Shown: piece after piece, positions 1 to 64,000 of the stretch
Layout: each line of letters starts with the position of its first letter
How positions within the stretch are numbered: the first letter of the stretch is position 1
NCBI RefSeq assembly: GCF_963678975.1
Contig: NC_089276.1
Span: 32,983,716 to 33,047,715, forward strand
DNA: 64,000 nucleotides
DNA from: Dysidea avara
Lineage: Eukaryota; Porifera; Demospongiae; Dictyoceratida; Dysideidae
Direction of reading: 5' to 3'
Position numbers and translations under genes: made by a program
The notes under the pieces: model-generated
Database searches by the model: none
Told to the model about the DNA's origin: nothing
Seen by the model: only the letters and a program-made list of their open reading frames with translations

Positions 1-2345
1 TTTGTATACATAATTACATATACTGTGTACACATCACTGTGTCATTACCACACCAATGATGTACTAGCACTTAGCTACTAGTGGCCTTTGGTTACGATGC
101 CACTATTATGTTGTATCTGTCACTACTGTGACATGTTGATTTGGGGATTGTGCCTTCACCACCTAATAGCCTCACCAGGGGGCTGTCACATTGGTGTATG
201 TACTTGGTTGTATGTGACGCGGTCCTAGTAATAATAATTATACAACCAAGTACTAAGAATAATACGAAATGCGGTTAAAATTACATCATTAATAATGAAT
301 GAAATAATAAATAAATAAATAATGTTTGAGAAACTACGAGGCCTAGAGACATGAACTAAGCGGGGATAGATTCGCCTGTGAATGAAGGCACAACCGTATA
401 ATAAGTATGCCTGTTCATGCGGATAACTTTACCGTACGTGTAATTCTATATAACGCCCGGCACCACACCCTTTTTAAATTACAGATTGTTCGAAGGAGAA
501 GATTAGTAAACATCCGCGAAGAGGCCAGGTGCCACTTTCTGGTAAACAACATTACAAGTATGTTTAAATGTTTGTAACTGTGTATTTTGTGTGCAGGATA
601 TGCGCTCCAGGCGTCATGCAGGGAACAACCAGCTGATGACCAGTTGGGATACCAGCTGATACGCTCATAAACAACCAGCTGGAACAACAAGGTAATGAGT
701 AATGTAATACTTGTACCGGTAGTTGTATTATACATCTTCATCCTTCATCTGGCTTGCTAGCGGCTGGAATTATTTTCCACTCGGCTTAACTACTACTCTA
801 CTGGTGAGTCTGTAATAGCTAAACAAGAAGCCGATGCAGTGCTGCACATACAACAATGTGTAACTATCTCCTGTATGTTGTGCATGGCTGTATGCATAAT
901 ATTATAGACTGTAATCACTGTGCCAATGCCACACCGCTGATATACAGGTACATCACCAGTGGCCTCTAGTTACAACAGAGTCTGTTGTGCCATATTGGCT
1001 TGATTGGGATCAATTGCTAATTGTGCCTTCATCATATCCCTTATTCTGCATAGCCTCACTTCACTGCTGAGTCATTTTCAGATACATGTCACACCTACAG
1101 TATATAGTTACTTTCAATATATCTAACTTCACTTGGTTTTTGTGTAGGTTGTGTTTTAGTATTGTGGTTTTCTGATGCCAGTTAAACTCCCTTGCCTGTG
1201 TACGTATGCATATGTATCATTTCCACCGGTACACGTACACTGCTCTGAGTGCTGCCTATGGCACTGTTTATACTTGCCCAATGGGTAGGTTGCAACGTTG
1301 GTGTATGTACTTGGTTGTATATGACACAGTCCTAGTTATACAACCAAGTACTAAGAATAATATGAAACGCGGTTAAAATTACGTCATTAATAATGAATGA
1401 ATAAATAAATAAATAAATAATTAATAAATAATGTTTGAGAAAACTACGAGGCCTAAGGCTTTGCACTCACTGGGAATAGAATCCATGTTGTATGAAGAGA
1501 TAATCGTATAATGGGTGAATGTTTCCGTGGAGGTGATAGAAACGTACAACAATTCTATTTAATGCTGATCAAAACAGCACATGATATACTCACTACCAAT
1601 CGAGCAGATTCAAATGGCTATTTAGACGAGCGAATTGCTGTTCAAGTGTGTTTGAAAGTGTTGCCAGCTGGCACACCAAGTCTCAAGTCGTCATGCCAGC
1701 TGCCAGTGGATGCGCTCCATGTATCTATGGCTGCAGGACACCTGAATAGGTTTGACATGCCAGCTGCACAAGGACAGGTATGTTTGTTTGTATTGTAATG
1801 TACATATGTATTGCATTTTATATTTTTTCTGGCTTGCTAGGCTCTGTGGTTGGTTTGGTTGCCTGTTTGTACTAATGTATTGTAAAGAGTGTGGTATGTG
1901 TTTTAAATGTTTTCTTGTATTATTGTACATTTTTCCTTTGCCTAGCTTACTAGGCTCTGGCTGGCTTGGCTGTCTTCCTTTATCTGGTTCACCTGGCTTG
2001 TATACTAGTTCGATACGATAACGATATCGACAACATTATCGCAAAATCGATATTTTTTCGATATATCGCACATCACTATTGTATACTCCTACAGTATTGT
2101 ATATCTCCTGTAGGTTGTGTATGCATATACTGTGTACATATCACTGTGCCATTACCACACCGATGATGTACTGGTACTTAGCTACTGGTTGCCTTTAGTT
2201 ATGAAGCCACTATTGTGTTGTATCTGTCACTACTGTGACATATTGAGTTGATTTGGGGATCGTGCCTTCACCACCTAATAACCTCACCAGGGGGCTGTCA
2301 TGTTGGTGTATGTACTTGGTTGTATGTGATGTGGTCCTAGTAATA
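1..2345. repeat. Degenerate direct repeats with a period of about 1.1 kb
   Basis: Three related blocks recur in the same orientation. TGTATGTACTTGGTTGTAT is seen near 195, 1303 and 2308, and the flanking text (tetranucleotide ATAA runs, then a stretch beginning TGTTTGAGAA) is shared by about 200-360 and 1300-1450. The segment around 40-230 is echoed at 2130-2340. No gene is recognised between the copies. The third copy is joined through an (AAT)n run to a LINE tail. Confidence 0.7.
1511..1798 (+). CDS. Hypothetical 95-residue ORF inside the direct-repeat block
   Basis: A true ATG opens 95 codons beginning MGECFRGGDRN. I do not recognise a family. The base composition is less AT-rich than its surroundings, and a strong donor-like CAG|GTATGT lies near codon 89, so this could be a first exon rather than a whole ORF. 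The equivalent place in the first repeat copy (about 560-700) has related CCAGCTG-rich text but no matching frame, which argues against a conserved gene. It may be chance. Confidence 0.2.
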   Translation: MGECFRGGDRNVQQFYLMLIKTAHDILTTNRADSNGYLDERIAVQVCLKVLPAGTPSLKSSCQLPVDALHVSMAAGHLNRFDMPAAQGQVCLFVL

Positions 2346-2368
2346 ATAATAATAATAATAATAGTACA

Positions 2369-2808
2369 TGTGATAAGCCATGGCTTCATACTCCACAACC
2401 TGTAATCACGGCCAACAATGTCAAGATTTTATGGGATTTTGACATACACACTGATCGTTTAATTTCTGTTCATCGCCCTGACATTGTGGTTGTAAACAGT
2501 GATGGTCGTACTGGAATTTTGATTGATGTGGCTATTCCTGCTGATGCAAATATTGCAAGTAAAGAATCTGAAAAAACAGCCAAATATCAAGATCTGTGTA
2601 CTGAGATACAAAGACTTTGGAACTTAAAGTTATTCCTATTGTTATTGGCTGTTTAGGAACCTACACACCAAACCTGCTGAAATTTTTAAAGGAACTTCCT
2701 GGTAGGCATCCCATGGAACCACTTCTTAAATCTGCCATACTTGGTTCAGCTCAACTGTTCTGGCGCTCCCAGAGATCAGGCAGATCTCCAGCAACAGAAC
2801 TTTATTGA
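2369..2808 (+). mobile_element. 5'-truncated LINE tail with endonuclease-like C-terminal domain
   Basis: The + strand reads as the C-terminal end of a non-LTR retrotransposon polyprotein: a segment with ILWDFDIHTD, then RPDIVVVNSDGRTGILIDVA, then ATP-independent family text around KYQDLCTEIQRLWN and VIPIVIGCLG, ending ...ATELY-stop at 2808. The PD...D-x-A pattern resembles the restriction-like endonuclease tail of REL-type LINEs (R2/NeSL-like); that clade call is an inference. The frame changes by one base near 2631 (an apparent single-base loss after TGGAACTTAAAG). It is preceded by (AAT)n and followed by an A/T-rich (AAT)n-type tail at about 2855-2872. It is a dead fragment of roughly 440 bp. 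Confidence 0.7.
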
Positions 2809-3196
2809 TTCAGTAACAACTGTAATGTGCCAGTAATTGTATACTGTGGTTTAAATGAAAATAATAATAATAACAGATTAATAGACATGGTGTAAGTACA
2901 ATGAAATGTAGCTACACTAAATGGTTTGATTAATAAATTACGAACAGATTCTGCTTGTCTCAAAATAGTTAATCCTGGGGGTTGATTTACATGAATTTGT
3001 CTATGCAAAAACAGCTTGGCTGTGCGTCCATGAAAATAAAAGTAACTGACAACTTAAAGACCTAATATCTGGAGCAACCAAGAATGAATGTCAATGCGTA
3101 CAACTAGCTGTAATAAGCAAAGTTTTGATTTTGTGCCCTCTTGTGTTCAACATTCAGTCTTGCTACATTCCTATTATTGATATTTTAAAAATTGTT
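2809..3196. other. No gene seen; LINE 3' tail and unassigned AT-rich DNA
   Basis: After the LINE stop there is a short (AAT)n stretch near 2858 and then unassigned sequence. No splice-supported reading frame was found. Confidence 0.5.
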
Positions 3197-3424
3197 AATT
3201 TAAAAATGAAGTAGGGATCAATACAATAAAAGTAATGAAACAAGAGATGAATGATGGTATTACAGCATAGCTCAGTGGGAAAGTCCCTACTTTGCAATGC
3301 CAAAATAATTGTTATAGCTAATGTGCCAAAGTAGGACTTTCCCATCGCGCTATGCTGTAATACCATCATTCATCTCTTGTTTCACTACTTTTATTGCATA
3401 GATCCCTACTTCATTATTAAATTT
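3197..3424. mobile_element. Foldback MITE of about 228 bp
   Basis: Two arms of about 100 bases are inverted copies. The left arm holds ATGAAGTAGGGATC and GAATGATGGTATTACAGCAT; the right arm holds the complements ending GATCCCTACTTCATTA. The whole unit is nearly one palindrome, typical of a foldback or MITE. It contains no coding capacity. Confidence 0.85.
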
Positions 3425-5331
3425 AGTTTGCTTAATTTTTGCTGTAGCACAGCTAGCTACAATGTAACTTGTGACTGTTCTAATAGAATGCCATACATGA
3501 CTATTGTATTAGAGTGACCGTTGTATTAGAGTATATCTCGATTCAGCTAAGAGATGTGCAGCTAGCTAGACCAATAAATGGTGAGGTCATCTTGTTTACT
3601 GTTAAGTAAACAGCTAGATTGTTAAGAGGTGTGGTCCCCTCACTCTATCACTATCAATCTACCTAGATCCTTAATTAATGGGCGTGGTCACAAACCTGTT
3701 GCAAACAGGATCTCAATCGTGAACTTGCAGATATCTAGCTAGTGTAGCTATCACCAGGACTGAAGCACTTCTAAAATCCAGCTCTGAAATAATTCTGTGG
3801 TATCTATATATATTGCTGAAAGAAAGTGTTGGTACGGAAAATTAATGCCTCAATATGGTTTTGTTGGATGAAGAAGAAGGGGGACAAGTAGCCTGATTGA
3901 AGATAAAAGAAAATACAAGGCGCAAAAAGCCTACACTCTTCAGAATCCCAAAAGGCACGTCCCACTGGTGAGTTTGTTGTTGTGACGTAAAATGGTGACT
4001 GTGCACTGCTTCATTTGGCCTCTAGCCTTGCAACTGTGGTCAGTCAGGCAGGCAGTGAGGCAATGAAACTAAAATTCTAGTTTGGCAACTTTTTAAAGTT
4101 CTATATCCAGCCACCTGTAAGTGCTTTGTTATGTTTAATGCTGTTTGATATAAGGGGACCATAGGCGGCAGAAAGGGGGGGCTAGGGGGCTAAAGCCCCC
4201 CTCAGAATGATATCACACCGAAATTATTGGAGTGGGGCTGAAAACCGTGATAAAGATCGAGATACTCTAATAGAGCAGTCACTCTAATAAAGTAGTCAGT
4301 GTGTAGCGAGCTATGTAAGGATTTTATGTAGTTTATCAGCTAGAAATGGTAGCTGGTGAGGTGGAAAGCTCTTGTCAGTTGGTTGTGACCTTTTTTTTTT
4401 TTTTTTTTTTTGTCTCACCTTACCAAACTATAGAAATAAATCTGGGTCAGCTCAGCGGAGCCCCCCTCATATCAACTACTTCCTCCGCCGCTAAAGGGGA
4501 ATAGTACTATTCTGTAAAAGTGATTTTCATCGCATAAAATGTCTCTAGGTGATTTTTAAAGGTGGAATTTGGGCAGCACGTGAAATATTCACTGCGATCC
4601 CTACTTAAATGGTACTACTATACCGTTTGATAGTAATTTGGTAATGTCTTTCTCTATGCTAACTACTAAAATAGGCACCTAAATTACCAGTCAATTAGAG
4701 ATAAAAGGAATTATTTGGGAATAATAAATGTAGAATACGAATTAATGATAAGGACGCACTATTAATAATTTATTGTGCTCCACATATCAGCTCTTTTGGT
4801 TTCCAACTATGTACACTGAGACGCCTTTTTCTCATAGCCAATCTGTTTCACATAGAGAATCATGATTCATGGTAATGAGTCACATGGCCAAGGAAAGTAG
4901 GGCGAATGACTATCGTGTGTTATTTACCTGAATGACTAACTTCAATTGAATGCTAAACCAAAACAAACTTTCAATCTATTCTCTTGTAAAAAAAAAACAC
5001 CTCACAATACAACACAACCTTTGATATATTGTTACACAAGCACATTAGTGGGTAAATAATCCCTCTCATATTTTAGTAATGCCTCATAACATTTTGCAAA
5101 AAACCTCGTATTCTTCTCCTCCTCCTCCATCTCAGTATTAGTTATTATTATTAGCGCTTCACAGTGACCAACACTGAAGGTCTGACAGTAACTTGTGCTG
5201 CAACCTTAGGATTATATAACTAACCTAGTTACAAGGACTCAGACTTAAACAATGACTTATAGCAAATAAGATGTAACGGAAAAGGGGCTAAAGTAAGGAA
5301 AAAAGTTAGAATGGGTCGACAAGATTTCTAT
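3425..5331. other. Unassigned region with repeat fragments
   Basis: No gene is recognised. Visible items are a degraded, reversed copy of the recurrent motif GAGATACTCTAATAGAGCAG near 3515 and a clean copy near 4257, a C/G-run hairpin (GGGGGCTAAAGCCCCC) at about 4187-4202, and a T-run at about 4391-4411. Short TNN repeats also occur near 5120-5155. Confidence 0.4.
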
Positions 5332-5448
5332 GCTATTTAGAGACGCGAGGACGATGTGGGAGAGACTACCCACAAACTTAATTACCAAGGCCGTGGTAAT
5401 TAATTGTGAGTAGCCAAGCCCACATCATCTGAGGGGCTCTAAATAGTG
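5332..5448. repeat. Hairpin of about 117 bp
   Basis: Starts GCTATTTAGAG and ends CTCTAAATAGTG, with inner complementary blocks (GATGTGGG / CCCACATC and AATTACCA / TGGTAATT). Probably a small foldback MITE. The DNA after it (about 5560-5830) holds two degenerate copies of a block containing TCAGTGCCA and CTTGTC..CAGAAAGTAAG. Confidence 0.7.
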
Positions 5449-5879
5449 TAAAAACCAATGCCAACCCATTGTATGTAAGTGATTTAGAAAATTTCCTAGG
5501 TTAAGAAAGAGTGAGGGAAAGTGGCAAACTGTGCATTAACATTGGGATTTATCCTTAAGTTGAGTTGATCATGTCAGTGCCACTGAACTGGCATGACATT
5601 CATAACCCGCGTTGCTTGACTATATAGTGCCAGTATCAAGTACGTGTAGTTACTATTCCGGGTTATAAAGACACTTGTCTTGTCAGCCCAGAAAGTAAGC
5701 TAAAGTGTGAGTGCTAGCATCAAGATTTATCTATCTGTTGAGTTTGTTGTGTCAGTGCCAAACCGTGCTGGACATTGGTATTGAATGCCTAAATGAATGC
5801 TAATAATGCCTGTCTTGTCCAGAAAGTAAGTTAACAGTAAGGATATTATATTTTGTTTTTGGCTTTGCCAAGTTTTGTT

Positions 5880-7905
5880 TGATGAATGTAGTGAACTCTC
5901 TATAGGGTGACTTGTTTCTAGCTGATCTTTTCAAGGTGATTTGTTTCTAGCTGCATGATGTCTCTACAGGGTAACTTGTATCTAGTTGAACATTCTTTGG
6001 GTGACCTGAAATGTAGCTGAATTATTTACAGATGACTCTTATTTCTTGCTAAACTCTCTACAGGATGACTTGAAATGTAGGTAACTTGTTTCTAGCTGAT
6101 CTCTATGCCGTATGACTTGCTCATAGCTAACAGGGTGACTATTTTCTAGCTGATGTTTCTTTGTGGTGATTTGTTTGTAGCTGAACTCTCCACAAAGTGA
6201 CTTATTTCTAGCTGAACACTCTACAGGGTGACTTGAAATGTAGTTGGGGTGACTAGTTTCTAGCTGATCCCTCCACAAGGTACAGTAACTTGTTTCTAGT
6301 TGACCTTCCTACAGGGGGACTCGTTATTAGCTTTTCTCTCTACAGGGTAAATTGTTTATAGCTGATCTCTCTACAGGATTTCAGTTGAAATCTCTACAAG
6401 GTGATTTGAACTATCCACAGGGTGAGTTATTTCTAGCTGAACTGTATACAGGGTGACTTGAAATTTAGATGAACTCCCATTATAGAGTGACTTGTTTCGA
6501 GCTGATCTGTCTCTACAGGGTGATTTATTTCTAGCTAATCTCTCTACAGGATGATTAATTTTGTTTCTAGTTGATCTCTCTACAGGATGACTTGATCTCT
6601 TTACAGGGTGGTTTGTTACTAGCTGATCTATCTACTGTGTGACTGGTTTCTATCTACTGTGTGACTGGTTTCTAGCTGATCTATTTACTTTGTGACAAGG
6701 TAATTTGTTTGTAGCTGATCTTTCTACAGGATGATTTGTTTCTAGGTGAGCTCACTACAGGGTGACTTATTTCTAGCTGATCTCTCTACAGAGTGATTTG
6801 TTTCTACCTAATCTATCTACAGGGTGATATTGCTTCTAACTGATCTCTCTTCAGTGTGACTTGAAATATTCTAGCTGATTTTTCTGCAGTGTGACTTGTT
6901 TCCATTTTATCTCTCTACAGGATGACTTATTTCTAGCTGACCAATCTACTTGGTGATTAGTTTATAGCTGAACTCCACTTATTTCTAGCTGATTTTTCTA
7001 AAGGGAGATTTTGTTTCTAATAGATTTCTCTACAGAGTCACTTCTAGCTAATTTTTCTGCAGTGTGACTTGTTTTTAGCTGATCTCTCTACTGGGTGAGT
7101 TGTCTGTATATAGCTGAACTCTCCACAGGGTGCTTACTAAACTGTCTACAGGGTGACTTGGAATGTGGCTCTTTATAGGGTAGCTGATTTCTCTCCACAC
7201 TCCACAGGGTGATTTGTTTCTACGTAGCTGATCTCCCTAAAGGATGATTTGTTTCTAGCTGATCTTAACACAAGGTGATTGGTTTCCAGCTGATCTCTCT
7301 ACAGAATGACTTGTTTCTAGCTGATCTCTTTACAGGGTGGTTTGTTTCTAGGTGATCTATCTACTGCATGACTCATTACTAGCTGAACTATCTACAAAGT
7401 GATTTGTTTGTAGCTGATCTTTCTACAGGGTGATAGTTTCTAGCTGAACTCTCTACAGAGTGACTTGTTTCTAACTGATCTCTCTACAGGGTGACTTGAA
7501 ATATTCTAGCTGATTTTCTGCAGTGTGACTTGTTTCTAGCTTATCTCTCTACAGGGTGACTTGTTTATATCTGATCTATGTACAGGGTGATTTGTTTTTA
7601 ACTAATCTCTCTACAGGGTGATTTTGTTTCTAACTGATCTCTCTACAAGGTGAGTCGAAATATTCTAGCTGATACTTCTGCAGTGTGACTTGTTTCTAGT
7701 TGATCTTTCTACAGGGTGACTTGTTTATAATTATCTGAACTCTCTGCAAATTTGTTTGTAGATGATCTCTGTACAGAATGATTTCTAACTCTGACTTATT
7801 TCCAGCTGAACTGTTTACTGGGTAACTTGAGATGTAGTTGTATCAATAAACTCTTTGTTTCTAGCTGATCTCTCTCTATAGGGTGATTTGAGTCTAGCTG
7901 ATCTC
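5880..7905. repeat. Two-kilobase minisatellite, unit about 28-31 bp
   Basis: A long array of imperfect units built from CTCTACAGGGTGACTTG and TTTCTAGCTGATC. Units vary in length and sequence, and larger sub-blocks with the phrase GACTTGAAATATTCTAGCTG recur near 6860, 7490 and 7650, so the array has higher-order structure. The only frames within it are chance products. A short inverted array of the same unit lies at 13.55-13.8 kb. Confidence 0.9.
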
Positions 7906-7949
7906 AGTTTAAAAACTATCTAAAATGGCAGGAAACTTAGTTGTTAGCT

Positions 7950-8420
7950 ACTTGCACAGTGGATACTCTGGAAGGTAAGGAATTGGTGTAAACTATGTGA
8001 AACTTTGGTACACATAGCTTCAACCATTGGTGAGCTACAACACACTAAATACTTAAAATTGGTGTTTCTCAATACTTTAAAATAGGCGATAAAACCGGTT
8101 TTCCCAGACTGGGTCACATATGTGACCAGATCTGCAAGAGCCCCACCTGTTAGCACATTTTTCAAATTCCAGTTTATTACGTTTTCTTTATCAAAGGAAT
8201 GGTCAGCAAAAGTTTCAGCTCTAAACACTAAGAACTTTCAAAGTTACAGTGCTACAAAGTGATAACAACAGAAAAATCAATTTGTACAGTGACAATATGG
8301 AAAATAAACTACAGGCGCTTGATTAAACAGTCATAACTTACAAATGCAGTCCTCTACAGAGATGCAACTTATATTATCATCTTCTCCATGTACAGGCGAG
8401 TTTATTGCTTGGTAAGATTT
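7950..8420 (+). mobile_element. Fragments of the TGTGACC-end MITE family
   Basis: Near 8096-8112 the ends of two elements abut as GGGTCACATATGTGACCAG. The rightward part (8105 to about 8360) is homologous to blocks at about 49.94, 52.70 and 54.50 kb, sharing CAGATCTGCAAGA-type starts, TTTTATC/CAAATTCC text and a stretch ending GGAAAATAAACTACAGGC. It is non-coding; the 94-codon minus frame across it is not a gene. Confidence 0.6.
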
Positions 8421-8513
8421 TTCTCCTAAGTCCTTCCTGTGACCAGGGCAAAGGTGAAATCATCAGAAGAAAATGTCAGATAACCACTTGTCCAATACAA
8501 GGCAGGATATAGC

Positions 8514-8706
8514 GTAGATGTTTTCCTTTGTTGCTTTAGCACTAGCTAGTGTTACAGCTGTAGAGATGAGCCAGTGATTATTCTTAGCAGGTAGCTAGGT
8601 GACACCACCAGGCAAGGTGATGGGGCTATGCAAATAGACTGGCTCATCACTACAGCCTTAACGCTAGCTAGTGTTAAGCACTGAAGCAACAAAGGAAAAC
8701 ATCTAC
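8514..8706. mobile_element. Foldback MITE of about 193 bp
   Basis: The arms are near-perfect inverted copies: GTAGATGTTTTCCTTTGTTG on the left and its complement ending ACATCTAC on the right. Both arms include ACTAGCTAGTGTTA-type sequence and an outer GATGAGCCAGT / ACTGGCTCATC pair. It has no coding content. Confidence 0.85.
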
Positions 8707-8910
8707 ACTACAACAATAGCCTCTATCACGCTTTATCATTGTGAGTACATGCATGTGCATCGTAAGTATATTCTAATTAATTAGTGCATGCACTGGTGTC
8801 ATATGATTTGTAAGGAAGCGCAGTACCAGCAGTTGTAGTTCGATAGTGGTGTCTCCAGTGTTGCAAGGGATGGATAATGCCTGGATTATTGTTTAAAAGC
8901 TGTTTTTAGC

Positions 8911-8960
8911 TCAGTCCACGAGTCCAGTCTGTGAGTCCAGTCCACAAGTCCAGTCCATGG
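8911..8960. repeat. Short tandem repeat, unit about 14 bp
   Basis: About three and a half copies of a GAGTCCAGTCCAC-like unit. Confidence 0.7.
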
Positions 8961-9600
8961 AATAAAGTAGGCTGGGGAACACAATACTACCAAGGTTTTT
9001 GCCTTTAACACCTTCCTTCATGGTGAAACATAAGCTTTAAAATTTTACGGATTGTTTGTTTCATAAATATTTTACCTATTGCATTTTTTATACGTACATT
9101 CTACTGTAAAATTAGGCTTGCATTAACATATGAGTTTCTTGCAGATCCAGTCACATTATACAGAAATTGTGCTCATCATGGGAAATATGGCATGTACACA
9201 GAAGTATTGTAGCCAGAGAATAATTTTGTGGTTTGTAAGAATTAGTGACTAGAGCTTTAATCGCAAAATGTGTTATATCAAGGCAACTAGTCTATAAATG
9301 CTTTACAGCCACAACATTATTACTTTAATTTTTATAAGGTACAAAAATGCGACCATGCAGATGTTACAAGACCAAATTGCACATGAAACAAAACCATATA
9401 CTACCAGTAGTTATGTAGCTACTCTACAAGAGCTATAATATTATATCAGGTTATTGTTTTAATTCTGAAACTGGACTAGACATTACCTGTAATGATTTTG
9501 CAACAATTAGCTACACTGTATTAAGTAGCCAACACAATTAAATAAATTGATTTTGCAACATGACATCCTTAGGATTGTAATCACAAAGTGCACTTCTTAC

Positions 9601-10173
9601 CTGTAACAACAAGTTTTGCAGAAGATAAATCACTGTCTCCATACTGGTTCTTAACAATGCATTGATATGAACCCCCTTCTTTCTCACTTATATGGTTAAG
9701 GTTAAGAGTGTCTCCAGTTTCTCCATTCATCTTTTCTCCATTATGTTGCCACTGATAAATAAACTTCTCTACTCCAATGCCACTCACTGTAGTACTAAAC
9801 TTGGCAGATTGCATAATTTCTACACTCTGACTGGATGGTAGCACAATTAATATTGGTAGACCTACACACCAATGTAATGAAATTAAACTGTGAAATGTTA
9901 ACTGGTACTTACCAGTAACTGTTAGTTTAACAAGATCTGATTTGACACTACCTCCATCATTACTAATTGTACAAGAGTATGTGTTATCATCAGATGACCT
10001 CACATCTGGAACAACTAGGGTATTGGTGTTTATACCAGTCACTTTACTAGGAAATGATCCTGATGCAATTGTCCATTGGTACTGCACATCATCACCAGTA
10101 GCAGAACAAGTGAATGTGGCAGTTTGTGTGAGGTCTACACTTTGTGGTGATGGTGGTATTGTAAATGTTGGAA
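9601..10173 (-). CDS. Two Ig-like domain exons of a larger gene (partial)
   Basis: Two minus-strand exons can be set by splice sites. Exon A is 10173-9913 (acceptor after TTAGTTACAG, donor G|GTAAGT). Exon B is 9861-9601 (acceptor TGTGTAG, donor G|GTAAGA). Each is exactly 261 nt and phase 1-1, the classic layout of one Ig domain per exon. Exon A shows the Ig core: ATFTCSATG, QYQWTI, then DDNTYSCTISN (Cys, Trp and the Y-x-C strand). Exon B keeps IYQWQHNG and GGSYQCIVKN, but the first core cysteine is replaced (AKFSTTVSG), so that domain cannot form the usual disulphide. Ig repeats of this kind occur in adhesion and receptor proteins. Signal peptide, membrane segment and further Ig exons were not found nearby, so the role and full length are unknown. 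Three small phase 1-1 exons at 15.9, 18.4 and 18.9 kb may be upstream parts. Confidence 0.8.
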
Positions 10174-11160
10174 CTGTAACTAAATGGGAAATGGATTGTG
10201 TATAAATCATATTATGAAAAGAATTTATACCCATAAGGTTACAGTATACAAGAAACTCAGCTAATGGAAGCTGTATGAAAAAGAAGCCACAATTTTACAA
10301 CAAGAATTCTTTTATTGCATCACAGGATTAGATTTACAGAATATCAATATGGCCAAAATTCATATTATAGCACATGGCTTCATAGTAATAAGACATTTGT
10401 TATTGTTAAGAAAAGAACATGTGAATAGAAGTAAGTAGAGTGCTTCTTTAAGAGGATTTGCATCATTAGCGCAAAATTTTGGCAGTAAGGCTAATATGTG
10501 ATTTTAGTATGGTATGTTAAATGGCAAGTAAAGCACTTCTGTACCAGTTTTTGCTTGCACACTAGTGAGTAAGACCTCTGTATTTGAGCTAGATTGTGTA
10601 ATATACGTAGGCGTAGTGACCATTCGTGTGAAGAAACGGCTTCTGTTGCTGTAGCAAATACTACAGGAGATGTTCAAAACTTCGAATGGAAATTTACTAT
10701 TGTTAATAGCTCCGCTGTGTTAAAAGCTATCTAATCTTCTGTGTTACTACTAGTCACTAACTAGTGGTCTGTACTAATGTCCACTGTTGCAATAGTGGTT
10801 TAATCTATGTTCTGTTTATCATAAGTTGACACCGAATAGTTAATTTAAAGGTGTTCGTAACTTGGTGTAACTCAGCAAATGAAGATCTTGCTTATCTGAA
10901 TTTCTAGCTGACAGTAGGGGATACCTTGCTCTTTCAATTGCAATCAAACATCAGTGTGCAACATGCAGGGTCTGTGTGCTAGAGCTGTAGTTTGTAGAGG
11001 ATAAGTTTAATTGGATTAAACATGACTTCCAGTATATGGTAACCTTACTTAAGAGCACTTTATACAACCCAGCAGAATTTTTGAGATATAAACACACACA
11101 TATCCTAAACTGAGTAGATTACCAATTGACAGTAACATGGCTTTACAAGTCCTTTGTATA
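10174..11160. other. Probable intron or intergenic DNA, no gene seen
   Basis: Lies upstream (transcript sense) of the Ig exons. No further exon or repeat family was recognised. Confidence 0.4.
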
Positions 11161-11164
11161 TAAT

Positions 11165-11760
11165 TGTAGGTAATCAAGACACACGATAGTGTGTCATGCG
11201 GCGAAGTACAGCCAGTGTGGGCGTGCGACAGACAAGTGTGTATATTTTACAGGAACAAAGAAAACACTGTTTTCAGACATCCATAGCTTGATAGTGACTG
11301 GACAGAAATTTGCTGTGGAAACTCCCTCGGGGTAGGGCACCTCCCACTCCAAATTTGAGGCAAATCTGCCAATCCATCACTGAGATACGCGCCTTCAAAG
11401 TTCGTCTTATTTTCGTCATATTTTTCATTTTATTTTTCTTCGTCTCACACACTTTAGAAATATTGTAACAACTCGCTTGTGCTTACTTAAAAATTTGAGG
11501 GCTGTAAGAACGTAATATTGCACAATTACAGTCCAATTTTGGTACAGATTAGACAAAGAACAAGGAAGTTATGTGCAATTTTTCAAAACTCCAAAAGCGA
11601 TTTTGTGGTCACGCCTCCAGGATGAACCATTTGACAGAATAACTTGAAAATCGCTCTATACGTGGAGGACTATTGTAGTACAAACTAAAAGAAATTGCAT
11701 TAAAAGTTATTGAGTTATAACAGAAATGCCAACCATGCATAAAATTGGATGATCGAGTTT
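11165..11760. repeat. Interspersed repeat family G, copy 1
   Basis: Shares order and wording with 19.1-19.72 kb: a start with ACACGAT..TGTGTC and a CGGC-rich patch, then ACAGGAA, an AAATTTGA block followed by GAAAATC/AAATCTG, a TTTCATTTT..CTTCGTCTC patch, and later GTCACGCCT(C/A)CAGG. Identity is moderate. No protein-coding frame is kept. The family is not identified. Confidence 0.55.
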
Positions 11761-11787
11761 TGCAAATAGAAAAGTATCACACATTAC

Positions 11788-13060
11788 AATAGTAGTGTAT
11801 AGTAGGGACCACAAAGGAGTAGGCGTGGCCCATGAAATAATATCACCCAAAAAACAGTCTCAATTTTCCCTAACGACGATCACGCAGTATTGGCTGGGTG
11901 AAACTAAGCCCAGAAAAGCTTTCAGATCGACCCAAAACGCTTTCAACAAGTTGCTACGGAATTTTAAAAATAATTTATTTAACAGAATTTTCTACTGACT
12001 GAGTAAGTAACTGACTGACGGATGCCTTCAGACAAGCGTAACTCGATAATGGCTTAGGCTATGGGCTTGATTTTTTCGCTGTTCAATGTCGCTTCGTCCC
12101 GACAGGTGCCTTTTGGCATACCGCAGTACGTACAATGCATTCTTCATGGACTTACCAGTGTCCTCCTTTGTGTCCCATTCATCTTTTCTGACAGCGAAAA
12201 GTGTCAATTTGGCGATAGCACATGATGGCTTCCCTTCACGTAATGGAAATTGTCCATATTTTTTAGAGTTGCACCGATAATCGGTTGAATTATCGGTAAC
12301 AACCGATATTAGCTAATTTTACAAGTATCGGTATCGGCTACGAAGCGGAATAACTTGCCGGTTAACCGAAACCCACAATCAATCGTTAAGTTGACGACAA
12401 TGAACAGGTGAAAGTAAAGAAGGTGGTGAATGTAGCAGTAAGTGGTTTGTTGTAACTGTTTTGTAACTATTTGAGTTTGTTTGTTTGCATAAATGTGGTT
12501 GCAAGGCTATAGTAGGCTGTGTATATTTATCGGCCGCCCACGCAATTAGTTGATCACTCTTCACAAAGAGTCTGTAGTCCCACTAAAACACTGTTTGATT
12601 AGCTGTTTTATAACTACTTGGCTTCCTTTTCCATGAAAGGAGATAGTAGCAAAACTGTGTAAAACATTGTAAAAGTCGGCCGCCCACGTAATTAATTACA
12701 TTGATTACATTATCATTACAAATGCAGTTTATACGCATAAACTTTAGGTGATTTTCTGCTCCTCCTCCTCTGTTCTGAAGAAATGAAGAATATCGGTAAA
12801 TATCGGCATATCGGTTACAGGAATAGGCAAATAATCGGTATCGGCAAATGTGAAAAAATGCATATCGGTGCAACTCTAATATTTTTCATAGCGGCTATTT
12901 TGATAGCAGAGGTGCTTGTCAGACAGTTCTTGATTCGTACTGTTTTGTAATGGGTTGAACACAGCCAACAACGAAGCGTAATGGATACTTCACTTTTCAT
13001 ACGATAATTGATATAACTGGGGTGCGTGGCATCATTTCTTTCGGAATATAACACTTCTTA
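11788..13060 (+). mobile_element. MITE-A copy 1, split by a hAT-like insertion
   Basis: Starts TATAGTAGGGACCACAAAGG and runs through blocks seen in at least five other copies (14.2, 16.7, 17.3, 23.9, 24.4 and 51.6 kb): a GATATTATTTC/CACCCAAAA region, ACTGACTGA-type microrepeats, GATGCCTTCAGACAAG, TCCTCCTTTGTGTCCCATTC and GCGTAATGGATACTTCAC. It is interrupted at 12264-12878. The antisense strand keeps a short peptide frame shared between copies (see findings). Confidence 0.75.
12264..12878. mobile_element. hAT-like non-autonomous element with 8-bp target duplication
   Basis: 615 bp, starting TAGAGTTGCACCGATAATCG and ending TATCGGTGCAACTCTA. It is flanked on both sides by ATATTTTT (12256-12263 and 12879-12886). 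The TAGAG..GCACCGAT terminus and 8-bp duplication are hallmarks of hAT elements. It sits inside MITE-A copy 1 and is therefore younger. Subterminal TATCGGT motifs are clustered at both ends. No transposase is present. Confidence 0.9.
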
Positions 13061-13544
13061 TTGTTTTACTGTGATTTAATATCGTGCACTACTCCAGCTT
13101 GTTTCAGTACTTTTTATCGATGTGCTATGGTCCCTACTCTAGTTGAAAATTCCAAATTTTTATGTGTACTTGTTATTTACCATGCCTACCAGGCAAACTA
13201 GCAAACCATTAACTCTCCAACTCTAGATCACTTCAAAAGAACACTTATAATAACATGACTGTATGTACGAACTGTTTTGTAATATGTCACACCCCCCTTC
13301 CCCACAACTCACCCACTTGTAATGTTGTGCCACACACTCTTTTTGAAGTTCTGCACATTATAATATATAATATAATAATAACTAGCTAATGAAATCAGCT
13401 GAAAATAGGTACAGAGGTAGAATAATTATTTTAGAATGATCTTTTAGTAGTTTACAAGGAATCGGGTTAAAACCCACTGAGTTACACTACAAAAGTCAAC
13501 TAGGTGTAACAAGGGTGTGATCGAGATACTCTAATAGTGCAGAC
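13061..13544. other. No gene seen
   Basis: AT-rich unassigned DNA; a copy of the GAGATACTCTAATAG motif lies at about 13522. Confidence 0.4.
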
Positions 13545-13559
13545 AACATACAGCTACGT

Positions 13560-13815
13560 AATAAGTCACTCTATTAGAGTGTTCAGCTACAATCAAATCA
13601 CCATGTAGAGAGTTCAACTACAAGCAAGTCACCCTGTAGAGAGTTCAGCTTCAAACAAGTCACCATGTAGAGAGTTCAGCTACAAACAAATCACCCTGTA
13701 GAGAGTTCATTACAAACAAGTTACCTGTAGAGAGTTTAACTACAAACAAGTCACCCTGAAGAGAGTTCAGCAACAACAAAAAAGTCACTCTGTAAAAACA
13801 AATCACCCTGTAATG
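13560..13815. repeat. Inverted short copy of the 5.9-kb minisatellite
   Basis: About eight units of ACCCTGTAGAGAGTTCAG plus CTACAAACAAGTC. Reverse-complemented, the unit matches the 5.88-7.9 kb array (GTTTGTAGCTGAACTCTC..CAGGGTGA). Confidence 0.85.
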
Positions 13816-14174
13816 TGACAATTTTCATACAATATCAATTTATGTTAAAAAATGAATCATTATAAAAAAGTATCCAAATAATTCAGGTATTGATGTCTTC
13901 CTCTTTTCTGCAGTAAAGAAAAAGACAAGTAAAAGAACTGCAAAGCTGGCTGCAGACTGGCTTTGGAGTATACAAATAAAAAAAGAAGTGATATTTGTAC
14001 AAAAACAGCCAAGCTGTGAAAAAAGGTGCGGCCCCCAGAAATTCCAGGGTGACAAAAGATGTGAGATCAAAGGTGGAGGCCAAGAAATGACTGTGATGGT
14101 AGATTAAAGGCAAAATTTTAATCATAGTTTTTAAATGCGTTTTATTACAAAAGTAGCTACTATTGTGCATATAT

Positions 14175-14420
14175 CGACGGTTTTCCAAAATTCGGTCACA
14201 TATTATATCAAACAGTACAAAATAGTACTGTATAGTAGGAACCACAAAGGTTTGGGCGTGACCCATGAATAAACATCAATCAAACACCAGCCTCATCTTT
14301 CCCTGATGACAATGAAGTAGTATTGATAAAACCAAGCCCAAACAAGCCTTCAGATCAACACAAAAAGTTTTCAACAAGTTTCTATGAAATCAGTTATTAA
14401 CATGCTACCTTCATGACACA
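14175..14420 (+). mobile_element. MITE-A terminal fragment beside a TGTGACC-family end
   Basis: The end of a TGTGACC-type element (TTTTCCAAAATTCGGTCACA) is followed by a MITE-A start (ACTGTATAGTAGGAACCAC) and about 180 bp of the MITE-A left part, ending near TTTCAACAAGTTTCTATG. Confidence 0.6.
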
Positions 14421-14666
14421 TCATGGCACGTTACGGCATGCCCTACACAAACCACCCTTCCACCGCACCGAGCTCTAACACATTACTTCACATGATAACT
14501 ACATAGAAACATCACATCACATACATGTACACACATACGTACTTACAACTCTTTGGGGGAAGTAGGGCAACTGAGGTGAGGTGCATTTGCTTGAAAGGGA
14601 ATCGTGTGTTATCACTGTCCCAGTTGTGCCACGCTTAATGCTACCATTGATGATGTAACTTACAAG

Positions 14667-14812
14667 ACATTAATAACGCCCAACAGTACATACACCCAAC
14701 AGTGATTACGCCCAACAGTACTTACGCCCAACCGTACTTATGCCCAATTGTAACTTTACCCAATAGTGCCTATACCCAACAGTACTCACGGCCCACAGTA
14801 CGTTTATTCAAT
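14667..14812. repeat. Tandem repeat, unit about 16 bp
   Basis: About eight imperfect copies of ACGCCCAACAGTACTT. The 60-codon frame that spans it is a product of the repeat. Confidence 0.8.
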
Positions 14813-14925
14813 CAAAAGTGTAACCAAATTCAATTTCAGAATGCCAATAATTCTGTGAGAGCATGCCTTTTACCCTCTATATAGTTAGCGCATGCTTCAC
14901 ATACAGAGTGTGCTTGAAACATTTG

Positions 14926-15307
14926 TAGAGCTGTGACACTTAACCGGTTAATCAATTAATTGACCAGTTATTTTTATAAATTCAGTCATCGGTTATTTTT
15001 TCTCATAACCGGATAACTGATCCCTAATATTTTCACTCAAAAATGTATGGTTTGGAAACTCATTTTCATTATTCAACATTGATATCACATTAGTTGTAGG
15101 ATTCAGCTTGACGTACAATGATTTGCTGCTTATTACTTTGGCCACTACAAGTATAATCAACTATAAATTTTAAGGTGCATGTAGCTTAAAAATTAAGTCC
15201 AGCATAAAAATTAAAGAAAATTTTGTTAAGTTCAGTTAACCAGATAACCGGCAGTTATGATTTGCCTAGTAACCAGTTATGATATTCTGTCCAGTTTCAC
15301 AGCTCTA
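14926..15307. mobile_element. hAT-like MITE
   Basis: 382 bp from TAGAGCTGTGACACTTAACC to CAGTTTCACAGCTCTA, with internal AACCGGTTA/ATAACCGG motifs near both ends. The flanks (AACATTTG and CACACTTG) are only an imperfect 8-bp duplication, consistent with an older insertion. Confidence 0.7.
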
Positions 15308-15451
15308 CACACTTGTTGAGTGACTACCACTACTGCCCACTTAATAATAATATCAGATCTGTCCCCAATGGTATCAGGCATTTAAAAAATAATCTTATGT
15401 AAAGGTTCTATGCTATATCTGGCATTAGTAAAGACTCTGCCTTATGTCATG

Positions 15452-15688
15452 TACGGTAGTGCCCAAGCGCAACGTCGTACTCGCTCGCAAGCGCAACTTG
15501 CTCGAGATTTAAAAAATTGTTAATTAGAGTGTGTGGCAACTATTTCACTCATGAGACAGCATGGTAGCTGTTTTGCTCACAAGAATCTCAGGCAAAACAG
15601 TTGCCACTCCCCTTAATTAGCAATTTTTAAAATCTCAAGCAAAGTTGCACGTGCAAGCGAGTGTGACGTTGTGCTTGGACAGTACCAT
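15452..15688. mobile_element. Foldback MITE, GCCCAAGCGCAAC family, copy 1
   Basis: The left end TACGGTAGTGCCCAAGCGC mirrors the right end GCTTGGACAGTACCATA. Long inner arms share AACTTGCT..GAGATTT and AAATCTCAAGCAAAGTTGC. A second family member is at 54,939-55,166. Confidence 0.85.
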
Positions 15689-15886
15689 AAGATGATGGTT
15701 TTTATAAGCAGCATTTGGGTGTGTACATCATTTTGCGAAGATCCCTACTATACAGTACTACCGTACTGAATGATAACACATTGGTGGTGGCATGTCCCAA
15801 CCTCTTGGGCTACACAACATACTAGAGTATGCCTTGATTACTTTTTGAGGTGTCCATTTTGAATAGTAATGCTTCATACCACTTAC

Positions 15887-15952
15887 TGTTTTTGATCTGA
15901 TCTATCACAACTGCACCCTCCACTAAGACTCTTGCTGCAGATGCTGGCACAA
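15887..15952 (-). CDS. Candidate 66-nt exon, possibly of the Ig-domain gene
   Basis: Minus-strand 66-nt block between an acceptor (ACCTGTAG) and a strong donor (A|GTAAGTGG). Read in phase 1-1 it gives VPASAARVLVEGAVVIDQIK with flanking residues. The length is a multiple of three and the phase is the same as in the Ig exons at 9.6-10.2 kb, so joining keeps the frame. No domain is recognised. Nothing but phase and strand links it to the Ig gene; transcript data would decide. Confidence 0.35.
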
Positions 15953-16149
15953 CTACAGGTAAAAAATCACACATCATGTGTATAAAGACAAATATATACA
16001 CACTCCAAAAAGGTTTGGAGAAGGGTGGTTATACAGACAAGATACTACATAGTGCTTCCAATACATACAAACTTGTCACCATGCAACGATTAATAGTATA
16101 CATCAGCAAATGCTTATTTAGACAAGCAGAAGGAAATTTGAAGTTAAAA

Positions 16150-16389
16150 TGTGACCGAATTTGACAAAACAAGGCTTCCACACGCATACACTTTTATGAC
16201 TTTTAAGTACCATAACTCAATGTAGCAGCATGCCATTAGTTCTAAATTTTGACCTGGTATTGTACTATGCTATGGAAGGACCTTGTGAAATGTTTAGAAC
16301 AATAGCTTGCTGAGTAGTCAAGTTACAGCTGGTTAAAGTCAGAAAATTGGATGTGTGTGGAAGCCTTGTTTTATCAAATTTGGTCACAA
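16150..16389. mobile_element. TGTGACC-end MITE, 240 bp
   Basis: Left end ATGTGACCGAATTTGACAAA; right end TTTATCAAATTTGGTCACA. The inner arms GGCTTCCACAC and GTGTGGAAGCC also pair. The family recurs at 18.55, 27.5 and 35.8 kb. Confidence 0.85.
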
Positions 16390-16408
16390 ATAGAGATTGT
16401 AGCCATAA

Positions 16409-17478
16409 AAACAAGCATGTACAAGAAAAATGAGGAATTTTAAGTTTGATTAGGGATTATAGAAAAAAAGTTGGGAAACCACTCACTAATATATCTGAAG
16501 GTGCAGGCAACCTCCCTTGTTTCCAAACCTTTTTTCTATGATCCCTAATCAAACTTAAAATTTCTATTTTTCTTGTACTTGTTTGTTTACATTTTTGTAA
16601 CATTATTATGACTGGTGAACCCGCACATACTGCATCAAAAGAAAGGATGGCGCCAGAGATAGTTTTCGTCTGAATGTGCACCCCGGTTATCGATTACTGA
16701 CTTGAAAGTGAAGTGTCCATTACGTTTTGCTGTCAGCTATGTTCAGCTTGTTATATAGTGCTACAAGTAGGAAAAGCGTCTCTACAGTCAGCATGAATAA
16801 TACGGACAATTTGCGCGCCCCAACTATCAATTACTGTCTCGCAAGTAAAGTAGTTGCTTTCACCTAATTTCAGCCCATTACACAGTGTTACAAATGAAAA
16901 ACAGTATTAGAAGTGCCTCTGCAATCAATCTAGCCACTACAGAAAATACGGATGATTTCAACATAGGGAAACCATCATGCACAGTAGCTACCACGAATTG
17001 ACACCTAGCAATGTCAGCAAAGATAAATGGAACATGAAGGAGGACACCAAGCCTGTAGCCTTAGCCATTTTTGAGTTACGTTTCTCAGGAAGTTAGTCAG
17101 TCAGCAGAAAATTCCACCGAATCTAACTTACTGGAAGTGTTTCAGTCCACACTTAAAGTACGGTACTTTTGGGCTTGCTCTATCTATGCAATTACTGAAA
17201 TAGTGAAGTATAGAAATGGTCATTAACACTTTGTTTTCAGCAATGTTAGTACATTACACAGCCATTATCATACAGAATGGTAGTACTGTATATTAGGGAT
17301 CATGGAGATTTGGGTTTTCCTAGCCAAAAAAATCACCCAAAAACCAGCTTCACAACTCCATCCTGGCACCTTGGCAGTATTGGTTAGGTATAACCATGCC
17401 CAAAAGTGCCTTCAGTACAAACCTAAAGGTTTTTCTAATAAATTCTCACAAATTCAAAAAAATATTCAGTGGAAATTT

Positions 17479-17569
<91 letters not shown>

Positions 17570-18306
17570 ATGCCTTCAGGCAAGTGTAATTCGATAACGG
17601 CTAAGGCTATGGGCTTGATTTTGTCACTGTTTGACATCACTTTATCCCTAGACGTGCCTATTGGAATACTGTGGTATGTACAATGCACGCATCATGGACT
17701 CACCTTTGTCCTCCTTTGTGTCCCATTTCTTTTTGCTGACAGCACAAGGTGTCGATTCATGGTAGCACGATGCATGGTTTCCCTACAGTACATTTGTAAA
17801 CGGGAATTGTCTGTATTTTCTGTGGTGACTGCATTGATTGCAGAGACAATTCTAACACTGTTCTTTGTTTGTAACGCTGTGTAATGGGCTGAACATAGCT
17901 GAAAGTGAAGCATAATGGTTTCGAAGCAGTTTTTGATAGCTGCAATGTGTGTTCAGATGAAAACATTAATTCTGGTGCCATCCTTCCTTTTGATGCATTA
18001 TACATGGATTCACCAGACATGATAATGTTACAAAAAAAGTAAACAAACAAGTTAAGGAAAATTAGAAAATTAAAGTTCGATTAGGGATCATAGAAAAAAA
18101 GTAGGGAAACAAGGGAGGTTGCCTACACCTGCAAATATACTAGTAAACATTTAATCCATAATTCAGTCTTGGTCTTGGGTATAGACTGGATTAGGTCTGG
18201 GATTAAATGTTCACTAGTATATCTGCAGGTGTAAGCGACCTCCCTTAATTTTTTTTCTATGATCCCTAATCAAACTTAAAATTTATAATTTCGCCTTAAC
18301 TTGTAC
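16409..18306. mobile_element. Composite inverted structure: two MITE-A copies between two foldbacks
   Basis: The left part is a foldback (16409-16588, arms with TAAGTTTGATTAGGGAT) then an inverted MITE-A (to about 17250). The right part is a MITE-A in + orientation (from about 17267, GGTAGTACTGTATATTAGGG) then a second foldback (18046-18306, same family). The junction text at 16585-16690 is the reverse complement of 17940-18045, so the unit is a head-to-head inverted repeat of about 1.9 kb. The left MITE-A carries an extra internal duplication near 16680-16870. Confidence 0.7.
17480..17569. repeat. (GCCT)n microsatellite
   Basis: About 22 uninterrupted GCCT units. Aligned with MITE-A copy 1, it occupies the site of that copy's CTGA/CTGC microrepeats, so it expanded inside the MITE. 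The LPAC-type repeat peptides on the + strand come only from this tract. Confidence 0.98.
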
Positions 18307-18345
18307 ATATAGATCATTATAATTGTACTTATTAGAGAGACTCAC

Positions 18346-18429
18346 GATGATGTGATGGCAAGGCATTGTCATCAACTTTATCAGCATTTTTGTCATAGTC
18401 ACTAAAATCTTCATCTGGTGTATAGTAAT
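18346..18429 (-). CDS. Candidate 84-nt acidic exon, possibly of the Ig-domain gene
   Basis: Bounded by an acceptor (TTTTGTTAG) and donor (C|GTGAGT). In phase 1-1 it encodes an Asp/Glu-rich segment beginning YYTPDEDFSDYDKNADKVDD. The alternative frame is also open but looks less protein-like. The exon is a multiple of three with the same phase as the Ig exons downstream. No domain is known for this composition. Confidence 0.4.
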
Positions 18430-18548
18430 CTAACAAAAGTGTAGCACCATATCACATGAAAGTCAGAGTAAGATATATATACAATAGAAATTTTAAAAAC
18501 TATACAGAGTAGACTGTAATCACTTACAAGCCGACATTTAGCAGCATA

Positions 18549-18790
18549 ATATGTGACCGGATCTGCGAAAAGGTGTCTTATAGCCTTTCCAAATTCTCAA
18601 GTTTGACTGATTGCAACTCCTAATGCATTTACCATATCATTTCAAATTACATCAAGCAATAGTGCCATGTTAGGGGTATTTAATGACCAAATTTCAGGGT
18701 GGTATCATTTTCACAAGTGATGTTATGGGATGCCAAGTACACACAGATGGAGGCTATAAGACCCCTTTTTGCAGATCAGGTCACATATAC
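18549..18790. mobile_element. TGTGACC-end MITE, about 242 bp
   Basis: Left ATGTGACCGGATCTGCGAAA; right TTTTTGCAGATCAGGTCACATA, with inner arms CTTATAGCC / GGCTATAAG. It lies between the two candidate acidic exons, as an intronic MITE would. Confidence 0.85.
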
Positions 18791-18866
18791 AGTACCTTTG
18801 TATATATATATATATACGTACACCTTTAGAAAACAGTCTAAACAGCTTACAGAAAGTGTAGCTAAC

Positions 18867-18911
18867 CTGCTTCATCACTTGAATCCTCAGAATCAGAGGG
18901 GATACTAACAC
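18867..18911 (-). CDS. Candidate 45-nt acidic exon, possibly of the Ig-domain gene
   Basis: Acceptor TTTTATAG, donor G|GTTAGC. In phase 1-1 it gives VSIPSDSEDSSDEA, a serine/acidic stretch like the 18.35-kb exon. Short, so the evidence is mainly the fitting phase, strand and composition. Confidence 0.35.
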
Positions 18912-19099
18912 CTATAAAACCGATATTATATAGCATGAATAGTCAACTCTGTTGCCTGCTACATATACCATATCTACTTGGTTAAACACTGTAGCTTTTA
19001 TTACCTTAGCTCAAAAATTGATGTAGCATTTATTCAAATTTGACTGCCACTTGATGATTGAAAAAAATACTGACGCTATTATTTTCAAAAGTGATTGTG

Positions 19100-19722
19100 G
19101 CAGTACTCAAGTGCGGCTACTATAAAAGGTGCTGCAACATTCAACTGAGTAAAGATGCTATGCTAGTGTGTCGTGCGGCCCAAGAAGCCGGCGCACCACA
19201 CCGTGAGTATATTAACAGGAAGAAAGAAAATGCAGCTCTGTGATCCCTAATCCAATTGGAAGCAAATTTGCTAGAGAAGTGCCGGCCAGTTAGGGGAGTC
19301 TACATACCAAATTTGAAGAAAATCGCTCTAGCCATTTACTAGATACAAGCGAACAAAATTTTATTTTAATTTCTTTGTTTTTTTTATCTTCTTCATTTCG
19401 CACACTTCGAAAAATCTGCCATAAAACACGAATTCGTGCTCGGATTGGGCTGAAATTTGGCACACGTAAAGGGCTCATTAAGGTGGATCTCCGTACCAAC
19501 TTTGGTAGGAATCCGATGAACATTCACGGAGTTATGACCAATTATTTGTGTAAAATAATAAGGTTGAAGGTCTGTCACGCCTACAGGGTAAACCCCTTGG
19601 AGGAATCAGTTGAACATTGATATGTAGATGGAGCAACCATCGTAGGAGTGCCTTTTTGTGGTTTGAAAGGAATTGAGATAAAGACCATGGAGATATGACA
19701 CAAAACCCAACCTGTGTCAAAA
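19100..19722. repeat. Interspersed repeat family G, copy 2
   Basis: Counterpart of 11.17-11.76 kb: GTGTGTCGTGCGGCCCAAG near 19166, an AACAGGAAGAAAGAAAA patch, CATACCAAATTTGAAGAAAA, TCTTCATTTCGCACACTTCG and GTCACGCCTACAGGGT. It abuts the BEL/Pao fossil directly. A third small piece is at 26.35 kb. Confidence 0.55.
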
Positions 19723-22700
19723 TTACGCGATCGACTCCTCTAGGTCAACTTCCTCCATTTGAGACAAAAGGACCCCTGTTGGATCCCAGGTTGGCCAAGA
19801 TGTTGAAGATGGCAACCATGACAGTCCATGCAGCCAAACAGTTGATGAGCTGAGCTGTTGAAAGGTGATCCCTCTTGTGATGAGGTCTACTGGGTTGTCT
19901 GTAGATGGACAATATTGCCAATTCTTGGAGATCGAGTGAATCTCAGCAACTCTGTGGTTTACATATGGTTTCAACGTTTTCTGGCTGGCAATCCAATACA
20001 AAACGATCTGGCTATCTGACCACAAGTGAATAGTCAGATTGATAGCCAGGGATTTCATAATGAAGTGGCCTAGCATGGCTGCAAGTACAGCTGCATTCAA
20101 TTCCAACTTGGGAAGCGACAGCTGCTTCAACGGTGCAGCTCTAGTCTTGGACATCGGTATTGAGGCTGGAGCTTGCCCTTGTTGGATGTATGCAACTGCA
20201 CCGAAAACCTTTAGACTTGCATCAGCAAAGATATGCAGATTGGTAGAAACACCCTGAGGTACTAGAAAAACAATATTGTACTTGCGGGAGAAGGACAAAC
20301 TTGAGGCTTGTGCAATGTTCGCAGCAATTGTGATCCATTGAATGCAAAGACTGGGGTCAAGTGTAGCATCCCACTCTAAATGCTCTTGCCATAGCTGTTG
20401 TAGGAAGAGCTTTGCGGAGATCGTGACAGGTGACAGTAGTCCCAATGGATCAAAAATGCTTGATGACCACTTGAGAACCTCTGGCTTAGTCATTGTAGGT
20501 GGAAATGTTGTGTCTTGGTAGGGGGAGACATAGAGCATATCACTCTCAGTGTTCCAGTACATTCCTAGTACTTTGACTGGGTTGCTTGGTTCAGCAACCT
20601 TGTGCTGTGATGCTACCTGCTGAAGGCGATCACAGTTCGTGGACCAGGAGCGTAGGTTGAAACCTGCACTACCAAATACTGAACGAGACTCAATGAAATA
20701 TTTGTGTGCAGCTTCCTTACTAGGGCAACCAGACACAATGTTGTCTACGTAGAGATTGTGAAGTAGATCCTGTGATATTGCTGAGGAATTCTGAATTAGG
20801 TGGAAGCTAAGTGTGGCATAAAAGCATGAAAGGAGAACTAGTAGTTCCAAATAGCGCAACTCGGAATCTATAGATCTATAGATCACAAAGGGGCTGTTCT
20901 CGTCAGTAGGATCCGACAGCCATAAAAAACGTGTACTGTCCCTGTCTGATTCGTCTAAATACACATGGAGAAAGGCTTTCTCAATGTCAGCTGAAAGCGC
21001 AATTGTATGTAGCTGGAAACGGAGAAGAAAGGTGCAAAGATCTGTGAGGAACGGGTGGCCTGCTGAAAGGCAGTCATTTAGGCTAGGACTGTTGCAAGGC
21101 TGTTTGCAACTGCAGTCATACACTATTTGGATGGGTGTGGTGGCCGAGTCTTTTCTGACTGGGTGATGAGGAATGTAGTGTACATTATGTGTGTGACTGC
21201 CACTCTCTACTCTTTCTATGAAGCCTCGTTGCTCTTGATCTTTAATGATGGTTCCATATGTTTTCAGTAGCTCTGGTATTTTGGACAATTGATGTGCTAG
21301 GGATATAGTTCGTTTTGAGCAGATGAAATAATTAGATGGGAGAGAAGGGTGATCCTCTCTCCAGGGAAAGCGCAAGCTATAGGAACCATCTGATCGTATG
21401 GTGATATGGCTTTTCATGTATTGCTGGAGGAGAACATTGTTATCTGGAGTGTCTGCAGTGGGTGACAAGCTTGCAGACTCTGCATTCCAGAATTGGAATA
21501 GGTCACTGGTTTCTGGGTACATGATAGTATAGCTATGTTGAATTAATGAGTTGGGGTAAGGGGAGTGGGCCAGACAATAGGCAGCCTAGTCGTGATTGAA
21601 CTGCTGTGGGACCATCATCCCGAATTACCTCATCTTGTACGAAACGCCAGTAGTAGTCAGCCCCAATGAGAATTGAGATTTGGAAGTTCTCATCCCCGGT
21701 TACTGGATGAGCCAATGTGAGGCCCTTCAGATATGGAACTTCACTCAAGTGGGTACGCACTGAGTTTCGGATGGGGGCAGCCAACTGCTGAACAATGAGG
21801 ACTGAAATTGCGTTATGAGCTGAGTTCAGGGTGTGTACAAAGAGTGTTGCTACCTCAAGGCTTCTGGACGAGGATGCCTGCCCTCCCAAGGATGATACTG
21901 AGATAGTCTCACGGTGGGTTGGATGAAGACACAGTTCATCAGCCAGTACTTGTGTGATGAAAGAGTGCTGCGCTCCCTCATCAAACAGAATGTTGCCTTC
22001 TGTAGTGGTGGTTGCTGATGACACTTCAGCAATGGCTGTCTTCAATAAGCATACACTGGTATATAATGCTGAGAGAGGAGCAGGTGTCATTGTGGTGAAT
22101 GCAACATTGTCAGTTGCAGGTGCTTGTGCATTAGGTAATGCTGAGGTCTGTTGGTCAGGTTGTGGTTGTGTGGTTTCTGTAAGGAAGGCATGGCAAAGGC
22201 TGGTGTGGTGTCGCTTCTTGCACTCTCTACATGTGAACTTCGAGGTGCATTGTGTCACCTTATGCCTGGCAAGACAGTTGAAACACAAATTGTCTTGCTT
22301 CACAATAGCTAACCTCTCCTTAGGGTCTGTTACACTGTTACATACACCAGCCTTGTGGCCTCCCTTACAGAAGACACATACAGGTTCCTTCCTCTGCTGA
22401 CCATCACAATGGTGGTTGCCCTTGTGTGTAGCTGTGTGAAAGGAACTGGAAGGTGGTGGGAAGCTGTCGTAATTGCTGGGCTTACCGCCATGCTGATAAC
22501 TCATTTAAAAAATTTGGACTTCCTTGTGAATGGCAGCCAACACATCCTTAATGGACCATTCTGTCTCGTAGTGTTCGTGTGCCATATGCCATTTGGTTTC
22601 AACAGGTAGTTTACTAAGTATGGATGAGGTCAATAGCATACCATAAGATTCAGGAGACTTGCCAAGTGCTGATAGTGACCTCATGTGCTTTCTATGGTGT

Positions 22701-23703
22701 CATAAAAGCCCTGTAAACTAGCCAAGTTGTTAGATGGCTTTGTGAGGTTGAGTAATGCCTCCATGTGGGCATTGATAATCTTATATGGCTGCCCAAATCT
22801 ATCCTTCAACAACTCAAGTGATTGTGTGTAATTCCTTTCAGTGAGGGTAAACCCAGCAATAACACGAGCAGCATCCCCATGCAGTTGTGCTCGCAAGTAA
22901 TTAAACTTTTGCACATCATTAAGACCAACATTTGAGTGTACAGCAGCGTCAAACGAATCCCAAAACATCTGCCATTGAATTGGATCCCCACTAAAGGTAG
23001 GCAGGGTCAGTTTGGGAGTCGGCTGACATTATGGTGTGTGTCTGCAACTAATAATGGCTTAGATGATTTACTCATTGTATCCTCTGTTGGCTTTACAACT
23101 GGCAATGAGGTTGGTGAATCAGTTGTCACTGGGAGCTGAGTATCAGAATGTACAGCTGAGGAGTCCGTGGGCGGCGGTGAGGTTGGTAGTATGGTGTGAA
23201 CATCAGTAGGCTTATAAGGTGGCGCTAGGCTAGCTTTCCGTAGAAACTCGGTGAGAAAGGCTATACGCTCGTCTAAATCAAATTGGTACGCATCAGCTTT
23301 CAAAATGTCCTCTTCCAACTCTGTCTCATCATTGAACTTTTCAGCAATTGCATTGTTCAGCTTGACCAGCTGGCCTTGCTTAGCCTTGAGTTGGAAAAGT
23401 GTAGTATCGGCCATCAGCTTCGCTGCTTCCTTGACCGATTGTGAGTTGACGCCTTCAAGATCGGCGGAAAGGATGCCATCAACTTTCCCTAGAAGTTTAG
23501 TCACACTGGATTTGGTAGCACGTTGTCTGGTCCGGAGAAGTTGGATGTTTTCCATCTCGATGTTTCGTCACAGTACCAATGTGAGATATAGTGGCTAGAT
23601 AACACTGAATGACCGCTGAAAGGTCCCAAATAGAGGAGACAAAATAACGAGCTGCAACACGTGTTCGCGCCCTGTACCAACCTAATATATTAGAATCACA
23701 CAA
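19723..23703 (-). mobile_element. BEL/Pao-family LTR retrotransposon fossil, broken
   Basis: Minus-strand relic of about 4 kb. Visible parts, in 5' to 3' order: a gag-like N-terminal region with a charged helical stretch (about 23555-23007), the capsid-type region typical of this family (about 23000-22620), zinc-knuckle motifs with an aspartic-protease-like region (about 22500-21540), and a Pao-type reverse transcriptase with an RNase H-like region (about 21520-19723). The order gag-protease-RT-RNase H and the RT wording identify BEL/Pao. An integrase, an envelope and a clear pair of long terminal repeats were not seen. It is broken in several places. Fairly long frames remain, suggesting a middle-aged rather than ancient copy. 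Confidence 0.9.
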
Positions 23704-23734
23704 GTCTACAACTAGATAAGTAATGTCTATCAGT

Positions 23735-24350
23735 CTGAGACAAGTATATCTGTAGGTGCAGGTGACCTCCCTTGTTTCCCTACTTTTTTCTATGATCCCT
23801 AATCGAACTTAAAATTCCTAATTTTTCCTTAAACTTGTAAATGAAGAACACCACAAGAGGGACCTTTGCAATCCAGTCACAACAAAAAACTCAGACGATT
23901 CCCCACAAACGTAGGGAAGCCATTAGATGGCACTACTGTGAATCAACACCTTGTGCTGTCAGCAAAGATAAATGGGACACAAAGGAGGACACAGATAAGT
24001 CCTTGAAGCATGCATTGTATGTACTGTGGTATGCCAAAAGACACCTGTCGGCTAAAAGCAACGTCGAATACTGAAAAATTCAAGCCTGTAGCCTTAGCTG
24101 TTTTCAAGTTACGTTTGTCCGAAGGTATCAGTCAATCAGTAGAAAATTCATTTAATATATAAATATAAATTATAGCAACTTTTTGGAAGTGTTTCATGAC
24201 GCACTGAAGGCACTTTCAGCCTTGTTTATACCTATCAGCCTTGTTTATACCTAATCACTGCTGCCAAGGCACCAAGGTATTGTAAGGATGGTTTTGGGGT
24301 GATATTTTTTAGCCACAAAAGCCTAAACCTTCATGATCCCTAATTGTAAC
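23735..24350 (-). mobile_element. Half foldback plus inverted MITE-A copy
   Basis: 23735-23825 matches one arm of the 18.05-kb foldback (CAGGTGACCTCCCTTG, then ATGATCCCTAATCGAACTTA). It is followed by an inverted MITE-A with CAGCAAAGATAAATGGGACA and ends near CTTCATGATCCCTAAT. The pairing of this foldback with MITE-A repeats the arrangement at 16.4-18.3 kb. Confidence 0.75.
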
Positions 24351-24369
24351 ATACGGTACTATCATACGG

Positions 24370-24880
24370 TATGCTATATTACCATCTGAAATATGAAGTA
24401 GCCATTATACTTAGTTTTCAGCTATGTTCAGTTAGTTACACAGCATTACAAATGAAGAATAGTTTGAGAAGCACCTCTGCAATCAATCTAGCCACTACAA
24501 AGGTATGGGTGACTTCTAGTACAAATCTAGGGAAGCCATTATGTGCTACCATGATTTGACACCTTGCACTGTCAGCTGTCAGCAAAGATCAATGGAACAC
24601 AAAGGAGAACGCAAGTAAGCCCATGGATTGAATGCACTGTGGTATGCCAAAAGCATCTGTTGGGTTGAAGAGATGTCAAACAGTGAAAAATCAAACTGAT
24701 AGCCTTATTCGTTATCGAATAATACTTGTCTGAAGACATCAGCTAGGCAGTCAGTGGGGCAGTCAAATAGTATATAGAAATTCTACAGAATAAAATATTT
24801 GTAGTAACCTATTGGAAGCATTTCAGGTCGTACACTTTTGGGCTTGGTTATACCTAACCAACAATACTACCAACATACTG
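24370..24880 (-). mobile_element. Second inverted MITE-A copy
   Basis: Shares TTTTCAGCTATGTTCAGTTA, GCAATCAATCTAGCCACTAC and CAGCAAAGAT..AATGGAACACAAAGGAGAA with other copies, ending near GGGCTTGGTTATACCTAACC. Confidence 0.75.
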
Positions 24881-24885
24881 TATAG

Positions 24886-25560
24886 TAAGAAAACTTTGGC
24901 GGCAAAAAACTTTGGCGAATTTGGTGAATAGCGTTCAATTTGCCAAAGTTTTTTTCGCCAATTATTTTAGATGAGCACATTAAGTATTAAACTAGAACTT
25001 GAGATGAAGGTCAACTCTTAGCCCCACCACGCAATAAAGATCGAGCTGACTTTGGAGATCTTCCTAGGAATGTGTCCCACAGTTTGTTACTGAGCACTCC
25101 CTTGGAATAGCATTTCCAACCGGCTTCTTGTTCGCAAGTCAACTAGTTCATCATCTCGCGATAGATTTAGCCAAATACTTTGATATACATGATAACCTCT
25201 GCTACTGGAATTCACTGAAAAAGTAAATAAGGTCATCGCAGGAGATAGCAAAGCATAGTCTGGTGCGGCCGCCCCTTCACCTTCCTGTTTGCGAAGGGGC
25301 AGCCGTGCCAGACTAAGCGAAGCATGTATTTGCTAGCACGTCAATAGATCAGTAGCTACAAAAGTACTGCTACAAAAACAATGCACAATGCTAGCTACCT
25401 ATTACACTACTTAACTGATGAGTTGACACCTTGTCGTTATCCTTACGTACCGTACGGTAAAAACTTTGGCGAATATTATTTCAATCGCCAGTTTTTTCTG
25501 CCAACTTTTTCAACAGAGGGGTTTCGTCACACTTTTTTACCGCCAAAGTTTTATGGTACC
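24886..25560. mobile_element. MITE with AAACTTTGGCG terminal repeats
   Basis: Left GAAAACTTTGGCGGCAAAAA, right CCGCCAAAGTTTTATGG, with further copies of CTTTGGCGAAT at 24916 and 25460. A G/C-rich hairpin (AGTCTGG.GCGGCCGCCCCTTC with its complement) lies at about 25257-25320. No gene. Confidence 0.7.
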
Positions 25561-25625
25561 ATGAAGTTATTGTGAGGCTGGTTTCTATTTTTTGTGAGGA
25601 CGTCCATGAACAGTATGGTATTTAT

Positions 25626-26256
25626 TAGGGGTGCAAAAATGTATCAATATATCAATATATTGTAATATTTTCTATCAATACAATATGTGTGATGAAACAT
25701 ATCGACATATTGCATAATATTGCTGCAGGGTTGTAATGGGATAGTTATAAAAACCGGAATCGAAATGGGAAATGAAATGAAACAAAACGAAATCAGCCTA
25801 CAGTCTAGTGAAGGACAATCACTATATTATGTACAGTTACACTATTATATATGCACACACTGCCTGTTTATGCATCAAGCAAGACTCCAGGTGGCAGATT
25901 TCACTGCCGAAGGGTGGGCATCAAAGCTACCAGAATGTAATTGTGATGTTTTAGAAGCCACATATCCTAAATAAACAGTACTGGTTGTAGTACTGCCTTC
26001 TGTACTTGTATATACTGTAATACCTATTTGATAACTGTTGGCCATTATAAGCAGCTTTTGACTGGTGGGTATACACCACATGACACTAATGCTATCTGCT
26101 GTATCTTATGAAGCTGAAAACCATGAGTTATTTACACAAATATAGCACTTCAACATCACCAAAGGCCCTAATCCAAATATTGCAATACAGCAATATATTG
26201 CAATATTTTTTAAGACAACACACAATATGGTATTTACCTGTATTGTTGCATCCCTA
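25626..26256. mobile_element. hAT-like non-autonomous element with 8-bp target duplication
   Basis: 631 bp, TAGGGGTGCAAAAATGTATC to GTATTGTTGCATCCCTA, flanked by GTATTTAT at 25618-25625 and 26257-26264. Subterminal ATATTGCAATA/TATCGA motifs cluster at both ends. Its interior block (about 25740-25915) is homologous to 29.09-29.26 and 29.68-29.76 kb. Confidence 0.9.
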
Positions 26257-26764
26257 GTATTTATTGAAGTTTAGGTACTATGATATCAATTATATATACA
26301 GAGACTGGATTGGAACACAGAATATTACAATACACATTTTATGCTTCAATGCTACAATAAAATCAAGGCACACGATCGTGTGTCATGTAGCCAAGAATCC
26401 TATTAATGGGAGCATGCTGAAGGTTGTTTTCATGTGTGGTTTTTAGTCTGTGGTTTAGTTATTTGGCCCCCAAAATCCAAAAATCATTGCTACAGTGCTG
26501 TGAGAATAATATGGGATTTATTGTATGCCCATTTGATGCAGAATAATGAATAATGCTCAATGGTGGGAAATTTGATCATGAGATAGGTTTTGTTTTGTAG
26601 CGTGCAATTGATATGTGCAGCAACAACCATGACTGCACAATTAACCAAGTGATCATAGCTATACCATACCCTTGTATTAGTCCGAGTACATAGATGGGGA
26701 TCAGCTCTGTTCACAAATGATGCTATATGGAAAAGGGATTTGTATTATAACTAGATGAATAAAA
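26257..26764. other. No gene seen; small family G piece
   Basis: About 26350-26420 resembles the start of family G (CACACGATCGTGTGTCATG, then CCTATTAATGGG). The rest is unassigned. Confidence 0.4.
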
Positions 26765-27010
26765 AAATTAAAATTTAAAAGGGGATTAGGGATTGCTGAA
26801 AAAGCGATGAAACAAGAAGGGATCACTGGAGTGGTAATATTTAAACCACAAATCCCTATTTTGACTTGTCTCAAAATGACAAAGCATGTAACTAAAATTC
26901 ATGCCTGAGTGTCAAATTAAGGATATGGTTTAAATATTACCACCTCAGCAATCCCTTCTTGTTTCATGACTACTTCAGCGATCTCTACTCCCCTTTTAAA
27001 TTTTTCAATT
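26765..27010. mobile_element. Foldback MITE of about 245 bp
   Basis: Left AATTTAAAAGGGGATTAGGG and GATGAAACAAGAAGGGAT pair with right ATCCCTTCTTGTTTCATGA and CTCCCCTTTTAAATTTTTC. The inner arms GGTAATATTTAAACC / GGTTTAAATATTACC also pair. Confidence 0.85.
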
Positions 27011-27527
27011 TTTATTATCTAGTTTGTGTACTTTTCATTAATTCAGCAATGGATTCATTTTATTGACAATTGTTGTAGATAATTTATATTAGTGGCTTAG
27101 TGTAAGCTTTCTTGTTATCAGACACAGTTGATTGCATTATTAGAGTATTTACCTGACTGCTTTTGGCTGTGGACAAGAGTATACATCACACTCATTCCTA
27201 ATTTTGAGTAGCTGTTGTCTAACTTGTCTTACAACATGTGTCAGGACTCTAGTTTCTTAGTCATTGTTGTCACATTAGCATGCACTATAGTGAAGAATCA
27301 CATGTAGGGGTGCATTGACTACAATATTATAATGAGAATAATGATTGGCTTACTGGTGCATAGTAGTATAAATGATATAATGTCAGAAAAGAGATATGTA
27401 ATATAGTTTGCACAGAGTTTGTGTTAGTAATGTATCCATTGCGTATACCTGTGTACAGTGAAGAAATCTATGCCATGGATATGTATGAATGCATATGGGT
27501 TCCTACACAATATGTGGCATCTACAAA

Positions 27528-28212
27528 AAGTGACCAGATTTTACAAAACCGATCCAAATCGCACATCAGGCAAAATCAAACTAACACCACCAGTGGATAG
27601 CTACACTATCGTACTACTAGTTTTGACCCTCAGTACTACTCAAACTACTCGAGGCTGGTTTTAACAGACGTCTTTTCTGGGTGGTGTGGAGTGCTCAAAT
27701 GGCAGTTTCAGGCCTTGTGAAGGACCTGGCTTGGCAAGAACCAGTGGTTTACCGGTGGACAGCCTTATAATGTTGGCCAGACATTGTCTCTGTTGATTTT
27801 GCTACATATCAGCCACTAAGGAGCCAGCACAGCCCTGTAATCTCGTGTCTGGACTCCAATCGTGGTCTGCCCTCCATTTTGAGGTCTATCTCTTGCCCTC
27901 CCCTCCACCCCTCACCCTCCACCCCTCACCCTCCACCCCCCACCCTCCACCCCTTTGTGAGCACTCGTGATACTACTTCGCTCGTCCAGCTGCTCAGATT
28001 TTCTATCTTATTTGGAGGGAAATTCTACAAGCAGCTACAAGTACTGGACGTGGCCTGAAAGGTAACAGATTGATGCATCTTTCGTGTAAATTTCATACAC
28101 GTGCTTACTATCCTTGGAGAGTTATGCTGGCTTCAATTCTTTAAAACCGTTTATCTCGAAACTTCTAATGTGCGATTTGGATGGTTTTTCCAAAATCCAG
28201 TCACAAATACAT
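27528..28212. mobile_element. TGTGACC-family element, about 685 bp
   Basis: Left AAGTGACCAGATTTTACAAA with CCAAATCGCACAT; right ATGTGCGATTTGG..TTTTTCCAAAATCCAGTCAC. The longest member seen. It contains a CCACCCCTCACCCT-rich short repeat at about 27897-27952. No transposase frame. Confidence 0.7.
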
Positions 28213-28283
28213 AATTTCACAATATTGTACTTGCATGGGAGGATCAAAGTGATGTGGTGTATCGTATTGTCCATACACTACTT

Positions 28284-28336
28284 ATTAGCTGCATAACTGT
28301 ACTGTATGAGTCATACAGTACAGTTATGCAGCTAAT
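28284..28336. repeat. Perfect 53-bp palindrome, 26-bp arms
   Basis: ATTAGCTGCATAACTGTACT..., mirrored around a single central G at 28310. A third half copy (TACAGTTATGCGG) follows at about 28345. No loop and no target duplication are evident. Confidence 0.9.
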
Positions 28337-28384
28337 TGGGAAAATACAGTTATGCGGAGACCTATTTATGGAATGTTATGAAAA

Positions 28385-28640
28385 CAACACACTGTAAATC
28401 GCTAAAACCAGCCAAACTAATCCTACCAGTTCGTTCAACGGCTAGAAATAGACTGTGTAAACACTTACTGATCGTCTGATCACGAAGATATTTAAGCACA
28501 ACTCCACTAAGGCAGCATGATTGATCACGTGCATGACACTGTAAATTGCTAAAACCAGCCTAACTAATCCTATTAGTTCATTCTACAACTAGAAATAGAT
28601 TATATAAACACTTACTGATATCCTGATCACCAAAAATCAC
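28385..28640. repeat. Tandem duplication, unit about 150-165 bp
   Basis: Block CACTGTAAATCGCTAAAACC...AAACACTTACTGAT at 28390-28475 recurs at about 28538-28622 as CACTGTAAATTGCTAAAACC...AAACACTTACTGAT. Confidence 0.8.
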
Positions 28641-29089
28641 AGCAGTTTGAGTACTAGTGAAAATCACTCTGAGCCAGACGACCAGAAAGTACAATATAAC
28701 ACTTAAAGCAACTCCTATGCTTGTGTATACAAAAAATACAGCACTCGAAGGATGTCTCGATGCAAATACAGCACTCGGCTTTGCCTCATGCTGTATTAGC
28801 CTCTTGACACGCCACCTCATGCTGCATTTTTCGTACACACGTGCGATGGTGCTTCAACCATAACATACAGTTAGTCTGTATGACTCTGTAGACTGTACAT
28901 GTAGAATACGTAGCTAATCTGATGCACAACACCAAAGTCAGTTGCTGTGTAGCTGCAATGTCTATATAGATTGTAAACCATGGGTTATCAACAGCATGAA
29001 GCCATGTTTACACAATGTGGTCAGACAATTATGGCACTCACGAATAGTTTTAATTTTAATTAACACTGATATTGACTCCATCTAACTGG

Positions 29090-29930
29090 ATAATTAAAAA
29101 CACTGGAATCGAAACAGGAAACAAATTGAAATGAAATCAGCCTACAGTCTAGTGGAGGATAATCACTATATTATGCATAGTAACACTATACTATATGCAC
29201 GCACTTAATTGATACTTATTTATGCATCAAGCAAGACTCCATCATGTTCATAATAGGTGTGAAGAGAGCAACAACTATTTTGATCATTACAAACTAGTTT
29301 ATGACAGTTGGCTGCAGTGGGATGACGAGTCTGAAGCTATGCCTTTAAGAAAGGAATGAAGTCATCTGTGGCTATTCTGGCACTGACACCGTAGTCTCGT
29401 CCTCGTAGACCCATTCTCCGGGGTGGCACTTATCGATTAAAGATTATAAGCGCCACCCCGGACGAGACTACTGATACCGTACCTCTTATGAAAGTGGTCA
29501 AGGGACAATCTACACTCGTCTATCCTCGAACCTACCCAAATACAGAGCTTTTCTATTGTCGAGTCCCCAGACTCTTCAGATAGGAGCAGTCGTTTATAAT
29601 ATCTAATCGATACCGTACGCTAGGAAATTTTGACGTAAGAAAAATTTGAAGAATTCAGACTTCAGCAGATTTGACCACTATACTATATGCACGCACTTTA
29701 ATTGATACCTGTTTATGCATCAAGCAAGACTCCAGGTGGCAGATTTCTCTGCACAGTGCTTATCGATTAGAGATATTAAATAAACACCTGCTCCTATCCG
29801 AAGAGCCTGGGCATCGGACTCTACAATAGAAAAGTTCTGTGCTTGGGTAGGTGAGCGTTGATTATCCTTTAACCATGTTCATAACAGGTGTGAAGAGAGC
29901 AACAACTATTTTGATTATTACAAACTAGTT
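29090..29930. repeat. Mosaic of dispersed repeats
   Basis: 29100-29245 and 29680-29760 match the interior of the 25.6-kb hAT-like element (GAAATCAGCCTACAGTCTAG, TTTATGCATCAAGCAAGACT). 29325-29620 is a block with GACACCGTAGTCTCGTCCTC and AGCGCCACCCCGGACGAGAC that recurs at 31.01-31.39 kb and, in part and inverted, at 29.75-29.87 kb. No gene is seen. Confidence 0.65.
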
Positions 29931-29942
29931 TACGAAAATCCA

Positions 29943-30020
29943 TCCCTCCTGGAGGAAGACTGAGTGTGGCCCCGACTAGACATTGGGTGACCTGGAGTTC
30001 GAATCCTGGGGTTGGAGGGA
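29943..30020 (+). ncRNA. tRNA-like sequence with Pol III B-box
   Basis: 78 bases bounded by a perfect 7-bp stem (TCCCTCC / GGAGGGA), containing GAGTTCGAATCC, a good match to the internal Pol III B-box, and followed at once by a run of seven T, a Pol III stop. A normal anticodon arm and D arm cannot be drawn, so this is more likely a degenerate tRNA or the head of a tRNA-derived SINE than a working tRNA. Confidence 0.35.
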
Positions 30021-30088
30021 TTTTTTTCCTTACTTTGGCCTCTTTTCTGTTATACCTTTTCAGTCAGTCAGTCAGTAAGTCAAGTCAT

Positions 30089-30838
30089 TAGGCCACTACA
30101 ATGAGATAACTTTTTTCTCATCAACTTCTCATAGAGTAACACATGCGGGCGGGCGGGTTATCTCATTATTGCACAAGCCATAGCTATAAATTGCAGGATG
30201 TATATATTTGTACAAAACCAGTATAATAATCCTTTATTTTAGGTTATTGGCAGGGTGCACACCAAGCACTGGTGCAGACTAAGGGTAAAACTCCGACTGA
30301 GTTCACATAAACTTCAACTTCAGTAACAAAGCTTTCAAGTCCTTTACGAGACTTCCACCAGTCTTGGGGTCATGTATCATACCCCAGTACAGCAGCGGTG
30401 TTAGGACGTGTAGGCTAGTCAGTTTTATTAGGGGGAGGGGCTGTGCAAGCTTGTGGCAGAAGTAGCAACACTAAAGCTACTATGACTTTTCAGTAAGATA
30501 TGATGGCCCTCCTCCACATAGGGCATGCAGGTCACAGTACCAATGCTAGTGTATATACACTGTATCACTCACTGTTGATGCCTTGGTGGTTGTTGATGCT
30601 CCAGAAAGCACTCTAATCAACACAGAAGTAAAAAAAGCCTCAAAAATAGTGTCTGTATCTCAATGGGATTGCGGTTTTCCATAGAAATAGTGCTTTTCTA
30701 CGTGATAATTAAACCCACTAACACTACACTCAAAAAAAGCCATGCTGCAATCTCGTGCAATAATAAGTTTGCATGGGCAAAAGAAAATTTTGGTGCGGGC
30801 GGTTGATGAGAAACAAGTTATCTCATTGTAGTGGCCTT
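30089..30838. mobile_element. MITE with GGCCACTACAATGAG ends, 750 bp
   Basis: Left TAGGCCACTACAATGAGATA then TTTCTCATCAAC; right GTTGATGAGAAAC then TATCTCATTGTAGTGGCC. A GCGGGCGGGCGG patch near the left end matches a GGTGCGGGCGG patch near the right end. No transposase frame. The GGCCAC start resembles the 35.54-37.79 kb element. Confidence 0.8.
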
Positions 30839-30970
30839 AGGTCTAAGTCCCTGAAATTAGGTTAGGTAATCTTAAGGCTGCAGCACATGTTGCTGTCAGT
30901 CCTTCAGTGCTGGTCACTGTAAAGTGCTAATTACATAACCAAGTAATAATAATAATAAGAACGTGACGTC

Positions 30971-30973
30971 ATA

Positions 30974-31006
<33 letters not shown>
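30971..31006. repeat. (AAT)n microsatellite
   Basis: About a dozen ATA/AAT units. Confidence 0.95.
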
Positions 31007-31008
<2 letters not shown>

Positions 31009-31009
31009 C

Positions 31010-31395
31010 AATTGGCTGCAGTGGGATGACGAGCCTGAAACTATGCCTTTAAGAAAGGAATGAAATCATCTGTGGCTATTCCGGCACTGACACCGTAGTC
31101 TCGTCCTCGCAGACCCATTCTCCGGGGTAGCGCTTATAATCTCTAATCGATAGGGGGCGCTTATAATCTCTAATCGATAAAGTCGCTTATAATCTCTAAT
31201 CGATAAGCGCCACCCCTGAGAATGGGTCTGCGGGGACGAGACTACTGACACCGCACCTCTTATGAAAGTGGTCAAGGGACAATCTACACTCACCTACCCT
31301 CGAACCTACCCAAACATAGCTTTTCTATTGTCGAGTCCCCAGACCCTTCGGATAGGAGCAGTCGTTTATAATATCTAATCGATAGCTAAGATGGG
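31010..31395. repeat. Second copy of the 29.3-kb repeat block
   Basis: Starts CAATTGGCTGCAGTGGGATG and contains ATCTCTAATCGATAAG-type triplicated sub-repeats (31137-31206) inside a hairpin whose arms are GGTCTGC.GGGACGAGACTAC and its complement. The middle has three copies of TTATAATCTCTAATCGATA against one in the 29.3-kb copy. Confidence 0.75.
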
Positions 31396-31639
31396 GATAG
31401 TGAAACGTATTATTTAGGGAGGCGCTTAAACATTCATTACTGAGGTTTTGTTCGCAACACAGCCCTACCCACTTAGTCGAGCACACGCATATCATCGGCA
31501 TGATCGCCGGCCTGTCATTAGTTCAATAAACAGCTATAGCTAGCTGCTGTATATAAGGTTGATGCAGTCTTTAATACTATCTGCCAATATAATTATTTCA
31601 ACGGTACACAACCACGACCATACTGAGGTTTTCATCAGT

Positions 31640-31828
31640 GTTCGAATCCCGTAATGCCGTGCGTGATTGCGTAGAGCAGTGCGTATATGTTATTCTATCA
31701 CGTTAACCAGCTTGACATAACCACCTCCCATCATGTAGTGCTAACCGTGGTTAGCGTGATAAAAAGACCTCTACGCAGTGCTTTACGCAGTCACGCACGG
31801 TGTTACGGGATTCTAACACTGGTGGAAA
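31640..31828. repeat. Imperfect hairpin of about 190 bp
   Basis: Left CAGTGTTCGAATCCCGTAAT..CCGTGCGTGA, right TCACGCACGGTGTTACGGGA..TTCTAACACTG. Inner arms TATCACGTTAACCA / TGGTTAGCGTGATA. Probably a foldback MITE. Confidence 0.75.
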
Positions 31829-31853
31829 CGTCAGTATGAGGAAAGCCACTTAC

Positions 31854-31881
31854 CACCGGGATCCTTGTTTTCTTCGGCCAT
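31854..31881 (-). CDS. Candidate first coding exon (MAEENKDPG)
   Basis: ATGGCCGAAGAAAACAAGGA is followed nine codons in by a strong donor, G|GTAAGTGG. The start context and hydrophilic N-terminus fit the first exon of a host gene on the minus strand. No following exon was identified, so this rests on a single start and donor pair and could be chance. Confidence 0.25.
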
Positions 31882-33139
31882 TTAAACTGTCCGGCGCTAA
31901 ATCCACTGACTGTATACTAGTAAGTCTTGTGTCACTAGCACGTGAACGATCTAGAATTCTACAAGAAGGGAGCTTCAGTTTTCTTTCAGAGACTGGGCGT
32001 AGCTAACTGTGACAAAGGAAGTATGTTATACTATATATGGACTTGTAATTATTATGGGCGTGACTTATCTATTTTAAGATGACTGTGGCCTGCCCTTATA
32101 ATAGTAATCGCTACAGCATAATGGTTTTTATAGAGCAGTTTCAAAACCATGGCAACCAAAAATTACGCAATGGACCACACCCAAATCGCCATGTTTTTGT
32201 ACCAGACTGCTTGATGTTGCAAGTTGAATTCCTCGCTAAATTCATGTCAAGACTTATTAATACGTAAGTAAAATAGATGCCAGTGATAGAATAAAGTATG
32301 TAGGTGAGTTATTAGGCATTAAAAGATACGTACTGCCTCCCAACAGGGCAGTTTCGTAGGAACTGAAGAGAAATGCGTAAAAATGGATTTGGCCAAATTG
32401 CGACCTATTCACCGCCCCAAGGTGGTTAAAACTAGGGGAAACTTGAAGTATAGGTCTTTATCCAGCACCACAGCATCGTACAGCCACATCCAGCCATCCC
32501 CGAGTTAGCCAGAATCGTTCATGTGCTGGGATTCCCACTTCGTGTGAAAAAACAGACACCAAAACAAGACCGTTAAACTTTAACTGATGGTTGACTTCGA
32601 CAATAAAACTTAACTCTAGCAAAATTCACCACTAAGAGTCTTCTTTTGCTGGCGTTTTATCACAGTTTGGCAGTACGCCATCACCGGATTGTAACGAAAA
32701 TTTTGGTCCGGGGGCAAAAATCGGTCCGGCCGGACCATTTTCAGTTGACCAAATTTAGTCCGCCCGGACCATTTTTAGCATCCGAAATTGGTCCGACCTG
32801 ACCAAAATTGGTCCGGCCCAAACCTAGTTGGCCACATGCACTTCTGGCCACTCAGACCAATATTGGTCGACCAAAATGGGTCCGGGTGGACCACTAACGC
32901 ATGCAGCCAATGATGCATAGCTATAAGTTGTTTGTGACGGAACACTGCAGCCGACTTAGCTATAGCTATTCTCATTTATCAATCTCGAACGCGAATAATG
33001 AGCATTGCAGGCATTATCACTACATAGATTTGTGCTTAAAAGGTTATCCAACAAGGGCACGGACCATTGCATGCATGGGATCAGCTAGCTGCATTGGAGG
33101 TGCTTAAGATCGAGATACTCTAATAGAGCAGTCACCTAT

Positions 33140-34400
33140 AACATTCATCACCAGGCACTGATCCAGAAATAAATGAAGGTGGGTGGCTACCCAGCCTAGC
33201 CCAGATTTTAAGTTGAGAGTCCTGAATGTCTTATTATTTACATCAGGAAGAGCTGACACTGTTATTGTTTGGCTTGTACAGTGAAGCGCATGCACAGTAG
33301 CATATGCACTGTGCTCTTATGCACATATAATGTCTGATCATGAGTTAACATTAATGGTTAAAACAATACATCTGTAACACCTGCATGTGTACATACTACA
33401 CGTACATTCCTCTCTTTTGTATGTGATATGTAGGAGTCACTAGGAGATGATAGCTTAGGTTTGCTCCATTAAATAACTTAATGTGAACTCAGTATCATCT
33501 ACTGATCACATGTTCCTGCTGGTATAAACATTCCTTAAAAGTTATAGCTATAATATTCCCTGTATGCTTTTCACTACTTAACCAACTTTAAAATTTTACT
33601 AATTTTCACCTGTGCACATATATATACCAATAGGAGATGCAGACACTGATCCAGAAATAAACCAAGGTAGGTGGCTGGCCCAGATTTTAAGATGAGAGTA
33701 TTGAATGTCTTGGTAGTTACATCAGGGAGGAAGGGCTGACAATATTATCATCTATAGCTAGTACAGTGAAGCACATAGCTAGTAGCATGCCCTTGTGAAC
33801 ATAATAAGGCCGGGAAAACTTGATTAATTGTTTCTCATCCCCACCCACATCCCTTTTTACCCCACTGCCTCTAATTTTATTATTGCTGTTATCAATCACG
33901 TGCACACATATTTTGATGTTAGGAAGGCTGGTTATCATTTTACAGCACAGCAAATGTCACTTGCACCTCAGAAAAGGTGGTAGCTAATACGTAAGTAATA
34001 GTTCTTAAAAGGTTTTAGTTAACCTTTATAACAGACAGCTTGATTTGGAGTATTTTCTTTACTAATGAATAATGAAAATGACCTCCCACCCACATGAAAA
34101 TCTGAACTGATTTTTGTGGATGAGAAACTAGTAATCAAGTTTGCCTAGCCTAATGTAATGTATGGTTAAGACAAAGTGTAACACTTCTGTAACACCTGTG
34201 CACATACTGCACATTCCTCTGTCATACGTGATATGTAGGAGATGATAGTTTAGATTTACTCCATTGAATAACTAAATGTGAACTATCATCTCCTACTAAT
34301 GACATGCCCCATAAGAAGAAACATCACCTTAAAGGTTACAGCTATAATATTCTCAGTATGTTTTTCACTACTTAGCCAACTTAAAAGTTTGAGGCAGTCG
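33140..34400. repeat. Degenerate tandem duplication, period about 0.5-0.8 kb
   Basis: 33148-33330 (CACTGATCCAGAAATAAATG...) recurs at 33645-33805 (CACTGATCCAGAAATAAACC...). 33360-33600 (CTGTAACACCTGCATGTG...GATATGTAGGAG) recurs at 34170-34400. No gene is seen; a copy of the GAGATACTCTAATAGAGCAG motif lies at 33112. Confidence 0.75.
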
Positions 34401-35539
34401 CATCATTCCACATCTTAGGGTGAATTGCTGCAGCCATAAAAGTAAAATTGACTCAATCCTAAAGCAGACCCCATATTTTCCTTCAAGAAGTCCTCTGCCT
34501 GGTGATAGTTAGTACTGCCCATGATCATAGATAAATTCATGTAGCTATACTGCTACCATCTACTGTAAGGTTATAGCCAGCTAGCATTGGAATCTGATGC
34601 AATGCAGGGATTTAGTTTATATTGATATAACAAAAGAGTGTTCATGATCAGTAATATTCGGCATTATTAAATAATGGCAAATCTGAGTGGCTGCAAGGCC
34701 ATGCATGGTGGGTGGCTAACCACCCCATCCACCCCCTCTGGATCAGTCCCTGAGATGATATGTGTAGCTGTTTATGACAATGTGTGCATGGGTATTCCCA
34801 GATTAATAAAGAACTGACCAAGGGTCAGAATTAACAAATTAAATTCTGAGCTATATGCAGAAGTTGAAGATAAGACATATTTTAATGACTGATAGATTTT
34901 ATATATTGTCCACCATCAGTGATTTCCGCCATGTTGCTATAGTTGTTTGTCATAATCAACACTAACAGGCTGGATGAAAAATTCAACCAAACACTGCAGA
35001 GCCGATGATGCTTGTGAAGTTTATTGAGCATATAAAAACATACTTAATTGGGAAGAATGATGTAATTATGATTATGATGTGATTATGATGTGATTTGGGT
35101 TGAGGCTTAGAAGCCTGTACACCCACCCAACCACATACATATACATACATAAATTAGATGCAATAAACAAAAATTAGCTATGAATATATAGCCATAAAAG
35201 AATACCTTGATACCTGCATTTTTGCATGAACATTGCACGCACACCATGAGTCCATGTAGTATTGACCATGCATTTGAGTTGATGTACTGATGCCAGAAGA
35301 AAACCTCTACTTCCCACTCGGACAGCTAGCTATTGACATGGAGAAGAAGAATGCAGGACTTTTATCATCTCACACTGCTTTAAATTAAAACAGCATTAAT
35401 TTTGCGACTGCATGTGTAGTGTGTGTTCAGCTGCATATATATATAGCTACGACATAGAATAGTTTCTGTACTACTGTAAAGTGTAATATGCATTTTCCGT
35501 AGCTAAATCAAGTCGGGAAAATGAAACTACGCTACTCAT
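34401..35539. other. No gene seen
   Basis: Unassigned AT-rich DNA. 34690-34760 has weak resemblance, inverted, to the GGTGGGTGGCTACCC part of the neighbouring duplication. Confidence 0.4.
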
Positions 35540-35778
35540 TAGGCCACACCAAGTCAAACCTTAGTTTCTGGTCACCCGCCCGCATGGAAAACTGGAACCC
35601 CAGTTTATGAGGACTATTATTAATATTACAGGCGCTTAAGTGTACGTGACCAAGGACAGTGATTTTTAAACACTGCAAAAGATCGAGATACTCTAATAGA
35701 GCAGTCACACTACCCTTAACTTTAATACTAGAATAGACAGATACTACTATAACGTTTTTGACTTGTCCTTGATTAGCT

Positions 35779-36426
35779 ATATGTGACCGGATTTCACATA
35801 ACAAGTCTTCCACACACACAAAATCAAACTTACGATTTTACCAGAAATGGATTGCTGGTCTAATACACTATCATATTTCACACTGTACTTCCTTCAGCAC
35901 CGACAAGTCTGGTTTCTGTAGCAGCTTTCTTCCGACCCTGTCAAAGCCACGAGTGTGAGATTGGCACCATTAAATGGCCATGGCTTTGTGATAATGGTGT
36001 GTAGTGAGCTGGGACTTCATAGAGAGCTCGCCAATAGTGTTCTCAGTCAATTTGGAGTAATTTGAGGGTCATGGAGGGCCATGGAGAGCCCAAACTTGGC
36101 CTCTGGATTCCAATCGTCTTCTTACTTCATTTTATACCCGTATATTAAGACCACTGTCCACCCCCACCCTCCCACCCTATTACTACCATCTGTGATATTA
36201 TTACCCGCTCGAAAAAAGCTGCTCAAAACAGGGCAAATTTTGGGTATCAGAAATGTATACACCCACTCAGTGATAGCTAGTGAACAGATGAACAATTGGT
36301 GCAAATTTTGTTTGCACAGCTGTAGGCACTGGGAAGTTATTACACAATGATTCCTTAAAATCGCCATATCTCCTAACAAAGCTTTGTGCGTCGAAGCCTT
36401 GTTTTGTCAAATTCAGTCACATATAG
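35779..36426. mobile_element. TGTGACC-family element nested in the 2.25-kb element
   Basis: Left ATATGTGACCGGATTTCACA then AAGTCTTCCACAC; right GCCTTGTTTTGTCAAATTCA then GTCACATAT. Same family as 16.15 kb. Non-coding. Confidence 0.8.
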
Positions 36427-36636
36427 CTATTAGTAATGCTTCTGTTGCCAGTAAGTAACTTCAGTACAGTATGTATGTAGCATTGATCACTAGCCTAATG
36501 ATCAGATATACCATAGCTTAAACTTTCCTAACAATTCAGATGTGGTCCTCTAATGATTAATCTAGTAACTCTTCTAGTGGATCTAAACTTGGACTTCCTT
36601 ATCACTGATCACTGATATACTGACTAGAAATCCGGT

Positions 36637-37134
36637 AACATTGATAGGCTTGAACGAGTACAGAGGCAACCTGCCAGATTCATTATGGCTGACTTCTCGC
36701 GTTTCAGCAGCGTATCTAACATGCTCATTGACCTTAACATTCCCAGCTTAGAACACCGCAGACAAGTATCTAGTATCACCCTCCTCTACAAAATTGTTCA
36801 CAATCTCATTGATATATCCCCAGTTGATTTAATCCCTGTCACTTCTAACACCAGAGGACATGATCAAAGATTTCATCATATCTATGCAAGGACCAATCAG
36901 TACAGTAATTCATTCTTCCTTAGATCAATTAGACTGTGGAATTCACTCCCACCTGACCTAATCCAACAACAATCATTACAAATTTTTAAGTACCAACTGA
37001 AATTATTATTACTTTCCCCTACCAATCAGTAATCCCATAAACAATCATATTGTAAAACATTTTGTATGCATGTTTCATATGTGCGTTAATCCTCAAACTG
37101 AGGCTGCACATTTTTGGAAAATAAATAAATAAAT
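36637..37134 (+). mobile_element. 5'-truncated CR1/L2-like LINE tail
   Basis: An open frame from about 36640 to the stop at 37032 reads as the far C-terminus of a CR1-like reverse transcriptase: RLERVQRQPARFIM, SLEHRRQVSSITLLYKIVH, then YSNSFFLRSIRLWNSLPPDL. It is followed by a 3' UTR ending in (AAAT)n (37118-37137), the usual CR1-group style of tail. The frame is undamaged over 130 codons, so it is a fairly young 5' truncation. Confidence 0.85.
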
Positions 37135-38359
37135 AAAAACATTTGGTGAGTTCAAACTTCAACTTTTCCATGATTAAATAATTGCAAGTATGGTCCTAAA
37201 TTAACAAGTGCATGGCATCCCTTAGTTAAAACATTAACTTAGCTTTCCCACATGATCACTGGAAAACACTAGCCTGGAGCACTCAACAACTCAACTCAAA
37301 ACTTTGACAGCTACTTTACTGTATAGAAGGCTGGAAACACATGCATATATAGTTGACTAAGACTTCACATTTGAAAGAGTTTCTGATGTGTTAATATAGT
37401 TTTGGATTATTATTAGCTAGCTAATAAATAATAATTTCCTGACATAGCTAATGAAACATTTCATTTGTAAAGCAAAAGTAGCTACATGAGCAGACCTTTC
37501 CTTAGTGTTAGCTACACATTGTTGTGCTCAGCAGTGTAGCTAGCCATCAACAATTTTCCTGGTGCACTTTGCAGAAGCATAATTAACTACTTATGCTATA
37601 AGAATGTTGGTTAAGCTTGGTTGTAAACTCAATATGAAATGGGTAAATTGAGCAAAATTAATAACATTACAGTATTACTGGTGTATATATAAGAGTCTAT
37701 GATAGTCCTGAAGTCCTGATCATCCGCCCGCCCGCATCCTTTTGTTGGCTAGGGAGTGACCAGAAACTAAGGTATGACTTGGAGTGGCCTTATATAGTTT
37801 CCAGGCTAAGTCGGCTGCAGTGATCCGTCACAAAAAAACTTAGCATGGACCGACCTCTAACACTGATAGTACACGCAGACTTATGCATGCACTACACATG
37901 ATCTCCTGTAATTGACACATATAGGTAATGATTGTGGTTGTAAGGTTTCATGTACTTGTAATGGGAGATTAATAGTGAGATCAGTGTAACACGAGTGGTA
38001 GTGTTTCCTAGAGTACTAGCCGTTTCACAGACCTGTCCACACAATGCCGAGTACACCCGCGGACTAACCAAAACTATATAGTTGGTCCAAGTGGTCTAGG
38101 GTCCAGTGCATGTGGCCATGCAACCAAGTTTGGGCCGGACCAATTTTAGTCAGGCCGGACCAATTTTGGATGCCAAAAATGGTCCGGCTGGACTAAACTT
38201 GGTCAACCAAATTTGGTCCGGCCGGACCAGTTTTGGTATCCAAAATCGGTCCGGCCGGACCGATATTTCCGTGACAGGTCTCGTGCCTTTCAGGAGATTG
38301 GTTAATCCTGGGATAGCTGGATGTGGCTGTACGCTGCTGGATAAAAACCTATACTTCAA

Positions 38360-38870
38360 GTTTCCCCTAGTTTTAACCACCTTGGGGCGGTGAATAGGTC
38401 GCAATTTGGCCAAATCCATTTTTACGCATTTCTCTTTCCTACGAAACTTCCCTGTTGGGAGGTAGTACGTATCTTTTAATGCCTAATAACTCACCTACAT
38501 ACTTTATTCTATCACTGGCATCTATTTTATTTGCGTATTAATAAGTCTTGACATGAATTTAGCGTATAAGAGCAGTTTCAAAACCATGGTAACCAAAAAT
38601 TACGCAATGGACCACACCCAAGTCGCCATGTTTTTGTACCAGACTGCTAGATGTTGTAAGTTGAATTCCTCGCTAAATTCATGTCAAGACTTATTAATAC
38701 GCAAATAAAATAGATGCCAGTGATAGAATAAAGTATGTAGGTGAGTTATTAGGCATTAAAAGATACGTACTGCCTCCCAACAGGGAAGTTTCGTAGGAAA
38801 GAGAAATGCGTAAAAATGGATTTGGCCAAATTGCGACCTATTCACCGCCCCAAGGTGGTTAAAACCAGGG
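38360..38870. repeat. Palindrome formed by a second copy of the outer arm block
   Basis: 38360-38570 (inverted) and 38575-38870 (direct) are the same outer block seen at 32.1-32.45 kb, placed head to head, giving a near-palindrome of about 0.5 kb with a short centre near AGCGTATAAGAGCAG. The copies are very alike, so the duplication is recent. Confidence 0.8.
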
Positions 38871-38874
38871 GCGT

Positions 38875-39454
38875 AGCTAGCCAGAAGGTGATGGAGGGGC
38901 AGGCATGCCCCCACCACCGAAACACTCAAAATCATTCATGATTGCAAAAAAGGCTAATGACCCAATGGTGGGCTAGCCAACATATGGTGTTGTATTATTA
39001 CAGCTTAAATAACTAGCTATACGTAACTATTTCAGTACTGACTGCTTCCAATCGAGGTAGCTATATTCGTCGAGCATCATCGCACGTGCCACAACTGTAC
39101 TCCAACAAATTCATCCACAGTCCGGTAGAGCTAATACTTTAGTGCAAATACAGGTTACTTTACGTTAGCCACAGCCTGTGCTGCAGTCCTAGCACACTGC
39201 TGACAGGATGACGTATATTCACTCACTTCACTCGGCGAAATTGAAATGCCATGTATTGCACGAAATCCCACCTGTCTTGCTAGCAGAACTTGTAAGCTTG
39301 ACTGATCCACCTGACTGATTGACTGACAAAGTAAAAACAGACTGCACTGCCGTACGTACAAAGGTCCAGTGTGATCGACTCGATAGAATAAACTTGGTAC
39401 ATTTATTTAGCTAACACTTTATCACCTCGTAGCGGGGGGTCCGCCACTTTCTCG
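38875..39454. other. No gene seen
   Basis: Unassigned; a TCACTCACTTCACTCGGCG patch and TGACTGATTGACTGAC microrepeats are the only structure. Confidence 0.35.
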
Positions 39455-39590
39455 AAGGGCGTACGAGATTTCGAAATCACAGTGATTTCTCTGAAATCAA
39501 TGATTTCATTAGTGATTTCATGATTTCAATTGTGATTTCGTGATTTCAATTTTGATTTCGTGATTTCCGTGATTTCACCATTGTTGACTC
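39455..39590. repeat. GTGATTTC-type short tandem array, left
   Basis: About ten copies of TGATTTC(A/G), starting just after GGCGTACGAGATTTCG. A matching array with AGCGTACGAGATAAAACAG lies at 41.82-41.92 kb in the same orientation. Confidence 0.85.
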
Positions 39591-39842
39591 TCATGGAGCT
39601 AGAACAGGTCCAGAAGCTTCGTCATCAGTAAACTGGATGGTAAAAGTTATATCTTCACTAGAGTCTAGTTTGTAAGCAAAGATGCTGGGGCCAAAGCCAT
39701 CTGGCTGAGATGATTCCAGGCACCAGTAGCGGTGATGGTTTGTGGTTGTGGTCGTACGGTAGTGCTGATGATTAACAGGCAAGTTAACAGTGTAAAGAGG
39801 CTGTCTAAAAATGAATAGAAGCCGTCCCAGAACTTCGTGCAT
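39591..39842 (-). CDS. Hypothetical 83-residue ORF
   Basis: ATG-started minus-strand frame with MHEVLGRLLFIFRQPLY and, near its end, a plausible soluble-protein segment SSEDITFTIQFTDDEASGP. No family recognised. No splice partner was found. It may be a relic of a transposon or host exon, or chance. Confidence 0.2.
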   Translation of the reverse strand: MHEVLGRLLFIFRQPLYTVNLPVNHQHYRTTTTTNHHRYWCLESSQPDGFGPSIFAYKLDSSEDITFTIQFTDDEASGPVLAP

Positions 39843-39984
39843 AAGTTATATTCTAACAAGGGTAAAAAATAATAGGCGTGGATAAAGGAATGCCGCACTG
39901 GCCTAGTTATAGCTAGCCGCCGGCATTTTTACGAGGCAATCCACGACTTATCTGCAGCCTATCAATACCATTATCCTCTTAGCC

Positions 39985-40135
39985 ACACAATGTTCAACTA
40001 GACACCACTACCCTTACCACTTCATCCAGGTACTTAGCTACATGAACCGGCATTCCTTCTTTCCAAGAGCTGTCATCGACTGGAATAATTTACCAACTTC
40101 AGTGATTGAGTCAGAAAGCATGCATTATCAAAAAG
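39985..40135 (+). mobile_element. Short CR1-like LINE remnant
   Basis: A segment reads SYMNRHSFFPRAVIDWNNLP followed by TSVIES, the conserved LINE C-terminal motif in which SFFPR..I..WN.LP recurs (compare 36.9 kb). Only about 35 codons remain. Confidence 0.75.
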
Positions 40136-41587
40136 CTACTACATACTTGTGCTGTAAAGTAAAAATGGTATAGGCAATGTTAGGAATTGTCGAGTATCGT
40201 CTTTACCGGTAGATATAATAAAGCAGTACTGTTGTTATCTTGTGTATTTTTTTCCTTGGAGCATTACTCACGTCCCCTTGGCACATCGGCATGCCCAGCA
40301 ATAATAATAATAAAAGTAGCTGATGGTGATACATGTGATTAATTAAGCATATTGGAATTGGTTACTAATACATGGTTGCGTGTCATCAGTGGGTCCACAT
40401 GATTTCAGTTACACTTTTATCACTGAGTTATGATGAATTTAAAACAGTATCTTTGGTAGGAGATAGACTTGGACTCAATCAGTAATGATTAGGTAATGAA
40501 AAATGTGTAAAATTATTTACAAAAATAGATAACAAACAAGTACACAGAAAAGTTAAGCACAAAAGAATACAAAGACTAGCAAATTACAAACTACCACACT
40601 AATTACAATAAACTAAACTACTTACAAGCTACACCTACTTAACTACATTATAAAACCTAAACAAAATCTATAATGTCCTCTGAGCAAAGAGCATAGTGTA
40701 TGAGGACCATTTTGGCATTGTATTTCCATAAAGTCACTGATTAGGTAATTGTTCTCCGTAAAATTTGTGTGCTATACACTGTTAGCTCCAATGCATCCTG
40801 CATTATCAGTTCTTCAGATAATATAATGCAAACCAGTATGATGCATTGCCAGCAATGAACATACCTGCAAAATTTCGCAGAACTTATAAACCTTATCTGA
40901 TCAATATGTGATGTATTTAATCTGCATGAAGCTGACTTAGCTATATGCAGAAAGATAGCTACTTGTATGTATTACCTACCAGTTTTATAATACACAATAG
41001 ATTAAATCACACCTGAAAGTTGACATAAACAATATCTCTGTTAACATCAGTAACGTGCACATCCCTTCCTTCACAATGGTATTGAAACTGGAATGGCTCT
41101 CTGTTAACAACCCTGATCTCATTTCATATTGACTAACAACCACAGTGGCAGGAAACACCTAAGTACACAGTCAACTGATCTGGATACATCCATGGTCTTC
41201 ATTGTGTATGCCAGGATTGTTTTATATGAAATGTTTGCTTGCGAGTTATGTAAAGATGTTTAGTGGGTCAGCTGAACAAGCAGAATCATATTATGTGAGC
41301 TAATCTTTGAAAAGTTACACCTAGTAGCTAGTTACTAACCAGTACTGACATAGCTACATATTTTCTAGACAAGCTGCATAATTATTTGTACTGAAGCTAA
41401 TGCTGGGAACTACTTTCTTTGCAAAAGCGAGTGTCTTATAGTTTGCAGCCCTTCTACATGGTTTACCCGTTTCATCATTAACCCATGCAGTCACTATGAT
41501 GTACCGTCACTTGTGGCTGCGAGTAGAGCCTAAATTGCTAGTTAAAACTGAATAAGATTCTGAGATGGATTCTCAAATCACTCGTGT
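40136..41587. other. No gene seen
   Basis: AT-rich DNA with no recognised frame, splice pair or repeat other than the short (AAT)n at about 40301-40312. Confidence 0.4.
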
Positions 41588-41595
41588 GGCTCCAG

Positions 41596-41635
41596 CATAG
41601 ATTTTAGAGGCGCTTACGCGCCTCTAAAATCTATG
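41596..41635. mobile_element. 40-bp perfect hairpin with 7-bp flanking duplication
   Basis: Two 18-base arms (CATAGATTTTAGAGGCGC and its exact complement) enclose the loop TTAC. GCTCCAG stands on both sides (41589-41595 and 41636-41642). This looks like a minimal transposed hairpin with a 7-bp target duplication. Confidence 0.75.
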
Positions 41636-41825
41636 GCTCCAGTGATGGAAGCTTTTGACCATTAGTGGACTCAGCTTGGGCTGTAAAATTCTAGAGATTG
41701 GCAGCCGAACCAGTGCCAGATCAAGTGATTCGGGCCTTAAATCACTTCTGTTATGTTCCAATTAATAATATCGCTTAATTCAATGCGTCCGTCATTTACG
41801 GAAATATACAGAGTTTTACGATTTT

Positions 41826-41905
41826 AGTTTTCAAAAAGTGTGATTTCTGATTTCTTTTGAGTGTGTGATTTCATGATTTCAAATGTGATTTCTGACGAAG
41901 CGTAC
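41826..41905. repeat. GTGATTTC-type short tandem array, right
   Basis: Several GTGATTTC(T/A) and TGATTTC units ending at AGCGTACGAGAT. Same composition and orientation as the 39.46-kb array. Confidence 0.75.
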
Positions 41906-42038
41906 GAGATAAAACAGCCACCTGTATATAAAGGCCAGATATATCTGGTCCCAAGGTGACCATTATAGACAGGTTCCACTGTATTATAATTATGTAATAA
42001 AATGTAAATTTTAACAACAAACATGTAATGTCAACAAG

Positions 42039-43016
42039 CTATGAAGACAGAGTACTGCGTAACGATTTAGATTTACCAGTTCCTTTTTGTGTACTCTGTT
42101 TGTACATTTCCATGACGTTCTTGGAGAATGAGTTTGCTCTGATGGTTATCCATAAGTTAATAATCAAAGCTAAGCTTCTGTCAGCTGCATCATCACCCTT
42201 AATCTGCCCGGCACGGCACCAATAGAAAAGAACATCTTCATCTTTCAACAGACTGTTTCTTAATTCCTCTCGGATGTTACTCAATATCCCAGGGTTATCA
42301 GTTGACAGGTGTCTCCTCACACACATTTCAATGGCGTAAAAACTCTGAATGCTTCAGTCGTGATCCTTGTGAGCCCTCCTCTGTTAATAGAGTTAACCCA
42401 TTCCTGTGCTGGTCCCTCTGAAATGGTGACACCATCATCCTTCAAGTCACTAAGAATGTGCTGGACACCATTGTCCTTGGTTTTCTGCAATAAGTTTCTT
42501 ATGACATAGTCACCCACATAACGTAACGCATTCTCCTCTTCAAAGCTTAACTTTTGCTGGCCATCAGACTCTTCGCTTACCCTAGTAGTTTCAGTTGGCA
42601 TGTTGCTCTTGATACAGAGTTCAAAAACCATGTCTGTTATATGCTGATACAACAAGGGTTCCTTTGCCAACTTGTGTGTCCAAAAACTTTTCCCATGTTT
42701 GCTCAAATGAAACTGAGGTACGCAACTTGTGATAAGTGCTCCAGAGCTTTCCTTCATTAATTACCCTGGACCCTTGCTTTTTAGCATTATTTATAAGTTT
42801 ATTCAACTGGTCAGCTAACCATTTCACGTGACTACGACAGCTGGGCGATGTTTGATGAAACAAATCTTCACGAGACTTCGCTATCACTAAGCATCTCTTA
42901 CATTCCTCTGTCGGTATTGTAAATCCATCATCATTCAAAATGCTCGAAATAACTTTCTGTAGTGAACTAATCAGTTCAGAACTTGGTCCAGTAGCAGCAG
43001 CACGTGAAGCATCCAT
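42039..43016 (-). pseudogene. Frameshifted gene of the P-transposon partner-like family
   Basis: Starts at ATG 43016 (MDASRAAATGPSSELI) and runs through LWSTYHKLRTSVSFEQTWEK. It shifts frame in about 42650-42690, continues with LLYQHITDMVFELCIKS and ENALRYVGDYVIRNLL, then SINRGGLTRITTEAFRVF, and shifts again at a T-run near 42330 into VRRHLSTDNPGIL...FYWCR...LIINLWITIRANSF...MYKQSTQKGTGKSKSLRSTL. I know the RYVGxYV...NRGGL...KQ..KK pattern as an abundant uncharacterised protein family in cnidarian and sponge gene sets (memory, not a search). The same ordered motifs appear in the second gene of the transposon at 55.8-60.7 kb. No transposase remnant or terminal repeats were found around this copy. 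Function unknown. Confidence 0.65.
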
Positions 43017-43769
43017 TTTGTACGGAGTGATTGTGGCGTTCGGTTTCCATCTGCAAGGCGTGAACTGTAGGTGTGAAAAACATTTGTTTCCTATCCCGTG
43101 TCCGGAGGTATATATTATCTATGGTTTAACTTACCTGCACACTTACATCATTTCGGTATACCACCCAACTCTCATACACGAATTGCACTGATGTTAGCTT
43201 GGTTACTAGATTCTGTTATTATACATGTGAGAACATGGAGATGGTCTGTATAAAGTGTAAAGTATTGTTAATTGTTGTTGATATTGTACATGAACTCTGT
43301 TTTGTATTGTTAAACTAAAACCCACAATCAGTTTGTATAAGAACCACTATATAAGTAGTGAGTGAAACTGGACTAACAATGTTGAACCAGAAGTATGTAG
43401 ATCTAGAATTTTTGGCAGGCTCTAATGATGAGCCTTGAATACACAACACAATGTTTAATTCCAACTAATCACTTGAGTATTTTGTGTGATCAGTGATACA
43501 GACATCATCTTATTTGCCTTTTCTTGGAGAGTATTTTGTTTTGTTTCACTATCATACGTGAGTAAGGATTGCTTTTTATTTGTATGCTGTGATAAAATGT
43601 AACTTTATAATCACCATTTCTAAGCTTGAATAGCCTTCTTTCTTCCTAGCATGAGTGAATATAGACCACAAATTATACCTTGATAAATTCCCCAGTTCAT
43701 GATGTGAACACAATGAGACAACTTAATAGGCTTTTGCACTTGTGAAACTAGATAAGTATGTGTAGTTTA
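43017..43769. other. No gene seen
   Basis: Upstream flank of the broken gene; no TATA-like or repeat-bounded structure was assigned. Confidence 0.35.
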
Positions 43770-43836
43770 TCATACAGTATGGTAGTACTGTATGTTAGGG
43801 ATCATGGAGTTTGGATTTTTCGGGCCAAAAATACCA
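43770..43836 (+). mobile_element. MITE-A end fused to a tRNA remnant
   Basis: CAGTATGGTAGTACTGTATG then TTAGGGATCATGGAG and GGGCCAAAAAT is the MITE-A left end (compare 17267-17330). It breaks off at the tRNA-Cys fragment that follows. Confidence 0.7.
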
Positions 43837-43888
43837 CTAGGGACCTCTTGATCTGTAGTCAAATGCTCTACCACTGAGCTATACCCCC
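43837..43888 (-). pseudogene. tRNA-Cys pseudogene, 3' part lost
   Basis: Holds the acceptor 5' strand, D arm, anticodon arm and variable region of the array's tRNA-Cys, then stops where a MITE-A end is joined. The anticodon reads ACA in place of GCA. Cannot fold a T arm or acceptor stem. Confidence 0.85.
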
Positions 43889-44150
43889 AACACCGATAAC
43901 AACTAAGCCAATAAATGCTTTTTACTTTGGTACTATTCTCCACAGTACAGAATAGTCTACACTAGGTGCCAATTTGATACCTGGTATGTATTTCTGTCAA
44001 AACGCTCCATATCATTAGCAACTAAACAGGACCTGGCATTTATATGGGACACACCACAGTTCATTGCAGTATAATACACAGCTACGGGAAAAGATTTAAA
44101 ACACAATCGCCAGTATGTGACACAAAGAGGAGAAAAAACAACATAAAACC

Positions 44151-44222
44151 AGGGGGCACCTAGATTTGAACTAGGGACCTCTTGATCTGCAGTCAAATGC
44201 TCTACGACTAAGCTATACCCCC
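44151..44222 (-). tRNA. tRNA-Cys(GCA), D-loop variant
   Basis: 72 bases with the GGGGGTA/TGCCCCC acceptor stem and GCA anticodon (CTGCAGA loop). D-loop GTGG is changed to GTCG and one D-stem base differs, which weakens the tertiary GG contact. The T stem has a change that restores Watson-Crick pairing (CCTAG/CTAGG). T-runs for Pol III termination follow downstream. Uncertain whether functional. Confidence 0.7.
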
Positions 44223-44355
44223 CAACACTGATAACAACTAGCAATTATAGTACATAGTAAGCCAGAAACAAGACTTCACTCCTGGATGATGTGGAGATTC
44301 AATTGAAGGGGCCATGGGAAACAGGATAAGCCACATTTGAAAAATAAAAGTGTTT

Positions 44356-44396
44356 GTGAAGTGGGCACATGCACTATGTACATGTGCCCACTTCAC
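44356..44396. repeat. Perfect hairpin, 16-bp arms
   Basis: GTGAAGTGGGCACATG and its exact complement around a 9-base loop. No flanking duplication seen. Confidence 0.85.
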
Positions 44397-45175
44397 AGCC
44401 ACTTTACTGGTACTATATATCTTCAGTAAAATTTGATGTTAAACAACGGAATGGATTGGAATCTTAAGCACACATGCACACACAACTTTTGACATGCTAT
44501 AATTCTAGATGAGTGCAAACTGTGTAGAGGGAGAAATTGCCTACATCCAATCCACCACTTCCAATAATTATTGAATTGCTGTGTGGGAAGTGAATAAGCT
44601 TAGAGATACACCAGACACTGTTAAATAGTATAACACTACACACTCAACTATCATCATGTTGATACACTGTATTATGGCCCATGAGTTTATTTCTTTCAAG
44701 CATTTTTTTACCTGGGCTATAAACGAGACTGGTGTTTATATACCTCATCAGAATTCACGAGTCGACTTCACACCTTGGTGTTGTACTCTCTTGGACTCTC
44801 CTTGATGCAGCATATTTCACAGATTTAAGCTTAAAAGGAAATCTATAAAATGTTCTTCACTTCATCGTCTATAACACCACCCGGAATTGTTAAAAATAAT
44901 GGCTGCACTAGACATTTATTTGCGACTCAGCATTTATTTTTGTTATGATGCTGTATACCCCCGGCTACTAAATGGGACCAGGCTTTTTATATGAGACTAG
45001 CCATAATTTGAGGCAATAATTTGATACATATGTGTGTTGTCAGAAAGGTACGTATGCATACACTACATACTTTAGCACAGCATTAATATTACTGTTGCAA
45101 AAAAACAAACAAACCAATTGAACTGTACACACGTATACGAAAGAAACATATAAAACAATACAGAAAAAATCATCC

Positions 45176-45246
45176 CGGGGGCACCCAGATTTGAACTAGG
45201 CACCTCTTGATCTGCAGTCAAATGCTCTATCACTGCACTATACCCC
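45176..45246 (-). pseudogene. tRNA-Cys pseudogene
   Basis: Anticodon GCA kept, but the acceptor 5' strand has only four G, the D stem is disrupted (TAGTGCAGTGATAG), a variable-region base differs and the discriminator differs. Poor cloverleaf. Confidence 0.75.
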
Positions 45247-46362
45247 AACACTGATAACAACTAACAATTATCTCATATAACAACTAAAAGAGTTTGCACC
45301 TTCATTACCAGCCTTTTACATTACATTGTAATTTGTATCAGTGAAACATCCCTACTTTGGGAGAAGAATCAGTTTACAACCAAACAAGCACTTAATTGTC
45401 TCAACCTCCCAAGGTGATAATGGTAAGACTTTGCATAAAGCAACATGCTGCTAATGGAGTGGCTGGAAGGAATCTTGAGCACACTCATACACATGGACAA
45501 GAATTATAGACATAACAGCACAAGAGCGATATGCCAGTTTCAGTGCACAACAGGTCCAGGAAAAAATGATTCCATAACCAAACTGTTTGTACGTTAACCC
45601 TTAAACCCACACAGAACTTTTGGGGAATTTGTATTTACAGCTTTTAATAAGGTAACTTAACTCCTACAGCCTAAAACTAAATTGGTTGAAAGTCTGTTCA
45701 CTGGGCTACTTGGAGAAGTTTAAATGAACACTGTAACTACAGTACAAAGACATATGTACTTGTTATGAAGCATTGAAGGATTATACGCAATTCCGCAAAT
45801 CGATCTTCTTGCCACATGTTAGTTTTGATTGTGGGTTTAATCACATGAGTCATACGTATATGGCCTGATGGAGAATTTAATGGAGAAGCAAGCAAAATTT
45901 GTCTAAAAGTTGGTAGGAGCAACCGCCATCAAGTTGTAGATCATTTTATAAAGATGTGTAAACGGTTTGCATGTTTTATTTGCTGGAAGGTGCTTACACA
46001 GTAAGTTTTTGGCTGAGAGTTTAGTGTTGAAGTAAAACCTTAGTTACTATTTTAATCCTTATTACATCATGAGTAGAATAGTGTAAATTGTGTAGCAATA
46101 GGAACTATACTTCAAAAGTTACAGCGCTTTGTCTAAGACATGCATATTAGGTCCAGTTTTCTGGATTATGCAGTTTTAAGGGCTAACACTGAGATGTCAT
46201 AATGGCAACATGACCGAATGGTTATTTGATACAGTACGTATGTTACACATCAATTAAAAAGTACTCAATGCTTCAGTATAGCTTTGTTGTAACAAACAAA
46301 GCAAATTACGTAACTCTGCACACAAAACGTGAAAAAACATTAAATTTAAAAAATGCATACCC
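45247..46362. repeat. Segmental duplicate block between tRNA-Cys copies
   Basis: 45291-46320 matches 50769-52560 in the same orientation, starting TTTGCACCTTCATTACCAGC, apart from the MITE-A present only in the second copy. No gene other than the flanking tRNAs. Confidence 0.85.
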
Positions 46363-46434
46363 AGGGGGCACCCAGATTTGAACTAGGGACCTCTTGATCT
46401 GCAGTCAAATGCTCTACCACTGAGCTATACCCCC
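46363..46434 (-). tRNA. tRNA-Cys(GCA)
   Basis: A full 72-base cloverleaf: acceptor GGGGGTA/TGCCCCC, D arm GCTC..GAGC with AGTGGTA loop, anticodon stem TTTGA/TCAAG with loop CTGCAGA, T arm CCTAG-TTCAAAT-CTGGG. The A and B boxes are intact and a T-run lies just downstream (GCATTTTTTAAATTT on the minus strand). It matches the array consensus exactly and closely resembles vertebrate tRNA-Cys. Likely functional. Confidence 0.95.
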
Positions 46435-49220
46435 AACACTGATAACAACTAACTATTATCCACTATTAGTACACAGTAGGCCAGGAACACTTGAAGACTT
46501 TACTACCTGGATGGTGAAGAAAAGTGTTTCAGCGGAGCACAAGGGGAATTCCATGAAAATGTCAACCAAGACCTCAAAATTAAAAGTGTATTTAGAGTAA
46601 ATCCTACCGTGCCATTTTGAAAATAGATACATGATGTTCCCTATATAACCAAATATGGTCAACAGCAATATCACACTTTACTGCCACTTTGTGCTATTTT
46701 AGAACATATTCCTCCCACAGTCAGGAATAACAATTTTTTTATTACCATTACAGTGTGTGTAGATCAGTTGTACAATAGTTAAGGAGTTCCATCACCAAAA
46801 ATTTAATCACCTACTCAAGTATATGTTTTATGGCTTGCAAAGTTGGAATGTCATTGTTACTATATGTCCGTCACAAAATATTGCATCTTTTAACAAAATC
46901 TCTGTAATACTATACAACATTTTTTGAAATTTACTTTTAGCTTCCCATTAGGCATATTGTCCACCCTTAATTGAAAGATCGCAGCTCTTCGTGTCTGTTA
47001 AAAATATAACATAGCAGAAAGCAAAGGGAATTTTAATGAGCTAAAGAGGGAAAAGAATTTTTTGGTTCCACATGTCTGTACAGGTACTTAAATTAGAGTC
47101 ATTAAAGGCTATAACAAATCCATTTTGCAAGGTTGTTTCTCATCAACTTCACAACATAAAGATATACAGTATTACAAGCATCACCCAATGTACATGCATT
47201 TTTATTAAAGCTTGGATCAGCAAGATATCACTTTTATTACATTGCTGATTTCAAGTGATCTAGAGCAGATATAGCACAGTATAATTGCTGTCATGTAGTT
47301 TACCAGTCTGAAAACAAACTTCATACCTCTTAAAATCATAACTGTGTTCAAGAGATATACATAGTAACTTGAAAATATTTCTCTTTCTATTGAACATGAA
47401 TTCTCAATTCATTAGACTGAGCCTTTTTACGACACCTCATGAAATGTGACATCTCATGAACGTGTATGGTTGATGGGGTTAGAGTGACAGAGAACAAGAC
47501 AATGTGAAGAAATGTTTTGATCTGAACAATCACATTACTAACACATTGAAGTATTCACCACTAGGACTGTGTAAACTTTGTCAAGTTCTCCAAAATCAAC
47601 TGCAATAAGGTTTTCTATATGGACACTATCTTAAAGGTGGTGATGGCTTTGCTACATACAGCACATAGAGTTTGTTGCACTTCAAATGTTTGGGGCAGAT
47701 AAGGTTTAAGTATTTTTCAAACAGGTTTTCAACGTTGCTACTGTTCCATTCGAAGATGTCAGGCACCAAATCAGAAGGGAAGTAATCAGTTGAGTTCCCT
47801 TGATAGACAACCAGTCAGAAGATGGTGATATTAAAGTAAACAGATAAACAGGTTTGAAAATGGCCAAAGCTGGAAATCTGGATGGTAAAATGGCCTAGAC
47901 TAGCAGATAATGGTCTGCACAACATTAGTCCACTAAATATTGACGGTAATTGAGAATAGTTGGTGCTTGTAAGACAAAAATAGTTGCATTATGTATAATT
48001 TGTAATATGTTTATAATTACAAGTACATGCTACATCTGACTATGCTTAGAATTACAATTACGTATATCTCACGTGTACTGTACGTCTAACACAGATTTTA
48101 CATCCGTCCATCCGTCCCAAAACAAGACGTAGCTGCTACTATAAGACCTTACAGTAGTACACAATTCAATATTCTTCCTCTATAGCTTGTCCCAACTGCA
48201 CTTCGTGATCAGTTGTGGGCGTGGCCACTTGTGGTGCAAACTAATTAATTTGTCAGACACCTAATACAATCACCTTCCTTTACTCTCTAAGCATAACTGT
48301 CCACGGCAAAATTATTCATGGCATGATGAGCACTTGGAGTCATAAGGTCTTTTGCTCGCTACTATGACCAGGTTGCGCATGCACAAAATTCAAACTTCGC
48401 TTACGTAATTTGAATGATGCACCCTTCGAACCATTGAACGAATGCAGTACATTCGTTTATGCACTAATTAAAATACTACTACTATGCATTGGCTTTAACA
48501 TATATCTGCAGTCACAGTGTTTAACATTTAAGTTTGCTATTCGGCAATTTCATATTTTTCTGTGTACGTCCATTACTGCTGTTCATCAACCCTAACCCCT
48601 CCCCTGTATTACAAAAATTAAAACTAACTGAATCAATATGTACTCTAGGTCAAGCTTTTGCCTTGAAGCCCCATTGTGTAAAAATATAATATCCTTTCTG
48701 TAACTGTCTACAGGTCAATTTGTTGTATGAATTATACGTCCAACACAACAGAACTGCCCATACCTATTCTTGTACGCAGCAAGGATATAAATTTTCTGCA
48801 TCTGACATCATAGATACAAGTCATACAACCACAGAATAAGATAACAAAATCTATGGTGGGTGCATTCAAGTAACAGATTTTTAATTTTTATGATGTGTGA
48901 ATGCTCCAGTGGAAACCACTACAATTGCTACAATTGTGATCATGGATAGAACTATATACCGTAATGCTCTAAAACAAGGTTTCAAAGCACTGGCTAAGTG
49001 TGCCTAGCTAGCACTTATAAAAGTCTGCAAGTGTTCGTAAAATTAGAAGACCATCAACCTAACCATAAAATTTTACTGCACACTATGTACAGTATGTTGC
49101 TTTACTTTGTAAGAATATTATTCACATTCCTAAAAAGGAAAGTTCATCTTTAACATGGAGATTTTGAACAAGAAAAGAGAGTACAAAAGGAACATTAATG
49201 GACAGGAATCTTAAGCACAT
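46435..49220. other. Mostly unique DNA, no gene seen
   Basis: 46440-46520 is repeated after the tRNA at 53.6 kb. 48750-49220 is the counterpart of 53720-54190. Between about 46.7 and 48.7 kb no repeat family, splice-supported exon or long frame was found. Confidence 0.45.
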
Positions 49221-49704
49221 ACCGTATATGACCGTATTAAAGCCGGGCTCAAATATACGCCGGGTACAGCTAGGGGACTGTCATAATAAACGCCGGGGCT
49301 CATTTAAACGCCGGGTGCTAATGATATGCACTGAAAGGGTTTCTAAACTCGTGTCAGCTGCTAACTTTACAGTGATGTCTCGTCACCAGTCTTATGATGT
49401 CTTGTCTTGTTCGACTATGCCTTCTCTTCTGGTGATGGCCATAGCGTATTTATTGTGGTCATTGTCATCTTTCTGCCCGACTTCCAATGTTTCACCCAGC
49501 AGAGGAGTCCAAATGGGTTTATGTACGTGATGGGCTATGGATTTTGTATTTCATAGGTACTTGTACTGGCACCTGTCATTCTCAACGAGTGGCTAGTAAG
49601 AAATAAATTCCCGGGTCCAAATTAACGCCGGTCTCATTTAAACGGCGGGTCAACAATGACTTATAGGAAATAAACGCCCGGGCTTCTATACGGTCATATA
49701 CGGT
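49221..49704. mobile_element. MITE with ACCGTATATGACCGTAT ends, 484 bp
   Basis: ACCGTATATGACCGTAT at both ends inverted, flanked by ACAT (49217-49220, 49705-49708), a likely 4-bp target duplication. Inside are AACGCCGGG-type repeats in opposite orientations near the two ends. The matching block at about 54.18 kb reads AAGCACAT without the element, giving an unoccupied site. Confidence 0.85.
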
Positions 49705-49830
49705 ACATACATACATACAGTATGTGTTCAAAGGCTCAATGCATGCTTCAACAAAGCTACTAAGGATGCTAAAACAAGCATACAAATATGTACAGGCAAC
49801 TAACAAAAAGACAAAAACAAAACAAAATAT

Positions 49831-49902
49831 AGGGGGCACCCAGATTTGAACTAGGGACCTCTTGAACTGCAGTCAAATGCTCTACCACTGAGTTATACCC
49901 CC
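49831..49902 (-). tRNA. tRNA-Cys(GCA), variant
   Basis: Complete 72 bases with GCA anticodon. Position 37 is T instead of A (loop CTGCAGT) and the first D-stem base is changed (ACTC for GCTC), so one stem pair is lost and the conserved purine next to the anticodon is gone. Probably impaired. Confidence 0.7.
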
Positions 49903-50344
49903 AAACACTGATAAAAACTAACAATTATCTCATACATGTAACCAGATCTACAAGAACTCTACATCTTTGTGCATCTCACAAATTCCTTCTTTAAAAAAAA
50001 TCTACGTAGATAGCCATAGGAAAAGTTTTATCCCTAGAAACAGAGAAATTCAAAGCTACGGCAAAATAACAAAAAGATCGATCGATTTGTACAGTGACAA
50101 CATGGAAAAAAACTAGAGATGCTTAATCACATTCATAACTTACAAATGCAGATGCCACAATCATAAGTTTGCAAACACAGTGTGCTGAAGTATGAATAAT
50201 GTTCTGAAGGCTACTAGCCCATGCTAAGATTGATCATCAGATACGGTACTAGTATATAAATCAAACAGAGTGAGTGTTTGTTAATAGTTCTTTGTGCCTG
50301 AGTATTAGGTGAGTGCACCCTGACTGATATACACTGTATGTAAT

Positions 50345-50702
50345 TAGAAGTGTGCGATGACTAATTTAGACATATCTCAATAAAAGTTATTTCCTTTGAA
50401 CGTATCTCGATTATCTAACATATCTTGATAACTGAAACAATTATCTATTTTAGTAAACTGCCAATATTGTAACCAGTAAAGTGAGCAAATTGCAATTTGA
50501 AGACTATAAAAAAGTGAAAAATGTTAGTCTTAACACTGTTCTCAAGTGGTGGGAGAGTTGGAGCCCCCAGAAGGTGCCTATACACCATCAGGTATACAAA
50601 TAGTTTACAGAAGTTTACTATTATTTAGATTAATAAACCTATCATCCTTATCTCGATAAGTCTTGTGATACTTAGATATATCTAGATAATTGCACACCTC
50701 TA
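50345..50702. mobile_element. Probable hAT-like MITE
   Basis: Starts TAGAAGTGTGCGATGAC, ends GATAATTGCACACCTCTA, with subterminal ATATCTCGATAA-type motifs at both ends. The form TAGAGGTGTGCA is common for hAT ends, but no clean 8-bp duplication is seen. Confidence 0.65.
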
Positions 50703-50768
50703 TCATTTATACTAAGTACAACTGCAGGGATTCACTGATACACTTTAGCCCTTGGGCCTGCGGGGCTA

Positions 50769-52594
50769 AGTTTGCACCTTCATTACCAGCCTTTTACATT
50801 ACATTGTAATTTGTATCAGTGAAACATCCCTACTTTGGGAGAAGAATCAGTTTACAGCCAAACAAGCACTTAATTGTCTCAACCTCTCAGGTGATAATAG
50901 CATTTACGTAAGAATTTGTATAAAGCAACATGCGTGCTAATGGAGTGGCTGGAAGGAATCTTGAGCAAACTCATACACACATTTTGATATGCCAGCTTGG
51001 GCAAAATTTGTAAATGTACATAACAGCACAAGAGCGATATGCCAGTTTCAGTGCACAACAGGTCCAGGAAAAATGACTCCCTTACCAAACTGTTTGTACT
51101 TTAAACCTACATAAAACGTTTGGGGAATGCGTATTTACACATTAAAAACATACATGACAGCTTTAAATGGGGTAACTTGACTCCTACAGCCTAAAACTAA
51201 ACATTGGTTGAAAGTCTGTTCACTGGGCTACTTGGAGAAGTGTTAAATGAACACAGTAACTACAAAGACTTGTGTATTTGTTATGAAGCATTGAAGGATG
51301 ATGATTCACAATTCCGCAAATTGATCTTCTTGCCACATGTTTAGTTTTGATTGTGGGTTCAATTACTTGAGTCATATATGGCCTGATGGAGAATTTAATG
51401 GAGAAGCAACCAAAGTATGATTCGAGTTGATAGGAGCAATCACCATTGAGTTGTGGTGGATCATTTTATAAAAGGTATGTAAAGGTTTGCATGTTTCTTT
51501 GCTGGAAGGCTGCTTACATGGCAAGTCTAGGGTTGAGAGTTTACTGATAGGGTAAAATCCTAATTACCGATATAATCCTTACACGTACACAGATAAAACC
51601 CGTTACTCAGCATTTCGGATCAAGAACAGTACCTCTGAAATCCATGCACAACAAAAGAAATGATGCTGCACGCCCTAGTTATATTAGTTATTGTCCGAGT
51701 TATCGTCTGAAAAGTGAAGTATCCATTACGCTTCGTTGTCTGCTATGTTCAATCCGTTACACAGCAGTACAAATCAAGAATTGTTCGAAAAGCTCCTCTG
51801 TAATCAAAATAGCCACTACAAAAAATATGGACGATTTCCGTTACGAAGGGAAGCCATCATGTGCTACCACCAAATCGACACTTTTCACTGTCAGCAAAGA
51901 TGAATGGGACACAAAGGAGGACACTGGTAAATCCATGAAGAATGCATTGTACGTACTACGGTATGCCAAAAGGCACCTATCGGGCCGAAGCGACGTCGAA
52001 CAGTGAAAAAATCAAGCCCGTAGCCTTAGCCGTTATCGAGTTACACCTGTCTGAAGGCATCAGTCAGTTACTTACTCAGTCAGTAGAAAATTCCATTAAA
52101 TAAATTATTTTTAAAATTCTGTAAAAACTTGTTGAAAGCATTTTGGGTCGATCTGAAAGCTTTTTTGGGCTTAGTTTTACCTAACCAACACTGCCTCATC
52201 GTCATCAGGGAAAATTGAGGCTGTTTTTTGGGTGATATTATTCCGTGGGCAACGCCTACTCCTTTGTGGTCCCTACTATACAGTTACTATCGTACTGTAT
52301 GATTACATCATGAGGAAAAAATATTGCATAGCAATAGGAACTATGCTTCGAAACTCACAATGCTTTGTCTAAGACACGCATATTAGATCCAGTTTTCTGG
52401 ATTATGTGGGTTTAAGGGCTAACACTGAGATGTCATAATGGCAACATGACTTGAATGGTTATTTGATACAGTATGTATGTTACACATCATTTAAAAAGTA
52501 CTCAATACTTCTGCATAGCTTTGTTGCAGCAAGCAAAGCAAATTAACTCTGCACACAAAACAGAAACAAAAATTATAGTAAAAAGTGCATATCC
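50769..52594. repeat. Second copy of the 45.3-46.4 kb block
   Basis: Starts TTTGCACCTTCATTACCAGC as in 45.29 kb and continues, with a MITE-A inserted at about 51.59-52.30 kb, to the tRNA-Cys at 52595. Small indels separate the copies. Confidence 0.85.
51588..52303 (-). mobile_element. MITE-A copy inserted after the block duplication
   Basis: Inverted copy, about 715 bp, ending GGTCCCTACTATACAGTTAC. The paralogous site near 46050 (TTAATCCTTATTACATCATG) lacks it, so insertion came after duplication of the tRNA block. A + strand frame of 120 codons (51644-52006, MHNKRNDAARP...) spans its first half; parts of this peptide are conserved in other MITE-A copies, but no known domain is recognised. 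Confidence 0.85.
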
Positions 52595-52666
52595 AGGGGG
52601 CACCCAGATTTGAACTAGGGACCTCTTGATCTGCAGTCAAATGCTCTACCACTGAGCTATACCCCC
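52595..52666 (-). tRNA. tRNA-Cys(GCA)
   Basis: Identical to the 46363-46434 copy across all 72 bases: intact acceptor, D, anticodon and T arms, GCA anticodon, A and B boxes. Downstream T-runs on the minus strand are short (TTTT near 52581). Likely functional; one of two fully consensus copies. Confidence 0.95.
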
Positions 52667-52699
52667 AACACTGATAACAACAAACATTTATCTCATATA

Positions 52700-53538
52700 T
52701 GGAACCGGATCTACAAGAACCCTATGCGTTCGTGCATCTTTCAAATTCCATTTTTAAATCTACTTAGATAGTCATGTGAAAAGTTTTATCCCTACAAGCC
52801 GAGAACTTCGAAGCCACAGCAAATAACAGAAAGATCGTGACAATATGGAAAATAAACTACAGGCACTTAATCAAACAATCATAACTTACGAAAGTAGAAC
52901 CCACAATTGTAAGCTTGCAAACACTGTGTGCTGAAGCATTATGAAGTATAAATAATGTTCTAGCCCTGCATGCTAAGATTGATCATTAGATACTGAAACA
53001 GACTAGTGTATAAATCAAACGGAGTGAGTGCTTGTTAGTTCTTGCACCTACGTATTAGGTGAGTGCATGTACCCCAAGTGATACATGTATATATCACTTA
53101 TATCACAACTGCTCAGGATAGCCCTTGAGCCTGTAGCCCTCAAGCATAAATATACATATCAGCAAATCCCCTGCAGCTATGGTATAACTATTACAAAATC
53201 CTCAAAGAGTTGGCTTCACTACCAGCTTTAGTAATACACTGTAATTCATATCAGAAACATTTCCCTAAAAATTCTTAGGGGAGCAGTAACTGTCAAAGAT
53301 CTGGCCAAGCATTTATTTGTTGTTCTGGAATCTTACATACGTTTTGACACACCACACCCTGTATGTAGCTCAGACAGGAGTTCTAAACATATCAGTGAAA
53401 TGAAAGTTACTGAATATCATTTTGTATAATATTATCATGATAGCGCAACCAAAAATGTCATACATTAGTACTAACATGTCACATCTAAAAAAAACAAAAA
53501 AACAAAAAAAACAAGCAAAACAAAAACAAAAAACATCC
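52700..53538. repeat. Duplicated block with the unoccupied site of the big transposon
   Basis: 52690-53470 matches 54480-55790 apart from two foldbacks there. At 53457-53490 it reads CATACATTAGTACTAACATG, the uninterrupted form of the site that carries the transposon at 55,789-60,740. An earlier part also matches 49.93-50.34 kb. Confidence 0.85.
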
Positions 53539-53610
53539 AGAGGGCAACCAGATTTGAACTAGGGACCTCTTGATCTGCAGTCAAATGCTCTACCACTGAG
53601 CTATACCCCC
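53539..53610 (-). tRNA. tRNA-Cys(GCA), stem-mismatch variant
   Basis: Complete length and GCA anticodon. The 3' acceptor strand reads GCCCTC for GCCCCC (a G-T wobble) and one T-stem base is changed (CTGGT), giving a mismatch. Strong T-runs follow. Possibly functional, more likely decaying. Confidence 0.65.
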
Positions 53611-54315
53611 AACACCAATAACAACTAACAATTATTCATTATTAGTACACAGTAGGCCAAGAACACTTGAAGACTTTACTACCTGGATGGTGAAGACAAG
53701 TGTTCAACAAATATGCAGATACATTCTTGTACGCAGCAAGGATATAAATTTTCCGTATCTGGCATTGTACATAGATACAAGTCATACAACCTAACAAAAT
53801 CTATGGTGGGTACATTCAAGTAACAGAGTTTTAATTTACGATGTGTGAATGCTCCAGTGGAAACCACTACAACTGCTACAATTGTATATGTGGTGATCAT
53901 GGATGGAACTAGATACAGTAGTGAATGAATTACAATCTCAAACAAGGTTTCAAAAGCACTGGCTAAGTGTGCCTAGCTGGCACTTATAAAGTCTGCAAGT
54001 ATTTGTAAAATTAGAAGTCCGTCAACCTAACAACATCACCACAAAATTTTACTGCATACTACACACACTACATGTACGTTGTTTTACTTTGTAAGAATAT
54101 TATTCACATGCCTAAGAAGGAATGTTCATCTTTAAAAGAAGATTTTTGCACAAGAAAGTAGAGTAAAAATGTACGGGAATCTTAAGCACATATGTGCACT
54201 CATATGTAAATGTGTTCAAGGGCTCAATACATGTTTCAACACAGTTACTAAGGATGCTAAAACAAGCATATGCATAACAAAAAAGAAGAAAACGAAACAA
54301 ATAAACAAAAACAAA

Positions 54316-54378
54316 ATCTACCAGATTTGAACTAGGGACCTCTTGATCTGCAGTCAAATGCTCTACCACTGAGCTATA
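54316..54378 (-). pseudogene. tRNA-Cys pseudogene without acceptor stem
   Basis: D, anticodon (GCA) and T arms remain (TATAGCTCAGTGGTAGAGC...), but both acceptor strands are missing. The flanks match the 49.8-kb copy on the 3' side. Confidence 0.85.
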
Positions 54379-54618
54379 ATGTATATCAATAATTTTCTAT
54401 ACAATATATCTGAACATGTACTTGATTATGTCTTTCAGGTCAATTACAATACTTCTTCTACTCAAACCGAAACTTTATTTGCGGATGAGTGCATCTTTCA
54501 ATTCCTAGATAGCCATAGGAAAAGTTTTATCCCTAGAAGCTGAAACTTCAATACTACAGCAAAATAACAGAAAGATCAATTTGTATAGTGATAATAAACT
54601 ACAGGCACTTAATAACAG

Positions 54619-54930
54619 CAAGAGTAAATAATGGAAGAGAGAGTATCCAACTGCCATATACTGCATCAAAAATGAGCATGTCAAGTAGAGAAGCCATCCT
54701 GTTGTGCTATCAAAGTAACTGTTGAATGAAGTAATAAATACCTTCTAGCTCAGACTGTTTGACTTCAAATCATGCCTGGGCACTTCAAACAGTCTGAGCT
54801 AGAAGGTGTTTATTACTACATTCAACGCTTTCTTTGAAAGCACTACAGGATGGCTTCTCTACTTGGTGTGCTCATTTTTGATGTAGTATATGGAAGTTGG
54901 ATACTCTCTCTTCCATTATTTACTCTTGGT
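54619..54930. mobile_element. Foldback MITE of about 312 bp
   Basis: Long inverted arms: AAGAGTAAATAATGGAAGAG and GAGAAGCCATCCTGT..GTGCT on the left, complements on the right, with CCTTCTAGCTCAGACTGTTT / AAACAGTCTGAGCTAGAAGG as inner arms. The paralogous block near 52870 lacks it. Confidence 0.9.
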
Positions 54931-54938
54931 AACAGTCA

Positions 54939-55166
54939 TACGGTACAGCCCAAGCGCAACATTGCACTCACTTGCACACACAACTTTGCTTGAGATTTCA
55001 AAAATTGCTAATGAAGGGGCGTGGCAACTGTTTTGCTTGCAATTCTTGTGAACGAAACAGTTGCCCAAGCGAAACAGTTGCCATGCCCCTTAATTAGCGA
55101 TGTTTAAAATCTCAAGCAAAGTTGCGTGTGCAAGCGAGTGCGATGTTGCGCTTGGGCAGTACCATA
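54939..55166. mobile_element. Foldback MITE, GCCCAAGCGCAAC family, copy 2
   Basis: TACGGTACAGCCCAAGCGCA to GCGCTTGGGCAGTACCATA, sister of 15,452-15,688. It sits 8 bp from the preceding foldback, and both are absent from the paralogous block at 52.87 kb. Confidence 0.9.
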
Positions 55167-55967
55167 ACTTACGAATGCAGATCCCACAATTAATTGTAAG
55201 TTTGTGAACACTGTGTGCTGAAGCATAATGAAGTACGTATAAATAATGTTCTGAAGGCTACTGGCCCATGCTAAGATTGATCACCAGATATTGAAACAGA
55301 CTAGTGTATAAATCAAACGGAGTGAGTGCTTGTTAGTTCTTGCACCTACGTATTAGGTGAGTGCATGTACCCCGAGTGATACATGTATATATCACTTATA
55401 CCACAACTGCTAGGGATAGCCCTTGGGCCTGCGGCCCTCAAGTACGTGTATATATATATATATGTATCAGCAAATCCCTCGAAGCTGTGGTATAACTATT
55501 ACATAATCCTCAAAGAGTTGGCTTCACTACCAGCTTTTGTAGTACACTGTAATTCATATCAGAAGCATTTCCCTAAAAATTCTTAGGGGAGCAGCAATTG
55601 TCAAAGATCTGGTCAAGCATTTATTTGTTGTTCTGGAATTTTACACACATTTTGACACACTACACCCTGTATGTAGTTCAGACAGGAGTTCTAAACATAT
55701 CAGTGAAATGAAAGTTACTGAATATCAATTCATATCATTTTGTATGTATTATCATGATAGCGCAACCAAAAATGTCATACACTAGTACCAAGAGTTTATA
55801 ATAAGAGGAGAGTATCGAACTTCGTTATACCCAGTGAAAAATGAGCCCGTAAAGTATTCCGGATATCACAGTAATTTTGCGTAAACTCACCAGTTGTTGA
55901 TTGCTGAGAGTTAACACGTTTTGGGCGGCTTTGAGAATGTCCGCATGTGTCCGCTTTAAGTTTCAGG

Positions 55968-58900
55968 ATGGATGAAACTCCTTCGAGACGAGTGTCCTTT
56001 GCTCGTCAAGGTGAAGAAACGACTGACGATGAAGTTCTAATTGATGACCATCGTCATGGTATGTGTAGCAGTGGTGGGTCAGAGCGTACCGTTAGAATAG
56101 AAGTCGGCGATGAAGGTATAAGTGAAGAAACTGACAGTAACAACGTGGAGCTGGGTTTGCCAAGGTGCAATATTATCGATAAAGCAAAAATTGAATCATT
56201 TCACCATGAAGTTTGTGAGTTGGGAGTTGATAGGTTTCCAGAACTGTGCTTTTCACCAGTCCAGGATATTTCAGGTAATTCTATCTTAGTGATAACACAG
56301 CGTACTGTGATGCTTCATCCACCGTTTGGCTATACATCACGAATCCAAGTGACAATTACAGGTTTTGAATATGAGGTGCATGTACTGATGAAGAAATGGG
56401 AATCTGGTGTATTTCAATCAGTTTTCGATGTCCAAGAACTGTGTGAGAAATTTTGTAGAGATCCTTGTTACAAGTTTTGTCCTGGTATAGATCCACTGCA
56501 CTACAAGCAACATTACTATGGAGCAATGCGCTTTGATATTTTAAGCGTTAGACAAACCAAGGAGCCATTTGCCCATGTTGACTCATTCAATTGCAAATTG
56601 TGGTTTAAATTGGCTAGTAATGCTACCAGCGATGAGAAAAGCTCTAGTGAGGTGCAGTGCTCTGCCTGTAAGAGACTTGTGACTGATTTAAATTGTCAAA
56701 GGCATCGCACCTTACAAGAGAGCCCCAGTAGAAAGCTGAAAAGACAGTCGTCGTCATCATGTGCCAGACTATCCTACATGTCTCCTGCTAGTCAACAAAG
56801 GAGAAAGTCAAATGCACAAAGTGAGAGATCAAACATGATAAGGAAGTTGGAAAAGTACAATGAATCTGATGTAACATTGAATGATGAACAACATGAAGAG
56901 ATGTGTACTCTTGTAGAAAGGATTGGTAATGGTGATTTAGATGAGATTTTTCTTGAAGGGAGTGAGCATGGTGTGGGTGACCTTATGAAGGAGATCTGGT
57001 ATACAGATAGTAAACGTCAGCAACAGCAGTTTCTGCGTGACCAATTCAAGAATGGTAATTTTTATATTATTCTGTTGCACTGTTAATTATTCTGCTCTGT
57101 TTTTTCTTCAGCTACGGGTGCTCGCGGCAACAGATAGAGTATGATTACCATCAGAATTGGTAAGCCACTGCAGGATTCAATAGATTATATAGACTGTTCT
57201 TGTATGCAGTAAATAAATAATAAATTATGCATGCAAGGAAGGTTGGTGGCAGAAATTAGGAGTTTGATAAACTCAAATTTACAAAAAAATTTTTTGTTAT
57301 TTTGTAGCCTTGGCAGTATATACCAGAAGCAGTGCAGCTTATGATGCACTGAAAGGATTTGGGATCTTGCAACTGCCATCAAAGGCCACATTGCAGGCTT
57401 ATACTGGAGCATTCATGCATGAGCCAGGAGCAAGGAGTGAGTGTATTGAAACTCAAGTTGCCCGTTATGTCCTTTTTAAAGAGCAATGCAGAGAAACTGG
57501 TAGACAAGAACCGAGATCAGATGGTGCGCTTATATTTGACGAAGTAAAGGTAGCATGCCAGCTGATGTGGAATTCCCGCAGTCACCAGTTGATGGGTCTT
57601 GCAATGACCCACAAACAGTTGCCTTCCCTTAATGATATTTATGGACTGCTGAAGGAACCTGAAGCTGTGCAGCAAACATCCTACATTTTACAATTTCTTT
57701 GGCGTGACCTGACTAGTGAATTTGACATTGTTGGGCCCTATTTCACTAGCCCATCAACAGTGGACAACAAATTTGTTATGGCATGCGTCATGGAGACAAT
57801 CTACCTGTTCCAATTTCACGAACTTAAAACTAGTTTATTAGTTTGTGATGGTGCATCTCCAAATGTTTCAGTCATCAAAAGAAACCATGGACATGCTGGA
57901 GTGTACTCAGTAACAGAAGGTGAAGACGACATCTTTAAAGTAGAGCCATGGATGGTGAACCCATGGAACCCGCCACACCGAATATTTTGGCTGATCTGTC
58001 CATCACATCAGGTAAGCTATTGTATTGCCTAATGGTAATAATTATTTGATATTTTTTAGCTGAAGAACATGATTAATGCCTTGTTCTCTTCAAAGACAAG
58101 TGGCACAAAACATTTTCAACGTGTCGGTAAACCTAAGTTTGGATGGGATACTATTGATGACTTATATAAACAAGAAATTGGCCGAGCTCAACTCAACTGT
58201 GCAAGGATGGTACCAAGGCTGAAGGAAACACATTGTCTTCGAGATGCATGGACAAAATTGAATGTGCTACCAGCGAAGATAATGCAGGTAAGTTATGGTG
58301 TTATTTTTTGATTGTAGAATGTACAGTGGTATTTTATTAGCAAGAACAAGTGTTGGGAGAGCTGCATTGGTATATACATCAAGACAACACTACACCAGAG
58401 GAATCAGCGAAAACTTCAGAAACACTTAAATACTTGGAAGCTTGTCATCATTTATTCGAGTGTGGCTTTCTTAGCCATGAAAGGGTCCAAAACCTAAACT
58501 GTGATGTCATAAAGAACATTAATAAAGGTTACCACTATTTTTCTGGGTGGCTCACTGATCTCCTAGAGCATGGTATGTGATCTACAGTATGTCAAACTAC
58601 AACATGAATGTGTATACTTACATCAACAGATCCACAGTTTCCACATACCAGCAACACACAGAAGGAGTTTCTATCTTGGCAAAGTATGCGAATAGGGTGG
58701 CATTGTGTACACTGTTGTTAATTATGTTTCTTTTGTTTATGTAGCGTGGGACCTTTTACGGATAGATGTTTACAGTTTTAATGCTTTTGTGAAATGGTTC
58801 TTAGAGACATATCCAACGTATTTCATCTCCCCACTCCGTATATCTGGTTCTGCTGTTGAGAGTCTATTCAGCCAGTATAAATATAGTGCTGGAGGGAAGT

Positions 58901-59058
58901 TGGATGCAGTTAATTATGTAACGTCGAGGTGTTCCCATTTGGTAAAACAGTGTACTACCAGTCATCAGGCAGGAAAAGGTTATAGGGACCAATCTATTGG
59001 CACATTGGAACTACCATTAATAAAACACAAGTATGGAAAGAAAGAACAACAACAATAA
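55968..59058 (+). CDS. P-element/THAP9-like transposase, 7 exons, one in-frame stop
   Basis: Exons by GT-AG sites: 55968-57054, 57112-57159, 57308-58011, 58060-58287, 58341-58572, 58630-58704, 58745-59058. They sum to 2,688 nt, an exact 896 codons. Start ATG is MDETPSRRVSF; an upstream GTG in frame is not needed. Residues 230-245 hold a short C-x2-C-x8-C-x2-H cluster (CSACKRLVTDLNCQRH), not a THAP domain. The RNase H-like core follows: RSSAAYDALKGFGILQLPS, LIFDEVKVACQ (Asp about 456), LLVCDGASPN (Asp about 559), ICPSHQLKNMINALF, and RISGSAVESLFSQYKYSAGG (Glu about 830). The order and the long D-E spacing fit P/THAP9 transposases. Codon 371 in exon 2 is TAG (57135-57137). Exon 2 is 48 nt, phase 1-1, so skipping it would keep the frame and omit the stop. 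Everything else is open. Introns are 40-150 bp. Confidence 0.85.
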
Positions 59059-59101
59059 CAAGTGTTTCTTACTAATGTATGTATTAAACATAATCAAGAA
59101 T

Positions 59102-60552
59102 TTAAGTACCTAATTTAGTGCTTAATTTTGTATGCTGAGTTAATAAGGTGTTCCTCAGGTTGACATCTACAGTTGACGCTAGTCCCTTCTTAGTAGCTAA
59201 TTGTTGTTTGGTAGATGAGATGAACTCCTGGATTCTGGTATTGCATAGTTTCCTTGTAAATTCTTCACAGACGCCCTCAACGGTTCCTTCACTGAGGACA
59301 TCAAGATTTGGTATCTTCTGTGATAACACATTTTTGAATGATTGTTCAATGTTACAGTCAGCTTTGATAGTGTCATGAGCAACCTGTGTTAAAAAAACAA
59401 CATATAACATTGTTGTGTATTCATGTGGTGGCTTTCCTTAGTATGCTTGAATGTAGTACAATTTACCTTGATCAATTCATCTCCATGTTCATTTAGCCCC
59501 TTCAAGTTGACCACTTCTTTTAGAATACTATCAACTTCACGGAGGTACAGTATGAAGACTGGGTCAGGAAAATACATAAATCCTCTGTCACAATACTGTA
59601 AGTACCCAGGAATGCAAGATTTATCCTTAACGTTCATGGCTTGCAAAATAGTGATCTTCTGAGAAAGACTATCTTTGCAGTTATCTGAGCAGTGCTTGAT
59701 ATCTTTATACAAACCATGTAGCATGCTACAAAGTGTTGCTCCCCCAAAGCGGTAATAAACGCCATCATCATCTGCTTCTATTGTAATGGTTTCAGGCTGC
59801 AGAAACTTCTGCTGAAACCGAGCAACATGATCCAGTAAAAAATGATAGACTGTAGATGATATGGTCATCATAACTTTGTTACAGCGTGGAACAGGAACAC
59901 CATTAGCTTTTGCAAACCCCAACCACGTGTTTCTAAGTGCACTTACTTCATGTCCCGACAATTCATGATAATCAATATCTTGTAAAGAATGCTCTTCACT
60001 GAGAAGAAAAACGCTGCAATATTTAAACAAGTCAATTTGGAATTGTAAGTAAGCATCCTGTTGTTTCTTGCTGGAGACATACATTGCTGCAAAGTAACGT
60101 TGGTGATGAATCATCAAACCGTGCAGCGGCTGTTCGGTTGAGCACACAACTTCTGTAAACTCTATCAACAACATATTACCTTCAAAAGTTGCTTTTAACT
60201 TGGCAACAATTTCACAGCGTAGAATCTTGTCATCGATTTTCTGTAGTGATTGCAACAAGCTATCTCTGTCAGATTTTTTCATCGCCTTTGTTTTGCTCTT
60301 CTTGGTCTTCTTCCTTTCGACAACAGTTTGTTTGTCATGCATTGGTGTTACTGTCTTCGTCTTCTTCGCTGCGCGCTGTTTAGAACAACCAGCTGCCCCA
60401 TTCCCGTCACTCGACTCGGTACCCTGAGTTTTTGTAAGCCTTCGTCGTTTTTTTGCTGGTGAAGCTGTTCGTGACTGCTGCTGCTCTTTGTCGTGAGCTT
60501 TCCTGCCTTTCCCGGTACCTCTTCCTCGACCTCGTCCACCACCACGTGCCAT
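59102..60552 (-). CDS. Second transposon gene: lysine-rich protein of unknown function, 2 exons
   Basis: Exons 60552-59467 and 59383-59102 with an 83-bp intron (AAG|GTAAAT ... AACACAG|GTT) give 455 residues with no interruption. The start is the ATG of MARGGGRGRGRGTGKGRK. Residues 1-95 are Gly/Arg- then Lys-rich, with a nuclear-signal-like PAKKRRRL. Later come SALRNTWLGFAKANGVP, a YYRFGGATLCSMLHGLY segment, YCDRGFMYFPDPVFILYLRE, and a C-terminal KQQLATKKGLASTVDVNLRN. These fall in the same order as HKLRTS..W, RYVGDYVIRNLL, INRGGLTRITTEAF and KQSTQKGTGKSKSLR of the broken gene at 42-43 kb, so I infer one family; that is a by-eye match. Facing gene A from the other end, with promoter space just inside the right repeat, it is probably co-mobilised, perhaps as a DNA-binding or regulatory partner. 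Function unknown. Confidence 0.85.
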
Positions 60553-60790
60553 TTTGTACACAAGATTATGGGCGTGCGTAAAAGGAGCACGCCCGGTATC
60601 TCAGTTTCACGCGGCGCAAGTAATTAGTCAGCAATCAACAGTTGGTAGCATGGCATTTGATCGAGGCCATAGGACTTTACGGGCTCATTTTTCACTGGGT
60701 ATAGCAAAGTTCGATACTCTCCTCTTATTATAAACTCTTGCTAGTACTAACATGTCACATCTAAAAAAAAAAACAAAAAAAAAAACATCC

Positions 60791-60862
60791 AGGGGGCACT
60801 CAGATTTGAACTAGGGACCTCTTGATCTGCAGTCAAATGCTCTACCACTGAGCTATACCCCC
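60791..60862 (-). tRNA. tRNA-Cys(GCA), one T-stem mismatch
   Basis: 72 bases matching the array consensus except one T-stem base (CTGAG for CTGGG), giving a C-A mismatch. Long T-runs directly downstream (two runs of eleven T on the minus strand) form a strong Pol III stop. The big transposon lies 50 bp beyond the tRNA 3' end. Possibly functional. Confidence 0.8.
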
Positions 60863-61542
60863 AACACTGATAACAACTAGCAATCATCCACTATTAGTAG
60901 GCTAGGAAACCTTAACTAATGTCTGCTTGACTGTATTGAGTGTGATGACTGATTGGAGTATGGAGGATGGTATAGGAATGGTCTTAGGTGGAATAGAAAA
61001 TGGTATACAAGTATGGTTAATGGGTTTTCCATTTACACAGTATAATTCAAACAAACTACATACAAAATGGACAGTACATGGCTGGTACAGTTTGTACATA
61101 CAATATGACATTGCCATTTAATAGCCAATAATAGCCACTCAGTTTTTCTACAAACTGTATTTATCTGTATAGAAGCCCAGGTGTTTACTTCTTATAAATC
61201 ATTCGGTGACCAACTGTTTATTCCTCAGAGCACACAAGGCGCAGTGGATAAAGAAAATTTATAATCGACTCGACAGTTTGGAATCTTCACTTACACCAAT
61301 GAAACACGAGGTGAAGCAGTATAGAATTGTAGTACCCAGTGTTTATACTTATATCCACCGCCTAGGTTTAAGTACCCTGGCATTTAGACATGTATTGCAG
61401 AGCTTGGAATGAAGTACCTGCTGTATATTTGAGCTTCTGCATGTATTTGATCACTTTAATATGGAACATGGTACTTTATTTAGGAGGAATGGATTTTAGG
61501 AATGGACTGGGGAAAGACTAATTCAATAGAACACAACTGTAC
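60863..61542. other. No exon seen downstream of the EXOSC10 catalytic exons
   Basis: The expected HRDC-type and C-terminal exons of EXOSC10 were not found here. 60960-61010 has short GGTATAGGAATGG-like and TGGTATAC repeats. No other feature assigned. Confidence 0.45.
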
Positions 61543-63753
61543 CTTGAGGCAGATTTCAGTGCTACGGCTGATGACAGTCCTTAACAAGTTATTATCATTG
61601 TTGCTACGCCTAATCAGCTCGTTCCTCATCCGGTCATATATGTAGAGTAGATAGTGTGTGTCCTCTCTGGCATAGTGTAACATCTCCTCTGGGAGGGGCC
61701 TGAGTGAAATAAGTGGTAGAGCATGCTATAATATACACGTGTGCATGCATTACTTCACAACGAGGTGGTCTTATTTACAATGAGATTTCCTACAACTGCA
61801 AGCCCTGCCCCCATATCTCACCTAATCCTCCAATCAGCTAGTTGATATCTCTTATCAGCATCAACATCACAACAGTATTTTAACAAGAAGGCCAGCGAGT
61901 TCTTGGGTAGCTGTAACATGCGACTGGCCTGGTGGGTATCAAACATATTCACAACATATAGTCCTAGGTCTCTCTGTAACCATATGATATCCCAGTCTGC
62001 TCCATGAAGCACCTGCAGTGGGAGTGACAACACTTACTGTATGCACTAAACTGGTATAGTAGTCTAAGCTCTTTAGCTGTTTACACAATACTACACTACA
62101 CACACACCTTTACAATACGAGGATTAGTAAATGATTCATTGAGAATGTGCATGTGATCCCTCAACTCCAGGATATCAATTATGTAGTCATGGTTACGAGT
62201 AGATAGCTGCATCAGACACGTTATTCCAAGGAAGGATCGGTAGGAGTGATGCTGTAGGGAAAGGCATACATACACTGTAAAACAGTTTACTAAAATATAT
62301 GAAAACTGCTATTGTCTGTCCCTCTGAGCTCTTGCTTGTCCTAACACACACAGAAAAACACAAACACACAGAGTGTTAAGTGCCTAAACAGTTAACAGAG
62401 TTGGAAGCCATTTACAAGCTGGAGCTGATACGTACATTTGAAAATCAATGAAACCAAATGATGCACACAATTGTTAAAATGACAGGCTTATACAGTGAAC
62501 TGACTAGAGCTGTGCAGTACTGTACATTATCTGAATGGTTTTGTACCATTTTATATGTAAAGGTTTTAATGCTCATTCAGAGCTCTGTTCAACCAAACAT
62601 ATGTACACTGACTCCAATGTATACGTACATACACTCTTTGTACAGACACAATTCATGAGATGAATGTCTCTGCACAAAAATACGTATGCACATAATTATA
62701 CTCAAGAAAGCCAGGGTAAAGGTGGAAGCCAAGGAATTGCTGTAACATGTGATATCGATCAATATCAGTCCCTTTTGTAAAGCCCCAAAGCCAGCCACCA
62801 CAAGCAGACTTTGGGACTTGCTTGTGTGTGTCTTGCCTTCTTTACTGCCAGATTTCAAGACAATCAGACAACGTGTTTTGAGTTATATGGCAGCTTTTGT
62901 ACGTGTGCAAAAAAGAAGAAAAAAATACATTAAATTTATACTGTAGCTGATCTTTAGAAGACTGGTATCTTGGAGTAATTATGCTACGTATGTGGATTAT
63001 TGAAGTCTACAGCACAAATTGTCTTATTCATGATGGCAGTACGGAGCTATATACTCAGCTACATACATATGCATAATAACAACACACTCACCTCCAGATC
63101 AACAGCAAACTCCTTCACACCAATCAGTAGTTTACTGAGCTCTTGTAGCTGTTCTACACTAGTCACCGTGGTCAAGGGAACATCACTGAGGGCTCCTGGA
63201 TGCTGTTACATCATCAGTAAACTCACAACCACAATTGAAACATACAGTACTGTGAACATAAGACTATGTATATTTTCATCAGTGTGCATGGTGTGTCCTT
63301 TTCACACACAGTTTGTTATTTTAGAGTGTAAGATTTTCTATACTGATTCAACACATAGTATCATGTTGTACTGATTTCAGGTTTTAACTAATACTACAAG
63401 GACCATGCAATTATGAAGGTGTTGTGATTTCAGGGGCCTAAATAATATGTATTAATGTAGACTAGTACAAATGGGACTATGGATAATAAGGGTCCTGATT
63501 ATCAACACTGTGAGAGACCCTCAAATACCAACCCCACAAAATAAGACATGTAGAAGTTAAAACAAATGACAACACGTTGCCTGTGGGTCTTTTATCTCCA
63601 GCTGTTCTGTAATTGGCTCAAATTTCTCTAGTTCATATCGATATGGGTGTCCATAACTCTTAATAGAGGTCACCTTATCTCTCACGGCACTAATGAAACT
63701 ACTGATAGTGGCACCATCCTGTACATCAACTATATGACACATGGGTAGTAATA
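61543..63753 (-). CDS. EXOSC10: Exosome component 10 (RRP6-type 3'-5' exoribonuclease), partial
   Basis: Five exons, high to low: 63753-63581, 63202-63092, 62251-62108, 62012-61822, 61699-61543. They read [15 protein letters not shown], then [89 protein letters not shown], closely following animal EXOSC10. EXOSC10 trims and degrades RNA from the 3' end in the nuclear exosome (rRNA, snoRNA and aberrant transcripts). DEDD-Y residues are visible: D and E of FAVDLE, D of the HGADWD region, and Y-A-R-E-D (Tyr and final Asp). The frame joins through all junctions. The first intron uses a GC donor (CAG|GCAACG), needed to keep phase 0. The exact start of the first exon is uncertain (63753 or 63718). 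N-terminal exons lie beyond 64000; HRDC and later exons are not seen within the window. Confidence 0.93.
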
Positions 63754-64000
63754 CTGAAACCCACAATTGAAAATAATACAATACAAAAAAACTAAAATAG
63801 GTTGCCAACACATGATATTGTACATCATCTACACAAAGACAAAGAATAAGGTCATGCATCATCAGACCGTCACACCTGCCTCACGACAAGCCCTAAATCA
63901 CCAGGACTATGTTTCACTGTACAGTCACACAAGCCAAAACGCCACACGTTTGTGATGTGTGACCAATCTTCCTCTTTTACAACAACAATACTAAAAGCCA
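63754..64000. other. Intron or upstream part of EXOSC10
   Basis: Sequence in the direction of the missing N-terminal exons; no further exon could be set. Confidence 0.4.

Follow-up and report, generated by a model that had tools for sequence, protein, structure and literature searches.

P elements are generally presented as a one-gene system, and the P element also has a repressor. For Drosophila P, 8-bp target duplications and a transposase with THAP and GTP-binding domains are described, and the available parts of the sources mention no second gene in Drosophila P or zebrafish Pdre2/THAP9 (PMC7776569, PMC10983969). In contrast, a DNA transposon spanning positions 55789–60740 of a 64,000-nucleotide stretch of the Dysidea avara genome (the window) has 7-bp duplications and contains two convergent spliced genes, A and B. 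An earlier description of such two-gene P-related elements did not come up in the literature searched. Here, we propose that the element represents a two-gene, P-related group of cut-and-paste elements, in which A would be the transposase and B an accessory transposition factor partnering A, and we regard this reading as fairly probable. The features of the element, in window coordinates, are as follows.

55782–55788, unstranded: left target-site duplication CTAGTAC, a 7-mer identical to the right one
55789–55855, plus strand: left terminal inverted repeat, 67 bp, beginning CAAGAGT; such ends occur in 10 of 10 copies
55889–55907, plus strand: left subterminal inverted repeat, 19 bp; the pair is 89% identical, and all 10 copies have it close to both ends
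55968–57054, plus strand: gene A exon 1, with the start ATG and an N-terminal Cys-containing region; all 10 copies have its GT donor
57112–57159, plus strand: gene A exon 2, conserved GNRWS region (from homologues), with an in-frame TAG in the window copy
57308–58011, plus strand: gene A exon 3, TNP-like RNase H N-terminal domain (PF21787) with the first two putative catalytic Asp residues
58060–58287, plus strand: gene A exon 4 (gene model)
58341–58572, plus strand: gene A exon 5 (gene model)
58630–58683, plus strand: gene A exon 6 (gene model)
58745–59058, plus strand: gene A exon 7, with the putative catalytic Glu in SAVESLFSQ and the stop codon
59059–59101, unstranded: 43-bp spacer separating the stop codons of A and B
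59102–59383, minus strand: gene B exon 2, with the stop codon at its low end
59467–60552, minus strand: gene B exon 1, with the start ATG at 60552, a basic N-terminus and a conserved core; homologues exist
60628–60646, minus strand: right subterminal inverted repeat, 19 bp, partner of the left one
60674–60740, minus strand: right terminal inverted repeat, 67 bp, partner of the left one
60741–60747, unstranded: right target-site duplication CTAGTAC, matching the left 7-mer

The 67-bp ends and the 7-bp duplication that an earlier note had claimed were confirmed. CTAGTAC flanks the window copy on both sides, and its ends are identical at 65 of 67 positions, with mismatches at positions 35 and 37; the ends match at 66 of 67 positions in L015 and at all 67 in 8 of the 10 full-length copies found. 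These copies are 4934–4960 bp long and 98.8–99.9% identical, and each carries gene B, so that none of the ten lacks it. The 7-bp duplication is perfect in nine and has a single mismatch in L017. The element is therefore not a chance arrangement. The copy search scored 40 of 349 candidates, and searches with B and with A as the query gave the same ten near-identical loci. No relatives were confirmed in bacterial/archaeal and viral contig collections. Among 20 perfect duplications, position 2 is T in 19 and position 6 is A in 18, showing that the 7 bp duplicated on insertion form a palindromic NTANTAN site. One end of the window copy lies 50 bp from a tRNA-Cys gene. Targeting of tRNA genes was considered and rejected: of 20 loci scanned with ARAGORN, only the window copy itself had a tRNA, and the other nine full copies had none even with their 500-bp flanks.

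The gene layout also agrees with the earlier note, which had placed two spliced genes just inside the repeats with their ends 43 bp apart. Gene A starts at 55968, 112 bp inward of the left repeat, and its stop codon ends at 59058; gene B starts on the minus strand at 60552, 121 bp inward of the right repeat, with its stop at 59102. Gene A has seven exons and encodes 888 amino acids. A six-exon model omitting 57112–57159 was rejected, since the skipped exon is conserved in homologues. Among the ten copies, the in-frame TAG in exon 2 is found only in the window copy, the gene A of which is therefore probably broken. An open gene A is present in 7 of the 10 full copies.

PF21787 was detected in exon 3 of gene A (E value of 7e-8, 33.3 bits, cutoff 24.6), in an 872-residue model of the protein (29.7 bits against the same cutoff), and in all 18 aligned A sequences, query included. 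By motif, the putative DDE triad of the 888-residue protein is D456, D559, and E823; the two Asp residues are conserved in 18 of 18 aligned sequences and the Glu in 16 of 18. As judged from sequence, gene A encodes a transposase-type protein with a P-type RNase H domain. The suggestion that the element is P-like was borne out by its catalytic domain and target site. No THAP domain was detected, and Pfam gave no match to a GTP-binding domain, although 264 residues separate the second Asp from the Glu. We therefore term the element P-related rather than a canonical P element.

A separate superfamily, not derived from P and sharing with it only the TNP-like RNase H fold, is an alternative that we consider unlikely. 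In its favor, the 18 aligned A sequences gave no Pfam match to THAP (at E values up to 1), to a GTP-binding domain, or to the C-terminal RNase H domain; the N-terminus contains another conserved Cys-containing region instead of THAP. Sequence searches gave gene A no credible match to any solved structure (best E value of 0.38). C(2)H also replaces, in 18 of 18 sequences, the D(2)H motif reported in the available part of a study on P transposases (PMC4168063). On the other hand, PF21787 exceeds its curated cutoff, and the triad keeps the D-D-E order with intervals of 103 and 264 residues, the second of them long. In addition, the NTANTAN duplication matches the 7-bp palindromic GTANTAC of Galileo, a P-superfamily element of Drosophila (PMC4168063, as far as available).

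Gene B had no credible match in Pfam, NCBIfam, or PDB (best E value of 0.02 against solved structures). The idea that B derives from A, as a diverged copy or one of its domains, was rejected on a profile comparison (probability of 0.5%); by this comparison, the predicted B protein is unrelated to that of gene A. Core residues are invariant across 41 family members. No DNA-binding domain was recognized in B, which counts against an accessory role. No Myb model was found for B or among the 25 of 47 weak Pfam families listed for its 41 relatives; the best of those listed reached 5.1e-5, in 1 of 41. The B frame is open in nine of the ten full copies, one of the nine being without the splice donor. 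A derivative of 1717 bp carries B only, with the frame open over the matched exons; its ends are of the same kind, and a 7-bp duplication flanks it.

The B family comprises at least 150 merged loci in D. avara. The locus searches scored 101 of 321, 71 of 539, and 105 of 450 candidates, and B counts are therefore lower bounds; entries overlapping loci already recorded were left out and neighboring entries were merged, and one B locus is listed as two entries. For A, 155 matches were obtained from 150 scored of 493 candidates, and pairing was assessed on the 150 matches listed. B lies within 10 kb downstream in 122 of these 150, with a chance expectation of 0.4, and 121 of the pairs are convergent (the exception is C14:1703643), as expected from the claim of a conserved second gene in a fixed tail-to-tail order. 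B was upstream of A in two cases. When five initially unpaired A matches (L047, L048, L050, L051, and L052) were read directly, all had a convergent B, and direct reading raised the count by four listed matches to 126 of 150. For the other 24, no B was shown; of these, only L049 was read directly, and this locus is rearranged, with no B found. The A transposase gene thus appears to stand nearly always tail to tail with B in a large, diverse P-related group, and this near-constant pairing indicates that A and B probably work together. B itself is not a single-copy gene of the host. Capture of a host gene, once, by the window copy or the family is almost certainly not its origin; nothing was found in support, and the idea was rejected on the multiplicity of B loci and on their pairing with A, in many distinct lineages, at 122 listed matches. 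The pairing bears as well on whether B is a repressor limiting copy number, with a role like that of the P repressor but encoded by its own gene. The B-only element with its open frame is a possible remnant of such a trans-acting repressor, but such a gene, if its effect were purely self-limiting, should have disappeared more often; the retention of B next to A at 126 of the 150 listed matches over deep divergence makes this role quite improbable.

In eight lineages, the A and B trees have one topology, with identities of 37–81% for A and 30–77% for B, although the deeper nodes are poorly supported. The two identity matrices are correlated with r = 0.94, a value reached in 3 of 40,320 permutations. 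With one member kept per close pair and L046 left out, r was 0.53 (10 of 120 permutations), which counts against the accessory model. Stops were masked in these matches (3, 5, and 6 in the A of L043, L045, and L046, and 1 in the B of L041); some of them may be unspliced intron. In the one measurable pair, L040 and L042, dN/dS was 0.12 for A and 0.175 for B, and both genes are under purifying selection there. Among the ten young copies, B showed 24 nonsynonymous and 6 synonymous differences (ratio of 1.31 in 8 of 10 copies) and A 31 and 21 (ratio of 0.47 in 6 of 10 copies), copies of differing coding length (two for B, four for A) being left out. The B differences do not have the look of constraint, and this also counts against the accessory model. 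Taken together, the sequence comparisons indicate that A and B have been inherited as a tail-to-tail pair throughout the diversification of the group.

VANC is a counter-silencing factor of a plant Mutator-like element. A similar counter-silencing or regulatory factor, sustaining element expression from outside the transposition machinery, is an unlikely role for B. The faster evolution of B than of A would fit an arms race, and the existence of the B-only derivative, by which B may act in trans, would suit it too. A partner of A is at least equally compatible with the invariant core residues and with the like trees of A and B, and the Harbinger accessory protein likewise evolves faster than its transposase in the available part of the source (PMC9179366).

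We return to B as a partner of A. By analogy with Harbinger, B is most likely an accessory transposition protein, the biochemical role of which we infer as follows. Transcription would begin near each end, and the two messages would converge at the spacer. A would pair, cut, and join the CAAGAGT ends. B, which has a basic N-terminus and a conserved core, would serve as the accessory factor of A, most likely by binding DNA or A and so helping to assemble the complex on the long terminal and subterminal repeats; it may thereby assume the work done by the THAP or GTP-binding domains in Drosophila P. B-only and gene-less derivatives would be mobilized in trans.

We put forward more tentatively, as plausible rather than probable, that the group is ancient and operates as an obligate two-protein system, combining a THAP-less transposase with a new protein family that takes the place of P's DNA-recognition and assembly functions. 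Named relatives from Amphimedon exist for both A and B, and thus the pairing could predate the Dysidea–Amphimedon split. Gene B adds a new protein family whose function is open to experiment, and the young copies with both genes open, together with the B-only derivative, offer natural material for testing its role and its action in trans.

Like Drosophila P and zebrafish Pdre2/THAP9, the sponge element has a TNP-type RNase H domain and a spliced transposase gene; its terminal and subterminal inverted repeats are 67 and 19 bp, compared with 31 and 11 bp in P. Galileo shares the long inverted ends and a DDE transposase, but this transposase has a THAP domain, and the available part of its description mentions no second gene (PMC4168063). 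ISL2EU, a Harbinger-like element, combines a transposase having an HTH or THAP domain with a second protein, which is a YqaJ exonuclease according to the part of the source available (PMC9179366); no such model is among the families listed for the B relatives. Harbinger itself belongs to another transposase superfamily (PIF/Harbinger), and its accessory protein is Myb/SANT-like. Nevertheless, it also pairs a transposase with an accessory protein, and the available text describes their congruent evolution (PMC9179366), which was found here as the single topology of A and B. The retention of a second gene across such divergent lineages suggests that Harbinger-type elements are not the only ones in which two-component transposition arose.

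The earlier note described an element with 67-bp ends, a 7-bp target duplication, and two convergent spliced genes whose stop codons are 43 bp apart, and all of these features were read in the sequence.

55789-60740, element of 4952 bp, flanked on each side by CTAGTAC

The 67-bp terminal inverted repeats start with CAAGAGT, and a 19-bp inverted repeat lies approximately 100 bp inward from either end. The seven exons of gene A are read rightward and, where the copy is open, encode 888 amino acids; gene B has two exons, is read leftward, and encodes 455 amino acids. The insertion adjoins the last gene of a local tRNA-Cys cluster on the minus strand (44150-60862; seven tRNA-Cys(gca) and one tRNA-Arg).

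Gene A scored above the Pfam cutoff for PF21787 (TNP-like RNase H N-terminal domain). This domain was present in all 18 aligned gene A sequences (the query and 17 homologues), and the putative catalytic D-D-E is kept in 18, 18, and 16 of them. An Amphimedon homologue is named "Transposable element P transposase-like RNase H domain-containing protein" in UniProt, and the organisms given for further homologues are Sycon, two corals, and a priapulid. The P-like assignment is upheld by PF21787 but not by a THAP domain, as Pfam detected no THAP, GTP-binding, or other P domains in the 18 aligned sequences. Solved structures gave no credible match to gene A. The D(2)H motif of Galileo, as given in the accessible part of PMC4168063, is C(2)H in gene A. 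The 20 perfect 7-bp duplications gave the target consensus NTANTAN, in which T occupies position 2 in 19 of them and position 5 in 14, and A occupies position 3 in 14 and position 6 in 18. The same part of PMC4168063 gives the duplication consensus of Drosophila Galileo as GTANTAC, and this likeness connects the element to the P superfamily on independent grounds.

A left-end search of the genome, in which 40 of 349 candidates were scored, found at least ten full-length copies (4934–4960 bp each, 98.8–99.9% identical), with perfect 7-bp duplications in nine of ten. Searches with gene B and with gene A returned the same ten near-identical loci, and gene B is present in all ten copies found and absent from none. 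Gene A is open in seven of the ten; the defects are a stop in exon 2 (window copy), a stop in exon 1 (L011), and a deletion spanning a splice site (L015). Nine copies keep gene B in an open frame, L011 having a frameshift, and in the copy L018 the GT splice donor of gene B is gone. The end search also led to gene-less short elements with related ends (L020–L038), which recur across the genome. Two facing ends were found in 17 of the 20 loci fetched, spaced roughly 0.5–0.6 kb apart in 16 and 1.29 kb in one, and a 7-bp duplication was detected by script in 7 of the 20 and by eye in L027. These short elements were probably mobilised by cousins of the window element's family.

Gene B queries from three lineages gave at least 150 merged loci in the animal's own genome, which refutes a single-copy host locus. 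A gene A exon query gave at least 155 matches, and the 150 listed were used for pairing. Gene B lies within 10 kb downstream of gene A in 122 of these 150, and 121 of the 122 pairs are convergent, versus 0.4 expected at random (the sole exception is C14:1703643), which supports the fixed tail-to-tail order proposed earlier. Gene B upstream within 10 kb occurred in two cases (145 gene B loci counted). Direct reading of L048, L050, L051, and L052 revealed a convergent gene B, raising the paired matches to 126 of 150. The only one read of the remaining 24, L049, is rearranged, and gene B was not found there; its last gene A exon is inverted and lies upstream, beside a 483-bp inverted repeat. No intact element with gene A alone was seen among the 150 listed matches, of which 23 unpaired ones are unread.

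Eight cousin loci were fetched on the basis of gene B matches, and seven (L039–L043, L045, and L046) contain convergent gene A and gene B. Inverted ends of 72–89 bp surround both genes in L039, L040, L041, L043, and L045, with a 7-bp duplication in L039, L041, L043, and L045; it was looked for in L040 and not found. The stretch fetched for L042 begins inside the end, and no inverted ends were found within the 7.1 kb fetched for L046. The latter represents a deep lineage, in which gene B (L046:87-1946) lacks the intron and forms one open frame of 619 aa, and N-terminal stretches are repeated in the gene A match. The eighth locus carries gene B only.

L044:346-2062, B-only element of 1717 bp, with similar inverted ends and GTAGTAT on both sides

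Its gene B is open across the matched exons. Because a nearly identical gene B at C5:33756984 lies 1810 bp from a gene A, L044 seems to have arisen by internal deletion; it may be a trans-acting source of gene B.

Maximum-likelihood trees of eight lineages gave identical topologies for gene A and gene B; the deeper nodes are supported at a low to modest level (gene A, 36–100; gene B, 54–100). The identity matrices of the two genes correlate with r = 0.94 (3/40320 permutations), 0.90 without L046 (4/5040), and 0.53 when L046 is left out and each close pair is represented by a single member (10/120). The dN/dS values between L040 and L042 are 0.12 for gene A and 0.175 for gene B; synonymous sites were saturated in the two other pairs tried. 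The ten young copies point the other way: their differences show no apparent constraint in gene B (24 nonsynonymous to 6 synonymous, ratio 1.31) and mild constraint in gene A (31 to 21, ratio 0.47), perhaps because dead or redundant copies have drifted.

Two overlapping searches found 73 and 115 proteins homologous to gene B. The minority with a named species come only from sponges (Dysidea and Amphimedon), and one homologue comes from a bin that carries a proteobacterial label. No credible Pfam domain was detected in gene B itself; the strongest Pfam hit across 41 family members was 5.1e-5, in a single member, and no Pfam family occurred in more than three. NCBIfam gave nothing credible for three relatives, solved structures gave no credible match, and no relation to gene A was found. 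The 41 members share invariant core residues, and the N-terminal 96 residues of gene B contain 31 Lys or Arg versus 7 acidic residues.

Here, we propose that the gene A protein would cut and join the element ends, most likely assisted at the long repeats by the gene B protein; gene B may instead act in counter-silencing or in repression. In the literature covered, without Repbase and most subscription journals, we found neither a two-gene P-type element nor any description of Dysidea avara transposons, and we therefore take the element as a new variant: it is P-related, but it has two genes and no THAP domain that could be detected. For the assisting role, the closest working model, by analogy, is Harbinger. 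According to the accessible part of PMC9179366, the second protein of Harbinger is Myb-like; it interacts with the transposase and enables joint nuclear import, binds the ends, and evolves faster than the transposase with the same phylogeny. The gene B protein, in contrast, is not recognisably Myb-like, and the likeness to Harbinger is thus one of role, not of membership.
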